DNA from: Armatimonadota bacterium
Lineage (GTDB): Bacteria > Armatimonadota > Fimbriimonadia > Fimbriimonadales > Fimbriimonadaceae
Direction of reading: 5' to 3'
DNA: 64,000 nucleotides
NCBI GenBank assembly: GCA_018268395.1
Contig: JAFDWQ010000005.1
Coordinates: forward strand, 62,001 to 126,000
Under the pieces are notes generated by a model. It made no database searches and had not been told where the DNA came from. It saw only the letters and a list, made by a program, of their open reading frames with translations. The translations under genes were made by a program, and so were the position numbers. Positions 1 through 64,000 of the stretch are shown here, piece by piece (position 1 is the first letter of the stretch; the number at the start of each line of letters is the position of its first letter).

Positions 1-11
1 CCGAGAAATGT

Positions 12-1226
12 CTAAGTTTGCGACGAATCACGTAGGACCAAACTCACATCCCCAGTTACGACGCTGACGTCTAAGGTCCCGGTACCCTCTCCGAGACGGC
101 CTGTCACTTTCTGACCTTCGCGCACCATGTCGGCAAGTTCGAAACCGCACGCGACGGCTCCACGAAGCGTCGAAAGGGACACCCGACAATCGCTGCCGTC
201 CACGATGCCGAGTTTCACGTCACCGGACACGGCGGTGATGTTGACGGCCGAAGACACGGGTTGAGAGACGTCGGCAGAGATGTCGCCCGAGGCGGCCTCG
301 ACCGAAAGCGTCGTGGGCTTGACGTCGGTCAGCGTCACGTCGCCGCTCGATGTCTTCGCTTCGATGACGCCTGTAGCGCGCGTGACGGCGATGTTGCCCG
401 ACTTCGTGTCGACGTTCAACCGGTTCGTTCCGGCGTCTTCGATCCGGACGTTGCCGCTCCGCTGGGAGACGGCCACGTTACCCGTCACATTGGAGAGCCG
501 GACGTCGCCGCTCGAGCCGTCGGCCTTGACGGAAGCGTTCGTCCCGGACACTTTGAGATCGCCCGACGCTTGTTTCACTTCCAAAGGGACGCCGGCCGGC
601 ACGTGGACGATCAAGTTGGTCGTCACGTTCGAGCCCTCGGGCTGTTTGAACACGACGTACTGATCGCTCTCTTCGAGCATGGGGACGTATTCGTCCGCCA
701 TCTTCTGCGCCTCGGCGTCGTCGTACGACCGGAAGGTGGCGTTGACGGTCAGGGAACCCGTCTCGTGGCCGCCCTCGACCACGATGTCCCCGTTCCTGAC
801 GTCCAGCTTCAGGGTCTTGCCTTCGGGCACCGCCAAGGACATCAAGGCCGTTTTGACTTGGGCGTTGCCGAAGAACACCGAAAAGCCGCCGCCCTTCTTG
901 GCTTCTTCGGCCGCGTGCTTGACCGCGTCGACGCCCTTGTTGACGCCTTGACGGACCTGGTTCGCGATGTCCTCCCAATTGACGTTCTTCGCGACGTCCT
1001 TACCGATCTTCTCGATCGAACTGATGAATCGGCCGACCGGATCCTCCTTTTTCCCCGATGCGTCCGTCGCGTCGGCCTTCGGGGCCTCCACGGACTCGGC
1101 CTGTCCCTCGACGGCTTCCGTCTCGTCGGGAGCGTCGTTGAAGGCCTCGATGAGTTCGGCCGCGTCGTCCGGAGAGAGCTTGCCCTCCTGGACCAGCCGC
1201 ATGATGCGTTTGACTTCTTCCTTCAT
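12..1226 (-). CDS. DUF4097-type beta-repeat protein with N-terminal helical hairpin
   Basis: A 404-residue protein. Residues 1-30 form a short helical hairpin (MKEEVKRIMRLVQEGKLSPD...) like the small N-terminal domain of YvlB/LiaX-type proteins. Residues 31-60 are an acidic linker, and roughly 125-404 are repeated strands with SGDV/SGNV turns, typical of DUF4097 right-handed beta-helices. I see no signal peptide or membrane segment. An AAAGGAG ribosome site lies about 11 bases before the ATG. It is the second gene of an operon, 6 bases after the DUF2089 gene, whose product ends in a similar hairpin. In Firmicutes such proteins belong to envelope-stress circuits; a similar role here is inference. 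Confidence 0.75.
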   Translation of the reverse strand: MKEEVKRIMRLVQEGKLSPDDAAELIEAFNDAPDETEAVEGQAESVEAPKADATDASGKKEDPVGRFISSIEKIGKDVAKNVNWEDIANQVRQGVNKGVDAVKHAAEEAKKGGGFSVFFGNAQVKTALMSLAVPEGKTLKLDVRNGDIVVEGGHETGSLTVNATFRSYDDAEAQKMADEYVPMLEESDQYVVFKQPEGSNVTTNLIVHVPAGVPLEVKQASGDLKVSGTNASVKADGSSGDVRLSNVTGNVAVSQRSGNVRIEDAGTNRLNVDTKSGNIAVTRATGVIEAKTSSGDVTLTDVKPTTLSVEAASGDISADVSQPVSSAVNITAVSGDVKLGIVDGSDCRVSLSTLRGAVACGFELADMVREGQKVTGRLGEGTGTLDVSVVTGDVSLVLRDSSQT

Positions 1227-1232
1227 CTCCAG

Positions 1233-1643
1233 TCAGGCTCCTTTCAGCCTTGCCTTGGCCTCTTCGGCCGAAATCGTGCCCTGTTCGAGTTCGTCGAGGA
1301 TCTTCGTACGGTCCAAAAGGATCTTGCTCTTCGCCCTCGTCGACTCTTTGAACGGTGCGAGCCCCATCGCGTCCAACATGGTGTCCAGTCGCGCCCTGAC
1401 GGTCGGGTAACTGAGGTTCAGCTCTTTCTCGACCGTGCTGATCACCCCCCGCGCCCGGAGGAACACCTCGAGGAACTCGCGCTGTTCCTTGTTCAGCCGC
1501 GAGGTCGGGGGCAATTTGAACTTGCCTTTGATCGTGATCCCGCCTTCGACCGAAGTCAGCTCGCTCACATAGAGCGGCCCGCCGGTCACGGGGCAGGTCG
1601 TCGGGATGTCGTGCAGATCCTTCTGTTCCATCGCGCAGTTCAC
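1233..1643 (-). CDS. DUF2089-family putative transcriptional regulator
   Basis: A 136-residue protein. It opens with a short segment carrying two cysteines (TTCPVTGGPL), then a central helix-turn-helix-like block (LSYPTVRARLDTMLDAMG), and ends with a helical hairpin (ILDELEQGTISAEEAKARLKG). This is the DUF2089 architecture; members are thought to regulate the adjacent gene. The GTG at 1643 is preceded by AATAAT on the minus strand (1656-1661), fitting a near-leaderless transcript. ATG at 1631 is the alternative start. It is transcribed with the DUF4097 gene. The ligand or signal is unknown. Confidence 0.75.
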   Translation of the reverse strand: MNCAMEQKDLHDIPTTCPVTGGPLYVSELTSVEGGITIKGKFKLPPTSRLNKEQREFLEVFLRARGVISTVEKELNLSYPTVRARLDTMLDAMGLAPFKESTRAKSKILLDRTKILDELEQGTISAEEAKARLKGA

Positions 1644-1655
1644 CGAGTCGTGTCG

Positions 1656-1661
1656 ATTATT
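1656..1661 (-). promoter_or_regulatory. Putative -10 element (AATAAT) of the DUF2089-DUF4097 operon
   Basis: AATAAT on the minus strand ends 12 bases before the GTG start. It is a weaker match to the TANNNT pattern found elsewhere in the window. Confidence 0.35.
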
Positions 1662-1754
1662 GATACCATACGCTAGACAATCGCCATCCGTTGCGGGTTC
1701 CCGGAATCAGAATCTAAAGGGACGTCTGAGAATTGTTCAATAATCGGTCCCTCG

Positions 1755-2759
1755 TCAGATCTCCGGGGAAAGCGCCGCCACGACGTCCTCGACGGTCAGG
1801 TCCGACACCGGGCGACCCTCGGCCGGTTTGATCTTTCTGAGACCGGGAACGGGGGGCGCCCAAAGCCGGTCGATGCCTTCCCGGAAGAGTGCCGCCACCG
1901 GGGTGTTCGTCGCGCAAGCCAAGTGCATGATCCCGTTGTCGAGAGTCACCACGAGCGAAGCTTTCGAGATCGCCCCGACCACGCCAGGAAGCGTGAAGGC
2001 TCCACGGTAATCCTCGACCCCGGCCGCGACCAGTCTGTCCTCGTCCGTCCCTCCTTGCCAGTACTTCGCCTGGGCTTGCGGCTTGGCCCCTAACAGGCCG
2101 ACCCGCTTGCCCCTCGACTTGAGACGTTCGAGTAAGGACAGCCACTTGTCCAACGGCCATAGTTTTTCCGGCAGGCTCGCCGTAGCTGAGATCCAGACGT
2201 CGGGGACGTCCCCGTCCGGCTCGATCATGGGAAGCGCATAAGCCGGGACGTCGCCGTCGGCATAGGCGAGCCGACAGAAGAACTCGGCGATCCAGGTCGA
2301 ACGGAGAAAGGGATATCGGGCCGTGACGTCCGCCGAGACCCACTCTTGGTCGAGCCACAGTCGTCCCCGATCGTCGTCGGGAAACGGAAGGTCGGCGCGT
2401 CCCTCGGGCCCGAGGCACGGACCGCAAACGGCCGTCTCCGGACCCGCGAGAAGGGCCGCGGCGCACTTGGCCCAGGTCGTCCACTCCACGTTGACGACCA
2501 GGTCGAACTCCATACCGGACAGTGCTTGGGCCGATGACCGTGGATCCGACCCGTGCAAGGGATAGAAGCGGTCGACCAACGGGCTCGCCTCGGCCAGTTC
2601 GGACACCCGGATCCCTCCGAAGTAGTGCAGGGTCCCGCCGTGCCGGGCCCGCAGCATCTGCATCAAAGGAGTGGCGATGACGAAATTCCCGAGATTGTCG
2701 TTCGTGACCACCGCCAGGTTCGGTGCGGCGCGGAGTGCCTCTCCTTGATATCTCTTCAT
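1755..2759 (-). CDS. Glycosyltransferase family 9 (heptosyltransferase-like)
   Basis: A 334-residue GT-B type glycosyltransferase. The N-terminus has the GT9 signature (VVTNDNLGNFVIATPLMQML) and the C-terminal half has the donor-binding segment around LDNGIMHLACATNTPVAALF. GT9 enzymes transfer ADP-heptose or related sugars in LPS core or other surface glycans. The actual sugar cannot be read here. It is divergent from the sugar kinase gene, 42 bases apart. A TAACCT element 12 bases before the ATG suggests a very short leader. Confidence 0.8.
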   Translation of the reverse strand: MKRYQGEALRAAPNLAVVTNDNLGNFVIATPLMQMLRARHGGTLHYFGGIRVSELAEASPLVDRFYPLHGSDPRSSAQALSGMEFDLVVNVEWTTWAKCAAALLAGPETAVCGPCLGPEGRADLPFPDDDRGRLWLDQEWVSADVTARYPFLRSTWIAEFFCRLAYADGDVPAYALPMIEPDGDVPDVWISATASLPEKLWPLDKWLSLLERLKSRGKRVGLLGAKPQAQAKYWQGGTDEDRLVAAGVEDYRGAFTLPGVVGAISKASLVVTLDNGIMHLACATNTPVAALFREGIDRLWAPPVPGLRKIKPAEGRPVSDLTVEDVVAALSPEI

Positions 2760-2771
2760 GGACAGGCACCC

Positions 2772-2777
2772 AGGTTA
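2772..2777 (-). promoter_or_regulatory. -10 element TAACCT for the GT9 gene
   Basis: TAACCT on the minus strand, 12 bases before the ATG at 2759. It lies within the 42-base divergent promoter region shared with the kinase gene. Confidence 0.5.
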
Positions 2778-2786
2778 CCGCTTGGC

Positions 2787-2792
2787 TAAAAT
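2787..2792 (+). promoter_or_regulatory. -10 element TAAAAT for the kinase-murQ operon
   Basis: TAAAAT, 9 bases before the ATG at 2802, so the transcript probably begins 2-3 bases before the start codon. There is no Shine-Dalgarno sequence in the remaining leader. Confidence 0.6.
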
Positions 2793-2801
2793 CGAAGGCT
2801 G

Positions 2802-3710
2802 ATGCCGCTTTACTTGGGACTCGACTGTGGCGGCTCGACGACCCGCGCTCTGATCCTTGACGAGCAAGGCCGGACCGTCTTCGAAGGCCGCGGGGGCCCG
2901 GCCAACATCGCGACGACCCCGGTGGACACCGTCGTCGCAAGCCTCTCGGCCGCGTTGGACGGCGCACCGGGCGCCGACCTCGCCGTCGGTTGCTTTGCGG
3001 GGCTCGTCAGCGAAAGGGAAGGCGGTCTGGCCAGGGAGGCCCTCCGGGCGGCGGGCGTCGCGGCACGGAGCGACGTCCACCCTGACACTTGGGCCGCATT
3101 GGCCGCTTGTGAGGACGGGACCGATGTCGTCGTGATCGCCGGGACAGGGTCTGTGATCGCGTCTTGGGACGGTAAGGGCGGAGTCCGAAAGTCGGGAGGA
3201 GGAGGTCCCCTCTACGGCGATCTGGGATCGGCGTTCGACGTCGTCCGGCGCGCCGTCCGGTGCGTGTTCATCGACGGTCGACTTTCCGCATCGGCGCGGT
3301 TCGAAGAGGCTGTCGCCCGGACTCTGGGAACGGTCGTCCCTCAGGAGGTCGTCAGCGTCGTCAACGACGTCCGGACGACCGCCGCGACGGTCGCGGGCCT
3401 TGCTCCGGTCGTCGGCGAGGACGCTTCCGTCAGCGAAGCCTACGCGGTATGGGCCGTGCGGTCGGCCCTCACGGATTTGGCCGACGGAGTCCGTGCCCAC
3501 ACTCTGGGAAAAGGGGGACGGATCGCCCTGACGGGCGGGCTTTGGGACGCGCACCCGGTATTTCCATCGGTCTTCTTGGAGGCGCTCGCCGAAGGGAACG
3601 AAATCGTCCCGGCACCACGTCCTATTGGTCAGTATCATGTGGAGCGCTTAGTACGGCCGCCGGTCTACGGCGCCGTCCGGCTCGCACGACGATTGTCCTA
3701 TGGGCACTGA
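2802..3710 (+). CDS. BadF/BcrA-type sugar kinase (GlcNAc/MurNAc kinase-like)
   Basis: A 302-residue ASKHA-fold kinase. The phosphate-1 loop is DCGGSTT at residues 8-14, IAGTGS lies at 112-117, and GDLGS at 139-143, as in N-acetylglucosamine kinases of the BadF/BadG family. Its stop overlaps the murQ start by 11 bases, so the two are translated together. In clostridia a BadF-family kinase (MurK) phosphorylates both GlcNAc and MurNAc, and MurQ then uses MurNAc-6-phosphate. The same pairing is inferred here for peptidoglycan recycling. A plain GlcNAc kinase is the alternative. Confidence 0.8.
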   Translation: MPLYLGLDCGGSTTRALILDEQGRTVFEGRGGPANIATTPVDTVVASLSAALDGAPGADLAVGCFAGLVSEREGGLAREALRAAGVAARSDVHPDTWAALAACEDGTDVVVIAGTGSVIASWDGKGGVRKSGGGGPLYGDLGSAFDVVRRAVRCVFIDGRLSASARFEEAVARTLGTVVPQEVVSVVNDVRTTAATVAGLAPVVGEDASVSEAYAVWAVRSALTDLADGVRAHTLGKGGRIALTGGLWDAHPVFPSVFLEALAEGNEIVPAPRPIGQYHVERLVRPPVYGAVRLARRLSYGH

Positions 3711-4521
3711 ATCCAGGAACCCGCGCTCGATCGGCCTCGACAAGATGAGTGCCCGCGAGATCGTCCGGCTGATGAACGAAGAGGAGACCGCGGTCAACCG
3801 GGCCGTCTCTTCGGCCGAGGCGCAGATCGCAGAAGCCGCCGAACGGGCCGCCCAAGCGTATCAAGCGGGCGCACGCGTCATTTACGTCGGTGCGGGGACG
3901 AGCGGACGCGTCGCTACGATGGACGCGGCCGAAATGGTGCCGACCTTTGGGCTCGACGGGGGCCGGTTCGTGGCCGTGGTCGCCGGCGGTGCCGCGTCCG
4001 AGGGCCGTGCGATCGAAGACGCCGAAGACGACGAGCACGTCGCGATCTCGCGATTGAACGACCTCGCGATCGTGCGGGACGACGTCCTCGTCGCATTGGC
4101 CGCTTCGGGACGGACACCGTTCGTCGTCGCGGCGGCTCGGCACGCCGTGCAAAAAGGCGTCTGGACGTGCGGCATCGCGAACAACAAAGGCGGGCCGCTA
4201 CTGGACGTCGTCGACCTTCCGATCGTCCTCGACACCGGTCCGGAAGTCTTGACGGGCTCGACGCGCCTCAAGGCCGCGACCGCTCAGAAACTCGTGCTGA
4301 ACGCCATTTCGACGACGGCCATGGTCCTCAGCGGCAAGGTCGTCGAAAATCTCATGGTCGACGTCAAAGCGAACAACCAGAAGTTGCGCGAGCGGTCCGT
4401 ACGGATCCTACGCGACCTGACGACCGTCAGCGAGAGCGAGGCCGAGCGGCTTTTAGGGGCACACGGATGGAACGTCAGGCATGTCCTCGGTGTGCTTCGG
4501 GCCAACGAGCTCGCGAGCTAG
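3700..4521 (+). CDS. murQ: N-acetylmuramic acid 6-phosphate etherase
   Basis: A 273-residue SIS-domain protein. The hallmark VGAGTSGRVATMDAAE runs from about residue 63 to 78, and the Glu at 78 matches the catalytic acid of MurQ. It cleaves the lactyl ether of MurNAc-6-phosphate to give GlcNAc-6-phosphate and lactate in the cytoplasm. The gene starts inside the end of the upstream kinase gene. It is slightly shorter than the E. coli enzyme at the C-terminus. Its TAG stop overlaps the convergent mazG stop within a shared CTAG (4518-4521). Confidence 0.92.
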   Translation: MGTESRNPRSIGLDKMSAREIVRLMNEEETAVNRAVSSAEAQIAEAAERAAQAYQAGARVIYVGAGTSGRVATMDAAEMVPTFGLDGGRFVAVVAGGAASEGRAIEDAEDDEHVAISRLNDLAIVRDDVLVALAASGRTPFVVAAARHAVQKGVWTCGIANNKGGPLLDVVDLPIVLDTGPEVLTGSTRLKAATAQKLVLNAISTTAMVLSGKVVENLMVDVKANNQKLRERSVRILRDLTTVSESEAERLLGAHGWNVRHVLGVLRANELAS

Positions 4522-5558
4522 TTCCCGGACGTGCGTTTGACCTCGTTCCAGAGGTCGTCCCAGGCTTCGGGCGAGAGTTCCGTCAGGGGCACCGAAGACC
4601 GGGCTTCCATCGCTTGGAACCGCAACGTGAACCGGTCGACCATCCGCCTCAAGGCGTCTTCAGGGTCCACCTTGAGCCAGCGCGCGACGTTGACGAGGGT
4701 GAACAGTAAATCGCCGAGTTCGTCTTCGACGCCTTCGCCCCGTTCCACGGCCTCAGCCAACTCGGCTTCTTCTTCACGGACTTTGTCCCAGACAGCACCG
4801 ATGTCGGGCCATTCGAAGCCGGCCCTCGCGGCCCGCTTGCTGACTTCGTACGCCCGGAGCAACGAGGGGAGCGACGGAGGGACGCCGTTCAAGATCGAAG
4901 CGGGTTTCTCGTCGCCCTTCTCCGCGGCCTTGATCCGGTCCCACTGGGCAAGCACGGCGTCGGCGTCCCTCGCTTCACTGTCGCCGAAAACGTGCGGGTG
5001 GCGGCGGACAAGCTTGTCCGTCACCGCTTTCGCGACGCCGTCGGTGTCCCATCCTCCTGCCTCCGACCGCATTTCGGCATGCATGACGGGCTGCAGCAGG
5101 ACGTCGCCCAGTTCTTCGAGCATCGATGCGTCGTCCTGACGGTCGATCGCCTCAAGGAGTTCGTAGGCCTCTTCGATCAAGTGCCTTTTGAGGGACTCGT
5201 GCGTCTGGGCTTGGTCCCACGGGCACCCTCCGGGCCCGAGCAGACGCTTCACGACCCAGACCAGTCCGTAAAGGCCGCCGGGATGGTCCGTCCGGATCGC
5301 GTGCAGGACCAAGACGTCGTCGTTTTGCCACTCTCTGTCGGCGACTTCGGCCAACGTCAGGTCGGCCCGGGTGTGGCCGCGAAGGACGGTCGCCGGTGCC
5401 CATTCGGGATATCGCTGCAAGAGCGTCCGGGCGATCGTGGCGAGACCGTCGCCGAAGCCTTCGAAAACATGGTGGGCCCGTTCGTCCGGGACGAGAAGGA
5501 CGGGTGAAACGTGGACTTGATAAGGCCCTTGAAGGCGGAGGCGCCGCAGGGCTTCCAT
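4518..5558 (-). CDS. mazG: MazG nucleoside triphosphate pyrophosphohydrolase with N-terminal extension
   Basis: A 346-residue protein. Two MazG-type helical domains are visible: the first has GGCPWDQAQTHESLKRHLIE followed by EEAYELLEAID and EELGDVLLQ, the second has EEEAELAEAVER and EDELGDLLF. The acidic ExxE...ExxD sets bind Mg2+. MazG hydrolyses NTPs or dNTPs to NMP and PPi and is considered a house-cleaning enzyme. The first ~95 residues are extra compared with E. coli MazG. They sit where YabN-type proteins carry a tetrapyrrole-methylase domain, but are far too short for one. It is probably transcribed with the 73-residue gene ending 8 bases upstream. Confidence 0.88.
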   Translation of the reverse strand: MEALRRLRLQGPYQVHVSPVLLVPDERAHHVFEGFGDGLATIARTLLQRYPEWAPATVLRGHTRADLTLAEVADREWQNDDVLVLHAIRTDHPGGLYGLVWVVKRLLGPGGCPWDQAQTHESLKRHLIEEAYELLEAIDRQDDASMLEELGDVLLQPVMHAEMRSEAGGWDTDGVAKAVTDKLVRRHPHVFGDSEARDADAVLAQWDRIKAAEKGDEKPASILNGVPPSLPSLLRAYEVSKRAARAGFEWPDIGAVWDKVREEEAELAEAVERGEGVEDELGDLLFTLVNVARWLKVDPEDALRRMVDRFTLRFQAMEARSSVPLTELSPEAWDDLWNEVKRTSGN

Positions 5559-5566
5559 GGTCGGCC

Positions 5567-5788
5567 CTAGGCGGACTGCTCGCGCGCGACGACGACGTAT
5601 CTCCCGCCTAACGCTTTCGACCGCCGGACGAAAAAGCCGGCGTTCTGGAACTTCGTCGCATGAAAAGCGTCGGCGTCGTCGAACACGAGCGTGCCCAAGC
5701 CAGGGATTTCGTAGTCGCCGCGGACGGTCGGACGGCCGATCTCTTCCCAGGTGACGTAGTAGCGATCCGCGATCACGGGCTGGCGCAT
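5567..5788 (-). CDS. Hypothetical 73-residue protein
   Basis: I do not recognise this small soluble protein (starts MRQPVIADRYYVTWEEIG). The start at 5788 is chosen over longer upstream options because a TAACCT element lies exactly 7 bases before this ATG, the spacing seen at many genes here. It ends 8 bases before mazG. Its middle reads GLGTLVFDDADAFHATKFQNAGFF, suggesting a compact alpha/beta fold. No catalytic motif is evident. Confidence 0.6.
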   Translation of the reverse strand: MRQPVIADRYYVTWEEIGRPTVRGDYEIPGLGTLVFDDADAFHATKFQNAGFFVRRSKALGGRYVVVAREQSA

Positions 5789-5795
5789 CGGATCG

Positions 5796-5801
5796 AGGTT
5801 A
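5796..5801 (-). promoter_or_regulatory. -10 element TAACCT for the 73-residue gene and mazG
   Basis: TAACCT on the minus strand, 7 bases before the ATG at 5788, predicting a leaderless transcript. Confidence 0.5.
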
Positions 5802-5818
5802 CCCGCGGCCGTCCCGGG

Positions 5819-5824
5819 CATAAT
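5819..5824 (+). promoter_or_regulatory. -10 element CATAAT for the lipid kinase gene
   Basis: CATAAT, 7 bases before the GTG at 5832, predicting a leaderless GTG-initiated mRNA. Confidence 0.55.
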
Positions 5825-5831
5825 CGCACTC

Positions 5832-6731
5832 GTGCCCAAGGTCGGATTCGTCGTCAACCCCAAGGGGGGCCGGGGCCGGGCCCTGCAAGCGTGGCAAAAG
5901 ATCGAAGCCGCCCTTCCCGACGCCGGGGCCTACTTCACGACCTGCCCGGGCGACGCGACGGCCAAGGCCCTCGAGGCCGTCGCCGACGGATGCGAGAGGG
6001 TCGCCGTGGTCGGGGGCGACGGCTCGGTCAGCGAAGCGGCGCACGCCCTGGCCGGAAAGGACGCCGCCTTGGCCGTCGTCCCGGTCGGTACGGGAAACGA
6101 CTACGCCCGGACGCTGGGCGTGCCGACGGATGCGGTCGAAGCGGCCAGGCTCGCTTTTGACGGACAAACGCTCAGAGTCGACACCGGCCGGTGCGAAGGA
6201 CACCGTTCGTTCGTCAACGTCGCCGGTGCAGGCTTCGACGCGGAAGTCATGACACGGTTCAACGCTCCCGGGCCGATCGTCGGTCGGATGCCTGTCAAGG
6301 TGCGCTACTACCTCTCGATCCTGAGGACCTTCGCGTCCTACAAAGGCGTAAAGGCGACGGTCGTTGCGGACGGGGAGACGGTCGAGGTCGGCAACCTGCT
6401 CTTGTTGGCCGTCGGGTGCGCCCGGTATTACGGCGCAGGCATGCACGTCCTGCCTCAGGCCGACTTGACCGACGGTCTGTTCGACGTCGTCTGGGGTCAA
6501 GACGTCCGGCTGGCGGAGCTGAACGCGCTGATGTCATTGATCTACAAAGGAGAGCACGTCGGGCATCCGAACGTGCGGTACCGGAAGTGCCGGCACGTCT
6601 CGGTGGAGGCCCGCCCTTCGACGAGGTTCCACCTGGACGGAGACGTGACGGGCAGGACGCCCGTCACGTTCGTGACGGAACCGGCATCGTTGAACGTCGT
6701 CGTGGTTGCCGACACGTCGAAGCCGGTTTGA
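5832..6731 (+). CDS. Diacylglycerol kinase family (YegS/DagK-like) lipid kinase
   Basis: A 299-residue DAGK-catalytic-domain protein. Residues 9-15 are NPKGGRG, the nucleotide loop GGDGS is at 61-65, and PVGTGNDYAR runs from about 85. These match the YegS/DgkB/BmrU superfamily, which phosphorylates diacylglycerol or related lipids at the inner membrane face. The GTG start follows a CATAAT element by 7 bases. The lipid substrate (diacylglycerol, sphingoid base or other) cannot be decided from sequence. Confidence 0.85.
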   Translation: MPKVGFVVNPKGGRGRALQAWQKIEAALPDAGAYFTTCPGDATAKALEAVADGCERVAVVGGDGSVSEAAHALAGKDAALAVVPVGTGNDYARTLGVPTDAVEAARLAFDGQTLRVDTGRCEGHRSFVNVAGAGFDAEVMTRFNAPGPIVGRMPVKVRYYLSILRTFASYKGVKATVVADGETVEVGNLLLLAVGCARYYGAGMHVLPQADLTDGLFDVVWGQDVRLAELNALMSLIYKGEHVGHPNVRYRKCRHVSVEARPSTRFHLDGDVTGRTPVTFVTEPASLNVVVVADTSKPV

Positions 6732-6773
6732 ACGAAAACAGACACTTTCTGGATTCCGGCCGCGTCTGGGTCC

Positions 6774-7049
6774 ATGAGGATTCAATCTCTTATGCTCGGT
6801 GTACTCGCGTTCCCGTTCTACATTCTCTCGCTCGTTTGCTCGATCATCATTCTTATCCACGCGTTCAAGAACGCGGTCTGGAAGGGCATCTTGGGCTTCT
6901 TCTGCGGCATTTACTTGCTGTACTACATGTTCGTCGAGTTCCAGCACGAGAAGAAGTGGCTGATCATCGCCGGCTCTTTGGGCGGCGGCATCATCGGTTA
7001 CATTTTCGCCTTCATGGGGGCGATGCAAGCGGCAGGCAGCGTCCGCTAA
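6774..7049 (+). CDS. Small membrane protein, 91 residues
   Basis: A hydrophobic protein with membrane segments near residues 5-30, 38-52 and 60-85. A charged EFQHEKKW patch lies between the second and third. No family recognised. The ATG at 6774 follows the lipid kinase by 42 bases and there is no clear ribosome site. The gene converges on pyrE, with the stops 3 bases apart. Confidence 0.6.
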   Translation: MRIQSLMLGVLAFPFYILSLVCSIIILIHAFKNAVWKGILGFFCGIYLLYYMFVEFQHEKKWLIIAGSLGGGIIGYIFAFMGAMQAAGSVR

Positions 7050-7052
7050 GAT

Positions 7053-7616
7053 TCAGGAGGTCCGCGTTCCCGGCTTCGTCACCGGGACCTCGGCGAGCCA
7101 TGCGGGCACATCGTCCGGGTCGTAGCTTTGAGCTTCGACCCGGTACGAGGAATAGACCGGCGCCCCAAAATCGGGAGGTTCCGGCGCCCGGTCGATCAGC
7201 ACGCCGACACCGGCGACGGTTGCTCCGCGCCCGGTCAACGCCGTGATCGTCTCGCGGACGCTAAGGCCCGTGGTGAGCACGTCGTCGACGACCAACACCC
7301 GCGCCCCTGGGGGGATGGTCGCCCCACGACGCAGCGTCTTTTGTCCGTCTTCGGTCTCCACATAGAGCGCAGGCAGACCCATCTGTCGCGCCACTTCGAA
7401 AGCGATGATGATGCCACCGGTCGTCGGCCCGGCCACGACGTCGATCCCTTGACCACGGAAGTGCGTCGCGATCTCGGCGCACAAGGCGCTGAGGACGTCC
7501 GGCCTTTCCAGCACCCTGAACTTCTCGAAATAGGTGTCGCTGTGCCGACCAGAGGTCAGAAGAAAGTGCCCTTTGAGCACGGCGCCGGACGATGCGAGGA
7601 GTTCACCGAGGTCCAC
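7053..7616 (-). CDS. pyrE: Orotate phosphoribosyltransferase
   Basis: A 187-residue type I phosphoribosyltransferase. The N-terminus LKGHFLLTSGRHSDTYFEKF is diagnostic for OPRT, and the PRPP loop is VLVVDDVLTTG. It converts orotate and PRPP to OMP in pyrimidine synthesis. The GTG start at 7616 lies 6 bases after a TATGAT -10 element on the minus strand, so this mRNA is probably leaderless. No other pyr genes are adjacent. Confidence 0.93.
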   Translation of the reverse strand: MDLGELLASSGAVLKGHFLLTSGRHSDTYFEKFRVLERPDVLSALCAEIATHFRGQGIDVVAGPTTGGIIIAFEVARQMGLPALYVETEDGQKTLRRGATIPPGARVLVVDDVLTTGLSVRETITALTGRGATVAGVGVLIDRAPEPPDFGAPVYSSYRVEAQSYDPDDVPAWLAEVPVTKPGTRTS

Positions 7617-7622
7617 TCCAAG

Positions 7623-7628
7623 ATCATA
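7623..7628 (-). promoter_or_regulatory. -10 element TATGAT for pyrE
   Basis: TATGAT on the minus strand, 6 bases before the GTG start at 7616. Confidence 0.6.
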
Positions 7629-7656
7629 ACCCGACCGAAGCTCGGCGCCGGGGTTT

Positions 7657-8019
7657 TCAGCCCGTGACGCAGTACGGGCTCATGTCCCGGACGACCCGGT
7701 TCTCCTCGTCGAGCAGGACGACCTTCGGTTCGACGGGCTCGTCGGTCAAGGTGAACGCCGCGATGACGACGAGGTCGCCTGGCTTGAAAAAGTGAGCGGC
7801 TCCGCCGTTCAGCCCGATGGTGCCCTGCGGGCCGCTGAAGGCGTACGTCGTGATGCGGGACGTGTGGTCGACCGCCCAGACATGGACGAGCTCGCCGTCT
7901 TCGATCCCGACCCGGTCCATCAGTTCTCGGCCGATCTCGATGCTTCCCACGTAATCCGGGTTCGCATAGCTGACCCGGGCGTGGTGGAGTTTAGCTTTGA
8001 GGAGCTGGTTCAGGCGCAT
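7657..8019 (-). CDS. panD: Aspartate 1-decarboxylase precursor
   Basis: A 120-residue pyruvoyl enzyme that makes beta-alanine for pantothenate and CoA. The self-cleavage site is the Gly25-Ser26 pair in DYVGSIEIG, where Ser26 becomes the pyruvoyl group. The conserved GLNGGAAHFFKPGDLVVI follows. The start codon lies inside the end of ccmF, a same-strand overlap of 29 bases, so the two are presumably co-transcribed. No panB or panC is nearby. Confidence 0.93.
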   Translation of the reverse strand: MRLNQLLKAKLHHARVSYANPDYVGSIEIGRELMDRVGIEDGELVHVWAVDHTSRITTYAFSGPQGTIGLNGGAAHFFKPGDLVVIAAFTLTDEPVEPKVVLLDEENRVVRDMSPYCVTG

Positions 8020-10438
8020 GCCGGTTCTCTGGACTCTTCGGGAGGGTTTCGGGTTCGGCCTCCGAGACGATAGGCTCAGGCCGAAGGGCCCTTCGAGGCC
8101 GTCGTCCCCAAGCCGCCAATCCGCCGCCGAGCGTCATGATACCGACCCCGAGCCAGACCAGGATGGTCAGGGGCTTATAGAACGCCTCAGCCACATAGGC
8201 CGGCTCGTTGTAGTGCACCTGTAAGGTCGCCGACTTGTCCTTGGCGTCGATCGACTGAAGACTGACCCGGAACTTGTCCCCGACCCGCGCCGGCTCGTTC
8301 TCGATCCCGTTCTCGCCCATTCTCAACGTCGGTTCGACGTCGAAGTGGCCGTCCGGCGTCTCGACAGAGACCTGCGCTTTGAACGTCGCTCCCTTCTGTC
8401 CAAGAGGTCCCTCCGTCTTCAGACCGTTGTAAACGAGGAGGAGCTTTTCTTCTTTCAACAACCGTTGGTCGCCCTTCGCCATCTGCGTCGGCCCTGATGC
8501 GTCCATCGTCAGGTTGTGGACGACCAAGTAAAAGTCGTAAAGCCCTCGACCGTGGATCGCGGGCCAGACCATCGGCATCGGTTGGCCGCTTTCGTCCATT
8601 CCGCGGAAGTAGAGCCCCGGTTCCATGACGAACGTCCCGTCCGGTCCGACGGCTTTGACTTTGACCTTGTTGTTCGGGTCGACGAAATTGGTCTTGGACG
8701 GTTCGGCCGTCAGCTTATAGCCGAGCGCATCGGCCGGAGCCGAGGTCGTGATCAGGAACGCGTCGACCTTTTGTTCGAAGCCTCGCGAGAAGATCAACCC
8801 GAGGATCGCAAGTCCGACGCCGACATGGGTCAGCATGCCCGCGAAGGTGGTGAACGAACGCTTGCCTGTTTCGGCCGCCTTCCAGACCGCGCCCACGACC
8901 CCGAAGAGGCAGAAGAACGTCAAGACCATCGTCCAGGCCGTTCTCGAGACCGGGAACTTGGTCAAGAGCATGGTCGTCGCGTTCTGGTCGACGGGCACGC
9001 CAGGGAGATCGATCCCGAAGAACTGGCGGCCGGCGAAATTCACCCAAATGAGGCAGAACCCGGTCAGCATGAGACTGATCGAGAACACGTTCACGATCTT
9101 TCCGACGACGTCGCGCACGGACGCGCCGCGCCACGTCAAGAACGGGCCGACGGCCATCATGACCGTCAAGGGGAGGAAAAAGAAGCTGAGGACCGTGTTG
9201 TAGAGCTGTTCCTCGACCACTTTGGGCTTCTGTCCTGCGATGGTCTGGAAGAACGGGACGCTCATCCCGATGGCCGTCACGATGCCGAAGCCGACCAAGA
9301 GCCAGACGCCGATTCCGATCAGCGACTCCCGGTTGACCGGGAACGGCTTCATGTCTTTCGGCGCGGGCAACGAAGCCTTCAACTGCGTCGCTCGGACTCC
9401 CCAGAGGGTCAGAAAGCCGGTGGTCCCCACGACGACCAAGGTGATCAAGATCCAAAGGGCCTTGCTGTCCATCTCGGCAAAGCTGTGGACGCTCGTGTCG
9501 CCCAGGAACCCCGACCGGGTCAGGAACGTGCCGTAACAGAAGAGCGGGAAGGGAAGTCCGGCCAGCACCGCGTTCGTGAAGAACCACTTTTGACGGGAGG
9601 TCTGCACCATGATGCCGTGCAAGAAGGCGGCGACGCCGACCCAAGGCACGAAGCTCGTGTTCTCGACCGGGTCCCACATCCAGAACCCGCCCCAGCCGAG
9701 CGTTTCGTAGGCCCAGAACCCGCCCATGGCGAGCCCGACCCCGAGAACGGCCGTGCTCACGAGCGCCCATGGTCGGACCGCAGGTAACCACGACGTCATG
9801 TCCTTCCGGACCATGGCCGCGACGGACCACGCGAACAGAACCGTCAAGGAACCAAAACCGCAGAAGATGACGGGCGGATGGATCACCATCCAGTAGTTCA
9901 TCAAAGTCGGGTTCAGTCCGACGCCCGTCGCAGGAACGACGGCTTTGCCGCCGACCAGGTTCAAGTCGAACGGCGACTCGAACGCGAGGATCGCGGCGAC
10001 ACAGGCGAGGAACGCCGCATAGACGACGGAGTACCACCGTCGGTCAGCCCCCGTCCTCCCGGCCGTCAGGAGTCCGAAGAGAGCGGACGCTGAGCCCCAG
10101 AGGAGGATCGAACCCTCTTGGCCCGACCACGTGCCCGCGATCTTGTACTTCAGCGGGGTTTCCTTCGAACCGTGGTCGAAGACGTACTTGTACTGGAACT
10201 GGTCGTTGACGAACAGCGTGACGACCGAAGCCAGAGCGCCGAAGAACGCCACACAACCCAGGGTGAAAGAGAGCCTGGCCCACGCTTCGAGCTTAGGGGC
10301 CTTCGGTACGAAGAGCCACAGGACGAGGCTCGCGACCTGGAGGACAAGGGCGACCACGACGGACGCCGAGCCGAACTGCCCTAATGCGAGCGACCACGGT
10401 GGAGCGGCCACAAGGTTGGATGACGTGTTCGGGTCCAC
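7991..10438 (-). CDS. ccmF: Cytochrome c-type biogenesis protein CcmF (haem lyase)
   Basis: An 815-residue polytopic membrane protein. The tryptophan-rich WWD haem-handling motif WGGFWMWDPVENTSFVPW is at residues 249-266. Many membrane segments flank a periplasmic domain near the C-terminus, which ends in a Pro/Glu-rich tail. CcmF takes haem from holo-CcmE and attaches it to apocytochrome c. It starts with GTG 3 bases after ccmE, so they form one operon. The other ccm genes (ccmABCD, ccmG/H) are not in this window. Confidence 0.93.
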   Translation of the reverse strand: MDPNTSSNLVAAPPWSLALGQFGSASVVVALVLQVASLVLWLFVPKAPKLEAWARLSFTLGCVAFFGALASVVTLFVNDQFQYKYVFDHGSKETPLKYKIAGTWSGQEGSILLWGSASALFGLLTAGRTGADRRWYSVVYAAFLACVAAILAFESPFDLNLVGGKAVVPATGVGLNPTLMNYWMVIHPPVIFCGFGSLTVLFAWSVAAMVRKDMTSWLPAVRPWALVSTAVLGVGLAMGGFWAYETLGWGGFWMWDPVENTSFVPWVGVAAFLHGIMVQTSRQKWFFTNAVLAGLPFPLFCYGTFLTRSGFLGDTSVHSFAEMDSKALWILITLVVVGTTGFLTLWGVRATQLKASLPAPKDMKPFPVNRESLIGIGVWLLVGFGIVTAIGMSVPFFQTIAGQKPKVVEEQLYNTVLSFFFLPLTVMMAVGPFLTWRGASVRDVVGKIVNVFSISLMLTGFCLIWVNFAGRQFFGIDLPGVPVDQNATTMLLTKFPVSRTAWTMVLTFFCLFGVVGAVWKAAETGKRSFTTFAGMLTHVGVGLAILGLIFSRGFEQKVDAFLITTSAPADALGYKLTAEPSKTNFVDPNNKVKVKAVGPDGTFVMEPGLYFRGMDESGQPMPMVWPAIHGRGLYDFYLVVHNLTMDASGPTQMAKGDQRLLKEEKLLLVYNGLKTEGPLGQKGATFKAQVSVETPDGHFDVEPTLRMGENGIENEPARVGDKFRVSLQSIDAKDKSATLQVHYNEPAYVAEAFYKPLTILVWLGVGIMTLGGGLAAWGRRPRRALRPEPIVSEAEPETLPKSPENRHAPEPAPQS

Positions 10439-10441
10439 GGG

Positions 10442-10810
10442 CTAAGCCTTGGTCTCGTACTTCGACGGGCACTTGAGAAGGAGCTTCTCCGAGTGGAAAA
10501 CGCCCTCCTTCATGCCACCGATCGCGACGACCTTGGTCGCCGAGCCCATGTTCGCCGGAGGCGGCCCTTGATAGAGCACCGTGGCCGTCTGACCTTCCTC
10601 GTCTTTGACGTCGAAACTGACGACACCCGCGCGCACGTCGGACCGGAGCGTCCCTGGGACTATGTCCCCGGAGAGGTGCATATTGTCGCCCTTCCGCACC
10701 CGCGCTTCGCGCACGGTGACATAGGGACTGGCGTTCGACATGAACGCGAAAACGACGGCTGTGAGTCCAACGACGCTGAGAAGAACGGCTACGATCGCAC
10801 CTGGGCGCAT
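10442..10810 (-). CDS. ccmE: Haem chaperone CcmE, cysteine-type (CxxxY)
   Basis: A 122-residue protein: one N-terminal membrane anchor (residues 4-24) and an OB-fold domain. Start chosen at MRPGAIVAVLL because a TAAAAT element lies 10 bases upstream and the sequence before it lacks CcmE features. The haem-binding motif is LLKCPSKYE, with Cys114 and Tyr118, in place of the HxxxY of E. coli. Cysteine-type CcmE is known from Desulfovibrio and archaea. It passes haem to CcmF, encoded next. Confidence 0.88.
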   Translation of the reverse strand: MRPGAIVAVLLSVVGLTAVVFAFMSNASPYVTVREARVRKGDNMHLSGDIVPGTLRSDVRAGVVSFDVKDEEGQTATVLYQGPPPANMGSATKVVAIGGMKEGVFHSEKLLLKCPSKYETKA

Positions 10811-10820
10811 GTCGACCCTT

Positions 10821-10826
10821 ATTTTA
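10821..10826 (-). promoter_or_regulatory. -10 element TAAAAT for ccmE-ccmF-panD
   Basis: TAAAAT on the minus strand, 10 bases before the ccmE ATG, so the leader is only a few bases. Confidence 0.6.
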
Positions 10827-10876
10827 CGACATGGAAGACGGATCGCCGCACCCGACGGGGCCGCAGCGCGGACGAG

Positions 10877-10882
10877 TACAAT
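10877..10882 (+). promoter_or_regulatory. -10 element TACAAT for the secreted-protein gene
   Basis: TACAAT, 14 bases before an in-frame ATG at 10897 and 53 bases before the ATG at 10936. Confidence 0.45.
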
Positions 10883-10935
10883 CCTTCCTGGCGGGAATGC
10901 GGGCGGTCGCCGCGTTGTTCCCACCATTGGACGCC

Positions 10936-11478
10936 ATGACGAAACCGATCGTGACGATCGCCCTGACCGGGGCCCTTGCCGCCGCCCCGTGGGCGCAGAA
11001 CGCGACGCCTGCCCAAATGGCGGGGGTCAAACCCGATGCGGGCAACGGGACCATCCATTTCCAGACCCGGCTCGGCAGCTTCAGGGTCATCGACGGCGTC
11101 GGTCGGCTCGAATTTGATTTTACAGGTTCCGTCCTGGTCAGCAAACTCAAGGGGACGGCGACTTTCACGGGAAACGTGAAGAAAGAGTTCGACAAGAACC
11201 AAAAGCAGGTCTGGCACGGGAAAGGCAAGGCCGTCATTACGGGCGACTGGCGGGCCGTCCAGTGGTTCGGGCGCGACATGTCGGGCGTCTGGTACGGACG
11301 CGGCATCATCCGGCTCGCAGGCGAGTTCGACCGTGAGCAGAACACGGGCACGTATTGGTTCGAAGACCCCAAGTACAAGGAGAACTGGCCCGCCGGCGCG
11401 ACCATGGACGTGCCCAACCCCAACAGTCGGCGCGGGTTGCCGGGCGACGTGCGGATCCGTAGGAAAGGCGGCGGCTAG
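10936..11478 (+). CDS. Hypothetical secreted protein
   Basis: A 180-residue protein with an N-terminal signal peptide (MTKPIVTIALTGALAAAPWAQ, cleavage likely after AQNA or nearby). The rest is beta-rich, with alternating segments such as GRLEFDFTGSVLVSKLKGTATF. No family recognised. An in-frame ATG at 10897 would add 13 residues and lies closer to the TACAAT element, so the start is uncertain. It ends 3 bases before the RNase H-like gene, which is probably in the same transcript. Confidence 0.6.
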   Translation: MTKPIVTIALTGALAAAPWAQNATPAQMAGVKPDAGNGTIHFQTRLGSFRVIDGVGRLEFDFTGSVLVSKLKGTATFTGNVKKEFDKNQKQVWHGKGKAVITGDWRAVQWFGRDMSGVWYGRGIIRLAGEFDREQNTGTYWFEDPKYKENWPAGATMDVPNPNSRRGLPGDVRIRRKGGG

Positions 11479-11481
11479 CCC

Positions 11482-12270
11482 TTGCTCCAAAGGACGTTCC
11501 TTCACGTTCCCGGACTCGGTGCGCACACCGAACGCTCGCTGTGGAGCCAAGGTTGCGTCACGTGGGAGCACTACCTCCGTGAACCGGAATCCTACAACAC
11601 CGGTGGGTGCGACCGTGTCCGGCTCGAGCAGACCGTCCGAAACTCCAAGACCGCGTTAATGGAACGGCGTCACCAGTACTTCGCCGACGCTCTCGGTGCC
11701 CGGGAAGCATGGCGCGCCTGGCCCGAGTTCCGGAAGTCGTGCCTCTATCTGGACATTGAAACGGACGGTGGTCAGAGCGGCGATTCCGTCACGTGTATCG
11801 GACTCTATGACGGTACGGCCTTCCGTTGCCTGGTCCAAGGCGAAGACCTCGCCCTGTTCCCGGACATCGTGTCGCATTACGGCATGATCGTCACGTTCTT
11901 CGGCTCCGGGTTCGACGTCCCGATGCTCCGTCGTGCGTTTCCACACGTCCACTTCGACCAGATCCACGTCGACCTTTGCCCGACGCTCAAGCGGCTCGGA
12001 TTCCGTGGAGGGCTGAAGAAGATCGAGAAGCAACTCGGCATTGGCCGCAGCGACGAGACGGACGGTCTGAGCGGCATGGACGCCGTCCGGTTGTGGCGCG
12101 AATACCAGCGGGGCCGAACAGCGTCGCTCGACACGCTGATCCAGTACAACCAGGAAGACGTCGTCAACCTTGAGCGGCTCGCCGAAATCGCTTACGCGCG
12201 GTTAAACCGACAGACTTTGACCGAGGCGGGATGCGCCCACCTTCTCGAAGGCCAGGAGTGCCTGTTCTAG
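11482..12270 (+). CDS. RNase H-like fold exonuclease-type protein (YprB family)
   Basis: A 262-residue protein opening LQRTFLHVPGLGAHTERSLW, typical of the YprB/ribonuclease_H_2 group. DEDD-type acidic motifs are visible: LDIETDG (first Asp/Glu), GSGFDVPML (second), and YNQEDVVNLERL near the end (third and fourth). Probably a 3'-5' exonuclease or ribonuclease, substrate unknown. The TTG start at 11482 is chosen because the conserved N-terminus begins right there. The last 69 bases overlap the convergent threonine aldolase gene. Confidence 0.75.
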   Translation: MLQRTFLHVPGLGAHTERSLWSQGCVTWEHYLREPESYNTGGCDRVRLEQTVRNSKTALMERRHQYFADALGAREAWRAWPEFRKSCLYLDIETDGGQSGDSVTCIGLYDGTAFRCLVQGEDLALFPDIVSHYGMIVTFFGSGFDVPMLRRAFPHVHFDQIHVDLCPTLKRLGFRGGLKKIEKQLGIGRSDETDGLSGMDAVRLWREYQRGRTASLDTLIQYNQEDVVNLERLAEIAYARLNRQTLTEAGCAHLLEGQECLF

Positions 12271-13242
12271 TCCGGCGTCGTCGACGTCTTTGTGGAACAC
12301 GGCCCGCAAGCGGTACGGCCCCATCGGTACCGTCCTGACACCCTCGCACTCGAGAGCGTCGGCCCAAGCCGCGGCCGGAGCATCCGTGTCGATCATCAGA
12401 ATGTTCGTCTGGGGAGGGACCGGTGTCGCGCCGGGAAGCCGGGACACGCGGTCGGCGAGTTCTCTGCAACGGCGGTGGTCCTCGGACAGGCGGTCGACCA
12501 TCTTTGTCAGGCTGACGATGCCGCACGCAGACAGGATCCCGGACTGGCGCATCCCTCCGCCCAGTCGCTTCCGCCAATAGCGGGCCTCTTGCACGAACCC
12601 GCACGGGCCGCAAAGGACGGATCCGACGGGGGAGCACAGACCCTTACTCAGGCAAATGCTGACCGTGTCGACGTGACGTGTGACGTCTCCGACCGGGACT
12701 CCGAGCGCGACGGCCGCGTTGAACACCCTGGCGCCATCGAGATGGACGGGGATGCCGAGACTTGCGGCCGCGGCCTTGAGCGCTTGGTGCGTCGCCACGT
12801 CGGTCACCGTCCCTCCCGCGCGGTTGTGAGTGTTCTCAAGGCAGAGAAGGGTCGTGCCGGGCGTGTGCTCGCTTCGGACCAACGCCCTTCGGGAGACCGC
12901 GCCGCTGTCCATGACGCCTCCTTGGGACGGCACGGTCCGAACTTGGACGCCGCTGAGCACGGCCGGGGAACCGCATTCGTAGAAGACCATGTGGGCGTCG
13001 TCGTCGAAGAGGACGCTGTCACCAGGCTTCGTGTGCGTCGCGAGCGCGATCTGGTTGCCCATCGTTCCGCTCGGAACGAACAGTGCGTCTTCCATCCCCG
13101 TCATTCCCGCGGCCAGCTCCTCGAGCCGTCGGGTGGTCGGGTCGTGTCCGAGCACGTCGTCGTCCAATTCCGCCGCAGCCATCGCCGCGTACATGTCCGG
13201 CGTGGGCCGGGTCACGGTGTCGGAACGCAGGTCGACGGACAT
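12202..13242 (-). CDS. ltaE: Low-specificity L-threonine aldolase
   Basis: A 346-residue fold-type I PLP enzyme. The N-terminus VDLRSDTVTRPTPDMYAAM is diagnostic, and the PLP lysine is in DTVSICLSKGLCSPVGS. It cleaves L-threonine or L-allo-threonine to glycine and acetaldehyde. A TAAACT element 6 bases before the ATG predicts a leaderless mRNA. Its 3' end overlaps the RNase H-like gene on the other strand by 69 bases, so one of the two C-termini probably evolved by extension. Confidence 0.92.
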   Translation of the reverse strand: MSVDLRSDTVTRPTPDMYAAMAAAELDDDVLGHDPTTRRLEELAAGMTGMEDALFVPSGTMGNQIALATHTKPGDSVLFDDDAHMVFYECGSPAVLSGVQVRTVPSQGGVMDSGAVSRRALVRSEHTPGTTLLCLENTHNRAGGTVTDVATHQALKAAAASLGIPVHLDGARVFNAAVALGVPVGDVTRHVDTVSICLSKGLCSPVGSVLCGPCGFVQEARYWRKRLGGGMRQSGILSACGIVSLTKMVDRLSEDHRRCRELADRVSRLPGATPVPPQTNILMIDTDAPAAAWADALECEGVRTVPMGPYRLRAVFHKDVDDAGLEQALLAFEKVGASRLGQSLSV

Positions 13243-13248
13243 GGCGCC

Positions 13249-13254
13249 AGTTTA
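13249..13254 (-). promoter_or_regulatory. -10 element TAAACT for ltaE
   Basis: TAAACT on the minus strand, 6 bases before the ATG at 13242. I see nothing else convincing in the rest of the 249-base gap up to the hydrolase gene. Confidence 0.55.
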
Positions 13255-13491
13255 TCTTTCGACGGAAGGGGACTGCTTCAGCCCCGGTCTCCATGAACCG
13301 GCACGGTGCGACGTGCGCTAAGGCTTGGGGGCCGAACAGAGCGTCGCCTTTCCTTGACGTCGAGGTCGACGTCGAAATGGACCTGACGAGCAGACCTAAG
13401 GGATCGTCCCATATTTTGACGGAGCCCGAATCCGTTGCCAAAACGACCCACTACCGGTCTCTGGCATTGAGGAGACGAGAGGGACTGTCTG

Positions 13492-14271
13492 TCACCGGCT
13501 TCGGACGGAACGACCTTGCTTGAGGAACTCCAACGCTTCGCTACGAATGGTCGACCAGCCGTCCCAACTGAAGGAATGCGACTCGCCTTGAAGCTCCACG
13601 AACTCGACGTCCGTTCCTAGACCGGTCAAGCGTTGGACGAGCGAGCGGCTTTGGTCGACGGGCACGACGTCGTCTTCGGTGCCGTGGACGATCAGGAAAC
13701 GACCCCTCGCATGTTCCAGATGGCAGACCGGGCTCGCCGCCGCCCATTGTTCTTCCCGACCCTCGTAACCGCCGTCCATGAACTGCTCGAGAAACGTGAA
13801 CGACAGGGGAAGGTTCGACTGCTCCGGCACTCGAAGGTCCGAGATCGCGCACACCGCCACCACCGACTGGGGCCGGACGGCCGGCTCGCCGGAGCCGGCG
13901 ACGGACTCGCAAAGCCCGCACATGAGGGCGAGGTGACCGCCCGCGCTGTTGCCGAACACCGTCATGTCGTCCGTATCGATCCCGAGGGACGCCGCGTTCT
14001 GGGCGGCGAAAGAAAAGAACCGTTGGCAGTCCGCGATCGGCGTCGGATAAGGGTACAGCGGCGCCAATCGGTAGTCGATGCACGCACAGGCATAGCCGTG
14101 CGGGGCCAACCACAACGCCTCTTCCCGGTAATCGGTCCGGTCGCCGCTGATCCAGCCGCCTCCGTGTACGAACACGACGAGCGGGAACGGGCCGTCGCCC
14201 GCGGGGCGGAAGAGGTCGAAGGCCGCCGCCCCGCCCTCGACCGGAAAGCGTTGGTCGGGTAGGACCACCAT
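13492..14271 (-). CDS. Alpha/beta hydrolase (carboxylesterase, HSL/kynurenine formamidase-like)
   Basis: A 259-residue alpha/beta hydrolase. VFVHGGGWISGD is the oxyanion-hole HGGG motif. The nucleophile elbow is GNSAGGH, and the distal Asp and His lie in GTEDDVVPV and GESHSFSWD. No signal peptide, so cytoplasmic. This is the hormone-sensitive-lipase or arylformamidase type of esterase; the substrate is unknown. A TAAAAC element lies 6 bases before the ATG. Confidence 0.82.
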   Translation of the reverse strand: MVVLPDQRFPVEGGAAAFDLFRPAGDGPFPLVVFVHGGGWISGDRTDYREEALWLAPHGYACACIDYRLAPLYPYPTPIADCQRFFSFAAQNAASLGIDTDDMTVFGNSAGGHLALMCGLCESVAGSGEPAVRPQSVVAVCAISDLRVPEQSNLPLSFTFLEQFMDGGYEGREEQWAAASPVCHLEHARGRFLIVHGTEDDVVPVDQSRSLVQRLTGLGTDVEFVELQGESHSFSWDGWSTIRSEALEFLKQGRSVRSR

Positions 14272-14277
14272 GGCCGG

Positions 14278-14283
14278 GTTTTA
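14278..14283 (-). promoter_or_regulatory. -10 element TAAAAC for the hydrolase gene
   Basis: TAAAAC on the minus strand, 6 bases before the ATG at 14271. Confidence 0.4.
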
Positions 14284-14353
14284 CCTCTGGGCAACAGTCA
14301 AGGATGAGCAAGAGTCGGACAGCGGCGCCCTCAGACCGGAGACGTCTGCAGGC

Positions 14354-15148
14354 TTACGGCTCGCCGAGTCCGAACCATTGCTTGACCTTGTGGACCGTCG
14401 TCTGGCGGTTCAGTTCGGCGATCGCATGGGTGAGGGGCACTTCCTTAGGACAGACCTTGACGCAGTTCTGTGCATTGCCGCAGTTGGTGATCCCCTCCTC
14501 CGTGGTCAGATAGTCCAGCCGTTCGCCCGACAGGGTCTTGCCGACGGGGTGCAGGTTGAACAAGAGGGCCTGGCCGATCGCTTGCGGGCCGACGAACGTC
14601 GTCTTCTCGCTGACCTGCGGGCAGGCTTCGAGGCAACAGCCGCACGTCATGCACTTTGAGAGTTCGTAGCGGAGACGGCGGACATGGTCGTCTTGAGGCG
14701 GGGCCATACCTCGGTCGAACGAACCGTCGATCGGCACCCAGCCTTTGACCTTGATCAAGGCTCCGAACATCGAACTCCTGTCCACCATCAGATCGCGGAC
14801 GAGCGGGAATTTCCGCATCGGTTCGAGCGTGACTTCGTACGTGTCACCGACCTTTTCCGCGACCTCTTCGATCAACGCCGTGCACGCTTGCCGCACTCGG
14901 CCGTTGATGTTCATCGTGCAAGACCCGCACACTTCTTCGAGGCATGCGGCCTCCCAAGCCGGAGGCGTGACGTCTCTTCCTTCCGATACCGGGTTCTTCC
15001 GCACCTCCATCAGGGCGGAGACGACGTTCATGTTCGGATGGAGCGGCACGTCGAACGTGTCGTACCGGACGTCGGCGCCGGGGCGCTCCTGTCGGCGGAT
15101 GCGCAATCGCACGAGGGACGGCATGGTCTGCCGCCAAGGATACGCCAT
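14354..15148 (-). CDS. sdhB: Succinate dehydrogenase / fumarate reductase iron-sulfur subunit
   Basis: A 264-residue protein with all cluster ligands. Cys69, 74, 77 and 89 form the [2Fe-2S] ferredoxin set (CLEEVCGSC). Cys166, 169, 172 and 176 plus Cys223, 229 and 233 form the two ferredoxin-like sets near the C-terminus. It passes electrons from the flavoprotein subunit to the membrane anchor. No sdhA or sdhC lies beside it: the flanking genes are the hydrolase and a divergent glycosyltransferase. An alternative start is Met9 (15124), with a TATCCT 12 bases upstream. Confidence 0.92.
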   Translation of the reverse strand: MAYPWRQTMPSLVRLRIRRQERPGADVRYDTFDVPLHPNMNVVSALMEVRKNPVSEGRDVTPPAWEAACLEEVCGSCTMNINGRVRQACTALIEEVAEKVGDTYEVTLEPMRKFPLVRDLMVDRSSMFGALIKVKGWVPIDGSFDRGMAPPQDDHVRRLRYELSKCMTCGCCLEACPQVSEKTTFVGPQAIGQALLFNLHPVGKTLSGERLDYLTTEEGITNCGNAQNCVKVCPKEVPLTHAIAELNRQTTVHKVKQWFGLGEP

Positions 15149-15188
15149 AGCGACCAGGACTGACCGTGCCTTCCTCCCTTTTGCGGAC

Positions 15189-15194
15189 TACACT
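15189..15194 (+). promoter_or_regulatory. -10 element TACACT for the WecG/TagA gene
   Basis: TACACT, 14 bases before the ATG at 15209, so a leader of about 7 bases. Confidence 0.45.
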
Positions 15195-15208
15195 CGTCCG
15201 AACTCCTG

Positions 15209-15958
15209 ATGATCCGGACGCAGACGCCCGAATCCCGGCCGACCATCGGCCTCTTGGGGGCCCGCGTGAGTACGCTCGACATGGCGGGCACTCTGGCCGC
15301 TGTCGAGGAGATGGTCGCTGAAGGTGGCCCGCACATGCTCGTGACGGCCGACGCCTCCGGGTTCGTCATCGCCCGCTCCGATCTGGAGCTGGCCGCGATC
15401 TATGCCGGCGCGTCGCTCGTCACGCCGGACAGCCAAGGCGTGGTGTGGGCTTTGAACCGCAAGGGAGCCGGGGTCAAAGCGAGGGTCAGCGGGGTCGACC
15501 TTGTCGCCGAAATCTGCCGGATGAGCGCGAACACGGGACTCAGGCTCTTCTTCCTCGGTGCCGAACCGGGCGTGGCCGAAACAGCGGCCGAACGGCTCCG
15601 CTTGATGTTCCCCGGCTGCCACATCGTGGGCACGAGGCACGGCTACTTTCCGCCCGACGACGACCTGATCGTGGCCGAGGAGGTCGCGCGCTCGAAGCCG
15701 GACGTCCTCTTCGTGGCGATGGGCATCCCCCGACAGGAGAAGTTCATCGCGAAGACGATGGAGATCGTCCGGGCCAAGCTCGCGATGGGGGTCGGGGGCT
15801 CGCTGGACGTGTTCAGCGGCAGGGCCAAGCGCGCTCCGAAACTGGTGCAGGCGTTGAAGTCGGAATGGTTGTGGCGCCTGATGCTGAACCCAAGCAAGTT
15901 TTCGAAAGTGAAGACGTTGCCCAAGTTCGTCCGACTGGTCTTGCGCGAAGGAAGATGA
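15209..15958 (+). CDS. WecG/TagA/CpsF-family glycosyltransferase (GT26)
   Basis: A 249-residue GT26 enzyme. Residues near 45-75 carry VTADASGFVIARSD and VTPDSQGVVWALN, and the conserved MGIPRQEKFI lies near residue 170. These enzymes add ManNAc or ManNAcA to a lipid-linked precursor of teichoic acid, enterobacterial common antigen or exopolysaccharide. The C-terminal basic helix fits membrane association. Its TGA stop overlaps the next ATG (ATGA), coupling it to the cobalamin adenosyltransferase gene, a pairing with no obvious functional link. Confidence 0.85.
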   Translation: MIRTQTPESRPTIGLLGARVSTLDMAGTLAAVEEMVAEGGPHMLVTADASGFVIARSDLELAAIYAGASLVTPDSQGVVWALNRKGAGVKARVSGVDLVAEICRMSANTGLRLFFLGAEPGVAETAAERLRLMFPGCHIVGTRHGYFPPDDDLIVAEEVARSKPDVLFVAMGIPRQEKFIAKTMEIVRAKLAMGVGGSLDVFSGRAKRAPKLVQALKSEWLWRLMLNPSKFSKVKTLPKFVRLVLREGR

Positions 15959-16500
15959 AGATCTACACGCGGACCGGTGACGACGGAACGACGGGCCTGA
16001 TCGGTGGCCGAAGGGTCGACAAGGACGACCTCGTCGTCGAAGCGTGCGGCGCTCTGGACGAACTGAACGCAGCGATCGGGCTCGTGAGGACCGTCTCTGG
16101 CGGGTGGCCCCTGGACCTTCTCCTCGAGCGTGTGCAGGGGCTGGTCTTCGAAGTCGGGGCGGAGACGGCGTCCGAGGAAGGCCGACCGCACGCCTGTACC
16201 GCCGAGCTCGTGACGATCGACCAAGACCTGGAACGGTCGATCGACATCCAGCAGTCCATGTTGCCCAAGCTCACGCGGTTCATACTTCCGGGTGGCTCGG
16301 AAGTCGGCGCACGGTTGCACTTCGCCCGCACGGTCTGTCGGGCGTCCGAACGTCGGATGGTCGCGCTGGCGAGGCAAAAACCTGTCCGGCAAGAAATCTT
16401 GACGTTTCTGAACCGTCTGTCCGATTGGATGTTCGTCGCCGCCCGGACGGCGAACCATGAGGCCGGAAGGCCCGAACACGAGTGGCAAAAGGAAGATTGA
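15955..16500 (+). CDS. Cob(I)alamin adenosyltransferase, PduO type
   Basis: A 181-residue PduO-type ATR. The N-terminal ATP loop is TRTGDDGTTGLIGGRRVDKDD, and the C-terminal helices hold RTVCRASERRMV and LNRLSDWMFVAARTAN. It adenosylates cob(I)alamin to coenzyme B12 using ATP. Start chosen at the ATG overlapping the upstream stop, with GGAAG just before it. A long in-frame extension upstream is not part of the protein. Confidence 0.9.
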   Translation: MKIYTRTGDDGTTGLIGGRRVDKDDLVVEACGALDELNAAIGLVRTVSGGWPLDLLLERVQGLVFEVGAETASEEGRPHACTAELVTIDQDLERSIDIQQSMLPKLTRFILPGGSEVGARLHFARTVCRASERRMVALARQKPVRQEILTFLNRLSDWMFVAARTANHEAGRPEHEWQKED

Positions 16501-16501
16501 G

Positions 16502-17215
16502 ATGACGTTGGCAGCACTGCTTTTGGTCACGGCACCCCAAGACGCGCTCCCGAAAGCGGGCGAGACCGTCTCGAAGATGATCGCGAAGTACCATGACGCG
16601 AAGACGCTCAAGGGCGATATCGTCACGACGATCCGCCTGGGCGACCAGTCCGTACAGATCTCGACCAGCCTCCAAGCACAGCGCCCGGACAAGCTCTACA
16701 TCCGCCAGTCGGTCGGTGAACAGGTGTACGTCTTGACGTGCGACGGGAAGAACTTCAGTTACAACAAGCCGGTGAGCACGCTCGTCGCCAAAAGCGACCT
16801 GCGCCTCATGGAGCCGTTCGTGGCCGGAATGGGCCTTGGGGACGTTTATCGGGCCGCCGCCGAGAGCCTGGCCGAAAGGTCGGCCCCGCTCGATCTCGCG
16901 ATCTCCGACATGCGGGACTTGAAGAGGCTCCGCGAACAATGGGTCGGACTGGACCTGACGGGCGAGGTCGACTGGAACGGGGAGAAGGTCTACCGGATCA
17001 CCGGGCAGTGGCGCCTCACGACGACGAGCCCCGTGACCGCGAACCTAGGGCTCTACGTCACGAAGGACGGAGAGTTGCGCCGGTTCGTCCTGGACCAGCT
17101 TCCGAACGTTTTGCAGGACGACAAAAGCGGCACCGTCAAGGTCTCGCGCGACTACGATGTCCACATTTCTGTCGACACCACGGTCGATCCGAAGCTTTTC
17201 ACCGTCTTGAAATAG
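16502..17215 (+). CDS. LolA-like / DUF2092-type periplasmic protein
   Basis: A 237-residue protein with a short hydrophobic N-terminus (MTLAALLLVTAPQDA) that looks like a signal peptide. The rest resembles the half-barrel of LolA/LolB-like lipoprotein carriers: a Met/Lys-rich helix (KMIAKYHDAKTLKGDIVTTI), then strands such as PDKLYIRQSVGEQVYVLTCDGKNFSYN. It starts one base after the cobalamin adenosyltransferase stop, with GGAAG as ribosome site. A role in moving lipoproteins or lipids between membranes is inference from fold only. Confidence 0.6.
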   Translation: MTLAALLLVTAPQDALPKAGETVSKMIAKYHDAKTLKGDIVTTIRLGDQSVQISTSLQAQRPDKLYIRQSVGEQVYVLTCDGKNFSYNKPVSTLVAKSDLRLMEPFVAGMGLGDVYRAAAESLAERSAPLDLAISDMRDLKRLREQWVGLDLTGEVDWNGEKVYRITGQWRLTTTSPVTANLGLYVTKDGELRRFVLDQLPNVLQDDKSGTVKVSRDYDVHISVDTTVDPKLFTVLK

Positions 17216-17231
17216 GCACGCGAACCGAAAC

Positions 17232-17262
17232 TATCCTTCGGTCGTAGGGTATCTTCAGGAGA
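17232..17262 (+). promoter_or_regulatory. Leadered promoter and Shine-Dalgarno of feoAB
   Basis: TATCCT (17232-17237) is a candidate -10 element, followed by AGGAG (17257-17261) 5 bases before the feoA GTG. Unlike many neighbours this operon has a real leader and ribosome site. I see no clear Fur box. Confidence 0.4.
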
Positions 17263-17266
17263 CAAA

Positions 17267-17521
17267 GTGTCGGAATCGGTCAACGCGTCGGTTTGCAGTT
17301 TTGCAGGACTCTGCCTGGGCAACAGGTGCCGTGTCGTCTGCGTCGACGCGGACGGCGGGACGGCGTGCCGGCTGATGGAAATGGGGTTGACCCCTGGCAC
17401 CGAATTCACCGTGACGAAGGTCGCCCCCTTCGGAGATCCGATCGAAATCGAAGTCCGCGGTACGCGAATCTGTCTGCGCCGCAAGGAAACGCAAGAGATC
17501 TCCGTCGAAAAGGTGGGGTAG
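17267..17521 (+). CDS. feoA: Ferrous iron transport accessory protein FeoA
   Basis: An 84-residue SH3-like protein. The core GNRCRVVCVDADGGTACRLMEMGLTPGTEF is typical FeoA, ending with a small beta strand (GTRICLRRKETQEISV). FeoA works with FeoB in Fe2+ uptake. It ends 2 bases before the feoB GTG. No FeoC gene is present. Confidence 0.9.
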   Translation: MSESVNASVCSFAGLCLGNRCRVVCVDADGGTACRLMEMGLTPGTEFTVTKVAPFGDPIEIEVRGTRICLRRKETQEISVEKVG

Positions 17522-17523
17522 GA

Positions 17524-19680
17524 GTGGCGCGTAGCGCCTCGACCGACGAACGGGCCGCCCTCGTCGCGCTTGTCGGCAACCCGAATTCCGGAAAGACCAG
17601 CCTCTTCAACGCCCTGACAGGCTCCAATCAAAAGGTCGGCAACTACCCGGGTGTCACCGTCGAACGTGTCAGCGGCAAGGCCGTGTTCGACGGTGGGAAG
17701 AAGGTCACGGTCGTCGATGTTCCCGGGCTCTACAGCATGCGTCCGGTTTCCGTAGACGAAGAGGTCGCGACGGAGTTGGTGGCGGGGACGGCCGAAGAGG
17801 GCGAGCCAGACGTCCTCGTTTGCGTCATCGACGTCACCCACCTCGAGCGCAACTTGTTCTTCTTCAGCCAGATCGTCGGCTCTCAGATCCCGACGGTCGT
17901 CGCCCTGACGATGACGGACGTCCTTCAGCGCGAAGGGAAGTCGATCGACGTCGACCGATTGTCCGACGCCTTGGGAGTCCCCGTCGTCCCGGTGGTCTCG
18001 CACAAAGGCACCGGGCTGGCCGAGCTCAGGGCCGCGATCGTAGCGACCCTCGCGTCGCACGTCCGGCCCGAAGTCGACCTCGGGTTCCCGTCGATCGTGA
18101 GGGAGCCGGTCTTCCGGCTCCACGAACTTTTGGCCCGGGCAGGCATCGACGTGACCAAGAGTGCCGTCCGGGAAGCCTTGCTCGACGAGAACGCTCCGTT
18201 GAACCGGAAGCTGAAGAACACGCCGGAATTCGTCCAGGCATTTGCCGAGGAGCGCACCGCCATCATGAGCGGAGCCGTCCAAGGCAAGACCCTCGACGCT
18301 CAAGCCCGATACGCTTGGGCGGGCCGGGTCCGCCAAGAGACGGTCGTCGAACCGAACCGTCTTTCGCGTCGCGGTTCGGACAAGATCGACGCGTTCCTCA
18401 CCCACCGCGTCTTCGGACTCATCTTCTTCGTGGCGGTCATGTACACCGTCTTCCAAAGCATTTACACGCTCGCGACGCCGCTGATGCAAGTGATCGAGTC
18501 CGCGACCGACGCGGTGAAAGGGTTCGTCGCCCCGATGTTGGCCGGCAATCCGACCGTACAGTCCTTGGTCGTGGACGGCGTCGTCACCGGGATCGGGACG
18601 GTCTTCATGTTCCTCCCGCAGATCCTGATCCTGTTCTTCTTCATCGCCGTCCTGGAAGGTTCCGGGTATCTGGCGCGCGCCGCCTTTCTGATGGACCGCC
18701 TTTTGGGATGGTGCGGCCTCAACGGTCGGGCGTTCATCCCGTTGCTGTCGTCGTTCGCTTGCGCCGTGCCGGGGATCATGGCGGCCCGGGTCATGCCCGA
18801 CCATCGCTCACGTCTGGTCACGATCCTCGTCGCGCCGCTGATGAGTTGCTCGGCGCGTTTGCCCGTCTACGTGCTGATGATCGGCGCCTTCATCGAGCCG
18901 AAGTACGGCCCGCTCTGGGCTGGGTTCGCGCTCTTCGCGATGCACTTCGTGGGGCTGGCGTTCGCCGTACCGATCGTCTTCATCTTGAACAAGGGCGTGT
19001 TCCGGACACGCAAGCTCCCGTTCGTGCTCGAACTCCCCCGGTACCAATGGCCCCGGCTCCGCGACGTCTTCCTGACGATGGTCTCCCGCGTCAAGGTGTT
19101 CCTGAACACGGCCGGGACGATCATATTCGTGATGTCGATCGCGATCTGGGCGCTCCTTTCGTTCCCGAAGAGCGCAGAAGCCGATGCCCGCTATGCCGCC
19201 GACCACGCCCGGCTTGCGCCCGCCGTCGAACTCGGCAAGTACGTCCAAGCCAGGCAGACGGAAGACTCCTTTTTGGGTCAGTTCGGACGCGCGATCGAGC
19301 CTGCGTTCAAACCTGCCGGTTTCGACTGGCGTTTGACGACCGCCGTACTGGCCGCGTTCCCTGCGCGCGAAGTCGTCGTCAGCGCGATGGGGATCATCTT
19401 CGACATGGGCGGAGACGTCGACGAGTCGTCGGGAGACCTACGGACCGCGATCAGCCGGGCGACTTGGCCCGACGGAAAGCCGTTGATGACGGTCCCGACC
19501 TCGATCAGCCTTATGGTCTTCTTCGCCCTGTGCTGTCAGTGCATGGCGACGCTCGCCGCGATCAAACGGGAGACGGGAACGTGGAAGTGGGCCGCGTTCG
19601 CCTTCGTCTACATGACTGTCTTGGCGTACGTTTCGGCCGTCGCGATCTATCAGATCGGGTCACGGATCGCAGGCGGTTGA
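17524..19680 (+). CDS. feoB: Ferrous iron transporter FeoB
   Basis: A 718-residue protein. The N-terminal G domain has G1 GNPNSGKTS, a YPGVTVE switch and G3 DVPGLYS. The usual NxxD (G4) is TMTD in VVALTMTDVLQREGK. A GDI-like helical region follows, then the membrane core with Gate and NFeoB_C motifs (SFACAVPGIMAARVM near residue 420; FPAREVVVSAMG near residue 618). It imports Fe2+ across the inner membrane. The GTG start follows feoA at once; a long in-frame upstream extension is excluded because it overlaps feoA. Confidence 0.93.
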   Translation: MARSASTDERAALVALVGNPNSGKTSLFNALTGSNQKVGNYPGVTVERVSGKAVFDGGKKVTVVDVPGLYSMRPVSVDEEVATELVAGTAEEGEPDVLVCVIDVTHLERNLFFFSQIVGSQIPTVVALTMTDVLQREGKSIDVDRLSDALGVPVVPVVSHKGTGLAELRAAIVATLASHVRPEVDLGFPSIVREPVFRLHELLARAGIDVTKSAVREALLDENAPLNRKLKNTPEFVQAFAEERTAIMSGAVQGKTLDAQARYAWAGRVRQETVVEPNRLSRRGSDKIDAFLTHRVFGLIFFVAVMYTVFQSIYTLATPLMQVIESATDAVKGFVAPMLAGNPTVQSLVVDGVVTGIGTVFMFLPQILILFFFIAVLEGSGYLARAAFLMDRLLGWCGLNGRAFIPLLSSFACAVPGIMAARVMPDHRSRLVTILVAPLMSCSARLPVYVLMIGAFIEPKYGPLWAGFALFAMHFVGLAFAVPIVFILNKGVFRTRKLPFVLELPRYQWPRLRDVFLTMVSRVKVFLNTAGTIIFVMSIAIWALLSFPKSAEADARYAADHARLAPAVELGKYVQARQTEDSFLGQFGRAIEPAFKPAGFDWRLTTAVLAAFPAREVVVSAMGIIFDMGGDVDESSGDLRTAISRATWPDGKPLMTVPTSISLMVFFALCCQCMATLAAIKRETGTWKWAAFAFVYMTVLAYVSAVAIYQIGSRIAGG

Positions 19681-19696
19681 TCTGAACGACAAATCA

Positions 19697-19717
19697 GGCC
19701 CCGCACAAGGCGGGGCC
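19697..19717. terminator. Hairpin terminator between feoB and the Spy-like gene
   Basis: A perfect 8-bp stem GGCCCCGC / GCGGGGCC with a 5-base loop lies in the 67-base gap between two convergent genes. There is only a weak T stretch after it, so it may act for both strands. Confidence 0.7.
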
Positions 19718-19747
19718 GTTATCCTCGAGTGGTGAAGTCGTTGACGG

Positions 19748-20215
19748 TCAGCCTTTGCCGCCGCCCTTGCCCTTCGCACCGCCGGCGGCAGCACGGTTCT
19801 GGGCCATTTTCTGGCGCTCGGCTTTGACAAGCGCCTCGTACTTCTTGAACTTTTCGGTGCCGATGATCGTTTTGAGCTCGCCTTCGTACCAGATCGTGAC
19901 CTTTTGGAACTCGCCTCGGAACGCCTGCCTGTTGGCGTTCTTCGGGTTCTCCTTGCGCATCTTTTCGACCATCGCTTTGAGCTTGTCGTTCCGGCGCTTC
20001 ATCAAGTCGGTGACCTTGTCGTTCTGGGCCTTGGTCAGTCCGAGCTTCGCGATGACGCCCTTTTCGACGTTGCCCATGGCTTGGCCTTGACCCTTGCCGC
20101 GCTGTCCAGCGGCGAAGCCCCCGCCAGGAGCCCCGCCCTTGGGGCCTGCGGCCTGGCCGAACGCGGCGGTGGCGAGAAGGGCCGTTGCGGCGATCAAAAA
20201 CGCTTTGTGTCTCAT
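19748..20215 (-). CDS. Small secreted Spy/CpxP-like helical protein
   Basis: A 155-residue protein: signal peptide (residues 1-21, cleavage near AFGQA), a Gly-rich stretch (residues 24-48), then basic amphipathic helices with a LTKAQ motif (IAKLGLTKAQNDKVTDLM) like the LTxxQ motif of Spy/CpxP periplasmic chaperones. It ends in a Gly/Ala/Lys tail. A periplasmic chaperone or metal-sensing role is only suggested by that motif. Confidence 0.6.
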   Translation of the reverse strand: MRHKAFLIAATALLATAAFGQAAGPKGGAPGGGFAAGQRGKGQGQAMGNVEKGVIAKLGLTKAQNDKVTDLMKRRNDKLKAMVEKMRKENPKNANRQAFRGEFQKVTIWYEGELKTIIGTEKFKKYEALVKAERQKMAQNRAAAGGAKGKGGGKG

Positions 20216-20280
20216 GTTCCGTTCAGCCCGTGGCGTGCCAAGGCTCCGTTCAGGGCAAGACGAGGTCGGGCCGGAATTGT

Positions 20281-21024
20281 TCAGTAAGACCCAGTCGACC
20301 GCAGGTCTTCGGCGCGGGCCTTTTGCACGAGCTCTGCGATCTCTTCGGAGTGCGAGGCCCTGAACTCGTCCGGGGTGCCTAAGAACAGCAGGCGGCCTTC
20401 GTGGAGGAACGCGATCCGGTCGGCGACCCTGAGGACGCTCGTGACGTCGTGGCTGACGACCACACAGGTCGCCTGCGTGCGGTCACGTGTCTCGACGATC
20501 AGCCGGTCGATGGAATACGCCGTGACCGGGTCAAGGCCGCTCGTCGGCTCGTCGAACAGAAGGACGCTGGGTTCCAAGGCCAGGGCGCGGGCGAGGCCCA
20601 CGCGCTTCCGCATGCCGCCGCTCAGCTCGCTCGGGAATTTACGCTCGGTCCCTTCGAGGCCGACGGCCGCAAGTTGCTCGGTGACGATCTTAGACTTCTC
20701 GGATTTGGACAGTCGGCGCCTGCGCGAGACGCCAAACACGATGTTCTCGCCCACGTCAAGGTAGTCGAACAGCGCCGCGTATTGGAAGACCATGCCCATC
20801 TTCGCTCGGGCGGTTTCCGGCTCTCGCCTGACGCTCGTTCCGTCGACGGACACGTCGCCGGACGTGATCGGGAGAAGGCCGGAGATGCACTTGAGCAGCG
20901 TGGTCTTGCCTCCGCCGCTACTGCCCATGACGACCAGGATTTCCCCTGCCTCCACCTCGAACTCGATGTCGAAGAGGACGGGCTTGGTGCCGTACGACTG
21001 GCTCAGGCGCTCGACGCGGAGCAT
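20281..21024 (-). CDS. ABC transporter ATPase, MlaF-like
   Basis: A 247-residue ATPase. Walker A GSSGGGKTT, signature LSGGMRKRVGLARAL, Walker B VLLFDEPTSGLD and the H-loop VVVSHD are all present. The length and the LSGGMRKR signature match MlaF/Ttg2A, the ATPase of phospholipid transport between the membranes. Start set at MLRVERLSQ because a TATCCT element lies 8 bases upstream and the longer reading is low-complexity Arg/Pro. No mlaE or mlaD gene is adjacent, so the assignment to the Mla system is tentative. Confidence 0.82.
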   Translation of the reverse strand: MLRVERLSQSYGTKPVLFDIEFEVEAGEILVVMGSSGGGKTTLLKCISGLLPITSGDVSVDGTSVRREPETARAKMGMVFQYAALFDYLDVGENIVFGVSRRRRLSKSEKSKIVTEQLAAVGLEGTERKFPSELSGGMRKRVGLARALALEPSVLLFDEPTSGLDPVTAYSIDRLIVETRDRTQATCVVVSHDVTSVLRVADRIAFLHEGRLLFLGTPDEFRASHSEEIAELVQKARAEDLRSTGSY

Positions 21025-21032
21025 GGGGCCGG

Positions 21033-21038
21033 AGGATA
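21033..21038 (-). promoter_or_regulatory. -10 element TATCCT for the MlaF-like gene
   Basis: TATCCT on the minus strand, 8 bases before the ATG at 21024, inside the 25-base gap after the acyl-ACP-reductase-like gene. This suggests a separate leaderless transcript. Confidence 0.5.
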
Positions 21039-21049
21039 CTCGGCCGGCT

Positions 21050-22114
21050 CTACGCGGGCACGGCCGGCGTTCGGGCGGCGCGAACGCGGGCGATCGTCTC
21101 TTCCGAGACCTCGCGCTCGAAGCTCCGGAATCCGGCGAGTTCAAAACCGTGTTTGCGGGCCCATCGCTGCGTCTGGTCGACCTGTTCGACGCTGACGTCC
21201 TTCCCCAAAGTGAACGATTCCGGGCGGTCCTCGAGAGCCAGCATCATCGTCTCGCTCATACAGGCGTAAGCCGTGCCGGGAGGAAAGCCGAAGTCAAGGG
21301 TCGAGACCATGTTTCCGGGGACCTTGACGATCCCGCCTTCGATGACGAGCACGTCCGGCCGTTCTCGGGCCACCCGGACCGAGACGTCCCTAGGCCTGGA
21401 AACGTCGCAGACGACGGCCCCTGGTTTCAAATGACGGGGCTCGACGATCGCTCCCCCTGCCGAAGTCACGGTCACGAGCGCGTCGGCTTCGGCCAGATCG
21501 TCCAGGTCGGTCGTCGCGACGGTCCCTGGAATGTCGCAGGCCAAGGCTTCGGTCCGGGCCGTGTCCCGGCCGACGACCAAGGTCTTCGCGAACGATCCCG
21601 CCAACACCTTGGCGCACGTCTTCCCGATCGAACCCGTCGCGCCGACGACCGCCAGAGTCGACCGGACCGGTTCGACCCCGACGAGGGCACATGCTTTCAA
21701 GACGCCCTCGATCGCCGTGGCGACCGTGTAGCTGTTACCCGTCGTCACGGCGATCGGGGCCCGTTGGGCGATCGTCACGCCCCCGTCGCCGACGACGCTC
21801 GTAAACGCTCCGAGCCCAATGATCTGGCACCCTTCGGCCGCCGCGAGCTCCGCCGCTTTGACGATCTTCTCGTAACTGTGTTCGACCGGCATACCGCCCG
21901 TCATCATCGCTGGGGTCAGAGGGACGCCGACGAAGACCCCTTCCGTCTTTGCCCCCGTCAGGCTCGTGATCCCGGTCGCCTGACCGACGACCTGAGGGCT
22001 CATGCCCCGCATGATCCTCTCAAGGATCCCGTCCGGAATGAAACGGGCGACAGGGTAGCGTTTTGCTGCCTGTTTGGGAGTGAGAGGGTGGACGACGAAG
22101 GCGAAGCGCGTCAA
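21050..22114 (-). CDS. Long-chain acyl-ACP reductase-like (AAR family) protein
   Basis: A 354-residue NAD(P)-dependent reductase. TTGNSYT at residues 124-130, the nucleotide loop VVGATGSIGK near 157-165, and AYACMSETMMLALE with Cys285 line up with cyanobacterial acyl-ACP reductase (TTGNTHT, VVGATGDIG, FACFAEAMLLEFE), where this Cys carries the acyl thioester. The cyanobacterial enzyme makes fatty aldehydes. Whether this homologue uses acyl-ACP or acyl-CoA is unknown, and no aldehyde deformylating oxygenase gene is nearby. The TTG start lies 11 bases after TAAAAT. Confidence 0.75.
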   Translation of the reverse strand: MTRFAFVVHPLTPKQAAKRYPVARFIPDGILERIMRGMSPQVVGQATGITSLTGAKTEGVFVGVPLTPAMMTGGMPVEHSYEKIVKAAELAAAEGCQIIGLGAFTSVVGDGGVTIAQRAPIAVTTGNSYTVATAIEGVLKACALVGVEPVRSTLAVVGATGSIGKTCAKVLAGSFAKTLVVGRDTARTEALACDIPGTVATTDLDDLAEADALVTVTSAGGAIVEPRHLKPGAVVCDVSRPRDVSVRVARERPDVLVIEGGIVKVPGNMVSTLDFGFPPGTAYACMSETMMLALEDRPESFTLGKDVSVEQVDQTQRWARKHGFELAGFRSFEREVSEETIARVRAARTPAVPA

Positions 22115-22125
22115 GTTGGCCCCGC

Positions 22126-22131
22126 ATTTTA
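22126..22131 (-). promoter_or_regulatory. -10 element TAAAAT for the AAR-like gene
   Basis: TAAAAT on the minus strand, 11 bases before the TTG start at 22114. It supports TTG initiation. Confidence 0.55.
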
Positions 22132-22207
22132 CCGACGCCGTTCATGGTCGGACCGCTCCCCGTGGGTCGGGACGAGACTCGCGAACGCCGAGCGTCCCTA
22201 GCTCCGT

Positions 22208-22213
22208 CATAAT
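22208..22213 (+). promoter_or_regulatory. -10 element CATAAT for the biotin carboxylase gene
   Basis: CATAAT, 6 bases before the GTG at 22220, predicting a leaderless mRNA. Confidence 0.55.
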
Positions 22214-22219
22214 CGCCTC

Positions 22220-23731
22220 GTGATCAAGAAGGTCCTTGTGGCGAACCGGGGCGAAATCGCCGTCCGGGTGTTCCGGACGGCCACGGAAATGGGGATCCGG
22301 ACCGTCGCGGTCGCGAGCGAAGCGGACCGCGAGGCCCTCCACGTCAAAGCTGCCGACGAGGTCGTCTTCATCGGCGCGCCAGAGCCTTCGGAGAGTTATC
22401 TGAACGTCGAGCGCATCCTGCTCGCCGCAAAGGACACCGGTGCCGACGCGGTCCATCCCGGCTATGGCTTCTTAAGCGAGAGGTCTTCGTTCGCCAGGGC
22501 ATGTCGGGACGCGGGTTTGACGTTCGTCGGACCGAATCCCGAGGCGATGGACCGGCTCGGCGCGAAGATCGATGCCAAAAGGCTCGCTGTGGACAACGGC
22601 GTGCCCGTCACCCCTGGGTTCTTCGAACGGGGCGCGACCATGGCACAGATCCGGGCCGCATCGGACGAGATCGGCTACCCGGTCATGCTCAAAGCGAGCG
22701 CGGGCGGTGGCGGACGAGGCATGCGAGCGGTTTTCGACCCCGCTGAATTCGAGCGCGAGTTCACGTTAGCGGTCGAGGAAGCGGAGAAGGCCTTCGGCGA
22801 TGGGGCGATGATGGTGGAAAAGCTGGTCGTCCGCCCTCGCCACATCGAAGTGCAAGTCTTGGCCGACCGCCACGGACAGGTCGCCTGTCTCTTCGAGAGG
22901 GAGTGCTCCCTTCAACGCCGGCACCAGAAGGTCGTCGAAGAGTCGCCGTCGCCGGTCATGACGGACGGGCTGTGGACGAGGATGAGGGACGCCGCCGTCC
23001 GGTTGGTCCAAGCCGCCGGTTACGAGAACGCCGGCACGGTCGAGTTCATGGTCGACGAAGCCGGATCCGAGTTCTACTTCTTAGAAGTCAATGCCCGGCT
23101 TCAGGTCGAACACCCGGTCACCGAGGCGGTCACGGGGCTCGACCTTGTCGAATGGCAGTTCCGAATCGCTCAAGGCGAGCGGCTCGACCTCGGCGCCGCC
23201 CTCATGTCGGGTGACCGCCAAGCCCTAAGGGGCCACGCGATCGAGGCCCGGATCATCGCCGAAGACCCCGCTCGCGGTTTCCTGCCGAGCGTGGGGCGGA
23301 TCGTAGGGTTCGCGCCACCAAGGACGTTCGGGTCCCGGTTCGACACCGGATTCGGACCTGGCTCGGAAGTCACGCGTTACTACGATTCTCTGGTCGCTAA
23401 ACTGATCGTCCATGCCGACACCCGTGAGCGGGCCATCGACAAGCTCTCCGCTTCACTCATGGACACCCACGTCCTCGGCGTCAAGACGAACGTGTCGTAC
23501 CTCCTCGACGTCATCCGGGCCGAGGGCTTCCGGAGCGGAGCGTTCGACACCGGATACCTGGGTCGCGAGTTCGCGGATTGGTCGCCCCCGACCGAACTCC
23601 CGGCCGCCCTCGCCGATCTTGTCAGTTCTGCGACGTCTCCCCTAGCGTCCGGTGCGGCCGGCAATCGGAGGAGCGCGACTCCGTCGTGGGACACGGCCGA
23701 CAGTTTCCGTAACGCGCCGCAAACGAGGTAA
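22220..23731 (+). CDS. accC: Biotin carboxylase subunit (acetyl/acyl-CoA carboxylase)
   Basis: A 503-residue ATP-grasp enzyme. KVLVANRGEIAVRVFRTATEMG is at the N-terminus, the ATP loop is KASAGGGGRGMR, and the catalytic region is FLEVNARLQVEHPVTEAVTG. It carboxylates biotin using ATP and bicarbonate. After the BC core (to about residue 450) there is a ~50-residue tail with PSWDTADSFR, reminiscent of the linker after the BC domain in acyl-CoA carboxylase alpha chains. The protein stops before any biotinyl (AMKM) domain and no BCCP gene follows. Symbol by fold; an acyl-CoA carboxylase subunit is equally possible. Confidence 0.85.
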   Translation: MIKKVLVANRGEIAVRVFRTATEMGIRTVAVASEADREALHVKAADEVVFIGAPEPSESYLNVERILLAAKDTGADAVHPGYGFLSERSSFARACRDAGLTFVGPNPEAMDRLGAKIDAKRLAVDNGVPVTPGFFERGATMAQIRAASDEIGYPVMLKASAGGGGRGMRAVFDPAEFEREFTLAVEEAEKAFGDGAMMVEKLVVRPRHIEVQVLADRHGQVACLFERECSLQRRHQKVVEESPSPVMTDGLWTRMRDAAVRLVQAAGYENAGTVEFMVDEAGSEFYFLEVNARLQVEHPVTEAVTGLDLVEWQFRIAQGERLDLGAALMSGDRQALRGHAIEARIIAEDPARGFLPSVGRIVGFAPPRTFGSRFDTGFGPGSEVTRYYDSLVAKLIVHADTRERAIDKLSASLMDTHVLGVKTNVSYLLDVIRAEGFRSGAFDTGYLGREFADWSPPTELPAALADLVSSATSPLASGAAGNRRSATPSWDTADSFRNAPQTR

Positions 23732-23747
23732 GTGGAGACAGAGCCGG

Positions 23748-24500
23748 ATGAAAGACGGGAAGTACTTCAGCGAAAAGGACGTCGGCAAGATCGTCCGAAG
23801 GGCGGCCGAGCTTCAGGAGAAGTCGACGGGCCCCTCGACGTATTCGCCCGGTGTGTCGCGCGAAGAACTGGAGAGGGTCGCCAAGGAGATGGGCATCGAC
23901 CTCCCGTACCTCGACCAAGCCGTCCAGGAGCGGCTCCAAGAGGCTTCAGGCGAGGGACTGACCGTCCTCGGCGTCCCCCTGTCACGCGAGTACGAGCGCG
24001 TCATCCCAGGAGAACTGCCTCCCGAGGACTTTGATGTCGTCATCGAGGAGACGGCGTTCAACCGAAAATCGCAGTTCACCAACCAGATCGGACGGTCGCT
24101 GCAGTCTCACCTGTCGAGCGGACTCGGCTACGCCAAGATGAACGTCCATTCGCGGGACGGACGGACAAGGTTGAGGATGAAATCGATCCCGCTTTACGCG
24201 GGCTTGTTGACGCTCTATCCCGCGTTCCTGGCGGCCTTGATCTCCAGCGTCCATTTGACCGAAACCGTCGCCCATCTTCCCGGTTGGGTCGTTCCCGGCA
24301 TCATAGCCGCCGGCCTGTCGCTGGGTTGGGCGGGATTCGCCGGTTTGGCGCGACTGAGCCACAAAGCCGTTGCGGACTTGACCGCCAGGATCGAAGCGCG
24401 CATCGCCGAAGCCACACGCGGTCGGTCCGGACAGGCCGTCGGGCAGCTCGAAGGGGTGCCCGACGAAGAGTCGGAAGTCCGGCACGTCAAAGGGAACTGA
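23748..24500 (+). CDS. Conserved-type two-TM membrane protein of unknown function
   Basis: A 250-residue protein. Residues 1-60 hold two helical segments (KYFSEKDVGKIVRRAAELQE and SREELERVAKEMGIDLPYLDQAV), a pattern common at the N-terminus of small membrane proteins that look like regulators. The middle is a beta-rich soluble segment, then two membrane helices at about residues 148-165 and 175-200. An AGTGGAG site precedes the ATG by about 10 bases. It ends overlapping the convergent cyclic-nucleotide-binding gene by 14 bases. Function unknown. Confidence 0.6.
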   Translation: MKDGKYFSEKDVGKIVRRAAELQEKSTGPSTYSPGVSREELERVAKEMGIDLPYLDQAVQERLQEASGEGLTVLGVPLSREYERVIPGELPPEDFDVVIEETAFNRKSQFTNQIGRSLQSHLSSGLGYAKMNVHSRDGRTRLRMKSIPLYAGLLTLYPAFLAALISSVHLTETVAHLPGWVVPGIIAAGLSLGWAGFAGLARLSHKAVADLTARIEARIAEATRGRSGQAVGQLEGVPDEESEVRHVKGN

Positions 24501-24930
24501 CGAGCCGTTCGATCTGAATGTTGGCGGACCGAAGGCGTTGACAGAGGGTCCGTCCGAGGTTCCTGTAGATCGTCATCCCGGCGTACGGCCTGGCGTTCAT
24601 ATACGCCAGCAGCTTTTCCCCGTCCAGGTGGATCGCCTTGGAGGCCGTATGGCTCATGACCGTGGCCGACCTGTGGCCGCCCTCGAAGAACGCGAATTCG
24701 CCGATGATGGCGCCGGGCTTCAGCCGGCTCACAGGGTCGCCCGTGGCCAACGTGACCTCGGCCGCTCCTTCCACCAGGACGAACAGGTCGTACGACACGT
24801 CGTTCGCCCGGACGATGTCCTGCATCGGCTCGTAGTCCACGAACTCCGCGATGCCGAGCAAAGCGTTCACATCGTCCTCGGCCAGTCCTTCCGTCAGGTA
24901 GTTGGCCCTGAGGGCTTGAAGAAGGTCCAT
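24487..24930 (-). CDS. Cyclic nucleotide-binding domain protein
   Basis: A 147-residue protein that is essentially one CNB (CRP-like) beta-roll: VDYEPMQDIVRANDVSYDLFVLVEG, then PGAIIGEFAFFEGGHRSATV, where GEFAFFE and RSATV sit at the phosphate-binding cassette. There is no DNA-binding domain, unlike CRP. It probably acts as a stand-alone sensor or partner subunit. A TATCCT element lies 10 bases before the ATG. Confidence 0.8.
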   Translation of the reverse strand: MDLLQALRANYLTEGLAEDDVNALLGIAEFVDYEPMQDIVRANDVSYDLFVLVEGAAEVTLATGDPVSRLKPGAIIGEFAFFEGGHRSATVMSHTASKAIHLDGEKLLAYMNARPYAGMTIYRNLGRTLCQRLRSANIQIERLVSSL

Positions 24931-24940
24931 ATGGCCGGTG

Positions 24941-24946
24941 AGGATA
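24941..24946 (-). promoter_or_regulatory. -10 element TATCCT for the CNB-domain gene
   Basis: TATCCT on the minus strand, 10 bases before the ATG at 24930. Confidence 0.5.
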
Positions 24947-25018
24947 CCGGCCGCGAGCGTACAAGTTCGGCCATTCCGACCAGTTCAGAACCTTTCGTCG
25001 CCGACCCAGGTCGCCGGG

Positions 25019-25939
25019 TCACTTCCGGACGAGGCTCTTGGCGATGAACAGCATGTTCGCGGGACGCTCTGCGAGGCGTCGCGTGAAATAGGGGTACCAA
25101 GAGCCCCCGTACGGGACATAGACGCGGACGTTGTAACCTTCGTCCCGAAGAGTGTCCTGCAGGTCGCGGCGGATGCCGTACAGCATCTGCCATTCGAAGC
25201 GCTCCTTGCCGATCCCTTCGCTCTGGGCGAACGCCTTGAGCCGGTCGACGATCGCTTGATCGTGGGTCGCGATGGCCGGGTAGTGCCCGGCGACCATCAG
25301 TCGCTTCGCCGCGTCCACGTACTTGTCGTCGACGACCGACTTGTCCTGGAAAGCGACCCGCTCCGGTTCGAGGTAGGCGCCCTTGACGATCCTGACCCGG
25401 CAACCGAGCCGGATCAGACGTTCGACGTCGGCCTCTGTCCGATGAAGGTAGCTCTGGAGGACGGTGCCCGTGTTCGGAAAATCCGGGAAGACCCGTTCGA
25501 GCATCGCGACCGTCCGTTCCGTGTAGTCGCTGCCCTCCATGTCGGCACGCACGAAAATGCCGTGCGGCAGGGCCGCCGCAAGGAGCCTCCGGTAGTTCGA
25601 TTCGGCGACGTCGTCGCCTTGGTCGAGCCCGAGCATCGTCAGCTTGATGCTGATGTTGACCTTCTCACGGAAGGGGCTTTTCGCGATCCGCTCGACGACT
25701 TCGATGTACGCGTCCGTCGAGTGTCGGGCCTCATCGACCGATCCGACGTTTTCCCCCAGAAGATCGAGGGTCACGTTCAGGCACGTAGAAGCCAGGGCTT
25801 CGGCCGCCGACATCGCGTCGTCGAGGGTTTCGCCGGCGATGAAGCGGCGGACAAGGGGACGGAACAGGAACGAGCGCGTCACCAAGGCCTTGACGGGCCG
25901 GAGGGCAGAGGCCTTCAGGATGAGCGACCGGAACAACAT
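25019..25939 (-). CDS. Proline dehydrogenase
   Basis: A 306-residue FAD-dependent TIM-barrel enzyme oxidising proline to pyrroline-5-carboxylate. Conserved segments are NISIKLTMLGLD, FVRADMEGSDYTE, VRIVKGAYLEPE and FEWQMLYGIRRDLQ near the C-terminus. An ATG at 25957 would add six residues, but it lies inside the TAAAAT -10 element itself and would not be transcribed from that promoter. The ATG at 25939 (MLFRSLILKAS) is therefore preferred. No P5C dehydrogenase gene is adjacent. Confidence 0.9.
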   Translation of the reverse strand: MLFRSLILKASALRPVKALVTRSFLFRPLVRRFIAGETLDDAMSAAEALASTCLNVTLDLLGENVGSVDEARHSTDAYIEVVERIAKSPFREKVNISIKLTMLGLDQGDDVAESNYRRLLAAALPHGIFVRADMEGSDYTERTVAMLERVFPDFPNTGTVLQSYLHRTEADVERLIRLGCRVRIVKGAYLEPERVAFQDKSVVDDKYVDAAKRLMVAGHYPAIATHDQAIVDRLKAFAQSEGIGKERFEWQMLYGIRRDLQDTLRDEGYNVRVYVPYGGSWYPYFTRRLAERPANMLFIAKSLVRK

Positions 25940-25955
25940 CGTCGTTGCGGCCGGC

Positions 25956-25961
25956 ATTTTA
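25956..25961 (-). promoter_or_regulatory. -10 element TAAAAT for proline dehydrogenase
   Basis: TAAAAT on the minus strand, overlapping the upstream ATG and 16 bases before the preferred ATG at 25939. Confidence 0.5.
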
Positions 25962-26060
25962 CTTTCCTTATGGCCTCAGGGCGGCCGAGTGCCCAGTTCT
26001 CCTTGATTCAATATTCCGCAATCTGTGAATATTCTTGAACCAAATCGCTAAAAACAGACT

Positions 26061-26066
26061 TAAACT
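26061..26066 (+). promoter_or_regulatory. -10 element TAAACT for the pirin gene
   Basis: TAAACT lies in an AT-rich gap, 4 bases before the ATG at 26071 and 13 before the ATG at 26080. The second ATG would fit the usual spacing better. Confidence 0.45.
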
Positions 26067-26070
26067 AGTC

Positions 26071-26940
26071 ATGAGCACCATGAAACGGTTGAAAGCGATC
26101 TACAGGCCCGAGGGTTCGCACTGGGTCGGGGACGGGTTCCCGGTCAGGACCTTGTTCAGCTATGCTGGGCATCCCGAGGACGTCAGTCCGTTCCTGCTCT
26201 TCGACCATGCCGGGCCGAAGTCGTTCGGCCCGACCGACGTACCGCGCGGCGTGGACGAGCACCCTCACCGCGGGTTCGAGACGGTGACGATCGTCTACCA
26301 GGGCGAGCTACAGCACCGGGACTCGGCGGGCCATGCCGGGAAGATCGGGCCGGGCGACGTCCAATGGATGACGGCCGCGTCGGGCGTCGTCCACGAAGAG
26401 ATGCACTCCGACGAATTCGCCCGACAAGGCGGCGTCTTCGAGGTCGTCCAGCTCTGGGTCAACCTTCCGGCACGCAACAAAATGGACGATCCGAGGTACC
26501 AAGAGATCCGCCGCGACGACGTGCCTACGGTCCGTGTCCGTGGCGGAGACGTCCGCGTCATCGCGGGCGACTTCGCCGGGACGCTCGGTCCGGCCCAGAC
26601 CGTAACGCCGATCGAAGTCTGGGACGTCCGGTTCGAGGGGCCCGGAATCCTCGAACTGCCTGTTCCGCGTGGCCACAACGCCGTCCTCGCCGTTTTGGAC
26701 GGTTCGGTCGAGATCGAGCACGAAACGGTCGGGGCCCATGAAGTCGGAGTCTTCGGGCCCGAGGGCTCCGGGGTCGCTGTAAAAGTCCTCCGACCCGGTA
26801 AGGCGCTGCTCCTGGCGGGCGAGCCGATCCAAGAGCCTGTCGCGGGTTACGGACCGTTCGTCATGAACACCCAAGACGAGATCCGGCAGGCCGTCGAGGA
26901 CTTTCGGTCCGGCCGCTTGGGCAAGCTTTTGGCCGGGTAG
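26071..26940 (+). CDS. Pirin family bicupin protein
   Basis: A 289-residue bicupin. The metal-binding motifs are DEHPHRGFETVTIVYQGELQH and WMTAASGVVHEEM, giving the three-His-one-Glu site of pirins. Members include quercetinases and redox-linked regulators; no specific substrate can be read here. The alternative start MKRLKAIYRP (26080) fits the promoter spacing. An upstream in-frame reading from 26035 is rejected as pre-promoter sequence. Confidence 0.88.
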   Translation: MSTMKRLKAIYRPEGSHWVGDGFPVRTLFSYAGHPEDVSPFLLFDHAGPKSFGPTDVPRGVDEHPHRGFETVTIVYQGELQHRDSAGHAGKIGPGDVQWMTAASGVVHEEMHSDEFARQGGVFEVVQLWVNLPARNKMDDPRYQEIRRDDVPTVRVRGGDVRVIAGDFAGTLGPAQTVTPIEVWDVRFEGPGILELPVPRGHNAVLAVLDGSVEIEHETVGAHEVGVFGPEGSGVAVKVLRPGKALLLAGEPIQEPVAGYGPFVMNTQDEIRQAVEDFRSGRLGKLLAG

Positions 26941-26943
26941 ATT
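26938..26943 (+). promoter_or_regulatory. -10 element TAGATT overlapping the pirin stop codon
   Basis: TAGATT, 7 bases before the GT9 ATG at 26951. Its first three bases are the TAG stop codon of the pirin gene. Confidence 0.45.
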
Positions 26944-26950
26944 CCCCGCC

Positions 26951-27958
26951 ATGGACGGCGGCGCGGCGGACCGGGTCAGGGAACACTTGACCCTGAACCC
27001 GCCACGCAAGGTCCTTCTGCTCGTCCACCCCAACATCGGCGACACGGTCAACTTGACCGCGGTCGCCCGGTGGGTGAAACAGGCTTGGCCTCGTGCCTTC
27101 GTCGTCGGATGCACCGCTCAAATCCCGTCGCCCCTCTTCGAGGCGTGCCCGTTCGTCGACGAGGTGTGGCTCCGGCCCGACACCGTTTTCGGACAAGCGT
27201 CCTTTTTGGCCCGGGTCCGCCGGGCCGGGTTCGACCTGAGCCTTCATTGCCAAGGGCAGAACACCTTGCTGCGTCTGGTCAAGGCGGCAGGCGTCCCGGT
27301 CAGGGTCGGCGTCGCCGGCTCCAAACACGCCGAGGCCCTGCACGTTTCGGTGCGATGGAAAGTAGGCGAGGTCGAGCAGCCCGGGACGATGGGTCGCTTG
27401 TTATCGGCGCTCGGATGCGACTGTTCCGATTCCAGTCCGGCGGTCGAAGTCGGTTCCGAAGCCCGGAGTAAGGCGGCCGGACTCCTTGGTGAAGGCCGGT
27501 TCATGGCCGTGATGCCAGGTGCGTCCCATCCGGCCAAGACCTGGCCCTTGGAACGGTTCCGCGAGGTCGTGGCCGTCCTGCCGCACGACGTCGTCCCTGT
27601 CTGGCTCGGCGGGCCCGCCGAAGTGGGTCGGGCCGGCGAAGCGGCGGAGGGACGGGCGATCGATCTGACGGGGAAGCTGTCCGTGATCGAGACCATGGCC
27701 GTCTTGGAGCGCTCTCGCCTCCTTCTGACGAACGACAGTGGGCCGATGCACTTGGCCGCTGCGGTCGGAACCCCGGTCGTGGCGCTGTTCGGGCCGACGT
27801 CTTCGAAGCGGTTCGCGCCGTACGGCGAGGGTCACGCGGCCCTTCAGGGCCGGTGCGAGTGTCCAGTCCGCGATCTCGACCGTTGCGGCGGCGCATGCCT
27901 GAACTCGATCGGAGTGTCCGACGTCGTCCCCTTGGTCCTCGCTGCGCTCAAGCCGTGA
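26951..27958 (+). CDS. Glycosyltransferase family 9 (heptosyltransferase-like), second copy
   Basis: A 335-residue GT9 protein with VLLLVHPNIGDTVNLTAVARW at the N-terminus and PGASHPAKTWPLERF plus TNDSGPMHLAAAVGTPVVALFGPT in the donor-binding half. It is unlike the first GT9 in detail but has the same fold. Probably adds a heptose-like sugar to a surface glycan. Cysteines cluster at the C-terminus (GRCECPVRDLDRCGGACLN), a feature also seen in LPS heptosyltransferases. The last 11 bases overlap the convergent dus gene. Confidence 0.85.
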   Translation: MDGGAADRVREHLTLNPPRKVLLLVHPNIGDTVNLTAVARWVKQAWPRAFVVGCTAQIPSPLFEACPFVDEVWLRPDTVFGQASFLARVRRAGFDLSLHCQGQNTLLRLVKAAGVPVRVGVAGSKHAEALHVSVRWKVGEVEQPGTMGRLLSALGCDCSDSSPAVEVGSEARSKAAGLLGEGRFMAVMPGASHPAKTWPLERFREVVAVLPHDVVPVWLGGPAEVGRAGEAAEGRAIDLTGKLSVIETMAVLERSRLLLTNDSGPMHLAAAVGTPVVALFGPTSSKRFAPYGEGHAALQGRCECPVRDLDRCGGACLNSIGVSDVVPLVLAALKP

Positions 27959-28985
27959 CCTCGGCCGCTGCGAACGTGCGGAGAACGTCCTCGAGCTCGG
28001 CTAGGGAATCGACGGTCGAAAGGCGGCCTCTCACCTGGGCGGCGCCGTGCTCGCCCTTGATGTAAAGGGGCAACTGTCCTCGGAGGGCGCGCAGACCGCG
28101 GGACTCCGGGGAGGGGCCGTTTCCGCCCGTGTCTTCGTCGCGCTCGTACTCGACCATGGCCCGAGCGTGTTCGAGGGCCACGGCGATGCGGTCGTGGAGC
28201 GTCGGTGCGTCGGGCGGAGACTCGCCCGTGAGGCCGCACCGGATGCGTGCCAGCCTCCAAGGGTCACTGATCGCGGCCCGTCCGACCATCACGCCGTCGC
28301 AACCCGTTTCCTCCACCATCCGTCGGGCGTCTTCAGGAGTTTTGACGTCGCCGTTCCCGACGAGCGGAACGTCGACCGCGGCCCTGAGCTCATGGATCAG
28401 CCGCCAGTCTGCTTCGCCTTCGAAGCCCTGCTTGGCGAAGCGGGCGTGAAGCGTGATCATCTTCGCGCCCGCCCCGACGAACCGCTTGGCGAGTTCAGGC
28501 GCGGCGAACAGGGAGTAGTCCCATCCTGCCCGGACTTTGACGGTGACGGGGACGGAAACCGACCGGACGACGGCCGCCACGATCCGCTCGGCCAGGTCGG
28601 GATCCTTGAGAAGCGCCGCGCCGGCACCCGTCCGGCACACCTTGGGCACCCAGCATCCCATGTTGATGTCGACGGTGTCGGCCCCGGACTCTTCACAGAG
28701 CTTGGCCGCTTCGACCATCGTGTCTTCGTCGCCTCCGAAGATCTGGATCGCCAACGGTCGCTCCCGGGGATCGATCCGGAACTTACGGAACGTCTTCTTG
28801 GCCCCGTAATGGACGGCCATCGCACTGACGAATTCCGTGAACACGAGGCCGGGCCTACCGATGCGCTTGGCGATGAGGCGCATGGGAAGGGACGTGACGT
28901 CCTCCATCGGAGCCAGGAGGAGGGGCGGGTCGACGCGGACGCCGCCGACCAGGAAGCCCGGAACGGGGGCCATTCGGACGTCCAT
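27948..28985 (-). CDS. dus: tRNA-dihydrouridine synthase (DusB-like)
   Basis: A 345-residue FMN TIM-barrel enzyme that reduces uridine in the tRNA D-loop. Recognisable segments: LLLAPMEDVTSLPMR, NMGCWVPKVCRTGAG, VTVKVRAGWD, ITLHARFAKQGFEG (usually HGR), LVGNGDVKTPEDA and DGVMVGRAAISDPW. The usual GCP of the NMGCP motif reads GCW here, and the usual HGRTR reads HARFA. Met5 is an alternative start. The core fold is clear; specificity among DusA/B/C is not. Confidence 0.88.
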   Translation of the reverse strand: MDVRMAPVPGFLVGGVRVDPPLLLAPMEDVTSLPMRLIAKRIGRPGLVFTEFVSAMAVHYGAKKTFRKFRIDPRERPLAIQIFGGDEDTMVEAAKLCEESGADTVDINMGCWVPKVCRTGAGAALLKDPDLAERIVAAVVRSVSVPVTVKVRAGWDYSLFAAPELAKRFVGAGAKMITLHARFAKQGFEGEADWRLIHELRAAVDVPLVGNGDVKTPEDARRMVEETGCDGVMVGRAAISDPWRLARIRCGLTGESPPDAPTLHDRIAVALEHARAMVEYERDEDTGGNGPSPESRGLRALRGQLPLYIKGEHGAAQVRGRLSTVDSLAELEDVLRTFAAAEVTA

Positions 28986-29001
28986 TGTGACAGACCCGGC
29001 T

Positions 29002-29826
29002 TCAGTCCACGCGGGCGGGCGGCCTCGTCAAGACGATCTTCGTGTACGCGACGGTGAACCCGGCTCTCGCCTGATTGCGCTGGGACTGGCTGCCAGGCAG
29101 GCATTCACAGACCGCCAGGCTGCAAAAGTGCTCCTTGGCGTACGCCATCCGCGCGGCGAGCAGGGACGATTGGGCCCCTCGGTTGCGGAACGGGGCGAGC
29201 GTCGCGGCTCCTCCGAGGTAGACCGATCCGTCGGCCAGGAACAGCGTGGCGGCGGCGGCGGGCACACCGTCGAATCGGGCGAGGAACGCGACGGTGCCTA
29301 CCGAAGCCGCGATGACGTCGCCAAGCTCGGCCATCTCGGGCGGAACGTCGTCGCCGAAGAAGCCTCGAAGGGCCACGTCCTTCCAAACGTCGCAGTCCGA
29401 GTCGCCGACGACGGACACCGTCGCCTCTCCGACCGGTGCCGGCCGCTCCCACGCGTCCAGGTCGAGCGTCAGAACGTTCTCGTACTGGACGTTCGTCCAT
29501 CCCCGTCGGACGACCATCGCGAGCAGGTCGGGGTCGGAGTACGGCGTGACGACGTACTCCCAGTCCTTGGCCCGTCCCGCAAAGAACTCTTCGACGGCGT
29601 CGAGCTCCTTTTCATGGGCTCTCGAACCGACGGCCAGTCGGGCGACCTGGGTCAGGGGCGAGCCGTCGCCGCAAAAGACGGCGCTTCCGGTCCCGATCGG
29701 AGCATGGGCAGGGGCTCGGTCCGGCCATAGGGACTCGACGGCAGCGGCCGTGGCACGATAGATCTCGGATCCTAAGGCGAAGATTCGGTCGACGGTCGGA
29801 TCCGGCACCCCGACATTGTGCGCCAT
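29002..29826 (-). CDS. GNAT family N-acetyltransferase
   Basis: A 274-residue protein. The C-terminal half is a GNAT domain with motif A around YLGGAATLAPFRNRGAQSSLLAARM (the R-x-x-G-x-A/G acetyl-CoA loop). The N-terminal half resembles a degenerate second GNAT or unrelated domain. Start set at MAHNVGVPDP; a GTG a few codons later lies 6 bases after CACAAT and is an alternative. It is divergent from the Gfo/Idh/MocA gene. Substrate unknown. Confidence 0.75.
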   Translation of the reverse strand: MAHNVGVPDPTVDRIFALGSEIYRATAAAVESLWPDRAPAHAPIGTGSAVFCGDGSPLTQVARLAVGSRAHEKELDAVEEFFAGRAKDWEYVVTPYSDPDLLAMVVRRGWTNVQYENVLTLDLDAWERPAPVGEATVSVVGDSDCDVWKDVALRGFFGDDVPPEMAELGDVIAASVGTVAFLARFDGVPAAAATLFLADGSVYLGGAATLAPFRNRGAQSSLLAARMAYAKEHFCSLAVCECLPGSQSQRNQARAGFTVAYTKIVLTRPPARVD

Positions 29827-29856
29827 CGCTCCAAGACTCGGGCGGGGCGACTGGCG

Positions 29857-29862
29857 TAAACT
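29857..29862 (+). promoter_or_regulatory. -10 element TAAACT for the Gfo/Idh/MocA gene
   Basis: TAAACT, 7 bases before the ATG at 29870, predicting a leaderless mRNA and fixing the start. Confidence 0.6.
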
Positions 29863-29869
29863 CGGGCCG

Positions 29870-31024
29870 ATGTCCAAGCCAGCCTTGACCGTCGGCCTGA
29901 TCGGCTACCAGTTCATGGGGAAGGCCCACAGCAACGCGTACCGACAGGCGAACCGCTTCTTCGACCTGCCCCGGCAGATCCGGATGAAGACGCTGTGCGG
30001 TCGGACGGAAGGCGCCGTCCGCCAGGCTGCGGACAACCTTGGATGGGAAGGCTACGCCACAGATTGGCGGACGGTCCTCGACGATCCTGAGATCGACGTC
30101 GTCGACGTCGCGACGCCCGGTAACTCCCACTGTGAGATCGCCTGCGCCGCCGCGGAGGCGGGCAAGATCGTCTTCTGCGAAAAGCCGATCGGGAACACCT
30201 TGGCCGAAGCGGCCCAGATCCGGGACGCCGTCCGCTCGGGGGGACGTCCGAGCGTCGTCTTCCACAACTACCGCAAGGCGCCAGCCGTGGCTTTGGCCAA
30301 GAAATGGATCGACGAGGGCCGTCTCGGCACGATCTATCACATGCGGGCCGTCTACTTGCAGGACTGGATCGCTGATCCGGAGTTCCCTTTGGTCTGGAGG
30401 CTGGACAAGTCGGTGTCCGGAAGCGGCGCCCACGGCGACATCAATTCGCACATCATCGATGTGGGCCGCTTCCTCGTCGGCGAGTTCGAGGAAGTCTGCG
30501 GGACGCTCCACACCTTCGTCAAAGAGCGACCGTTGGCAGGCGAGATCGACGACCGGATGGGGGCGAAGGCCTCGGCCGAGAAGGGCAAAGTCACGGTCGA
30601 CGACGCGGCGATGTTCTTAGCCCGTTTCAGGAACGGGGCCCTCGGGACGTTCGAGGCCAGCCGGTTCGCGGTCGGTCGGAAGAACCACAACCGCTTCGAG
30701 ATCAACGGTTCCAAGGGTGCGGTCGTGTTCGACCTCGAGCGGATGAACGAACTCGAATACTACAACAACGGGGATCCCAGCGAGGCCCACGGTTTCCGGA
30801 CGGTCTTGGCCACCCAAAGCGACCATCCTTATGCCGGGCACTATTGGCCCGTCGGGCACATCATCGGGTACGAGCACACGTTCGTCAACCTCGTGGCGGA
30901 CGCCGTGACGGCGATCCACGAGGGACGGTCGCCGAGCCCGGACATCGAAGAGGGCTACCAGAACCAGAGGATCCTGGACGCGGTCGAAAGGAGCCACGAA
31001 GCCCGTGGCTGGATCGCGCTCTGA
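29870..31024 (+). CDS. Gfo/Idh/MocA family oxidoreductase
   Basis: A 384-residue NAD(P)-dependent sugar or inositol dehydrogenase-like protein. The N-terminal Rossmann segment is VGLIGYQFMGKAHSNAYRQ, then EKPIGNTLAEA (the catalytic EKP), and GSGAHGDINSHIIDVGRFLVG contains the conserved DxxxH-type active-site set. The C-terminal alpha/beta domain is intact. Substrate unknown. An upstream in-frame extension is excluded by the TAAACT element just before this ATG. Confidence 0.88.
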   Translation: MSKPALTVGLIGYQFMGKAHSNAYRQANRFFDLPRQIRMKTLCGRTEGAVRQAADNLGWEGYATDWRTVLDDPEIDVVDVATPGNSHCEIACAAAEAGKIVFCEKPIGNTLAEAAQIRDAVRSGGRPSVVFHNYRKAPAVALAKKWIDEGRLGTIYHMRAVYLQDWIADPEFPLVWRLDKSVSGSGAHGDINSHIIDVGRFLVGEFEEVCGTLHTFVKERPLAGEIDDRMGAKASAEKGKVTVDDAAMFLARFRNGALGTFEASRFAVGRKNHNRFEINGSKGAVVFDLERMNELEYYNNGDPSEAHGFRTVLATQSDHPYAGHYWPVGHIIGYEHTFVNLVADAVTAIHEGRSPSPDIEEGYQNQRILDAVERSHEARGWIAL

Positions 31025-31037
31025 GCGCAGGGAGACC

Positions 31038-31199
31038 TCAGGCGGCCCTACGGCGAGACGATTTGATCGCGTTCGCCAGCTTTTCGAGGGCCGAGTGGAA
31101 GACGGTGTTGTCGTCCTGTTCGTTGGCCATCGACCGCATCAGGAGCTCATAGGCTTCTTCTTCGGTCAAGACCACCGTCACGGTTGCGTGCCTATCCAT
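31038..31199 (-). CDS. Small 53-residue helical protein
   Basis: A short reading frame encoding an amphipathic helical protein with TVVLTEEEAYELLMRS, then SALEKLANAIKSSRRR and a basic end. The composition (regular Glu/Leu/Ala helices, one frame, codon usage like its neighbours) looks like a true small protein. Upstream ATG at 31208 would add three residues. It is convergent with the Gfo/Idh gene, 13 bases apart. Function unknown. Confidence 0.5.
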   Translation of the reverse strand: MDRHATVTVVLTEEEAYELLMRSMANEQDDNTVFHSALEKLANAIKSSRRRAA

Positions 31200-31359
31200 G
31201 GCTGACATTCGGGATTCTTGGCACGCCGGAGCCCCGTGGACACGGATCGGGGCCGAAACCTGGTTTATTCACGGACGTCAAACTAGAAAATATCGCGTTT
31301 CTGGCCTAATCACGGACAGATTCGGGTGAGCCCGGGCGGAATTGCGCGATAATAGAAGA

Positions 31360-31365
31360 TAGGAT
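31360..31365 (+). promoter_or_regulatory. Candidate -10 element TAGGAT for the large repeat protein
   Basis: TAGGAT lies 2 bases before the GTG at 31368 and 8 bases before the ATG at 31374. GATAAT at 31348-31353 is a second candidate, 14 bases before the GTG. The surrounding 31200-31360 gap is AT-rich. Confidence 0.35.
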
Positions 31366-31367
31366 TC

Positions 31368-34300
31368 GTGCGCATGAGGCGGCCGACCGTCTGGTTTTTG
31401 GGGTTTGGGGCGATAGGACTGGTGCCGGTAACGGCAACCGGCCAGGTCGCGTTGCCCGCCGGGCCCGACAAGCCACAGATCGGTCAGAACGAGATCGGGG
31501 GGCGGATCGCCCTCGAACAGCTCCGCTACAGCGTCGAGCGGCCGTCCCTGCCGTTGCGTTACGGGAACGTCAAGGTCGGGTCGGACCGGGTCGAGACCGG
31601 GGGCCAGAACCTCGTCCGGGACAAAGACTATTACGTCGATTACGCCGCAGGCGTCGTCTATCTGAAGCGGCCCTTCCGGGACGGGCAGACCGTCACGGTC
31701 GAATACCGTTACGACGACACGAAAGGGGCGGCGGGGACGTACGGCCTGGTCGGTAACGGGGCCAAGTTCCAAGGGTTCACGTTCGCCGTCAATCCGAACA
31801 CGTCGATGATCCTTGGCCTTGGGCTCACGGAGCGCCTGGCCGACGGCACGGTCCTGCAGTCGAACGTCTACGGCCTCAAGAACTCCTTCAGTTTCGCCGG
31901 TGGCAACATGCGCGGCCTGTACATGGTCGGCGACCGGAAGCGCGTCCAGTCCGAGAACATGTTCGGGGAGAAGGCGCGGCCGGGCACGAACGACGAAGAA
32001 GGGAAGTCGCACGCGATCGTCCAACAGTTCGACGGATCGGTCATGGGCGGGAAGGTCCGGCTCGGCTATCAGGACATCGGCGACAAGTTCGGCGGGTTCT
32101 CCGCCTTTGAAGGTTCGGGCATCGAGGACGCCCAGATCCGACAGTTCGCGAAAGAGCGGGGCTTGAAACGGACCGACCTGGCCGTCGAAGGCTTGGGAGG
32201 CAAAGCCCTCGGTTTGAGCGCGGGCATGCGGAGCGTCGGAGACGACCAAGGCACCGTCAACTGGCGCAACTACGGCGGGAACCTGTTCGGCCTCGCGGTC
32301 AACTATTCGGCCCTGAAAGTCGACCCTGGTTTTGCCCGGTTCAAAGACCTGGCCGAAGGCGACCGGGACCAATTGGCCAAAGAGCGCGGGCTCGACCGTC
32401 AGAACGTGTCGGTCGGCAAGACCTGGAAGACCGGCGGCCTCAAGTACGACACCACGAAGGTCGAGACCTTGGACGGCTTCGGGCTGTACCGTCAAGCGTT
32501 CGCTTTCAACCTTCCGTGGGTGTCCGCGTCGTTCTCCAACCAGCACGTCCAGCAAGGCTTCAACAGGTTCGGAGACCTGAGGGAAGGCGACCGCGGGCAG
32601 TTGGCCCGCGAGTCCGGGCTCGTGCGCCAGAACACGGCGTTCAGCCTCGCTCCGAAGGGCGGTTTCAAATTGAACTGGTCGGACGCGGTCGTCCGGACGG
32701 ACGGCGGCGACTTCGTGGCCCGTGGCCTTGGCCTCAACTATGGCCGACTGAGTTTCTCCCATGACCGGCTGGACGTCGGTCCCGGCTTCGGCGCGCTCGG
32801 CGCCCTGAGCCCGCAGGAAATCGGCTCCCACCTGAACACGATCGTCAAAATGGCCGACCCGAACGCGGGCGTGCAGGGCCCCGACGGTGGCGCCTGGGGC
32901 AATTCGGCGGGACTGAACCGCTCGGTCTGGCGGGCCGGATACGACTTCGGAAAAGGGTCGAGCCTGGCCACGTCGTCGGAAGCGATCGAAGGTGCGAACG
33001 ACCAGCTCAAAGTCCGGCAGGTCGCGCTCGTGACGCCCAAGGTGTCCATGAGCCTTCGCGACCAGCGCACCGGCGACGAGTTCGGCGAGACCACCCGGCT
33101 CCTCTTGACCGAGCAGCAACGGTTCGGGACCGCGATCGGGCTGCAACGATCGGACTTCAACCTCGCCGCCAACCTGGGCGGCATGAAAAACCTCAAGTAT
33201 TCGCGGACGACGGCGGAAGACCAAGGCGGCGACTTGTCCCGCCAGATGCTCTCGTTCGCTGACAAGGGATTTTCGGTCAACTACAACAGGCGGTCGGTCG
33301 GTGCCGGCTTCGCAAGCTTGCCCGGCATGGTCGATCCCGAACGCGACTTCCTGACGGCGATGGTCGGATTCGACCAGTCCGAACTGACCGCGTCTTGGCA
33401 ACTGATGCCGAGCTTGGCCTTGGAGTTCCGTGACGTCAAGGGCTTCAACGCCACGAACGGCTTCGGCCGGTTCGGGTCACTCGCTGCGATCCGGTGGCTG
33501 CCCGACAAGAACACGACGTTGACGGGCGCCTCGACATCGACGAAACAGACCGACCCGTCACAACCCCTGGTCGACCAACGGACGGACCGGATCGAACTGT
33601 CCCGAAACATGGGCGCCGTCGGCAAGCTCACGTTGATGCACGAGGAGCGTCAGTACGAGGGCTCGCAGGACGTCGATCCCGACAGCCGCACGGACACCGT
33701 CGTCTACGAGAACCAACTGACAAAGTCGACGACGCTTCGGACCGAACACAGCAAGACCCTCTTCGAAAACGGCGAGCACGAGACGAAGACCAGCAACAGC
33801 GTCTCCCAAGCGCTGAATTCCCGCCTCGGGGTCAGCGTCACCGATACGAAGATCCAACGCGAGGGCGACAAACCGTCCGTGACCCAACGAGACTATGGGT
33901 TCTGGGTCGACTTCGGCAAGAACATCCGCCTCAACTATAAGTCCGTCCGGAACCTCAACGGCCAGACCGAGGGCGAGTTGCACAACGATGTCAACGTCAC
34001 GCCGGGAGAGGTCCAGGGTGTGAGCATCGGCGCGGCCCAGTATCAGTCGAACGTTTGGGACGACAAGCGCGACCAAAGCATCGGGAACGTCTCACTGAGC
34101 AACGTCAAGCCGTTGCGCTTCGGTTTCCTCCAGGACGTCCGATTCAATTACGCGGTCAACTCCGTGCGTGACATGGACGCGTGGCAGCGCGAGTTCCGCA
34201 CCATGGGCTTCGGGGCCAGGATCGGCGCGTTCGCTTTTGGCGTCGATTACAAGAGCCAGTCGTTGCCGGACGGCGACCGGGCGATCGACCGGGTTTTCTC

Positions 34301-34862
34301 GTTCACGACCGACGTGACAGGTAAGAGCAAGATCCGAGCTGACGTCAAGTACAACTTGCGCACCCTCCCCTTCGGACAGCAGGCGATGATCCGGAACTAC
34401 ACCGTCACCGCCGAACCGATCAAGCACTGGCAGATCACGCACAGCTTGAACACGAACCCGCTCCAGGCCGACAACAACGCGCTGCTCGGAGCCGTCGCGA
34501 CGCCGACGAGGTCCAATAAGTGGGGCGTTAGCTTCGACGGGAACGCCAAGACGAAGTTCGGAATGGGCTACGAGGAGTTCTACAACGAACAGAACAACCA
34601 GCAGATCAGCTCGTTGAAGTTCGGCGCGACGCTCTTCGCGAACAATCCGTCTCCGCTCGTCCTGGAGTACGTGACGGCCGAATCCAACGTTTCGGGGGAA
34701 ATGCAGCGGTCGCACGGCTTCAACCTTCGGTTCGACCAGCGGCCAGGTCCGAACCAGTCGATGAGCCTGAAGCTAAGCAACCTCAACTGGGAGATCGCTC
34801 GGCCTTCCGACCAGAACCTCCAGAACTGGAACCTCCGGTTCGACTACAGCTGGAAGTTCTGA
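31368..34862 (+). CDS. Large exported beta-strand protein with ~76-residue repeats
   Basis: A 1164-residue protein with an N-terminal signal peptide (cleavage near residue 25, VTATGQ). Residues 60-115 form a beta domain with YGNVKVGSDRVETGGQNLV and RDKDYYVDYAAGVVYLKRPF. Between about 240 and 675 a motif of the form GFxxFxxL...DRxQLAxERGLxRQN recurs at roughly 76-residue spacing (clear at 242, 321, 397; degenerate at 473, 571, 647). The rest is alternating polar/apolar strands, and the last residues are DYSWKF, ending in Phe as outer-membrane barrels do. An outer-membrane or surface role is inference. ATG at 31374 may be the true start. No family recognised. Confidence 0.75.
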   Translation: MRMRRPTVWFLGFGAIGLVPVTATGQVALPAGPDKPQIGQNEIGGRIALEQLRYSVERPSLPLRYGNVKVGSDRVETGGQNLVRDKDYYVDYAAGVVYLKRPFRDGQTVTVEYRYDDTKGAAGTYGLVGNGAKFQGFTFAVNPNTSMILGLGLTERLADGTVLQSNVYGLKNSFSFAGGNMRGLYMVGDRKRVQSENMFGEKARPGTNDEEGKSHAIVQQFDGSVMGGKVRLGYQDIGDKFGGFSAFEGSGIEDAQIRQFAKERGLKRTDLAVEGLGGKALGLSAGMRSVGDDQGTVNWRNYGGNLFGLAVNYSALKVDPGFARFKDLAEGDRDQLAKERGLDRQNVSVGKTWKTGGLKYDTTKVETLDGFGLYRQAFAFNLPWVSASFSNQHVQQGFNRFGDLREGDRGQLARESGLVRQNTAFSLAPKGGFKLNWSDAVVRTDGGDFVARGLGLNYGRLSFSHDRLDVGPGFGALGALSPQEIGSHLNTIVKMADPNAGVQGPDGGAWGNSAGLNRSVWRAGYDFGKGSSLATSSEAIEGANDQLKVRQVALVTPKVSMSLRDQRTGDEFGETTRLLLTEQQRFGTAIGLQRSDFNLAANLGGMKNLKYSRTTAEDQGGDLSRQMLSFADKGFSVNYNRRSVGAGFASLPGMVDPERDFLTAMVGFDQSELTASWQLMPSLALEFRDVKGFNATNGFGRFGSLAAIRWLPDKNTTLTGASTSTKQTDPSQPLVDQRTDRIELSRNMGAVGKLTLMHEERQYEGSQDVDPDSRTDTVVYENQLTKSTTLRTEHSKTLFENGEHETKTSNSVSQALNSRLGVSVTDTKIQREGDKPSVTQRDYGFWVDFGKNIRLNYKSVRNLNGQTEGELHNDVNVTPGEVQGVSIGAAQYQSNVWDDKRDQSIGNVSLSNVKPLRFGFLQDVRFNYAVNSVRDMDAWQREFRTMGFGARIGAFAFGVDYKSQSLPDGDRAIDRVFSFTTDVTGKSKIRADVKYNLRTLPFGQQAMIRNYTVTAEPIKHWQITHSLNTNPLQADNNALLGAVATPTRSNKWGVSFDGNAKTKFGMGYEEFYNEQNNQQISSLKFGATLFANNPSPLVLEYVTAESNVSGEMQRSHGFNLRFDQRPGPNQSMSLKLSNLNWEIARPSDQNLQNWNLRFDYSWKF

Positions 34863-34867
34863 GCGGT

Positions 34868-37480
34868 TCAGCGTCGGAACGCGTAATGCGACAGCGAAGC
34901 CGACCCGTTGCCGCTCCGGTCCTCGAGTTCGATTCTTAGCGTCTTTCCCAGGTACGTTCCGAGCGCCCATTCGACTTTGGCGCTCGCCGGGCCCTTGATC
35001 TCGTGCAACGCGTTACCGGAGGTGGCGTCGATGAGGCGGACGCCCGTCTTGACATCGGCCCGGACCACGAAGCTCACCTTGCCGCCCGTCGCGACAAAGT
35101 CGAAACTCTTGACGCTTCCCAAGCGCAACGGGACTTCGTGACCCTGCCCGTCGTCCCCCGTTGACACCATGGCCGACCCGTCCGTCGTGAGACTCGGGAC
35201 GATGGGCCGTACGCCCGTCGTCGCGAAGTCCCATCCGGACGTCAATGTCGCCGGCGGGTCGAAGCGAAAGGTCTTCGACTTGGCGACGGCCGTGCCGCTG
35301 ACCCGGCCTTGGAAGGCGATCGTCCGCTTCGTGCGGGCGTCGACAGGCAACAGGGCTTCGAACCCGAGCGAAGAAATCGTGGCCTTTGCTCGCCAGGCCC
35401 CGCTGCTGAACGTTCCGGCCGGATCGGCCGACCGTTGATCGGGTGCAAGAACGGCCGGCGTCGCGACGACGACGAGGCGTCCTTCTTTCGCTTCGATCCT
35501 GAGGTCGGCGATGCCGGGATTGCGGCGGGCCTCGGTCGAGCGACGCTGAGAGCCGCTTACGGCGTCGACCTGGTGCGGACCAGCGTAGGGACGCGGATTC
35601 AGCGTCAAGATCGAGACGGGTCCGTCGTCGCGACCGGGCACGCAACCATCGACGCCGACCGCCCAACCACTGGAATGGACGTAAAGGCCTCCGAACTCGT
35701 CCAGAGCCCGCGCGCAATCGGCCAAGAACGAGCCTTCTCCGGTTTCGAAGCTCCGTCGCCCTACCGCTTCGCCCGTCCCAAGGTTCAGGTTCTCGCCCGT
35801 CCTGCCGAGATTGTCACCGTCGAGGGGCCCGAGCCCGTTCAAGGTATGGGTCGGATCCGTCGTCCGCGAGAAAAGGCTCCGTAGCAGTGCGACGCCCCGC
35901 TCGAACACGTCTTGACGGTCCAACATAGCGCCCGCCCGCATCAGGTCCAGGGCCGTGTCTCCGACATCGCTGGTGCGACCGGACATTCCTGCGAGCGCCA
36001 GCGTTCCGAAAGTAGGAACGTCGAGCCGAGGGTCGTCGAGGACCGACTGCCCGAAAGCGGCCGTGTCGACCGCCCGGACGAGTGCCGCGAGGTCGGCTTT
36101 CGACGTCCTGCCCGACGCCCTTCGGACCGAGTCGCCCAGGTTGGAACCTGGCCAAGACGATAGATCGAACCGGGAGCCTCCGCTTTCCGAAGCGTCAGTC
36201 ACCTTTTTCGCTTGGGCGTGGACGTCCTCGCCCCAAGTGGCCGTTGCCTGGACTTCCTCGGCGAAAGCAAGGACCGTCGGGTCATGGTCGCCTGTCGAGG
36301 TCCTGTGCCGGAAGAACTCGGCCGCCAGGGAGCGTGCCGTGCGTTCGTCCGCGTCGTCCGGCCATCTGTCAAGCCAGGCACGGATCCACCGCAAAGTCGT
36401 CATGGTCGTCGAGGTGGTCGCCTCTTGGACGGGCAGCACCCTTTCGTAGTCCCACGTCTTCCTACTCAGATCGAACCGCGAGGGGAGTCGCCCGTTCTTC
36501 ATCGGGGCCGCCATCGTCAAAGCGAAGTACTCGCGACCACGTTCCTGCCACGTCTTGATCTTAAGGGTCTGTCCCCACCAGTACATCCCCCAAGCGGCTT
36601 TGGCCGCGTTGCCGCGCGCGTCCCATGAGACGAAGCCGGGCTGTCGCGGCGCACCGACCTCACGACCGGACAACTCGGCGTCCCACCAAGGCCCCTCGCC
36701 TTCCGCCGGCTCTGACTCTTCCTCTTCCCCGGACGGTTTCAGCGCATAAGCGTTCTTCGTGTATCCACTGAAGGGCATGCATTGCGGAAGGGCCGTGGAC
36801 ATCCTCTTGTGCCCGAAGTTCGTCCAGGACCACGTGTTCGCCCGAGCCATCGCCGCGTAATCGTCGGTATCCGGGAACACCACGTACGACCAAGAGCAGA
36901 CCGAGGGGGCCACCAACCGGCCGAGCGTCGGCCTTCCATCGACGATCGTCGTCCGGGCCTTTAACCCGAAACCTGCGAAACCTCCTCCGGTCATGGTCCC
37001 GCAGGAATCTGTGATTTGCCCGTCGTCGGCTGGCAAGCCGATGAACGCCGATCCCAGTGTCGCAAAGCGGGGCATGGGGCCATAACTGTCGGCCAGGGTC
37101 TGAAGCGGCCCGTCCAAGGTTGCGCCCCGAGTGTCGCTGTAACCGTCGTAGATGGAGTCTGTCGGAGACGGCCCTTTGAGTCGTGAGACTTTCGTGTCGA
37201 CCGCGATCCGGTCGCCCGTGACGCGGTAAACGCGGCGCCACGTACCGACAGGGGACGTGAAGTCGACGGCGATCCGGTCGTTTCCGATTCTCTGGGCTTT
37301 GAACGCCGAAGGACGGTTGTGCTTGTCGCTGGAGTACAAGACGGTCGCCCATCGGCCGTCCGGTCCCTTCACCCGAAAAGCGACCGAGACCGGTTTGGAC
37401 GCAGTATCGACAGCGACGGCGACGGTATCGGTCCGGACTTCGAGTTCAGGGGCGAGGGGGAGGAAGGACAGGACCAACAT
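34868..37480 (-). CDS. Large predicted secreted protein of unknown function
   Basis: An 870-residue protein with a short hydrophobic N-terminus (MLVLSFLPLAPELEV). Start chosen here because TAGAAT lies 11 bases upstream; a longer reading would begin at 37576. Residues 60-260 look beta-rich, the middle (roughly 300-620) is helical with many Trp (PWWDAEL, WGMYWWGQTLKIKTW), as in alpha/alpha-toroid enzymes, and the C-terminal part looks like a beta-sandwich. I see no catalytic signature. It faces the repeat protein, with the two stops 5 bases apart, so the pair may be co-inherited. Confidence 0.7.
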   Translation of the reverse strand: MLVLSFLPLAPELEVRTDTVAVAVDTASKPVSVAFRVKGPDGRWATVLYSSDKHNRPSAFKAQRIGNDRIAVDFTSPVGTWRRVYRVTGDRIAVDTKVSRLKGPSPTDSIYDGYSDTRGATLDGPLQTLADSYGPMPRFATLGSAFIGLPADDGQITDSCGTMTGGGFAGFGLKARTTIVDGRPTLGRLVAPSVCSWSYVVFPDTDDYAAMARANTWSWTNFGHKRMSTALPQCMPFSGYTKNAYALKPSGEEEESEPAEGEGPWWDAELSGREVGAPRQPGFVSWDARGNAAKAAWGMYWWGQTLKIKTWQERGREYFALTMAAPMKNGRLPSRFDLSRKTWDYERVLPVQEATTSTTMTTLRWIRAWLDRWPDDADERTARSLAAEFFRHRTSTGDHDPTVLAFAEEVQATATWGEDVHAQAKKVTDASESGGSRFDLSSWPGSNLGDSVRRASGRTSKADLAALVRAVDTAAFGQSVLDDPRLDVPTFGTLALAGMSGRTSDVGDTALDLMRAGAMLDRQDVFERGVALLRSLFSRTTDPTHTLNGLGPLDGDNLGRTGENLNLGTGEAVGRRSFETGEGSFLADCARALDEFGGLYVHSSGWAVGVDGCVPGRDDGPVSILTLNPRPYAGPHQVDAVSGSQRRSTEARRNPGIADLRIEAKEGRLVVVATPAVLAPDQRSADPAGTFSSGAWRAKATISSLGFEALLPVDARTKRTIAFQGRVSGTAVAKSKTFRFDPPATLTSGWDFATTGVRPIVPSLTTDGSAMVSTGDDGQGHEVPLRLGSVKSFDFVATGGKVSFVVRADVKTGVRLIDATSGNALHEIKGPASAKVEWALGTYLGKTLRIELEDRSGNGSASLSHYAFRR

Positions 37481-37491
37481 GCGACCCTTGG

Positions 37492-37497
37492 ATTCTA
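37492..37497 (-). promoter_or_regulatory. -10 element TAGAAT for the 870-residue protein
   Basis: TAGAAT on the minus strand, 11 bases before the ATG at 37480. Confidence 0.45.
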
Positions 37498-37687
37498 TCC
37501 GTTTGAGGGAAGCATCTTCGCCGCCCAGAAACCGACCGGCCCGCAAGTTGACTGCCCTTAAGTTCCCTGTCAGCAAGCCTGCCTGAGTTCGAACGAAGAC
37601 CGGTAAGCACGCCGGGCGAGCCGGTAACGATCCTTCACGAAGAGGCGGAACATCCCTAATGGGAGAGGTTTGCAGGTGAACTTTTAA

Positions 37688-37798
37688 ATGACGATGCTCT
37701 ACTCGTTCGTAGCCCTGATAGTGGCTCTCGCCGCCATAGCGGGCGCCTGGTCGTTGACCAGGGAAGCGCTGCGCAAGGCGGACGTCCCAAGCCCCTGA
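37688..37798 (+). CDS. 36-residue single-span membrane peptide
   Basis: A short frame encoding one hydrophobic helix (LYSFVALIVALAAIAGAWSL) followed by a charged end (TREALRKADVPSP). AGGTG lies about 9 bases before the ATG. It sits alone in the gap between the 870-residue protein and the aldo/keto reductase and is followed by a hairpin terminator, which supports a real transcript. Function unknown. Confidence 0.45.
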   Translation: MTMLYSFVALIVALAAIAGAWSLTREALRKADVPSP

Positions 37799-37828
37799 AC
37801 GTCAGGCTCCGTCGCGTCCCAGCCCTCA

Positions 37829-37851
37829 CCGGCCCCCACATCGGGGGCCGG
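37829..37851 (+). terminator. Hairpin terminator after the 36-residue peptide gene
   Basis: A perfect 9-bp stem CCGGCCCCC / GGGGGCCGG with a 5-base loop, followed by a short T-rich run (CTTGACTTTGTT). It can also serve the convergent aldo/keto reductase gene. Confidence 0.65.
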
Positions 37852-37871
37852 CTTGACTTTGTTACGGCCGT

Positions 37872-38870
37872 TCAGCCGTTGACGTATTCCATCCCCATCG
37901 GCGCGTAGCGGGCACCGGAGGTCTCGAAGCCGTCAAGAGCCTCGATATGGTGCGGGCTGAGCGTCACTTTCGTGGCTCCGACGTTGTCTTCAAGGTAGCG
38001 CACCCGTTTCGTCCCTGGGATCGGGACCATGTCCGGACCCTTCGCGAGCACCCACGCCAAGGCGACCTGGGCTGGAGTGCACAGAAGCTCGTCGGCGACG
38101 GCCTTGACTCGGGCGGCAAGGGCCGAGTTGCGTTCCAGGTTTTCAGGTTGGAACCGTGGAGACTGTCGTCGCCAGTCGTTCTCCTCCAGGTCTTCGGGTT
38201 TCGTGATCGTGCCCGTGAGGAACCCTCGGCCAAGAGGGGAATAGGGCACGAACGTAATGCCAAGTTCCTGGCATGTGGGAATGACGTCGGCTTCGAAGTC
38301 GCGGGTCCAGAGCGAATACTCCGATTGGACGGCTGCGATCGGGTGGACTTTGTGGGCCCTGCGGACCGTTTCCGCCGAAGCCTCGGAGAGGCCGAGGTGC
38401 CGGATCTTGCCTTCTTCCTTCAGGCGCACCATCTCGCCGACCGTCTCTTCGATCGGCACGCGCGGGTCGACACGGTGCTGGTAGTAGAGGTCGATCGCGT
38501 CGGTCCCTAGGCGAGAGAGGCTCAGTTCGGCGCACTTTCTGACGTAGGCGGGCGTCCCGTCCACGATCCAGCCTTTGTCCTGCTGGACGAGGTCCTGGTG
38601 GGAGGTCATCGAGCGGTCGTAGACGTTGCCGAACTTGGTCGCGAGGAAGACCCGGTCGCGGCGCCCCTTGAGCGATCCGGCAAGAAGCTTCTCGTTGTCG
38701 CCAGCGCCGTAGACGTCGGCCGTGTCCCAAAAGTCCACGCCGAGCTCGAGGGCACGGTCGAGCGTTCGGAGGGCTTCGTCTTTGTCCGCCGTCCCATAGG
38801 CCCAAGACATGCCCATGCATCCGAGCCCGAGGGCGCCGACGTTACGGTCTGCGATCTTTCTGTTTTCCAT
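37872..38870 (-). CDS. Aldo/keto reductase (AKR13/YajO-like)
   Basis: A 332-residue TIM-barrel reductase. The catalytic tetrad regions are visible: Asp and Tyr in FWDTADVYGAGDNEKLL, Lys in VFLATKFG, His in LYYQHRVDP. NADPH-binding segments near the C-terminus include VPIPGTKRVRYLEDNVGA. It reduces carbonyl compounds; the substrate is unknown. It is the last gene before the AT-rich island. Confidence 0.9.
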   Translation of the reverse strand: MENRKIADRNVGALGLGCMGMSWAYGTADKDEALRTLDRALELGVDFWDTADVYGAGDNEKLLAGSLKGRRDRVFLATKFGNVYDRSMTSHQDLVQQDKGWIVDGTPAYVRKCAELSLSRLGTDAIDLYYQHRVDPRVPIEETVGEMVRLKEEGKIRHLGLSEASAETVRRAHKVHPIAAVQSEYSLWTRDFEADVIPTCQELGITFVPYSPLGRGFLTGTITKPEDLEENDWRRQSPRFQPENLERNSALAARVKAVADELLCTPAQVALAWVLAKGPDMVPIPGTKRVRYLEDNVGATKVTLSPHHIEALDGFETSGARYAPMGMEYVNG

Positions 38871-38904
38871 TCGAGTGGGTTTCCTGTGTAGCGGAGTCGG
38901 TCGG

Positions 38905-38919
38905 GGCGGCGAAGCCGCC
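38905..38919 (-). terminator. Small hairpin directly after the first small membrane gene
   Basis: GGCGGC-GAA-GCCGCC, one base beyond the TAG stop of the 123-residue gene in its sense direction. It replaces the repeat terminus found at the equivalent spot after the duplicate gene at 41386. No T run follows, so termination is only possible. Confidence 0.35.
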
Positions 38920-38920
38920 G

Positions 38921-39292
38921 CTAGTCTAAGAGTTTCCTTTCAGGAACAGTGGTGAGAATAAGGAGAGAAATCTCAAGGCCCGCAAGTCCGGCAATCAAAT
39001 TGATCCAAATGCTGCCAAACTGCAAAGTCAAAGACGCACCAATTGTTGCAAGAAGACAGACAGTTGCTATCCCCGCCGAAAGGGAGATCCGTTTGAAGTA
39101 CCGCGATGTGACAAGGATACATGTCAATGCCACCCAACCAACAAGTAATTGCGCGAGGTGTGACAGGTTAGTGCCTGTGCGGCTAATTTCGTAAATCGCA
39201 AGCAAGACGATTATAATGCACAGGACGGCGGTCAGGCCTGATACCCATCCTGAGCTTCGACGTAATTCTCTTTGCGGCTGGTTGGTCTTCAT
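38921..39292 (-). CDS. Small membrane protein, 123 residues (copy 1)
   Basis: Three or four hydrophobic segments (residues about 18-36, 48-62, 70-90, 93-112) with a basic N-terminus (MKTNQPQRELRRSSGW). No family recognised. A second copy lies at 41386-41757 with 9 of 123 residues different, five of them within the first 11 residues. The duplicated block is 407 bp in both copies (38921-39327 here), covering the gene and 35 bases before its ATG. Base composition is lower in GC than the flanks. Confidence 0.7.
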   Translation of the reverse strand: MKTNQPQRELRRSSGWVSGLTAVLCIIIVLLAIYEISRTGTNLSHLAQLLVGWVALTCILVTSRYFKRISLSAGIATVCLLATIGASLTLQFGSIWINLIAGLAGLEISLLILTTVPERKLLD

Positions 39293-39399
39293 ATGAGTGA
39301 AGTATTGGGGATGGCTTCCTTTCAGTCAAAGCCGCACGTACTTACAAGTACTCCTAACTGAATCGTCGCGTAAAGTGCAGCTTCTATCACAACTGTTTA

Positions 39400-39587
39400 G
39401 CTGCCTCCAGACTCCGCAAGGCACCTCAAGCCGCACGTCGCCGAACCTAGTCTGGAGGCTTCGTCCGCGCCGTCTCACAACGCGCGGTTTCACGGGCCGG
39501 TCTGATGCAGCGCCCTTGCCCCGGTCTGCAACGGTCTTCGGGCGGGTGGAATGAAGCGTGGACACCGTTGCCAGACCGAGCCACCCC
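39400..39587. repeat. 188-bp hairpin-rich repeat, copy 1
   Basis: Matches 42759-42946 in the same orientation and length with about a dozen mismatches by eye. It contains an inverted repeat GCCTCCAGACT (39403-39413) / AGTCTGGAGGC (39449-39459). A second pair is CGGTCTGCAACGGT (39522-39535) and ACCGTTGCCAGACCG (39564-39578), the latter pair with one bulged base. It fills most of the 330-base gap between two small membrane genes. Frames across it change too many residues between copies to look coding. Confidence 0.75.
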
Positions 39588-39622
39588 CAGAAAGACGTCA
39601 CCGCGGGTCGATTCATCATTCG

Positions 39623-39904
39623 TCATTGGCGGTCATGAGGTTTTTCGGCTAAACCTTCTTTTTGTCCTTGCATCTTTTTAGATAATAGCGAGCTAACATA
39701 TAATACCAAGCTGGCTGCGATCAAGAGCGGTACGACATTCCGATGTGTAGCTACTGACCCGCAAGCAACTATCGAGGCTACAGCCAAGAGCAGAAAAAGA
39801 ACGAGCATCCATTTATTGTTCTGCAGTATTGACAGATGCCAAGCCAATCCAACAAGGATAGATAATACCCAAAGAGGAAAATACAGCGGCACGATCCGGA
39901 ACAT
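39623..39904 (-). CDS. Small membrane protein, 93 residues
   Basis: Hydrophobic segments at about residues 5-25, 32-50 and 58-75, then a charged tail (SKKMQGQKEGLAEKPHDRQ). AT-rich codons unlike the chromosomal neighbours. TATAGC 7 bases before the ATG may be a -10 element. The 3' flank leads into the 188-bp repeat; the 5' flank ends at an inverted-repeat element (40021). No family recognised. Confidence 0.55.
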   Translation of the reverse strand: MFRIVPLYFPLWVLSILVGLAWHLSILQNNKWMLVLFLLLAVASIVACGSVATHRNVVPLLIAASLVLYVSSLLSKKMQGQKEGLAEKPHDRQ

Positions 39905-40020
39905 GAATAACGCTATAGGGAATGCTGCCGAAACAAAAATGGCAGACTACACTATGAGTGTTAATAGTTTGCTCATGGCCCAACACCCTCAGATATTGCT
40001 TGTAGGTCTATAAAGAATTC

Positions 40021-40305
40021 GGCAGTTGGCCCGACCGATGGTGACTTCGCGCAGGGTGGCCGGGCTGAGAGGGGATGGCTCGCGTCCGTTTGCAGCCCAG
40101 TTCCGAAGGAACTTACCTCCGTCGCTGGTCGTGCGCGGAAGGGTCTCGCGGCCATGGGTAAGGTTCTACCCTGAGAGCGCCCTGCTCCAAGCGGTTTTGT
40201 CCTTCGGACCTGTCTGTCGCGGCCAATCGAGAAGATTGCCCATGAAAGGACTCGCGACAAGCAGGCCACCCCGGATGCCGTCACCCTCGGTCCTGCCACC
40301 CGCCG
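40021..40305. mobile_element. MITE-like element, copy a (285 bp)
   Basis: The left end reads GGCAGTTGGCCCGACCGATG then GTGAC. The right end (40280-40305) is its inverted counterpart, GTCACCCTCGGTC then CTGCCACCCGCCG. Internal palindromes GTTCCGAAGGAAC (40100-40112) and GTCCTTCGGAC (40199-40209) recur in the other copies. It occupies the 472-base space between two small genes. No coding potential of its own is convincing. Confidence 0.7.
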
Positions 40306-40376
40306 CCGCGGTGCCAAGTACATGGCCACACCCAATCGCAAGCGGGCAAGAGCGGTGGCGGTCATGACCTCTGGTG

Positions 40377-40664
40377 TTAGTCACTTTTCGAAACCTTGAC
40401 TGAACAAGACAAGAAATACAACGAACCGAGTACGGTTAGTCCCAGGATAAGAGGAGCATAGGGGCCATCAGCTCCCAGTTTTCTGACTGGTTTCCTCGGG
40501 GCCGCTGAAGCAGCTTTCCTTGCTTGGTCATAGAACGGCATGTTCAACCGTATTGCCACAAGGAAGTATACAGAAACGGCTAGCACTGTAAGGCAAATGA
40601 TCGTTACAGGAAAGTGAAAGAAGATCGTCCTTCCAAAGAGTGTTGTTTTCCGGATCATATTCAT
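40377..40664 (-). CDS. Small membrane protein, 95 residues
   Basis: Two membrane segments (about residues 13-38 and 70-87) separated by a basic Pro/Ala loop (KAASAAPRKPVRKLGADG). It starts 8 bases after the stop of the 139-residue gene, with the repeat terminus between them supplying AAGGGTGA as a possible ribosome site. The two are therefore probably co-transcribed and may function as a pair. A longer frame beginning inside the repeat (40691) is rejected. No family recognised. Confidence 0.6.
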   Translation of the reverse strand: MNMIRKTTLFGRTIFFHFPVTIICLTVLAVSVYFLVAIRLNMPFYDQARKAASAAPRKPVRKLGADGPYAPLILGLTVLGSLYFLSCSVKVSKSD

Positions 40665-40671
40665 ACGGCGG

Positions 40672-40693
40672 GTCACCCTTGGTCTGGCCACCG
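40672..40693. repeat. Solitary element terminus between the 95- and 139-residue genes
   Basis: GTCACCCTTGGTC then TGGCCACCGT on the plus strand. It matches the right end of the ~285-bp elements but no partner end is adjacent. It contains the TGA stop (40673-40675) of the upstream gene. Confidence 0.6.
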
Positions 40694-41092
40694 TATGAAG
40701 TCGTTCAGCAGCTCCACAGTCGTGACCTTAAAAGGTGGCAGCACTTCGACGTAGGCCCACAGGGCTTCGCAATCCCGCTGGCTGCGCCCTTCAATGTGCT
40801 TCAGGATCGATTCCGTTAGGGACGCTTCCGTCCAATCAGCCGACTCGGCGTGACCCACGTTTCCAGGGTTGAGCAACGCGCCGGACAACTGGTGCACCTG
40901 TTCGTTTACCAAGTAGTACGGGGAGTCGTACACTTGGGCGACGCGACATGCGACTTGTCGTTCCCCCTCGTGATCTTCCATCAACCATCCTCGGACCACC
41001 ACCGTCAGGGCGTGGATCAACTTCAGTCGCAAGGAAAGGAGTTCGCTGGAGCTTAATTGCCGAAGTCGCCGAAAGTCACTCGAGGTCGTCAT
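40673..41092 (-). CDS. 139-residue soluble helical protein, immunity-like in style
   Basis: Unlike its island neighbours this protein has no membrane segment. It begins with basic helices (DFRRLRQLSSSELLSLRLKLIHALTVVVRGW) and an acidic middle. The last residues, IRWPDQG, and the stop codon are encoded by the repeat terminus at 40672-40693. CAGGAG lies 5 bases before the ATG. I recognise no family; its small size, acidic middle and pairing with a membrane protein resemble immunity proteins, but that is weak. Confidence 0.6.
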   Translation of the reverse strand: MTTSSDFRRLRQLSSSELLSLRLKLIHALTVVVRGWLMEDHEGERQVACRVAQVYDSPYYLVNEQVHQLSGALLNPGNVGHAESADWTEASLTESILKHIEGRSQRDCEALWAYVEVLPPFKVTTVELLNDFIRWPDQG

Positions 41093-41115
41093 ACGGACTC
41101 CTGTACGTCTTAAAC

Positions 41116-41385
41116 GGCGGGTGGGCAGACCAATTGTGAATGCCCGGAGTATTGCACGGGTGAAACGGGCCGCAACGCGTCCTCATTGTACAACCGCCCC
41201 CGCCCGTTTGCACCCATGTCCGAAGGCTCGCAGCGACGTGGCCATCTGGGAGAGCCGATGTCCCACCTTGGAGAGCACACGCGTTCGAACAGCATGTTCC
41301 TTCGGAACCAGGACAAGGCCGCACGATCATCGCCCTTGTCCTGGCCACCCAAGCGAGAGGTCGCCCTTGGTCTTGCCACCCGCCG
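41116..41385. mobile_element. MITE-like element, copy c (270 bp)
   Basis: The left end is GGCGGGTGGGCAGACCAATT then GTGAA. The right end (41360-41385) is GTCGCCCTTGGTC then TTGCCACCCGCCG. The internal palindrome GTTCCTTCGGAAC (41296-41308) and CCGTTTGCACCCATGTCCGAAGG align with copies a and b in the same orientation, though this is the most diverged copy. The stop codon of the duplicated membrane gene begins at the very next base. Confidence 0.7.
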
Positions 41386-41757
41386 CTAGTCTAAGAGTTT
41401 CCTTTCAGGAACAGTTGTGAGAATAAGGAGAGAAATCTTAAGGCCCGCAAGTCCGGCAATCAAATTGATCCAAATGCTACCAAACTGCAAAGTCAAAGAC
41501 ACACCAATTGTTGCAAGAAGACAGACAGTTGCTATCCCCGCCGAAAGGGAGATCCGTTTGAAGTACCGCGATGTGACAAGGATACATGTCAATGCCACCC
41601 AACCAACAAGTAATTGCGTGAGGTGTGACAGGTTAGTGCCTGTGCGGCTAATTTCGTAAATCGCAAGCAGGACGATTATAGTGCACAGGACGGCGGTCAG
41701 GCCTGATACCCATCCTGAGCTTCGACTCAATTCCTTTTGGGAGTGGCTAGTTTTCAT
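41386..41757 (-). CDS. Small membrane protein, 123 residues (copy 2)
   Basis: Same length and fold as the gene at 38921-39292, with 114 of 123 residues identical. Differences cluster in the N-terminal cytoplasmic-looking segment (MKTSHSQKELSRSSGW). The 407-bp block 41386-41792 fits exactly between the right end of copy c and the left end of copy b of the inverted-repeat element, with no spare bases. A TACACT element lies 8 bases before the ATG; the first copy has TACTTC there. Function unknown. Confidence 0.7.
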   Translation of the reverse strand: MKTSHSQKELSRSSGWVSGLTAVLCTIIVLLAIYEISRTGTNLSHLTQLLVGWVALTCILVTSRYFKRISLSAGIATVCLLATIGVSLTLQFGSIWINLIAGLAGLKISLLILTTVPERKLLD

Positions 41758-41765
41758 ATGAGTGA

Positions 41766-41771
41766 AGTGTA
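41766..41771 (-). promoter_or_regulatory. -10 element TACACT for the second membrane gene copy
   Basis: TACACT on the minus strand, 8 bases before the ATG at 41757. Confidence 0.45.
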
Positions 41772-41792
41772 GGGAATGGCTTCTTTTCAATC

Positions 41793-42075
41793 GGCGGGTG
41801 GCCCGACCGAAGGTGCGTTCACGATAGGTGGCCGGACTGAAAGGAGATGGCTTGTGCCCGTCGGCAACCCTGTTCCGAAGGAACTTACCTCCGTCGCTGG
41901 ATCTGCGCGTAAGGGTGTCACGGCCACGGGACGGTTCTACCCTGAGAGGGCCCTGCTCGAGGCAGATTTGTCCTTCGGACATGCCTGTCGCGGCCAATCG
42001 AGAAGATGGCCACTAACAATCTCGCGACTAGCCGGCCACCCCGGATGCCGTCACCCTCGGTCCTGCCACCTGCCG
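41793..42075. mobile_element. MITE-like element, copy b (283 bp)
   Basis: The left end is GGCGGGTGGCCCGACCGAAG then GTGCG. The right end (42050-42075) is GTCACCCTCGGTC then CTGCCACCTGCCG. Internal palindromes lie at 41872-41884 and 41970-41980, as in copy a. It is the best-matched partner of copy a and runs in the same orientation. Left flank ends TC and right flank begins TC, a possible 2-bp duplication, not repeated at the other copies. Confidence 0.7.
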
Positions 42076-42133
42076 TCGAGCGAGGAACGCCCTACGTCAG
42101 GAAATGACTTTTCACCACGGAATCTATTGGGAG

Positions 42134-42159
42134 GTCACCCTCGGTCAGGCCACCCGCCG
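42134..42159. repeat. Solitary element terminus at the end of the 115-residue gene
   Basis: GTCACCCTCGGTC then AGGCCACCCGCCG, a full right-end terminus 58 bases after copy b. On the minus strand it encodes the last residues (SGGWPDRG) and the TGA stop of the 115-residue gene. Confidence 0.65.
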
Positions 42160-42482
42160 CTAGCTGCGCGCCTTCGCCTAACGATGTCGTCGAATGCCTC
42201 GCATACGGCCACCACCCAAACGCTGGGAAGCGCGAGAAGGTACGGCTCAAAGTTACAAAAGCAGAAGGCCATACTCGAGCCAAGCCCGACGAGGCAGGCC
42301 GCTAGGCGGAGGCCGTGCGATGAAAGGGCTAGGAGACCGCTGACCACCATGACTCCGCCAAGCCATTGTAGTGCGGTGGCGTGGGAACGTTCGACGTAAA
42401 CGGCTACGATGGACAGGATGATGCATCCGCAGACAATCGCGACAGTCATGTACCTACGTATTAGAGTCGACAGTGATGTCAC
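42135..42482 (-). CDS. Small membrane protein, 115 residues
   Basis: Three hydrophobic segments (about residues 13-28, 39-55 and 58-95), then an Arg-rich end (DDIVRRRRAASGGWPDRG) whose last eight residues come from the repeat terminus. The GTG start at 42482 follows TATCCT by 16 bases with GAGGAAA in the short leader; ATG at 42449 is the alternative. No family recognised. Confidence 0.55.
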   Translation of the reverse strand: MTSLSTLIRRYMTVAIVCGCIILSIVAVYVERSHATALQWLGGVMVVSGLLALSSHGLRLAACLVGLGSSMAFCFCNFEPYLLALPSVWVVAVCEAFDDIVRRRRAASGGWPDRG

Positions 42483-42556
42483 TGCAAGCTTTCCTCATAG
42501 GATATGGCCATTAACGCTCCGGCAACTGCGCACGTACTGATGAGGGTAGATGTTAC

Positions 42557-42582
42557 GGCTGGGTGGCCTGACCGTGGGTGAC
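42557..42582. repeat. Solitary left-type element terminus
   Basis: GGCTGGGTGGCC then TGACCGTGGGTGAC, left-end orientation, upstream of the 115-residue gene. With a degenerate right end at 42986-43005 (GTCACCTTCGGTC then ATGCCGC) it could frame a ~449-bp composite that holds the second 188-bp repeat. Confidence 0.5.
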
Positions 42583-42758
42583 CTCCCGATGGGTGGCACG
42601 ATGACGGGCCGCGCCTTCGGCGACCGACCGTTCCCGTCTGACCGGCGGCCCTTCGTCGTGTCCGGGACGGATCCTCAAGTACGCTCGGAGGGTGCTGAAG
42701 GGTGCTCCGAAGCGACGGGTCTTCAACGACCCTGGCCATGCGCACGAGCTTACCTTTG

Positions 42759-42946
42759 GCTGCCTCCAGACTACGCACGTTACCTCAGACCGCACGTCGC
42801 CGAACCTAGTCTGGAGGCTTCGTCTGCACCATCTCACAACGCGCCGTTTCACGGGCCAGTCTGATGCAGCGCCCTTGCCCCGGTCTGCAACGGTCTTCGG
42901 GCGGGTGGAATGAAGCGTGGACACCGTTGCCAGACCGGGCCACCCC
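42759..42946. repeat. 188-bp hairpin-rich repeat, copy 2
   Basis: Second copy of the repeat at 39400-39587, same length and orientation. The arms GCCTCCAGACT (42762-42772) / AGTCTGGAGGC (42808-42818) and CGGTCTGCAACGGT (42881-42894) / ACCGTTGCCAGACCG (42923-42937) are unchanged. About half of the mismatches fall in the loop of the first hairpin. Confidence 0.75.
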
Positions 42947-43005
42947 GTCCAACAATCTCGCGACTAGCCGGCCACCCCGGATGCCGTCACCTTCGGTCAT
43001 GCCGC

Positions 43006-43260
43006 AGCTGACCTCTGGCTACCCCAGTCTCGGTACGTGTGCCGGCCGAGCAGCTCCTTGTTACGCTAGCGCAGCAACTAGGCACCCACCGATCCCCACC
43101 GTCGGCACACGGCTGAACCTCTTTGCAGGCCAGGACACGCTCGGGGGAAAAGTCCGCTCTTCACTGACCTATCAGCAGAACCTGTAGACGTCCTCTTCTA
43201 AAACGTAGACGCAAGCCTAGACGCGACATGAATTCTCCGCCTGGAAACCCGTCAAGGGCC
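43006..43260. other. Non-coding stretch before the dcw promoter
   Basis: No gene, strong hairpin or element terminus is visible. It is the tail of the 959-base gap between the last island gene and mraZ; the upstream part holds the repeats and the downstream part the mraZ promoter. Confidence 0.5.
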
Positions 43261-43273
43261 CGAAGGAGGGAAG

Positions 43274-43308
43274 AAAGTGGTGAAACGTGGGGATTTCTGA
43301 TGTACAGT
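43274..43308 (+). promoter_or_regulatory. Likely MraZ boxes and promoter of the dcw operon
   Basis: Two GTGG cores 10 bases apart (43277-43280 in AAAGTGGTG and 43287-43290 in AACGTGGGG) match the tandem AAAGTGK-type repeats that MraZ binds. TGAAAC (43281-43286) and TACAGT (43303-43308), 16 bases apart, form a plausible -35/-10 pair overlapping the boxes. This predicts autorepression by MraZ. The leader to mraZ is then about 130 bases. Confidence 0.55.
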
Positions 43309-43441
43309 CTCGACACGGCCGGAGCGGACAGGACGTCAGAGAAAGCCGGAACCCGAGCGGGGTGCTCGGTAAGGAGTCTGGTCGGGCCGCCATGGACGGT
43401 GGCCCTCCCACCGCCCCCGAAACACCGCCCGGAGAAAGGCC

Positions 43442-43924
43442 ATGGCCGAGACCCAGCCGCCCGTGTTCGACGAGATGGCCGGCGGCGACGAAGTCGCCGT
43501 CGACGAGAAAGGCCGCGTCGTGATCGGGAAGGAGCTCAGGGAATCGGTCGGCGAACCGTTCGTCTTAGGTCGCGGCGAGGTCGGGTGTCTGATCCTCTAT
43601 CCGCGCGACGAGTGGAACGCACTCAACGCGATGGTGAAGCAGGTCGACCCGTGGAACCCGGCGCGCAGGACGTTCGAAAGGTTGATGGTCGGCGGCGCGC
43701 AGGTCGGCGAGAAGTTCGACAAGCAGGGAAGGATCCTGGTCCCGAAGGACATGCGCGAGTTCGCGAAATTGAAGGACCGGGCGAAGGTGATCGGGATTTC
43801 GGGCCGGGTCGAGGTGTGGGCTTCGCAAGAGTTCGCGGCCTACCAGAACGACCCTGAGGGCTACAACCGCGAAAGGCGGGAGTCGGTGGAACGGGCTTAT
43901 TGGCGGCTCGCGGGCGAGGCATGA
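43442..43924 (+). CDS. mraZ: Transcriptional regulator MraZ
   Basis: A 160-residue AbrB-like protein with two SpoVT/AbrB halves: VAVDEKGRVVIGKELRESVG and EKFDKQGRILVPKDMREFAKL. It binds DNA as a ring and regulates the dcw operon it leads. GGAGAAAGG lies just before the ATG. The C-terminus (NRERRESVERAYWRLAGEA) is slightly longer than usual. Its stop overlaps the rsmH ATG. Confidence 0.92.
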   Translation: MAETQPPVFDEMAGGDEVAVDEKGRVVIGKELRESVGEPFVLGRGEVGCLILYPRDEWNALNAMVKQVDPWNPARRTFERLMVGGAQVGEKFDKQGRILVPKDMREFAKLKDRAKVIGISGRVEVWASQEFAAYQNDPEGYNRERRESVERAYWRLAGEA

Positions 43925-44832
43925 CGCCGACCCACGTGCCCGTGATGCTCGAAGAGGTTTTGGCGGCGCTTCCTTTGGCGCCCGGAGCGACCGTGGTGGA
44001 CGGGACGCTCGGGCTCGCAGGGCACGCCGTCGAGATGGCGGAACGGATTTCGCCAGGAGGACTGCTCGTGGGACTCGATTGGGACAAGGATATGTTGAGC
44101 AAGGCGAAGGAACGCCTCAGTGGCCTGAAAGACGTCGAGGTGAAGACCCGGCACACGGATTATCGCGCCTTGCCCGAGGCCCTTGAGGAAGCGTGCCGCG
44201 AGAGCGGGCGCACGCCTGAGGCCGACGCCGTCCTTCTCGACCTCGGCCTGAGCAACGTCCACCTGGAAGACGCCTCCTACGGCATCAGTTTCCTCCGCGA
44301 AGGCCCCCTCGACATGCGCATGGACCGCACGAGAGGCGAGCCCGCCGCGGCCTGGTTGAACCGCGCCTCGGCCAAGGAGATCGAAGACGTCCTTTTCACG
44401 CTCGGCGACGAACGGTGGGCGCGTCGCATCGCCTCCGTCGTCGTCGAGCGTCGCAAGACCCGTCCCTTGAAGACCACGTCCGACCTGGTCGAATGCGTCC
44501 ACGCCGCCATACCTGTCGCCAAGCGCGAAAAGCGGATCCATCCGGCGACAAGGACGTTCCAGGCCGTCCGCATCCACAGCAACAAGGAGCTCGACGAAAT
44601 GGAAGAAGCGATGTTGCGCATCGCTCAGATCCTCCGCAAAGGCGGCGTGCTGTGCGTCTTGAGCTACCACAGCGGGGAAGACCGTGCCGTCAAGCACGCC
44701 TTCCGGTCGCTTGCGAAAGCGGGCACCCACGAGGAGCTTTACCGAAAGCCGCTCGTCCCGAGCGACGCCGAAGTCGCCGCGAACCCGAAAGCGCGCAGCG
44801 CGAAGATGCGCGCCGTCCGGAGGGTCTCGTGA
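43921..44832 (+). CDS. rsmH: 16S rRNA (cytosine(1402)-N(4))-methyltransferase
   Basis: A 303-residue SAM methyltransferase. The N-terminus THVPVMLEEVLAALPL and the SAM loop VDGTLGLAGHA are characteristic, as are LLDLGLSN and the C-terminal LSYHSGEDRAVKHAF. It methylates C1402 of 16S rRNA. The ATGA overlap with mraZ fixes the start; a frame running seven codons further upstream is excluded. The end overlaps the next GTG by 4 bases. Confidence 0.94.
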   Translation: MTPTHVPVMLEEVLAALPLAPGATVVDGTLGLAGHAVEMAERISPGGLLVGLDWDKDMLSKAKERLSGLKDVEVKTRHTDYRALPEALEEACRESGRTPEADAVLLDLGLSNVHLEDASYGISFLREGPLDMRMDRTRGEPAAAWLNRASAKEIEDVLFTLGDERWARRIASVVVERRKTRPLKTTSDLVECVHAAIPVAKREKRIHPATRTFQAVRIHSNKELDEMEEAMLRIAQILRKGGVLCVLSYHSGEDRAVKHAFRSLAKAGTHEELYRKPLVPSDAEVAANPKARSAKMRAVRRVS

Positions 44833-45287
44833 GCGCAGCCCCTGTCTATCCCTCCCGAAAGCCGGCCCGTCAGGCACCGCCGCGCCGCCGACGTCCGGCT
44901 ATACGGAGACAACGGCGCGCCGCCTGGGGCGCGTTCGTCGCCAACACGGCGTTCGTCGCCATCAGCCTCTTCGCTGTGTCCTTCGGGGCTTCCTCCCTCC
45001 TGGGACATTCGATGATGGAGCACGCCCGGCACGAAGCCAATCGAGCCGTCTCCCGTGCGAAATCGGCGAAGGGCGACGTCGCCAAACTCTCCAAACGGTG
45101 GGACCGTCTGTTCGCCATGAAGACGACGGACGACTGGAGCCGCGCCAACGGCTTCGTCCCGCCCTACGTCCGGCCGGAGCCGGCAAAGGTCGCTAAGACC
45201 CCGCCGGCACCGCCTCGACCGGAGAAGGCGAAACCCGTCGTCGACGTCGTCGCGTCACGGTTCGGAGACCGCGATGAAGTCCGCTGA
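44829..45287 (+). CDS. ftsL: FtsL-like division protein
   Basis: A 152-residue protein in the ftsL slot of the operon. An Arg/Pro-rich basic N-terminus is followed by one membrane helix (about residues 33-58) and a coiled-coil-like periplasmic stretch (MMEHARHEANRAVSRAKSAKGDVAKL), then a Pro/Lys-rich tail that FtsL normally lacks. FtsL joins FtsQ and FtsB in the divisome. Sequence conservation is too low for proof; the call rests on position and topology. Starts with GTG in a GTGA overlap. Confidence 0.6.
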   Translation: MSAAPVYPSRKPARQAPPRRRRPAIRRQRRAAWGAFVANTAFVAISLFAVSFGASSLLGHSMMEHARHEANRAVSRAKSAKGDVAKLSKRWDRLFAMKTTDDWSRANGFVPPYVRPEPAKVAKTPPAPPRPEKAKPVVDVVASRFGDRDEVR

Positions 45288-46962
45288 AGCCGTGCGTTAC
45301 CGGGCCGTCGGTTGGTGCTTCGTCGGTGCGTTCGTCGTCGCGGGTTACAGCCAAGCGAAACTCCAAGTCGTCGACCGCCAGCGCGTCCTCGACGTGGCCG
45401 ACCGTATCGCGCACTTCGACCAAGACAAGGTCGAAGTCCCTCGCCGGGGATCGGTGCTGTCCTCTGACGGCAAAGTCTTGGCCCAGACCGAAGACGAATC
45501 GGAACTCGGCCTGAACTATGAGAAGATCCCCTCCAGCCCGGCGTTCTTTATGGAGCTCTCGTCCGCGACGGGCATTCCGGCGACCGAGCTCTCGGTCCGG
45601 CCTCCGAAACGGAACGGCCGGGTCTGGCGGACGCCCTTGACCGCGGATCAAGCGCGGGCCGTCCGAAAAGTCCGTCGGGAATGGAGCGCGGACGGTGTTT
45701 CCCTCGAAAGCGCGAAAGGTCGCGACTACCCGTTGCTCGACGCCTGCTCCGGCCTCGTCGGTGCCGTGCGGGACGGCGTGGCGATCGCCGGCCTCGAGAA
45801 GAGCCAGGATTCGCGGTTGAAGGGCGTCGAAGGCGAGTCCCGCGGGTTCATCGACAGGACGGGTGCGTTCGTTCCGGACAAAGACGCTCGGAACCGGCCG
45901 AAACAGAACGGAGCCGACATCGTCCTGACGATCGATTCGGGGCTGCAGATCGCCGCCGTACAATCGCTCCGGGCCGCGGTCGAAGCGAACAAGGCCAAGT
46001 CGGGATGTGTGATCGCGATGGACCAGAAGACCGGCGACATCCTTGCCATGGCGAACTGGCCCTCGTTCGATCCCACCGGAAGTTGGAAGCCCGGCGACGA
46101 TTTCAACATGGCGTCGATGGGCGCGTACGAGCCCGGTTCGACGTTCAAGATCTTGACGTTGGCCAAGGGCCTCGACTCCGGGGCCGTCAGGTCGGGCGAC
46201 CACTATCAGTGTTCGGGCCAGATCCAGGTCGGCGATCGGACCATCCATTGTGCGGACCACCACGGGAGCCGCGCCCACGGCGACGTTGACCTCGAACGTG
46301 CGATCGGCAAGAGCTGCAACGTCGCGGCCGCGAACTGGGCGCTCAAAGTCGGTCACGACGAGTTCGTCCGGTTCATGGACAGCATGGGGCTGTTCGAGAA
46401 GACCGACCTCGGCCTCCCGTCGGAGCGGAAGGGACAATTCAACCGGAAAGACTATGCGAAGCGGGTGCAGACAGCGACGAACGGGTTCGGACAATCGATG
46501 AACTGCGTGCCCGTCAACCTCGCCGCCGCCTATTGCATGATCGCGAACGGCGGCAAGATGATGGTCCCCCGCTTGATCCGCAAACTTGGAAACGAAGAGG
46601 TTCCCGTTAAAGAACGTGGACAAATCGTCAAGTCAGAAGTCGCCCAGGAAGTCATGAAGATGATGGAGTCCGTCATCGAGTCGGACTTCGGTACGGGCAA
46701 GAAGCTCAAGGTTGCGGGATACAAGCTGGCAGGCAAGACAGGGACGGCCCAAAAGGTCGGGACCGCCAAAGGCAAGTACGTCGCGAACTTCGTCGGCATG
46801 GTGCCCTCGTCGGACCCGCGCGCGGTCGTGCTCGTCATGATCGACTGTCCGTCGGCAGGCAAGTACTACGGCGGCGAAGTCGCGGGGCCGGTTTTTGTGG
46901 ACATGGCCAAGGCCGTGATCCGCAGGTTCGGCATCCCGCCCACGGAAGGTCACGGACGGTAG
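45274..46962 (+). CDS. ftsI: Division-specific penicillin-binding protein (class B PBP, FtsI/PBP3)
   Basis: A 562-residue class B PBP. One N-terminal membrane helix (residues 10-25) and a pedestal domain starting at VEVPRRGSVLSSDGKVLAQ. The transpeptidase active-site motifs are S289-TFK, S347-CN and K488-TG. It cross-links septal peptidoglycan. It overlaps the FtsL-like gene by 14 bases. The C-terminus lacks PASTA domains. SpoVD-type function is unlikely since this is the only ftsI in the dcw operon. Confidence 0.93.
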   Translation: MKSAEAVRYRAVGWCFVGAFVVAGYSQAKLQVVDRQRVLDVADRIAHFDQDKVEVPRRGSVLSSDGKVLAQTEDESELGLNYEKIPSSPAFFMELSSATGIPATELSVRPPKRNGRVWRTPLTADQARAVRKVRREWSADGVSLESAKGRDYPLLDACSGLVGAVRDGVAIAGLEKSQDSRLKGVEGESRGFIDRTGAFVPDKDARNRPKQNGADIVLTIDSGLQIAAVQSLRAAVEANKAKSGCVIAMDQKTGDILAMANWPSFDPTGSWKPGDDFNMASMGAYEPGSTFKILTLAKGLDSGAVRSGDHYQCSGQIQVGDRTIHCADHHGSRAHGDVDLERAIGKSCNVAAANWALKVGHDEFVRFMDSMGLFEKTDLGLPSERKGQFNRKDYAKRVQTATNGFGQSMNCVPVNLAAAYCMIANGGKMMVPRLIRKLGNEEVPVKERGQIVKSEVAQEVMKMMESVIESDFGTGKKLKVAGYKLAGKTGTAQKVGTAKGKYVANFVGMVPSSDPRAVVLVMIDCPSAGKYYGGEVAGPVFVDMAKAVIRRFGIPPTEGHGR

Positions 46963-46965
46963 TCT
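46960..46965 (+). promoter_or_regulatory. Candidate internal -10 element TAGTCT before murE
   Basis: TAGTCT, 7 bases before the murE GTG. Its TAG is the ftsI stop codon, as at the pirin/GT9 junction. It may give a leaderless internal transcript of the mur genes. Confidence 0.4.
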
Positions 46966-46972
46966 AGCGACC

Positions 46973-48475
46973 GTGAAGCCGAAGAGACTCTCCGAAATCG
47001 TCGACGGCGCTGCCGTGCGTTGTTCGACCGATTGGGGCAGCGATCCGACCGTCCGGTGGGTGACGGCGGACTCGCGGGACGTCCGCCCGGACTCGCTCTT
47101 CGTCTGCATGCCGAGCGCCCGTCAGGACACTCACGCGTTCCTTCCGGCAGCCGCCGAAGCCGGCGCAGTCGCCTGTGTCGTCCACTCACCGGACGCGGTC
47201 GCGACGGCACAAGGCCTCGGACTAGCCGTCGTCGGGATCGCGAACGAAGGTCAAGCGTTCCACTTCGCAGTCGGTCGGCTGTGCCGGAGCGCGTTCGACG
47301 ACCCTACGTTGGAAACGACCGTCGTCGGCGTGACCGGAACGAACGGGAAGACGACGACGGCTTGGATGGTGCGCAACGCCCTTGTCGACCTCGGGGCCCA
47401 AGCCGCCTATCTGGGCACCCTCGGGTTCCAGACCACGGGAGCGATGAGGCCGCTAGAGAACACGACACCGTTCCCGGTCGAAACGTGGCGGCTGCTCGAA
47501 GAGGCCCGCGAGTCGGGGTGCGAGGCGGTCGTCTTGGAAGCCTCGTCCCACGCCCTTTACCAGCGAAGGTTGGCCGGAGTGTCGTTCGACGTCGGCGTCT
47601 TCACGAACCTGACGCAAGACCACTTGGACTTCCATGAGTCGATGGAGTCGTACGCCGCGGCGAAGAAACTGTTGTTCACGGAGTACGCCGCCGCCTCGTC
47701 CAAGGAATTCGCGGCCTGCGTCAACATCGGTGACGCCACCGGCGCGTCGTGGATCCCGGACTTGGCCTGCCCGGTGTTCACGTTCGGCAGCGCCGACGCG
47801 ATGATCCGGACCGAGGGACAGGACGTCCAAGTCGACGGCCTGACGCTCGCCGTCGAGGGCGGGCCGTCGAAGCGGCTCAAATTCGGCGGACATTACAACG
47901 TCGAGAACGCGACGTCCGCCCTCGCGGCCCTGACCGCTTTGGGGTACGAGGCGGAAGAGGCCTTGGAAGCCCTCGCGACGGTGTCGCCCGTTCCGGGCCG
48001 TTTCGAGCCGGTCCCGAACGGTCAAGGGATCGGCGTCCTCGTCGACTACGCCCACACGCCTGACGCATTGGACAACCTGCTTCGGTCGGTGCGCGAGCTT
48101 CGGCCACGCCAGATCGTGACCGTGTTCGGTTGCGGGGGCGACCGGGACAGGACGAAGCGGCCCAAAATGGCCGCGGCCGCGTCGTCCCTCTCCGACGTGA
48201 CCGTCGTGACGAGTGACAACCCTCGGACGGAAGACCCTGAAGCGATCATCGACGAGATCGTGCCTGGGATCAAGAACGGGGCCCGCTGGGAGCGCGTCAC
48301 CGACCGTCGCGCCGCTATCGAACGCGCCGTACGGATTGCCGAACCTGGGGACGTCGTCGTGATCGCCGGTAAGGGGCACGAGGACTATCAGATCATCGGT
48401 CGGGAGAAGGTCCATATGAGCGACCAGGAGATGGCGGCGGAGGCCCTGAAGGGCCGATCGGCGGTGGAAGCTTGA
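46973..48475 (+). CDS. murE: UDP-MurNAc-tripeptide synthetase (meso-diaminopimelate adding)
   Basis: A 500-residue Mur ligase. The P-loop is VTGTNGKTTT, HxxxH-type segments are VLEASSHALYQRRL, and DNPRTE at residues 415-420 is the signature for meso-diaminopimelate rather than lysine. It therefore points to DAP-type peptidoglycan. GTG start. The stop overlaps the TTG of murF. Confidence 0.94.
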   Translation: MKPKRLSEIVDGAAVRCSTDWGSDPTVRWVTADSRDVRPDSLFVCMPSARQDTHAFLPAAAEAGAVACVVHSPDAVATAQGLGLAVVGIANEGQAFHFAVGRLCRSAFDDPTLETTVVGVTGTNGKTTTAWMVRNALVDLGAQAAYLGTLGFQTTGAMRPLENTTPFPVETWRLLEEARESGCEAVVLEASSHALYQRRLAGVSFDVGVFTNLTQDHLDFHESMESYAAAKKLLFTEYAAASSKEFAACVNIGDATGASWIPDLACPVFTFGSADAMIRTEGQDVQVDGLTLAVEGGPSKRLKFGGHYNVENATSALAALTALGYEAEEALEALATVSPVPGRFEPVPNGQGIGVLVDYAHTPDALDNLLRSVRELRPRQIVTVFGCGGDRDRTKRPKMAAAASSLSDVTVVTSDNPRTEDPEAIIDEIVPGIKNGARWERVTDRRAAIERAVRIAEPGDVVVIAGKGHEDYQIIGREKVHMSDQEMAAEALKGRSAVEA

Positions 48476-49839
48476 AGCCTCTGTTGATCGGATCGTTCGC
48501 TCAAAAGTGTGGGGGGCGGCTCGTGGGCTGTGAACCGTTTCGGCTGATCACTGGGTTCGCCCTCGACAATCGGGAAGCAGGGCTCGGCGACCTTTTCTTG
48601 GCCATCAAGGGAGAGCGGCAAGACGGTCACGACTTTGCCCTCGACGCGATCGAGAGAGGGGCGACGGCCGCAATGGTCGAACGGCCGATCGAGGGCCCTC
48701 ACGTGCTCGTCGACGACCTCGTCGAAGCTCTTGCGCGGTTCGCTGGGTCGTGCCGGGCCGACTTTGAAAGCCCGGTCGTCGCCGTGACGGGCAGCAACGG
48801 TAAGACGACGACCAAGGAGATGACGGCAGCGGCCCTTACGCCGCTCGGCCCCGTCCTCAAGAGTCCGGCGAACCGCAACACGGAGTACACGTCCCCTTTG
48901 GTCTGGGCCGACGCTGCAGGCCAGAAGTCGGCGGTCATCGAGATGGCGATGCGCGGGCCCGGTCAGATCGCCCACTTGGCCAAGTTCACGCGGCCAGACG
49001 TCGGCGTCGTCACGGTCATTGGGACGGCGCACGTCGAAAAGGTGGGCACGCGGGAAGGGATCATGCTCGCCAAGGCCGAGCTCCTCGAGGCCCTGCCCGC
49101 TGACGGCGTCGCCGTCGTGTGGCGCGAAGACGACTTTTGGCCCGACCTCTGCGAGAGGTCGGCCGCACCGGTCCGGTCCTTCGGCTTTTCGGTCGAAGCC
49201 GAGTGCCGGATCTTAGGTTATCGGGCCGTTTCCTGGGACAGTTGCGTCGTCCGGCTTTCGCTCGACGGAAAGGTCGCAGACGCGCACGTGCCGGCGGTCG
49301 GCCGGCACCAGGCCCAAAACGCGGCTGCGGCCGTGCTCGCGGCCCACAGTGTCGGCGTCCCCGTCGACCAGGCGGCCGAAGCCCTCGCCAGGACCGAACT
49401 CCCGCCCTTGCGGCTCCAGGTCCGCGAGAAGGACGGGGTCACGGTCATCCTGGATACGTACAACGCCAGCCCCGACAGTACGGTCGCTGCGATCCAGACC
49501 ATCGACGAAGTGCCTTGCGAAGGACGCCGCGTGGCCGTGCTCGGAGAGATGAAGGAGCTTGGCGACTTCACAGAGAGCGGGCACCGGATGGTCGGTAAGG
49601 CGCTGGCGAACTCGTCGATCGACTACGTTTTCTTGACGGGCGGGCCGACGGGTTACATCGCGGACGAGGCGACCATGGCGGGTTATCCTGCGGACCAGGT
49701 CGAACAAGACGAGGCCCTCGATATCGGCCACGTGCGCCGCTTTCTCGGATCGCTTCGGCCGGGCGACGTCGCCCTCGTGAAAGGGAGCCGCGCCCTCGGA
49801 TTAGAACGGGCGCTCGAGGACGGTGCCGATGGCGCTTGA
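48472..49839 (+). CDS. murF: UDP-MurNAc-tripeptide:D-Ala-D-Ala ligase
   Basis: A 455-residue Mur ligase with VTGSNGKTTTKEM, MRGPGQIAHLAKFTRPDVGVVTVIGTAH (split motif) and LDTYNASPDS. It adds D-Ala-D-Ala to the muropeptide precursor. It starts with TTG overlapping the murE stop (TTGA). The ligase domains are complete. Confidence 0.93.
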   Translation: MKPLLIGSFAQKCGGRLVGCEPFRLITGFALDNREAGLGDLFLAIKGERQDGHDFALDAIERGATAAMVERPIEGPHVLVDDLVEALARFAGSCRADFESPVVAVTGSNGKTTTKEMTAAALTPLGPVLKSPANRNTEYTSPLVWADAAGQKSAVIEMAMRGPGQIAHLAKFTRPDVGVVTVIGTAHVEKVGTREGIMLAKAELLEALPADGVAVVWREDDFWPDLCERSAAPVRSFGFSVEAECRILGYRAVSWDSCVVRLSLDGKVADAHVPAVGRHQAQNAAAAVLAAHSVGVPVDQAAEALARTELPPLRLQVREKDGVTVILDTYNASPDSTVAAIQTIDEVPCEGRRVAVLGEMKELGDFTESGHRMVGKALANSSIDYVFLTGGPTGYIADEATMAGYPADQVEQDEALDIGHVRRFLGSLRPGDVALVKGSRALGLERALEDGADGA

Positions 49840-50800
49840 CCCGTTCGTGCGCGACGTGGTCGTCGCCGGCGGCGTCGGGCTCGTCGGAGCCGCCATCGCG
49901 GCCCCGCTCACGTACCAGGCGCTCTTGAAGACCGGCAGCAGACAGACGGTCAGCGAATTCGTTCCGGAACATTCCGGGAAGCAAGGCACTCCGACGATGG
50001 GAGGCATCATCGTCATCGTCGGCATCCTCACCGCGCTCATGGCCGTCCAGCCGGTGCACCTCTTCGCCGTCGTGCTTGTCGCGTGGTACGGGCTGATCGG
50101 GTTCTTGGACGACTATGTGGTCCCAAAGATGATGCCTGGCAAGCGCGGCCTCGGCTGGATGCCGAAGCTGGCGATGCAGGTCGTACCGTTCCTCGTGCTG
50201 TGGGCTTTGGCGCCAGGCAGCCCTCCGTGGATCATCGGTGTCACGGCGTTCGTCGTGCTCTTTTTCGCGAACGGGTTCAATTTCGCCGACGGCATGGACG
50301 GACTTGCGGGCGGGATCGGCGTCGTCCTTGCCCTGTCGATCGCCGTCTTGAGCCTCGTGCCCGGAACCGGGGTCGACCGGACCTTGACCGCAGGAATGAT
50401 CGCGCTTGCTTGTGCCTTTGTGCCGTTTCTGGTCTTGAACGCACCACCTGCGAAAGTGTTCATGGGCGACGTCGGCTCGCTTCCGATCGGAGCGCTTCTT
50501 GGGCTCGCATACTTGCAGGCGACGTTGTTCCGCGTGCCGGCGGCGCCCGATTGGAAGCCCGTGCTCCTGACCCTTCCTTTACTGATCGTCCTGCTCGTCG
50601 AGATCGTGCCCGGACCGCTCCAGGTGGCATCGGCGAAGCTCCGGAAGGGGAAACGCCTGTTTCCGTTCAAGACGCCCGTCCATCACGGTTTCCAGGCTGC
50701 GGGATGGCCCGAAACCCGGGTCGTGGCCCTGTTCGTCCTGACCCAGTTCGTCGGATCGATGGTCGCGCTCGGGCTCTTCGTCTGGGGGATGTCGTCTTGA
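49823..50800 (+). CDS. mraY: Phospho-MurNAc-pentapeptide translocase
   Basis: A 325-residue polytopic membrane enzyme. Conserved cytoplasmic loops include HSGKQGTPTMGG (residues about 51-62), IGFLDDYVVPKM and NGFNFADGMDGLAGG, with catalytic Asp in FLDD and NxxNxxDGxDG. It makes lipid I from UDP-MurNAc-pentapeptide and undecaprenyl phosphate. GTG at 49823 or ATG at 49829; the murF stop overlaps both. Confidence 0.93.
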   Translation: MPMALDPFVRDVVVAGGVGLVGAAIAAPLTYQALLKTGSRQTVSEFVPEHSGKQGTPTMGGIIVIVGILTALMAVQPVHLFAVVLVAWYGLIGFLDDYVVPKMMPGKRGLGWMPKLAMQVVPFLVLWALAPGSPPWIIGVTAFVVLFFANGFNFADGMDGLAGGIGVVLALSIAVLSLVPGTGVDRTLTAGMIALACAFVPFLVLNAPPAKVFMGDVGSLPIGALLGLAYLQATLFRVPAAPDWKPVLLTLPLLIVLLVEIVPGPLQVASAKLRKGKRLFPFKTPVHHGFQAAGWPETRVVALFVLTQFVGSMVALGLFVWGMSS

Positions 50801-52182
50801 GGTTCGAAAGACGGACGGTCGCTGTCGCAGGAATGGGCGTGAGCGGCCTGGCCCTGGGCAAGGCGGTCACCTCGTTGGGCGGGCGGGCGGTCGTGTTCGA
50901 TCAGAAGCCGAACGACAACCCTGGAGTCATGCGCGCGGTCGACGCCCTGGACGCGGCCGGGATCGACGCCGTCACGGGTTGGCACGGCCGACTCGACCCT
51001 GACGAGTTCGACCTGCTCGCCGTCTCGCCGGGCTTCCCGCGCGAGCACCCCGCGATCCGCGACATGCTTACGGCGGGCCGCGAGGTCTGGAGTGAGGTGG
51101 AGTTCGCCTCCCGCATCGCAAGGGCGCCGATCCTCGGGATCACAGGGACCAACGGAAAGAGCACGACGACCGTCATGTTGTGGTCGTTGCTCGTCGGCTC
51201 GGGCCGTCGGGCCGTCCTTTGCGGGAACATCGCTGGGAGCGGTTATCCGGAGCGCACGTTGACCGAGGCCGCCCTGAATGCGGACCAGGACGACGTGCTG
51301 GTAGCCGAGATCAGCAGCTATCAACTGGAATGGACCTCTCACTTCCGGCCCCGGGTCGCGACGGTCACGAACGTCACCCCGGACCACATGGACCGCTACA
51401 AGTCGTTCGACGATTACTTTCAGACCAAGTTGCGACTGTTCGCTGCGATGGGCGACGGAGACTCGGTCGTCGCAAACCTCGACGAGCCGTCACTTCCGGA
51501 ACCGGTGATCCAGGCGGCCGTTCCCGCCGGGGTCCGGACCGTGGGCTTTAGCCCTTCCGGTGGACGACAGGGAAGCGGGCACACGTTCCGTGACGGCGAC
51601 CGGCTACGGTTTAGCGGCTTCGATGCCCACCTCGATGACTTGCCCCTGTTCGGCGAGCACAACGTGACGAACGCCATGGCCGCATGGGAAATGGCGGCTT
51701 CGGTGACCGAACCGGACGAAGGGACGTTCGAAGCGCTACGCGCCTTCAAAGGGCTTGCCAACCGGATGGAGCGGCTCGGAGACCGCGACGGAGTGACGCT
51801 GGTCAACAACTCGATGTGCACGAACCCGGCGGCGGTCGTGGCGAGCTGTCGGAGCCTTAAGGGCCGCCTGCACATCCTGATGGGAGGCGTCACGAAGAAC
51901 TTGGATTTCGCCCCGGTCGGTGACTATCTTAGGTCGACGCCGCACCGCGTTTGCCTCTTCGGGCCGGATCCGGACAAGATGAACGCGATGCTCGGTTCGT
52001 CCTGGCCGCACTACCCCGACATGGAGCGGGCGTTCGAGGCGGCGGTCGGTCAGGCGGCGACAGGCGACACGGTGATCCTGGCCCCGGGTTGCGCCAGCGC
52101 CGAGCCATATGCCAATTTTAAGGAGCGCGGTGACGCGTTCCGCACGATGGCCAGGGACTGGTTACACAAAGTGCAAGCCTAG
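50797..52182 (+). CDS. murD: UDP-MurNAc-L-alanine:D-glutamate ligase
   Basis: A 461-residue Mur ligase. The N-terminus VAVAGMGVSGLALGKAV binds the nucleotide sugar, the P-loop is GITGTNGKSTTT, and the D-Glu site includes NNSMCTNPAA. It adds D-Glu to UDP-MurNAc-L-Ala. The TTG start overlaps the mraY stop (TTGA). A long in-frame extension into mraY is rejected because it would bury that gene. Confidence 0.93.
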   Translation: MRFERRTVAVAGMGVSGLALGKAVTSLGGRAVVFDQKPNDNPGVMRAVDALDAAGIDAVTGWHGRLDPDEFDLLAVSPGFPREHPAIRDMLTAGREVWSEVEFASRIARAPILGITGTNGKSTTTVMLWSLLVGSGRRAVLCGNIAGSGYPERTLTEAALNADQDDVLVAEISSYQLEWTSHFRPRVATVTNVTPDHMDRYKSFDDYFQTKLRLFAAMGDGDSVVANLDEPSLPEPVIQAAVPAGVRTVGFSPSGGRQGSGHTFRDGDRLRFSGFDAHLDDLPLFGEHNVTNAMAAWEMAASVTEPDEGTFEALRAFKGLANRMERLGDRDGVTLVNNSMCTNPAAVVASCRSLKGRLHILMGGVTKNLDFAPVGDYLRSTPHRVCLFGPDPDKMNAMLGSSWPHYPDMERAFEAAVGQAATGDTVILAPGCASAEPYANFKERGDAFRTMARDWLHKVQA

Positions 52183-52225
52183 TTCGAAAACTTGTATAGA
52201 ACAAAAGAGGTCACGGAGGACCTTG

Positions 52226-53437
52226 ATGATGACGAAGACGAAACGAATGGATCCCGTCCTGACGTGGCTCGCCTGTGCGGCCACGTTCATCGGACTTTTG
52301 GCGATTTATGACGCCGGATATGCGCGTGCGGCAGCGGACGGAATGGTGGTCCCCCGCGAGTTCCGGAGCCAGGTCGTGTCCACGGTCGGAGCCTTGATCG
52401 GCGCAGGTCTGTGCTGGATCGTCCGGGCCAAAGAGTGGAGGACATTGGCCTGGGTCGTCTACACCGTCACGCTCGTCGGGCTCGTCCTGGTCAAACTGAT
52501 CGGGACCGAGATCAACGGCGCGACGCGGTGGATCGACCTCAAGGTGATGACGGTCCAGCCCGCGGAGTTCGCGAAGATCGCCGTGATCCTGGTCCTCGCC
52601 TCCGTGCTCGCCTTCCGTAAACCCGCGGCCAAGCCTCCGCGCCCGCCCCGGCATTGGGCGGAGAGGTTGGACTGGGTCTGGATCCCGCGCATCGGACGAT
52701 CGTGGCCCTTGCTCCTGGTCGCCGTCCCGGCCGCGCTCGTCGTCTTCGAACCCGATCTGGCGACGGCCATGGTGATCGCCGTGGTCGCAGGCGTGATGCT
52801 CGTGATCGGCGGAGTCAGCCGTGGCTCTTTGGTCACGCTCGGGCTTGTGACGACGGTGCTCGTCGGTGTGCTCGTCATCAAGGAGCCGTACCGAATGGAA
52901 CGGATCCTCCACCACGGCGACCGATGGAGCGCCGAGAACATCGAGGGGATCGGCTATCAGACGACCCAGAGCGAAGCGTCGATGGCGGAAGGGAGCTGGC
53001 TGGGCGTCGGCCTCGGCGAGGGCCGGGCGAAGCACACGTTGCCTGCCCCCACGACCGATTTCATCGGGACGACGATCGCGGAAGAGACGGGGCTGGTCGG
53101 AATGCTCGTCGTCCTCGCGGTGATGGGAGGCCTGACGTGGAGGCTGTTCTATCTGGCCCGGAACGCACAGGACCGGTTCGGTAAATTGGTGCTCGGCGGG
53201 ACGGCGGCGTGGATCGGCGTCCAGTCGTGTACGAACGTCGTGATGGCCAACGGCTTCGCCCCTCCGATCGGGGTCCCGATGCCGTTCGTCAGCGCAGGCG
53301 GTTCGAGCCTATTGGCCTTATGGATGGCACTCGGAGTCTGCCAATCGGTGTTGAGCCGGACAGAAAAGGAGGTTTCCGCCGATGAGACTGATCGTGACAG
53401 GCGGTGGCACGGGCGGACACGTTTTTCCCGCGCTTGA
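52226..53437 (+). CDS. ftsW: Septal peptidoglycan glycosyltransferase FtsW
   Basis: A 403-residue SEDS protein. About ten membrane segments; the conserved loops are GATRWIDLKVMTVQPAEFAK, VFEPDLATAMVIAV, AEETGLVGMLVVL and PFVSAGGSSLLALWMAL. It polymerises lipid II at the septum. GGAGG lies 6 bases before the ATG at 52226, and the TATAGA in the 43-base gap after murD may be an internal promoter. The last ~18 codons run into murG, giving an unusually long 56-base overlap. Confidence 0.92.
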   Translation: MMTKTKRMDPVLTWLACAATFIGLLAIYDAGYARAAADGMVVPREFRSQVVSTVGALIGAGLCWIVRAKEWRTLAWVVYTVTLVGLVLVKLIGTEINGATRWIDLKVMTVQPAEFAKIAVILVLASVLAFRKPAAKPPRPPRHWAERLDWVWIPRIGRSWPLLLVAVPAALVVFEPDLATAMVIAVVAGVMLVIGGVSRGSLVTLGLVTTVLVGVLVIKEPYRMERILHHGDRWSAENIEGIGYQTTQSEASMAEGSWLGVGLGEGRAKHTLPAPTTDFIGTTIAEETGLVGMLVVLAVMGGLTWRLFYLARNAQDRFGKLVLGGTAAWIGVQSCTNVVMANGFAPPIGVPMPFVSAGGSSLLALWMALGVCQSVLSRTEKEVSADETDRDRRWHGRTRFSRA

Positions 53438-54487
53438 AACGGCCCACGGAGCGGTGTCGCGAGGCTGGGACGTCGCGTACTTGGGTTCGTTAAGGGGCAT
53501 CGAAGGAGAGCAGTGCCGCAAAGCCGGGATCGCGTTCGAAGGCTTTCCGAGCGGCCCGGTCTACAGACCGTTCTCTTCGAGGGGCCTGCGTTCCGTCTTA
53601 AACCTCCTCAAGGCGACGTCGTCCGCTGTCAAGGTTTTGAGGGACCGTCGTCCTGACGCGGTCTTCTCGACGGGCGGTTACGCGAGCGCTCCGGTCGTCA
53701 ACGCAGCACGCAAGTTGGGGGTCCCCTACGTCCTCCACGAACAGAACACGGTGCCAGGCCGGACGAACCAGTTGCTCGGCCGGAACGCCGAGGCCGTCGC
53801 GACCGTGTTCGACTCCGCTGCGACGTGGTTCCCGGGATGTCGGGTCGTCCGGACGGGCATGCCGATCCGGAGGGAACTCCGAGACTCGGCCCAAGGCCGT
53901 CTCCCTTTAACCCATTCTCTGGAAAAGGCGGCTCCTATCGTTCTCGTCATGGGCGGGTCGCAGGGTTCGACGGCGCTCAACGACGTGGCCCTGGCGACGG
54001 CCGTCCGCATGGCGTCCACAGAGGTCCAGTGGCTTCACGTGACGGGTCTGTCGCACTTCGAGTCGACCGACTCCTCGTTGCGCAAACTGGCCGTCCGCTC
54101 TGACTACGCGATCAAGGCGTATCTGGACGCCGAAGAGATGGCGACCGCGATGTTCTCGTGTTCGCTCGCCGTCTGCCGTTCGGGAGCGGGGACGCTTTGC
54201 GAACTGGCCGCGTTCCGGAAGCCCGCGATCCTCGTGCCCTACCCCTCCGCCTTCCGCGACCACCAGACACTGAACGCGCGAGAGTTCGAAAAGATCGGGG
54301 CCGCCGAAGTCTTGTCCCAGGAGGGTCTATCGGCGAGCACGCTCGAACCGCGCATCCACGCGTGGCTGAACGACCATGACCGTGTCCGCGCGGCAGAAAG
54401 ATCGATGGCCGATTGGGACGCCCCGGACGCTCTCGAACGGATCCTGGGCCTGATAGGCCAGTCCGTGAGGAAGGAGGCCTTCGTCGC

Positions 54488-54491
<4 letters not shown>
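53382..54491 (+). CDS. murG: Lipid II synthase MurG
   Basis: A 369-residue GT28 enzyme. The N-terminal loop is TGGGTGGHVFPALE, followed by LHEQNTVPGRTNQLLGR, and the UDP-GlcNAc-binding region is MGGSQGSTALND and RSGAGTLCELAAFRKPAILVPYPSA. It adds GlcNAc to lipid I. AAAGGAGG lies 8 bases before the ATG inside ftsW. The stop overlaps the murC-ddl ATG (ATGA). Confidence 0.94.
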
Positions 54492-56855
<2,364 letters not shown>

Positions 56856-56884
<29 letters not shown>

Positions 56885-57572
56885 GGTCCGGCTCGAGCCG
56901 GGACCGTGGCTGTGGGCGGCGTTCGCCGTGAACATCGTCTTAGGTTTGGCCCTGAGCCCGTTGACCGCGGTCCAGAAAGTCCGCGCGGTCGGGGTCGCCG
57001 ATTACGACCGGGAACGCACGACCGAAGTCCTTCAGACGTTGCGCGGGGTGCCCGTCGCCAGGGTCGACGGCACGCTCCTTCGTAGCCGTCTGTCGGCCGA
57101 CAGGGGCGTGCTGGCGTGTTCGTTCACGCCGAACATGTTCGGACGCGCCGTCGTTCGCGTGACGACGCGCACGCCGGTCGCGGTCTTGGAAGGCGGCGGG
57201 TCTTGCCTGGACGGCGGCGGCGTGTTGTTCCCGTGTTCGGTGTCCAAAGGGTTGCCGGAACTCAAGTTGCCGGACGGCTACGGCGGAATCCGACCTGCTT
57301 TGTCGGGCTCCTGGGAATCCACGGCGGTGGCCGAAGTCTGTCGGGACTTGCCCGCACAAATCCCCAATGTTGACTGGAAGGTTGAACTGGGGACGCGCGG
57401 CGTACTATCCTTACAAGCTAGCGGCACGGAGATCGTGTTGGGTTCGTCAGAGCATTTGCCGCGCAAGATCGGAAAGTTGAAAGAACTGCTCGATGAGAGG
57501 CCCGGTCTTCTTGGAACCGCAAAGCAAGTGAACTTGACCGCACCCGACGCGCCGATGATCCTCGGCCGCTAA
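56856..57572 (+). CDS. ftsQ: Cell division protein FtsQ/DivIB
   Basis: A 238-residue protein. A basic N-terminus (PARRKKARKVR) precedes one membrane helix (residues 16-38) and a POTRA-like region starting at VQKVRAVGVADYDRERTTEVLQ. The TTG start at 56856 follows GGAGGA by 5 bases and overlaps murC-ddl by 29 bases. FtsQ links early and late divisome proteins. Low conservation; the position before ylxW agrees. Confidence 0.8.
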
Positions 57573-57583
57573 GGGAAAGGCGA

Positions 57584-58342
57584 TTGGTCAATCCTTTTAT
57601 CAGGAAGAGGTCCGAAAACCAATGGGTGCTGCCGTTGAGCGTCATGACGTTCGTCTTCGGCTTGATCACGTCGCTCGCTTGGATCGGAAACCAAGACCGG
57701 ACGAGCCGGGTCGCCCGCCTCTCTGAGGAGCAGAAGCTCCGCTATGCCGCAGGCAAGCTCGACTTGAGCGAGGACAACGAGCGGTTGCGCGAAGAGGTCA
57801 GCAAGCTCCGCTCCGAAAACTCGAAGCTCCAGAACGCCGTCGCTCAGAACAGCAGCGCGAGCAAGTCGCTGAACGAATCGCTGCAGGAGTACAAGCTGTA
57901 CGCGTCCTTGACCCCGGTCGAAGGGCCGGGCGTTTCCGTGACGCTCAAAGACGTCAAGTCTCAGCTCCCCGACGAGATCGCCAGCATCGGCGAGATCATC
58001 CACGACACGGACGTCCTGAGGGTCGTGAACGAGCTCAAGAACGCGGGCGCCGAAGCCATTTCCGTGAACAACCGCCGGGTCGGGCCCTTGACGAACTTCC
58101 GCTGCGTCGGCACGACGATCCTCGTGGACGAGTACAAGATCGCCTCGCCCGTCGTCGTTCGAGCGATCGGTGACTCGGACACTCTGTTCGGGGCGATCAA
58201 CCTTCCAGGAGGGATCCTGGACGAGATCCGCAGGACGGACCCGAAGATGGTCGAAGTCGACCCGGTCCAAAAGATGCGCCTGCCCGGCTATTCGGGTCCG
58301 ACGACGTTCAAAGTCGCCCAGGTCTCAGGTGACACCAAGTGA
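57584..58342 (+). CDS. ylxW: DUF881 (YlxW-like) membrane protein
   Basis: A 252-residue protein. One N-terminal membrane helix (residues 17-36), then a coiled coil (LSEDNERLREEVSKLRSENSKLQNAV, about 61-86), then a conserved C-terminal domain with GPGVSVTLKDV and VNNRRVGPLTNFRCVGTTILVD. DUF881 proteins lie between divIB and ftsA in Bacillus, as here, and their function is unclear. TTG start with AAGGGAAAGG before it. Confidence 0.85.
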   Translation: MVNPFIRKRSENQWVLPLSVMTFVFGLITSLAWIGNQDRTSRVARLSEEQKLRYAAGKLDLSEDNERLREEVSKLRSENSKLQNAVAQNSSASKSLNESLQEYKLYASLTPVEGPGVSVTLKDVKSQLPDEIASIGEIIHDTDVLRVVNELKNAGAEAISVNNRRVGPLTNFRCVGTTILVDEYKIASPVVVRAIGDSDTLFGAINLPGGILDEIRRTDPKMVEVDPVQKMRLPGYSGPTTFKVAQVSGDTK

Positions 58343-58776
58343 TCCTGATCCCCGTCGTCGCGCTGTTGATCGGCCTGGCGCTCGGCTTCCTGTTCAGAGC
58401 GTCGTTGCCTCCTGAACTGTCGGTCTACCTGGCCGCGGGGGTCGTCGCGGGTCTGGACACGGTCTTAGGCGGCGTACGGAGTTCGATCGAAGGGAAGTTC
58501 CGGACGGACGTTTTTGTGACGGGTTTCGTGGCGAACGTCTTGATCGCGTACTTCCTCGCTTGGTTCGGCGACAAGATCGGCGTGAACGTCTATCTGGCGG
58601 CGATCTTGGTCATGGGCACAAGAATCTTCACGAACCTCAGCCTCATCCGCCGACATTTGCTGACAAAATGGCACGACGCGCGGGAGCGCAGGCGGTTGGA
58701 CGCCGAAGCGAAGCAGATGCAGGCCGAGTCCGACGCCGAATCTGATGCGAAGGTCCAACAGACCGTGACGACATGA
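58339..58776 (+). CDS. sbp: Small basic protein Sbp (DUF1290)
   Basis: A 145-residue membrane protein. Three hydrophobic segments (residues 2-20, 28-45, 57-80) with the conserved AAGVVAGLDTVLGGVRSSIEGKF and DVFVTGFVANVLIAYFL. The C-terminal ~45 residues are charged and extend beyond the usual Sbp. Found between ylxW and ftsA in Bacillus-type operons. GTGA overlap with ylxW; ATGA overlap with ftsA. Function poorly known. Confidence 0.88.
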   Translation: MILIPVVALLIGLALGFLFRASLPPELSVYLAAGVVAGLDTVLGGVRSSIEGKFRTDVFVTGFVANVLIAYFLAWFGDKIGVNVYLAAILVMGTRIFTNLSLIRRHLLTKWHDARERRRLDAEAKQMQAESDAESDAKVQQTVTT

Positions 58777-60020
58777 ACAACAAGGAGGCAATCGTCGTCG
58801 ACCTCGGGTCGACCAAGGTGGTGTGTCTGGCCGCTGTCCAGACGGAGTCCGGTGAGGTCCGGGCCGAAGCTTGGTCGCAAGTGGGCTGCCGTGGCGTCCG
58901 GAAGGGGATCGTCCTGGACATCGACGAGACGTCGGCCGCGATCGACGAAGCCGTGTCACGGGTCGAAAAGTCGGTCGGCCGGTCGGTGGACGAGATCGCC
59001 GTCAGTGTCGCCGGGGCCCACCTACAGAGCGTGAACGCCCAAGGGTTCGTCCCGATCTATCCCAATACGCGCCCCGTCCGTCGCGACGACGTGCTTGCCG
59101 TGATCAACCATAGCCGCCAGATCGTGATGCCGAGCGACCGCGAGCAGATCATGGCCGTCCCCCGCGAGTTCCGTGTCGACGGGCAACGCGGCGTCCAGCG
59201 ACCGATCGGGATGTCCGGTGGCCGCCTTGAAGTCGTGACCCACCTCGTCACGGGGCAGTCGTCGCTGATCGACCTTGTTGACCGTGCCGTGACCCTTTCG
59301 GGCCGAAAGGTGCTCGAGATGGTGCCGCAACCGCTCGCGAGCGGGCTTGGGGTCGCGACGGCGGACACGATGGAAGAGGGGTGCGCCGTCATCGACGTCG
59401 GGGGAGGGACGACCGACGTCGCAGTCTTCTCGGGCGGGGCCGTCGCCCACCTCGCGAGCATCCCCGTGGGGGCCCACCACGTGACCACCGACCTAGCCGC
59501 GCTCCTGAAAGTTTCACTAGATGAAGCCGAGCGCCTGAAGACCACATATGGGTCGGCTTCGAGTCGGGACGTGCCCGAAAACGAGCGTGTCCAGGTGCAG
59601 CAGACCGATCAACCGGAACCGAGGCCCATGCAGCGTCGGGTACTCTGTGAGATCGTGGAAAGCCGTATGCGCGAGATCGTGGGTCTCGCGGTGCGGCAGA
59701 TCGAAGCGAGCGGGCTGGCAGGTTCGCTCCGCGGCGGTGTGACGGTCACCGGCGGTGGAAGCCTCTTGCCAGGGACGGCGGCGCTCTTTTCGGACGCGCT
59801 CGGATCGCGCGTCCAGAACGGTTCGCCGAAGGTCGCGGGCCCGAACGCGAGGACGTTGGACGTGCCGACGATGAGCACGGCCGTCGGACTCGCAAAGTAC
59901 TGTTTGGAGAGCGACGACCAGGAGTTCGCCCCCGTCTCGGGGTTCGCGAACTGGAAGGACAAGATCCGGACATTGAAAAACCCCTTCAACCGGAAGGGAC
60001 AGGAGACACTCGGAAAATGA
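58773..60020 (+). CDS. ftsA: Cell division protein FtsA
   Basis: A 415-residue actin-like ATPase. [16 protein letters not shown] is the phosphate-1 loop and [19 protein letters not shown] is phosphate-2. The 1C-type segment carries [15 protein letters not shown], and [13 protein letters not shown] is the adenosine motif. It tethers FtsZ to the membrane. The C-terminal helix ([19 protein letters not shown]) fits an amphipathic anchor. ATGA overlap with sbp. Confidence 0.94.
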
Positions 60021-61228
60021 GCACGAGCGGCGCAGTCATCAAGGTCATCGGCGTAGGGGGCGGCGGTTCGAACGCGGTCAACCGCATGGTCGAGGCCGGA
60101 ATCCAAGGTGTCGAGTTCATCGCGATGAACTCGGACGTCCAAGTCCTGGACCGGTCGAACGCCTCGAAGAAGGTCCAGATCGGCACGAACCTGACCCGGG
60201 GGCTCGGTGCGGGCGGCGACCCCGAAACCGGGAAGGCCAGCGCCGAAGAGAGCAAGAACGACATCCGCAAGGTGCTCGAAGGCGCCGACATGGTCTTTAT
60301 CACGGCCGGAATGGGCGGCGGTACGGGGACGGGAGCGGCTCCGGTCGTGGCCGACTTGGCCCGCGAGCTCGGTGCTCTGACGATCGCCATCGTCACGAAA
60401 CCGTTCGTCTTCGAAGGGCCGAAGCGGCACCGGTTGGCCGAACAGGGAGTCACCTCTCTCACGGGCCGCGTCGACACGCTCATCACGATCCCGAACGACC
60501 GACTGATGGACGTCGCCGAACGCAAGACGACGCTTCTCGACGCGTTCCGCATCGCGGACGACGTGCTCCGACAGGGCGTCCAAGGCATTTCGGACATCAT
60601 CACGGTCCCTGGCCAGATCAACGTGGACTTTGCCGACGTCAAAGCGGTCATGTCCAACGCCGGCCCGGCCCTCATGGGCATCGGTTACGGCATCGGCGAC
60701 CAACGCGCGCTTCAGGCCGCTCAAATGGCCACGTCGTCGAAGTTGCTCGAGCAGACGATCCATGGAGCCCGCGGGCTCCTCGTCAACGTCACTTCGAGCG
60801 AAGACCTCACGCTGAGCGAGGTCACCGAAGCGATGGCGTACATCCATTCGCTCTGCGACGAAGAGGAAGCGAACATCTATTTCGGCACGGTCGTCGACCC
60901 GATGCTCGACGGCGAGGTCCGGATCTCGGTCCTCGCGACAGGGTTCGCGCCGAACGCCTATCGGCCCCTTCCGGTGACCCGGGAGCGCGTGGTCGCCGAA
61001 ATCGAGGACACCGAGCCCGTCGTGCCGGAATCAACGGTAGCGACCGAGCCGGTCCGACAGGCCGAACGGCAGGTGTTCACCGATAAGCGCATCTCTCCTC
61101 GAGAAATTTGGGAGAGGGCACAGGCCGGGCTCAGAGAAGCGTCGACGCCGGACGAGAACCTTTACGACGAGGGCGAGATCGACATTCCGGCGTTTTTGCG
61201 CGAACACCGTCAACGGCGAGACGGCTAA
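60017..61228 (+). CDS. ftsZ: Cell division GTPase FtsZ
   Basis: A 403-residue tubulin-like GTPase. [20 protein letters not shown] at the N-terminus, the GTP loop [10 protein letters not shown] near residue 100, and the T7 loop [12 protein letters not shown] short linker leads to the conserved C-terminal peptide [12 protein letters not shown], which binds FtsA. The last gene of the dcw operon, overlapping ftsA by 4 bases and followed by a strong terminator. Confidence 0.96.
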
Positions 61229-61251
61229 GTCCGCGCTCTCTGACGCTCATG

Positions 61252-61282
61252 ACGACCCTGGCGCACTTGGCGCCAGGGTCGT
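61252..61282 (+). terminator. Strong hairpin terminator after ftsZ
   Basis: A 13-bp perfect stem ACGACCCTGGCGC (61252-61264) / GCGCCAGGGTCGT (61270-61282) with loop ACTTG, then TCCCTGTTTC. It ends the dcw transcript and also faces the convergent DUF2892 gene. Confidence 0.8.
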
Positions 61283-61290
61283 TCCCTGTT

Positions 61291-61542
61291 TCAGGGTCGT
61301 TCCCGGTTCCAAGGCATGTGCCTCAAAAAAGCGGACATCGGGCAGAACCCGGTCGCGGCGTCCAGGAACATTCCGAAAGCCGGCAACAAAGCGAGGAACG
61401 ACCATCTTGGGTCGACGGACGCCGCTAGCACGACGGACGTCACGAGCAAGAGTCCCGCGACGAAGTGGGTCTGCCGCTCGATCCTTCGGGACGGTCGGGC
61501 GATGGTCGGTGAGTCGACAGAGAGCGGTGTCACGGTCTGCAT
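61291..61542 (-). CDS. DUF2892-type small membrane protein
   Basis: An 83-residue protein with two membrane segments (THFVAGLLLVTSVVLAA and FLALLPAFGMFLDA). The ending GFCPMSAFLRHMPWN matches the DUF2892/YgaP-like domain (usually C-P-x-Y...PWN), often linked to rhodanese or sulfur metabolism. Start set at MQTVTPLSV; no clear ribosome site or -10 element is visible, and a longer in-frame reading reaches 61707. Confidence 0.65.
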   Translation of the reverse strand: MQTVTPLSVDSPTIARPSRRIERQTHFVAGLLLVTSVVLAASVDPRWSFLALLPAFGMFLDAATGFCPMSAFLRHMPWNRERP

Positions 61543-61692
61543 GTCGAGAGAGAGGCCACGAGGGCCGAATCCGATTCCGGCCGAAGCGACAGAGCGGCCA
61601 TTGGCCCCGGTCCAGGTCCCCAATTGAATCGTTTCGCCGGGAATCGTGACTCTGACGGGCAGGAGCGCCCCAGAAGGAGGTGCAGACGACGA

Positions 61693-63171
61693 ATGCCCCG
61701 ACCCCACACCCTCTCACCCGTCCTCGCCTTGGCCGCCGCCGTGGCCGTGTCGGGCAGCCTTTCGGGCTGCCAGAGCCACGAAGCGGCCAAAGGGCGGGAC
61801 CAGGAGCTACCCGCCGTTGCAGCGGAGGTCCTGACTGTTCACGGTTCCGAGACGGCACGGACGACCACGGTGTCCGGGACGGTCAAAGCCCGATTCAACG
61901 CGACGTTGTCCGCGAAGGCGATGGGTCGCGTCGTGTCGGTCGCCGTCCGGGACGGCGACTCTGTCCGTCAAGGTCAGACGCTCCTCACGGTCGACGGTCG
62001 CGAGTTGGAAGCGGCCCTCAATATGGCCGGTGCGAACCATCGGGCTTCGGTCGTCGGCATCGGAAGCGCGCGGACGGCCGCTGAAATCGAAGCGAAGACG
62101 TCGGACGCCCGGATCGCCCAGGCGGAGTTTCAAGTCCGGCAAGCGGAGGCGGCGCTCGCCTCGGCCATCGCCCGTTACGATCTGGCCGTCTCGGGCACAC
62201 GGAAACAGGAGGTCGCACAAAGCCGCATCGCGGTCGTGCAGGCCGAGTCCAGTCTCAAGCTGGCCAAAACCGAACTGGACCGGACGACGCGCCTTGTCGA
62301 TGCCGGCGCCGTCGCCCGAAGAGACCTCGACATGGCCCAGAACCGATACGACCTGGCCAAAGGCCAGTACGAAGCCGCGCTACAGGCCGAAAACCTGGCC
62401 CGCGAAGGCTCGCGGACTCAGGACGTCAAGGCTGCGGAGGAAGCGGTCAACCAGGCGCGGGCGGCCGTCAACGGGGCCAAGGCCGGCCTCGTGCAGGCCC
62501 GAGCGGCAGCGCTTCAGACCCAAGTCAGGCGGAAGGACGTCGAAGTCGCCCGTGCCCAGGAGCGGCAGGCCGCGGCCGCCGTCGCATCGGCCCGAGTGAG
62601 CCTTTCGTACGCGCAAGTCGTCGCGCCCTTCGACGGAAGGGTCGTCCAAAGGCTCGTCGACCCTGGGACGATGGCCGCCCCGGGTACGCCGCTCTTGGCC
62701 GTCGAGGGCGGCGGTTTCCTCTTCGAGGCCGTTGTCCCGGAACGGACGGTCCGATCGCTGCCTCTCGGAACAGTGGCGATGGTCACGGTCGACGCTCTCG
62801 ACCGCCCCGTCACGGGCCGTGTGGTCGAAACCGCGCCCCAAGGCGATGCTTCGACCCACACGTTCGTCGTCAAGTTCCTGCTCGAGGGTTCACCCGGGCT
62901 CAAGTCCGGCATGTTCGCGAAAGCGGCCGTGCGGACAGGGTCGGCAAAGGGGATCGTCGTTCCATTGAAGGCGACGTGGCAGCGGGACGGGCTCCAGTTC
63001 GTCTATGTCGTGAACGACGAAGGCCGGGCCCGGTTGCGGCTCGTCACACTGGCGAGCGGTCCGGGACCGGAGGTCGAAGTCTTGACCGGGCTTGCCGAAG
63101 GTGACCGGATCATCGTGGGTGACCGGACAGGCATCGTCGACGGGGTCTCCGTCAAGGCTGACGGACGATGA
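61693..63171 (+). CDS. RND efflux periplasmic adaptor lipoprotein
   Basis: A 492-residue HlyD/AcrA-type adaptor. Signal peptide with lipobox LSGC, so Cys26 is lipidated. Lipoyl halves flank a long helical hairpin with many Ala/Gln heptads (about residues 110-310), longer than in AcrA. The first lipoyl half is VSVAVRDGDSVRQGQTLLTVDG and the second APFDGRVVQRLVDPGTMAAPG. AAGGAGGTG lies 11 bases before the ATG, which excludes a longer reading. Overlaps the pump gene (ATGA). Confidence 0.88.
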   Translation: MPRPHTLSPVLALAAAVAVSGSLSGCQSHEAAKGRDQELPAVAAEVLTVHGSETARTTTVSGTVKARFNATLSAKAMGRVVSVAVRDGDSVRQGQTLLTVDGRELEAALNMAGANHRASVVGIGSARTAAEIEAKTSDARIAQAEFQVRQAEAALASAIARYDLAVSGTRKQEVAQSRIAVVQAESSLKLAKTELDRTTRLVDAGAVARRDLDMAQNRYDLAKGQYEAALQAENLAREGSRTQDVKAAEEAVNQARAAVNGAKAGLVQARAAALQTQVRRKDVEVARAQERQAAAAVASARVSLSYAQVVAPFDGRVVQRLVDPGTMAAPGTPLLAVEGGGFLFEAVVPERTVRSLPLGTVAMVTVDALDRPVTGRVVETAPQGDASTHTFVVKFLLEGSPGLKSGMFAKAAVRTGSAKGIVVPLKATWQRDGLQFVYVVNDEGRARLRLVTLASGPGPEVEVLTGLAEGDRIIVGDRTGIVDGVSVKADGR

Positions 63172-64000
63172 AGACGGGCCTTGCGGGCCGGCTCGCGGCG
63201 ACGTTCGTCAACAGCAAATTGACGCCGCTGCTGATCCTCGCGTCGTTGTTGCTCGGACTGCTGGCCGTCGTTCGGACGCCCCGTGAAGAAGAGCCGCAGA
63301 TCGTCGTCCCCATGGCGGACGTGGTCGTCGACATGCCCGGTGCGACGGCTAAGGACGTCGAGCGGCGGGTGACGACCCCGATGGAGAAACTCGTCTGGGA
63401 GGTCCCCGGTGTGGAATACGTCTATTCGACGAGCAGTCCCGGGCGGGCCATGGTCGTCGTCCGCTTCTTGGTCGGCCAAGACCAGGAGAAAGCGTTCGTC
63501 CGGCTCAGGGAAAAACTCCAGAGCCACTACGACATCATTCCTCCCGGTGCGACTCAGCCCATCGTCAAGCCCCGTGCGATCGACGACGTCCCCGTTCTTG
63601 CCTTGACCTTGCACAGCAGGACGATCGGTCCTGCGGCGCTCCGAGAAATCGCACTGCGGGTCGAGGAGACGATAAAGAGCGTCCAAGACGTCAGCGAGAC
63701 GGCGGTGATCGGCGGCCTCAAGCGCGAACTGAAAGTCGAACTCGACAGGTCGCGGTTGGCCGGATTCGGGCTAGGCCCAGACGACGTCCTCCGATCGATC
63801 GGTACGGCCAACGTCCAGACCGATGCGGGCCGTTTCGCCGAGGGCAAGGACGTCGTCGCGGTCAAGGGCGGAGGGTTCTTCAAGACGGCCGACGACGTGC
63901 GTGACGTCATCGTCGGGGCCAGCGGCGGGCGGTCGGTCAAGGTCGGCGACGTCGCGACCGTCACGGACGGGCCCGAGGAGGCGCAAAGCTACGTCTTCTT
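63168..64000 (+). CDS. RND efflux transporter permease (partial, runs off the window)
   Basis: The first 277 residues of an AcrB/MexF-type pump. The opening membrane helix is LTPLLILASLLLGLLAVVRTP, followed by the porter region EEEPQIVVPMADVVVDMPGATAKDVERRVTTPMEKL and ELKVELDRSRLAGFGLGPDDVLRSIG. EEPQ with this spacing is typical of the heavy-metal/hydrophobe RND group of other phyla. It forms a pump with the upstream adaptor; the substrate cannot be told. No stop before the window end. Confidence 0.9.
   Translation, partial: MKTGLAGRLAATFVNSKLTPLLILASLLLGLLAVVRTPREEEPQIVVPMADVVVDMPGATAKDVERRVTTPMEKLVWEVPGVEYVYSTSSPGRAMVVVRFLVGQDQEKAFVRLREKLQSHYDIIPPGATQPIVKPRAIDDVPVLALTLHSRTIGPAALREIALRVEETIKSVQDVSETAVIGGLKRELKVELDRSRLAGFGLGPDDVLRSIGTANVQTDAGRFAEGKDVVAVKGGGFFKTADDVRDVIVGASGGRSVKVGDVATVTDGPEEAQSYVF

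Follow-up and report, generated by a model that had tools for sequence, protein, structure and literature searches.

Probable REPIN-like elements with ends common to a RAYT-bearing element in an Armatimonadota genome

REPINs, which are inverted doublets of REP sequences with RAYT transposases as their partners, are described from Pseudomonas fluorescens SBW25, where the spacings are 71 to 110 bp (PMC3116915). TIRtrons are RAYT genes flanked by long terminal inverted repeats (TIRs) that are also found as dispersed repeats, and composite ends, in which a REP is combined with a different stem-loop, are known from P. putida and P. fluorescens (PMC3733652). Within class 2 of the TnpA_REP enzymes, members that fall at the edge of subclass 2.2 are reported to have GTGG motifs, and the foot guides cleavage (PMC6006769, PMC8266576). 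In one enzyme, cleavage is reported to have moved to CC under a GTGG guide, with cutting at CA as well (PMC8266576). Bacterial MITEs (NEMIS, RUP, ERIC, and others) are short and noncoding and have TIRs of 15 to 30 bp (PMC3733652).

The repeats considered here lie in a 64,000-nucleotide stretch of contig JAFDWQ010000005.1 from an Armatimonadota bacterium of the Fimbriimonadaceae; this whole stretch is referred to as the window. Three elements within it, E1 to E3, very probably belong to a dispersed, nonautonomous REPIN-like family whose partner enzyme is a RAYT (TnpA_REP) of the Y1 HUH type. Like the REPINs of SBW25, they contain an inverted REP pair whose members fold with the spacer as one hairpin, they are dispersed, and a RAYT is flanked by the same repeats (PMC3116915); unlike them, they have a further outer inverted repeat, measure 270 to 300 bp (about 155 to 190 bp in a short form), and number in the tens rather than the hundreds. 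With TIRtrons and TIRYTs they have in common a RAYT-like gene within TIRs that form a moderately abundant dispersed family (PMC3733652), but the TIR motif is GGGTGGCCNGACCNNGGGTGA instead of GGGGWSAS, the host belongs to another phylum, and the GTGG-foot hairpins are well preserved. The E family combines both arrangements, with GTGG-foot REP pairs inside a TIR common to a RAYT element, and this composite REP-plus-TIR end is mildly unusual. The HUH plus Y--NP signature is shared with the class 2 TnpA_REP enzymes that accompany GT[A/G]G REPs (PMC6006769, PMC8266576). As in bacterial MITEs, the elements are short, noncoding, and bounded by TIRs; they differ from MITEs in having no visible target duplications, a Y1/HUH partner, and internal foot-plus-hairpin modules. 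In the literature searched, no earlier description of RAYTs or REPINs in this lineage was found.

Elements E1 to E3 and their ends

A first-pass annotation of the window had recognized three repeats in one orientation, with TIRs of about 26 bp, and all of this holds with slightly refined boundaries. The full-length E1 (286 bp) occupies positions 40020 to 40305, E2 (271 bp) positions 41115 to 41385, and E3 (284 bp) positions 41792 to 42075, all on the plus strand; each was delimited by repeat searches and alignment, supplemented by DNA matches in the genome (E1 and E3) and by folding (E2 and E3). Their outer inverted repeats are about 25 nt long with the consensus CGGCGGGTGGCCnGACCnnnGGTGA, occupying in E1 positions 40020 to 40045 (plus strand) and 40280 to 40305 (minus strand) by repeat comparison, and the TIRs of all three elements were recovered as repeat families D5 and D8 and as inverted pairs I6 to I9 and I12. 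Identity between E1 and E3 is about 84% from end to end, and E2 resembles both in its ends and architecture but has diverged in the middle.

Each element consists of an outer inverted repeat, a GTGG-foot hairpin (the REP), a spacer, an inverted hairpin (also a REP), and the second outer inverted repeat; the outer inverted repeats alone hold no canonical foot-plus-hairpin REP. As single strands, the elements fold into closed multibranch structures, and none of 200 dinucleotide shuffles folded as well (z = -3.6 for E3, -4.0 for E2, and -4.2 for the reverse strand of E1). The palindromes tipped with CCGAAGG or CCTTCGG that had been noted earlier are indeed present: these motifs form the loops of small TTCCGAAGGAA stem-loops, situated directly 3' of the larger hairpins.

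Inner hairpin modules

The left inner REP of E1 (40054 to 40114, plus strand), detected by a covariance model (R1) and by folding, comprises a GGGTGG foot, a hairpin, and the TTCCGAAGGAA stem-loop, and the right one (40200 to 40270, minus strand), detected by a foot-plus-stem scan and by folding, comprises a GGGTGG foot, the hairpin CCTGCTTGTCGCG/CGCGACAGACAGG, and a TCCGAAGGA stem-loop. In E2, the left module (41150 to 41226, plus strand; inspection and fold) has a degenerate foot and a longer loop, and the right module (41298 to 41349, minus strand; foot scan and fold, z = -5.0) has a GGGTGG foot followed by the hairpin CCAGGACAAGG/CCTTGTCCTGG. Both modules of E3 are partly decayed, the left in its stem (41826 to 41886, plus strand; covariance model and fold; right module at 41971 to 42040, minus strand; inspection and fold).

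The hexanucleotide GGGTGG, which contains the REP-type GT[A/G]G foot, precedes most inner hairpins, and the left and right hairpins are inverted relative to one another. Apart from the foot of the left module of E2 and the stems of E3, the tetranucleotide stands immediately 5' of an imperfect palindrome, as in REPs, and stems of 8 to 16 bp begin right after GGTGG in the right modules of E1 and E2 and in many genomic copies. Across the collected regions, there are 33 GGTGG feet directly 5' of a stem, as opposed to 8 in the reversed control.

Conservation of the stem was assessed in 24 aligned copies of the left module. Double changes occur in six pairs (18 cells, versus 5.3 after shuffling, with 0 of 500 shuffles as high), and covariation is 0.142, compared with 0.050 in shuffled alignments and at most 0.064 with slid partners; because the shuffles ignore relatedness, the slid control carries more weight. 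Pairing in this stem reaches 89.9%, versus at most 50% with slid partners, and the stem has thus been kept by compensatory change. Taken one at a time, the inner hairpins of E1 and of E3 surpass their shuffles only weakly (z of about -1.2 to -1.7).

In E1 and E3, the two inverted REPs (left on the plus strand, right on the minus strand) can fold together with the spacer as one hairpin, and inverted R1 pairs also occur in two genus-mates (G001, contig C80, and G002, contig C4). REPINs proper are short units, with spacings of about 70 to 110 bp, in high copy number and with over-represented doublets, whereas the units here measure 155 to 300 bp and are present in tens of copies. Because they exceed typical REPINs in length and fall short of them in abundance, we call them REPIN-like.

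RAYT genes, RAYT fossils, and dispersed copies

A search for the Y1_Tnp family yielded four places in the genome. Among the open reading frames (ORFs) near the copies is one of 177 amino acids on contig C12 (positions 8352 to 8885 of locus L042) that matches Y1_Tnp as well as the curated model NF047646 (REP_Tyr_transpos; 86.8 bits, cutoff 80). Its best match in the PDB is 4ER8, the TnpA_REP of E. coli (E = 9.6e-6), and it carries the HUH motif DHVH and the motif YIHDNP. By these family and motif matches, the predicted protein is a REP-associated tyrosine transposase (RAYT/TnpA_REP). The gene is bracketed by CGGCGGGTGGCCCGACC (near position 8297) and GGTCACCCTGAGTCTTGCCACCCGTCG (ending near position 8997), about 700 bp apart, which are the ends of E1 to E3. 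A GTGG hairpin lies just inside the right end of this RAYT element; at the left end, the outer repeat is present and the hairpin is weak.

A fossil of such an element lies in the window itself. Its left end (42558 to 42600, plus strand; identified from repeats and by comparison with the C12 element) consists of the outer TIR and a further GGGTGGC foot, and is followed by a REP hairpin with a GGGTGG foot (42591 to 42660, plus strand; foot-plus-stem scan) and by the start of a RAYT gene (KRRVFNDPGHAHELTF; 42708 to 42757, plus strand) that is 84% identical at the DNA level to the C12 gene over 50 bp. The gene is broken by a copy of a second repeat family, D2 (42755 to 42946, plus strand; repeat search), beyond which stands the right end of an element (42954 to 43003, plus strand; model positions 228 to 278 by alignment), so that the fossil sits between two element ends. 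An isolated end, a TIR half-copy, is also present at 42113 to 42159 (minus strand; repeats and alignment). The first-pass annotation could name no parent transposase; a RAYT between the same ends on C12 and the fossil in the window now fill that place. The half-elements at 42113 to 42159 and 42558 to 42600, the fossil at 42708 to 42757, and the dispersed copies had been missed by that annotation. The copies in the window look old and inactive, given the 16% divergence between E1 and E3, the decayed stem of E3, and the dead RAYT adjoining them.

The other copy of D2 in the window, at 39396 to 39587, is 93% identical to that at 42755 to 42946, with the palindrome GCCTCCAGACT...AGTCTGGAGGC. Elsewhere in the genome, D2-like units flank a different RAYT gene (L045, 1415 to 1942), which itself interrupts a RAYT of the first family (N-terminal fragment at L045, 1209 to 1286); L045 is a set of nested RAYT elements.

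Association of RAYTs with these repeats extends beyond C12. This genome has a second RAYT (L046, on contig C3), which scores 76.3 bits, just under the NF047646 cutoff, and is flanked by R1-type REPs in a 40-bp inverted pair of 97.5% identity. A genus-mate encodes a RAYT (L147; NF047646, 84.8 bits) that is 58% identical to the C12 protein, and at its right end a GTGG-foot hairpin is followed by GCCACCC and then by AAGGTCACCCTTTAGTCTGGCCACCCGTCGC, the outer repeat of the E elements. Thus, the same repeats flank the RAYTs on C12 and C3 as well as that of the genus-mate. In RAYT relatives, most of which belong to other phyla, inward-facing pairs of the GGGTGGC type occur within 300 bp in 11 of 20 close relatives (39% identity or more) but in only 1 of 54 more distant ones; outward pairs, counted as a control, occur in 2 of the 20 and in none of the 54.

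A DNA search with E3 returned 25 full or partial copies in the genome, on nine contigs (C1, C3, C4, C5, C6, C8, C11, C14, and C15), and the end motif GGGTGGCCNGACCNNGGGTGAC, with up to 3 mismatches, has 40 matches, versus 3 for its reversed control. Copies of about 270 to 300 bp are few (about eight); full-length relatives, with unrelated flanks, stand on C3, C4, C6, C8, and C9. A short subfamily of about 155 to 190 bp comprises seven copies (two on C1 and one each on C5, C8, C11, C14, and C15) that are 88 to 96% identical in pairwise hits. All of them stop sharply at or near GCCACCC(GCCG), with unrelated DNA beyond; BLAST breakpoints hinted at left boundaries at the three feet, but a second scoring was scattered for two copies, so that these boundaries are tentative. 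The first-pass annotation had proposed local duplication of a structured regulatory element should neither further copies nor target duplications be found; dispersed copies rule this out as the sole explanation, and, together with the ends common to a transposase-bearing element, they bear out the noncoding, nonautonomous character assigned to E1 to E3.

The R1 covariance model, which describes the left module, has 34 matches in this genome, 7 or 8 in each of three genus-mates, and 19 in a further genome of the same family (G061). In other genomes of the order, matches are few or absent, though RAYTs are common there; this would follow were every RAYT paired with a REP of its own, but it is not itself proof. 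Across the genus, the DNA search with E3 found matches (E ≤ 0.001) in this genome alone, and it was the covariance model that detected the relatives. The 19 R1-type REPs of the more distant G061 lie on its contigs C2, C5, C8, and C16, and six of them have identical scores, which suggests recent spread there. In the present genome, several pieces of the element and one near-full copy surround a 399-amino-acid tyrosine recombinase (L029, 5259 to 10274), a region that is perhaps an integrated element. Short ORFs of tandem repeats reading EVRSSPGLENHFPH occur on two contigs (L034, 2224 to 2493, minus strand, and L026, 7290 to 7628, plus strand).

The array in the window is flanked by an aldo/keto reductase gene on one side and mraZ on the other. 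Small ORFs at 38921 to 42482, all on the minus strand and several of them membrane-like, stand between the repeats, and several have a G+C content of 0.44 to 0.48, as opposed to about 0.64 in the surroundings. One of them (38921 to 39292) has a 95% duplicate at 41386 to 41757 that exactly fills the gap between E2 and E3. Searches of Pfam and NCBIfam gave no convincing family for the small ORFs, and a search of 112 further genomes of the order found no relative of the duplicated ORF. Genus-mate G003 lacks about 37.86 to 43.30 kb of the window and also 34.87 to 37.54 kb; no pair of empty and filled sites was found, the whole array region being missing from G003, so that it offers no precise empty site. 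The interval from 34868 to 43300 varies among genus-mates: in G003, the repeat array is missing from this place, as are the aldo/keto reductase gene and a 902-amino-acid gene.

Such surroundings invite two other explanations. The repeats could be locally duplicated regulatory elements, such as terminators or structured RNAs, serving the small genes of the array, as their strong RNA fold and their placement between codirectional ORFs (one a 95% duplicate filling the E2-E3 gap) would suggest; this is highly improbable, however, since copies stand on many contigs beside unrelated genes, the window has no match to any Rfam family at gathering thresholds, and a transposase gene is enclosed by these ends. 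A secondary effect of the elements on transcripts is possible. Alternatively, an integron-type cassette array with attC-like recombination sites would account for low-G+C, minus-strand ORFs that each adjoin a repeat and for the precise bounds of the duplicated ORF unit. Against it, single copies of the repeats are found away from arrays, a RAYT lies between such repeats, the ends (CGGCGGGTGG) by inspection lack RYYYAAC/GTTRRRY cores, and none of the seven tyrosine recombinases of the genome lies in the array; an integron array is highly improbable. The first two of these observations led to the rejection of the integron idea, which had drawn on the one-strand, low-G+C ORFs and on a tyrosine recombinase close to the copy on C4.

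Class and proposed mechanism

At the eight full-length copies, inspection of the flanks revealed no target-site duplication, which fits a Y1/HUH enzyme. The first-pass annotation had read the elements as MITEs and had looked to such duplications; its reading as noncoding, nonautonomous elements stands, now with dispersed copies and with ends that recur on a transposase-bearing element, but the MITE of the DDE type with target duplications that it implied does not agree with their absence or with the Y1/HUH partner. In that classical form, a DDE transposase outside the RAYT family would recognize TIRs of about 25 bp (ends CGGCGGGTGGCCNGACC) and leave target-site duplications. TIRs at both ends, a lack of coding capacity, dispersal, and a size in the range of 70 to 300 bp would all suit it; still, it is very unlikely, in that the C12 gene enclosed by these ends encodes a Y1/HUH RAYT rather than a DDE transposase, the flanks are free of duplications, and the GT[A/G]G-foot hairpins, kept with covariation, are REP hallmarks for which a DDE MITE has no need. 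The lack of target duplications and the Y1/HUH REP-associated tyrosine transposase partner make REPIN/BIME a better class for these elements than classical MITE.

Under the REPIN-like reading, an E element would be either a RAYT element minus its gene, as suggested by a RAYT-bearing element with the same outer ends and a REP hairpin beside the gene, or a set of REPs that the RAYT element spreads. By analogy with characterized TnpA_REP enzymes (PMC8266576, PMC6006769), we infer binding, cleavage, and mobility of the E elements as follows: the hairpins would fold while the strand is single-stranded, the RAYT would bind the foot plus hairpin, its tyrosine would cut where the GTGG guide directs it, with CC or CA as the predicted dinucleotide, and the strand would be rejoined elsewhere, leaving no target duplication.

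A more speculative and rather doubtful proposal is that the family stands, as a working intermediate, between REPtrons and true transposons. An outer inverted repeat with several tandem GGGTGRCC feet would then bound a single mobile unit made up of the RAYT gene and its REP pair, and the noncoding elements would be deletion derivatives, maybe with alternative left ends at the feet. If this were true, the ancestors of REPINs would be MITE-like derivatives of a RAYT transposon.

In practical terms, the benefit is modest, namely, the correct annotation of a repeat family. The assignment would extend RAYT/REPIN biology to a further lineage and answer the question of the transposase raised by the earlier annotation. 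The composite ends, together with a genome that contains several RAYT genes as well as fossils, may provide material on the descent of REPINs from deletion derivatives of transposons.

Follow-up and report, generated by a model that had tools for sequence, protein, structure and literature searches.

MITE/REP-like elements lying at the 3' ends of genes very probably donate C-terminal tails and stop codons to the genes that they adjoin. In the window (the whole stretch of 64,000 nucleotides analysed here) the sequence of the repeat terminus itself encodes the last residues and the stop codon of two small ORFs; relatives of other tailed proteins that are free of the repeat are also free of the tail; and termini are enriched at the ORF 3' ends of this genome. 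The mechanism is ordinary and well documented by natural controls, which provide before-and-after cases of a repeat rewriting protein C-termini. They also carry a warning for annotation: where a short orphan protein lies in such an island, its last residues may come from the repeat and not be native.

The terminus forms either end of a palindromic, MITE/REP-like element, which is dispersed and mostly measures 270–300 bp. The element's two ends are inverted copies, which start C-G-R-CGGGTGGC-NN-GACC-RWR-GGTGACC and which, when read inward from either side, give in one frame GGC GGG TGG CCN GAC CNN GGG TGA. At up to three mismatches, the terminus pattern GGGTGGCNNGACCRWRGGTGACC has seven matches in the window, where 0.04 are expected from shuffles, and 38 in the whole genome (3.72 Mb in 15 contigs), where the reversed control pattern has none; the genome's termini are clustered in islands, which also hold a second repeat about 190 nt long. 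Three full elements lie in the window: at 40021–40304, 3' of a 94-residue ORF; at 41116–41384, on the 3' side of the second copy of a 123-residue ORF and the 5' side of the 139-residue ORF discussed below; and at 41793–42074, 5' of that second copy. All three are part of an alignment of nine elements, each full or almost so; of the nine elements whose length was measured (all from this genome, eight of them common to both sets), eight are shorter than 300 bp and the range is 269–376 bp.

The element resembles a MITE in that the terminal repeats are inverted (the ends pair among the nine aligned elements), the measured lengths stay below the limit of about 600 bp, and the copies are many and dispersed, as the 38 termini show. 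By their length the elements are probably too short to code for a transposase. What is missing is the target-site duplication, which was found at none of 14 full elements from two genomes; the summed length of abutting direct repeats at these elements is 3, against 8.8 by shuffling. The element is thus MITE-like but departs from MITEs in its lack of a target duplication. No autonomous transposon with the element's ends was seen in the fetched loci, and Pfam Transposase_20 had no match in four genomes, among them a related one of another genus (G053). A REP consists of one short hairpin, tens of nucleotides in size; the present elements, at their measured lengths and with branched folds, are not of this form.

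The island of the window contains six small codirectional ORFs with a GC content of 44–60%, compared to 64% in the rest of the window, most of them followed by a repeat. Two of these end inside solo termini, one about 22 nt and the other about 35 nt long, that come without an element body. The 139-residue ORF (40673–41092, minus strand) ends ATA CGG TGG CCA GAC CAA GGG TGA, or IRWPDQG followed by the stop, within a 23-nt match to the terminus pattern at 40671–40693 (minus strand) with one mismatch; its last five codons and TGA belong to the repeat. The 115-residue ORF (42135–42482, minus strand) ends GGC GGG TGG CCT GAC CGA GGG TGA, or GGWPDRG followed by the stop, within a 23-nt match at 42133–42155 with no mismatch, and here the last seven codons and TGA belong to the solo terminus (42124–42158, minus strand). 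The first-pass annotation had ascribed both tails and both TGA stops to the repeat terminus, and the codons indeed lie inside the pattern matches; the repeat-encoded part is confined to these last five to seven residues and the stop. The ORFs are presumably translated. The 115-residue ORF is flanked by two outward-facing termini (42124–42590), the one on its 5' side (42558–42590, plus strand) being 93% complementary over 30 nt to the one at its 3' end; the whole resembles a small inverted-repeat unit with the gene as its interior.

The duplicated 123-residue ORF offers a neutral case, in which the protein end is identical with and without a terminus. It had been described as having its TAG stop directly abutting the terminus, which is true for copy 2 (41386–41757, minus strand), where CGGCGGGTGGC comes directly after TAG and the terminus adds no residue. 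Copy 1 (38921–39292, minus strand) has the same ERKLLD-TAG end and no terminus, its stop being followed by CGGCGG and a different hairpin, CGGCGGCTTCGCCGCC. The block common to both copies extends as far as the element termini of copy 2. The sequence after the stop of copy 1 (38900–38920) reads CGGCGG-CTTCG-CCGCC; it may be a terminator hairpin, or a scar left where an element was deleted. The array further includes two ORFs resembling small membrane proteins, of 94 residues (40377–40661, minus strand; no Pfam, PHROGs or PADLOC match) and of 93 residues (39623–39904, minus strand; a weak DUF5325 match below cut-off). None of the small ORFs had a match above cut-off in Pfam, PHROGs or PADLOC, and Rfam gave no match on the repeat island.

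The simplest objection to a donated tail is that WPD(R/Q)G is native protein sequence and its match to the repeat coincidental. All that speaks for this is that the 139- and 115-residue proteins have no homologues by which to judge their ends: the former matched only the window itself among 85 genomes of the family, 291 genomes of the phylum, genome_contigs, plasmids and viral contigs, and the latter only the window itself among the 85 family genomes and the viral contigs; both are orphans. Against it stand the seven terminus matches of the window where 0.04 are expected, and the fact that two other tailed proteins do have relatives, of which those compared lack the tail. We regard this objection as highly improbable.

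The first of these two proteins is an ankyrin/kelch protein by Pfam (contig C5, 143010–144840; L040:9011–10840), which ends VEV and continues with GGWPDLGDLQMGGGWPDHA; its tail, TAVEV GGWPDLGDLQMG GGWPDHA before the stop, corresponds to two termini in a row. The protein has matches in 60 of the 85 family genomes, and among the 14 homologues from other genomes for which the fetched locus covers the kelch part, none has a WPD tail. In ten of these the alignment reaches residues 585–590 and the stop follows after a further 0–8 residues; for the remaining four, the alignment broke off before that point or ran across a stop. The second protein, P1 (L044, stop at 913), is PEP-CTERM-like, a label given by eye and without such a match in Pfam; it ends RRKKHVQQASQRPFDPSLVEHDGWPDQG, including HDGWPDQG, directly before the stop. 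Its paralogue on the same contig, P2, ends CRRSKR followed by a stop, about 23 residues earlier. The DNA of the two genes remains alignable for about 50 bp past the TAA of P2 and breaks exactly where the terminus of P1 starts; P1 has therefore lost its native stop, and the TGA of the terminus has taken over. Both genes bear out what had been anticipated for the small proteins, that homologues free of the repeat should be free of the tail, and the comparisons support the terminus, rather than native sequence, as the supplier of both tail and stop.

The favored sequence of events is accordingly a short one, in which an element, or an end broken off from one, would come to sit over or beside the 3' end of a gene; the native stop would be removed, displaced, mutated or lost; and translation would run on into the terminus, adding (G)GWPD(R/Q/H)G and halting at the terminus TGA. 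The element would have arrived by insertion. Candidate empty sites are one-sided only: P2 is without a terminus at the point where P1 breaks, and the island is absent from a genome of the same genus. In both element-free partners, 123-residue copy 1 and P2, a hairpin stands at the break. Insertion into post-stop hairpins was considered as a general rule and rejected, as inverted repeats spanning the flanks are absent at the 14 full elements (66 against a null of 67.1).

That termini land at gene 3' ends, as had been claimed from the small ORFs, is borne out in the wider genome. For the 40 termini in the fetched loci, compared with random positions nearby in 300 draws, ORFs of at least 150 residues that point inward and end 0–100 nt before the terminus are found at 11, where 2.9 are expected at random and none of the 300 draws reached as high; ORF 5' ends in the same setting are found at 1 of 40, against 2.8 at random. 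For ORFs of at least 100 residues whose stop falls 1–30 nt inside the terminus, the count is 6 of 40 against 1.6, a value reached in 2 of the 300 draws. The ORFs in these tests are mechanical and some termini share one ORF, so that the figures are indicative. They were used because calling genes by codon models proved unreliable: a first model was rejected for calling a long antisense frame opposite an rpsB-like gene (identified by eye), and a second for missing the low-GC ORFs of the island. Of the 50 termini examined, the majority contain no end of a long ORF. The 3' positions presumably persist because they are tolerated.

The further claim of a fixed frame does not hold. A lipoprotein-like ORF of 340 residues (L053:5358–6380; no Pfam match) runs into a terminus in another frame and ends inside it with ACG ACG GGT GGC AAG ACT TAA, giving TTGGKT and a TAA stop; and 123-residue copy 2, as seen above, gains no residue at all. 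A frame of 811–904 residues ending RVA before a stop at L040:5341 had been a candidate for a further other-frame case and was dropped, being the antisense frame opposite the rpsB-like gene. That GGWPD.G is the favored frame follows in part from the terminus itself, which carries a stop in that frame; the second frame (RVA) is closed only if the variable bases end in T, and the third is usually open. Fixed orientation, in turn, carries little information: since the two element ends are inverted copies, the same sequence is read inward from either side.

A bias towards 3' ends would also be expected of a functional structure, a terminator or a REP-like brake on translation, that is kept at these positions by selection and donates stops as a by-product. 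The three elements tested do fold better than shuffles (z -2.7 for 40021–40304, -3.6 for 41793–42074, and -5.5 for another), and ribosomes are reported to stall at REPs that lie 15 nt or less from a stop codon (PMC12306157). In the consensus fold, however, only 7 of 52 pairs are changed on both sides and the covariation term does not favor the fold, for which reason covariation was discarded as proof of a functional RNA; the element is near-absent from relatives; and the related elements of G053 show no 3' preference. Selection for such a structure is thus an unlikely origin of the pattern.

Another reading takes the elements for integron-like recombination sites, so that a small gene with its 3' element would be a mobile cassette and a stop inside the site would be normal. 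The array looks the part: its six ORFs are small, low in GC and codirectional, none matches a family above cut-off, most are followed by a repeat and one is duplicated; there is no target-site duplication; the block that the 123-residue copies share is bounded by the element termini of copy 2; and the same 3' bias applies. However, the integron integrase TIGR02249 has no match over the curated cut-off in the one genome searched, where it gave only partial matches to other tyrosine recombinases. The core sites of attC are RYYYAAC and GTTRRRY; the element ends CGRCGGGTGGC, which is not an attC core. The second copies of both duplicated genes come without the element, so that gene and element are not visibly moving as one unit, and the other islands of the genome are not clean arrays. 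By the two features tested, integrase and attC ends, the element is not an integron, and integron-like cassettes strike us as improbable. We give just as little credence to a variant in which the element is the recombination site of a gene-cassette system without IntI, its built-in stop ending any captured ORF as attC does, although the small orphan genes between inverted termini, the duplicated unit bounded by termini and the absence of target duplication would all fit; if it were true, the interest of these elements would be much higher. Integron gene cassettes resemble the array in that small orphan genes point in one direction and each is followed by a palindromic repeat able to carry the stop.

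For the donation of tails by dispersed elements at gene 3' ends, precedents are found in other bacteria. In Coxiella burnetii, QMITE1 and QMITE2 are dispersed elements with inverted repeats; they reach from a few to tens of bases into the 3' ends of many genes, whose C-termini they alter, and EnhC of one strain gains 33 residues, its stop following immediately (PMC5896051). By description they resemble the present element in being inverted-repeat elements at gene 3' ends that change C-termini, and differ in that QMITE2 is flanked by direct repeats of 7–9 bp, none of which were found here. In Erwinia, the normal stop of a conserved gene, the amidase ECA3499, was lost to the ERIC-type repeat RU-1 and the extended protein ends inside the repeat (PMC2759123); a review of such repeats mentions further cases (PMC2229807). 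The ERIC, IRU and RU-1 repeats of enterobacteria are likewise small, palindromic, mobile and found at the 3' end of a gene, but RU-1 is about 127 bp long with 7-bp terminal inverted repeats and a target-site duplication, whereas the element described here has roughly double that length, long terminal repeats and no target duplication found. REPs share the palindromic form, and some of them sit within 15–20 nt of a stop (PMC12306157), but they are short and downstream of the stop, whereas the present termini contain it. The effect is thus known already from mobile repeats of other bacteria, with a repeat family here that appears to be its own; among the titles and opening lines of abstracts on Armatimonad or Fimbriimonas repeats, none describes such a family.

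Outside this genome, the element is matched in only two others of the 85 family genomes, and partially in both. The terminus pattern had no match in viral_contigs; a single exact match, the only one in genome_contigs, is seen in Streptomyces fildesensis (L183:7332–7357). One of the two partially matching genomes, G053, has a related family of its own, about 250 bp long, with ends CGGCGGGTGGCCGGGTTGA and 25 matches; one ORF of this genome ends FGGYPG and a stop inside the terminus of a related element. The neighbors of these elements are enriched on both sides, for 3' ends (10 of 29 against 4.4) as well as for 5' ends (9 of 29 against 3.8), so that the wider family does not in general favor 3' ends. 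The island itself forms, with an aldo/keto-reductase-like gene, a segment at 37862–43300 directly upstream of mraZ; in the same-genus genome G034, about 230 bp between conserved flanks stand in place of these 5.4 kb or so. By this comparison, the island would be a gain here or a loss in the relative.

Several observations concern the surroundings of the elements. The second repeat of the islands, R1 (about 190 nt), has two copies in the window, at 39396–39587 and 42755–42946, both on the plus strand, and occurs also in the loci L040, L044, L045, L057 and L058; it starts CTGCCTCCAGACT, with an inverted AGTCTGGAGGC. Its halves are also found alone, and in one case an element terminus breaks into the repeat at ACAACGCGCG. 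The start of contig C14 and the end of contig C6 share one R1 sequence, both ending inside it. On contig C4, a tyrosine recombinase (Phage_integrase; L052:6630–7829) lies between two inverted termini about 5 kb apart. In G053, two contig edges (L146:9242–9360 and L147:1–119) carry an identical repeat that starts with the 11-bp terminus CGGCGGGTGGC and has different outer flanks; a peptide from this repeat has its best, though weak, matches in the IS621 and ISCro4 transposases, at their C-termini (E 0.28 and 0.44), and the repeat is perhaps an IS110-type element inserting into the terminus.
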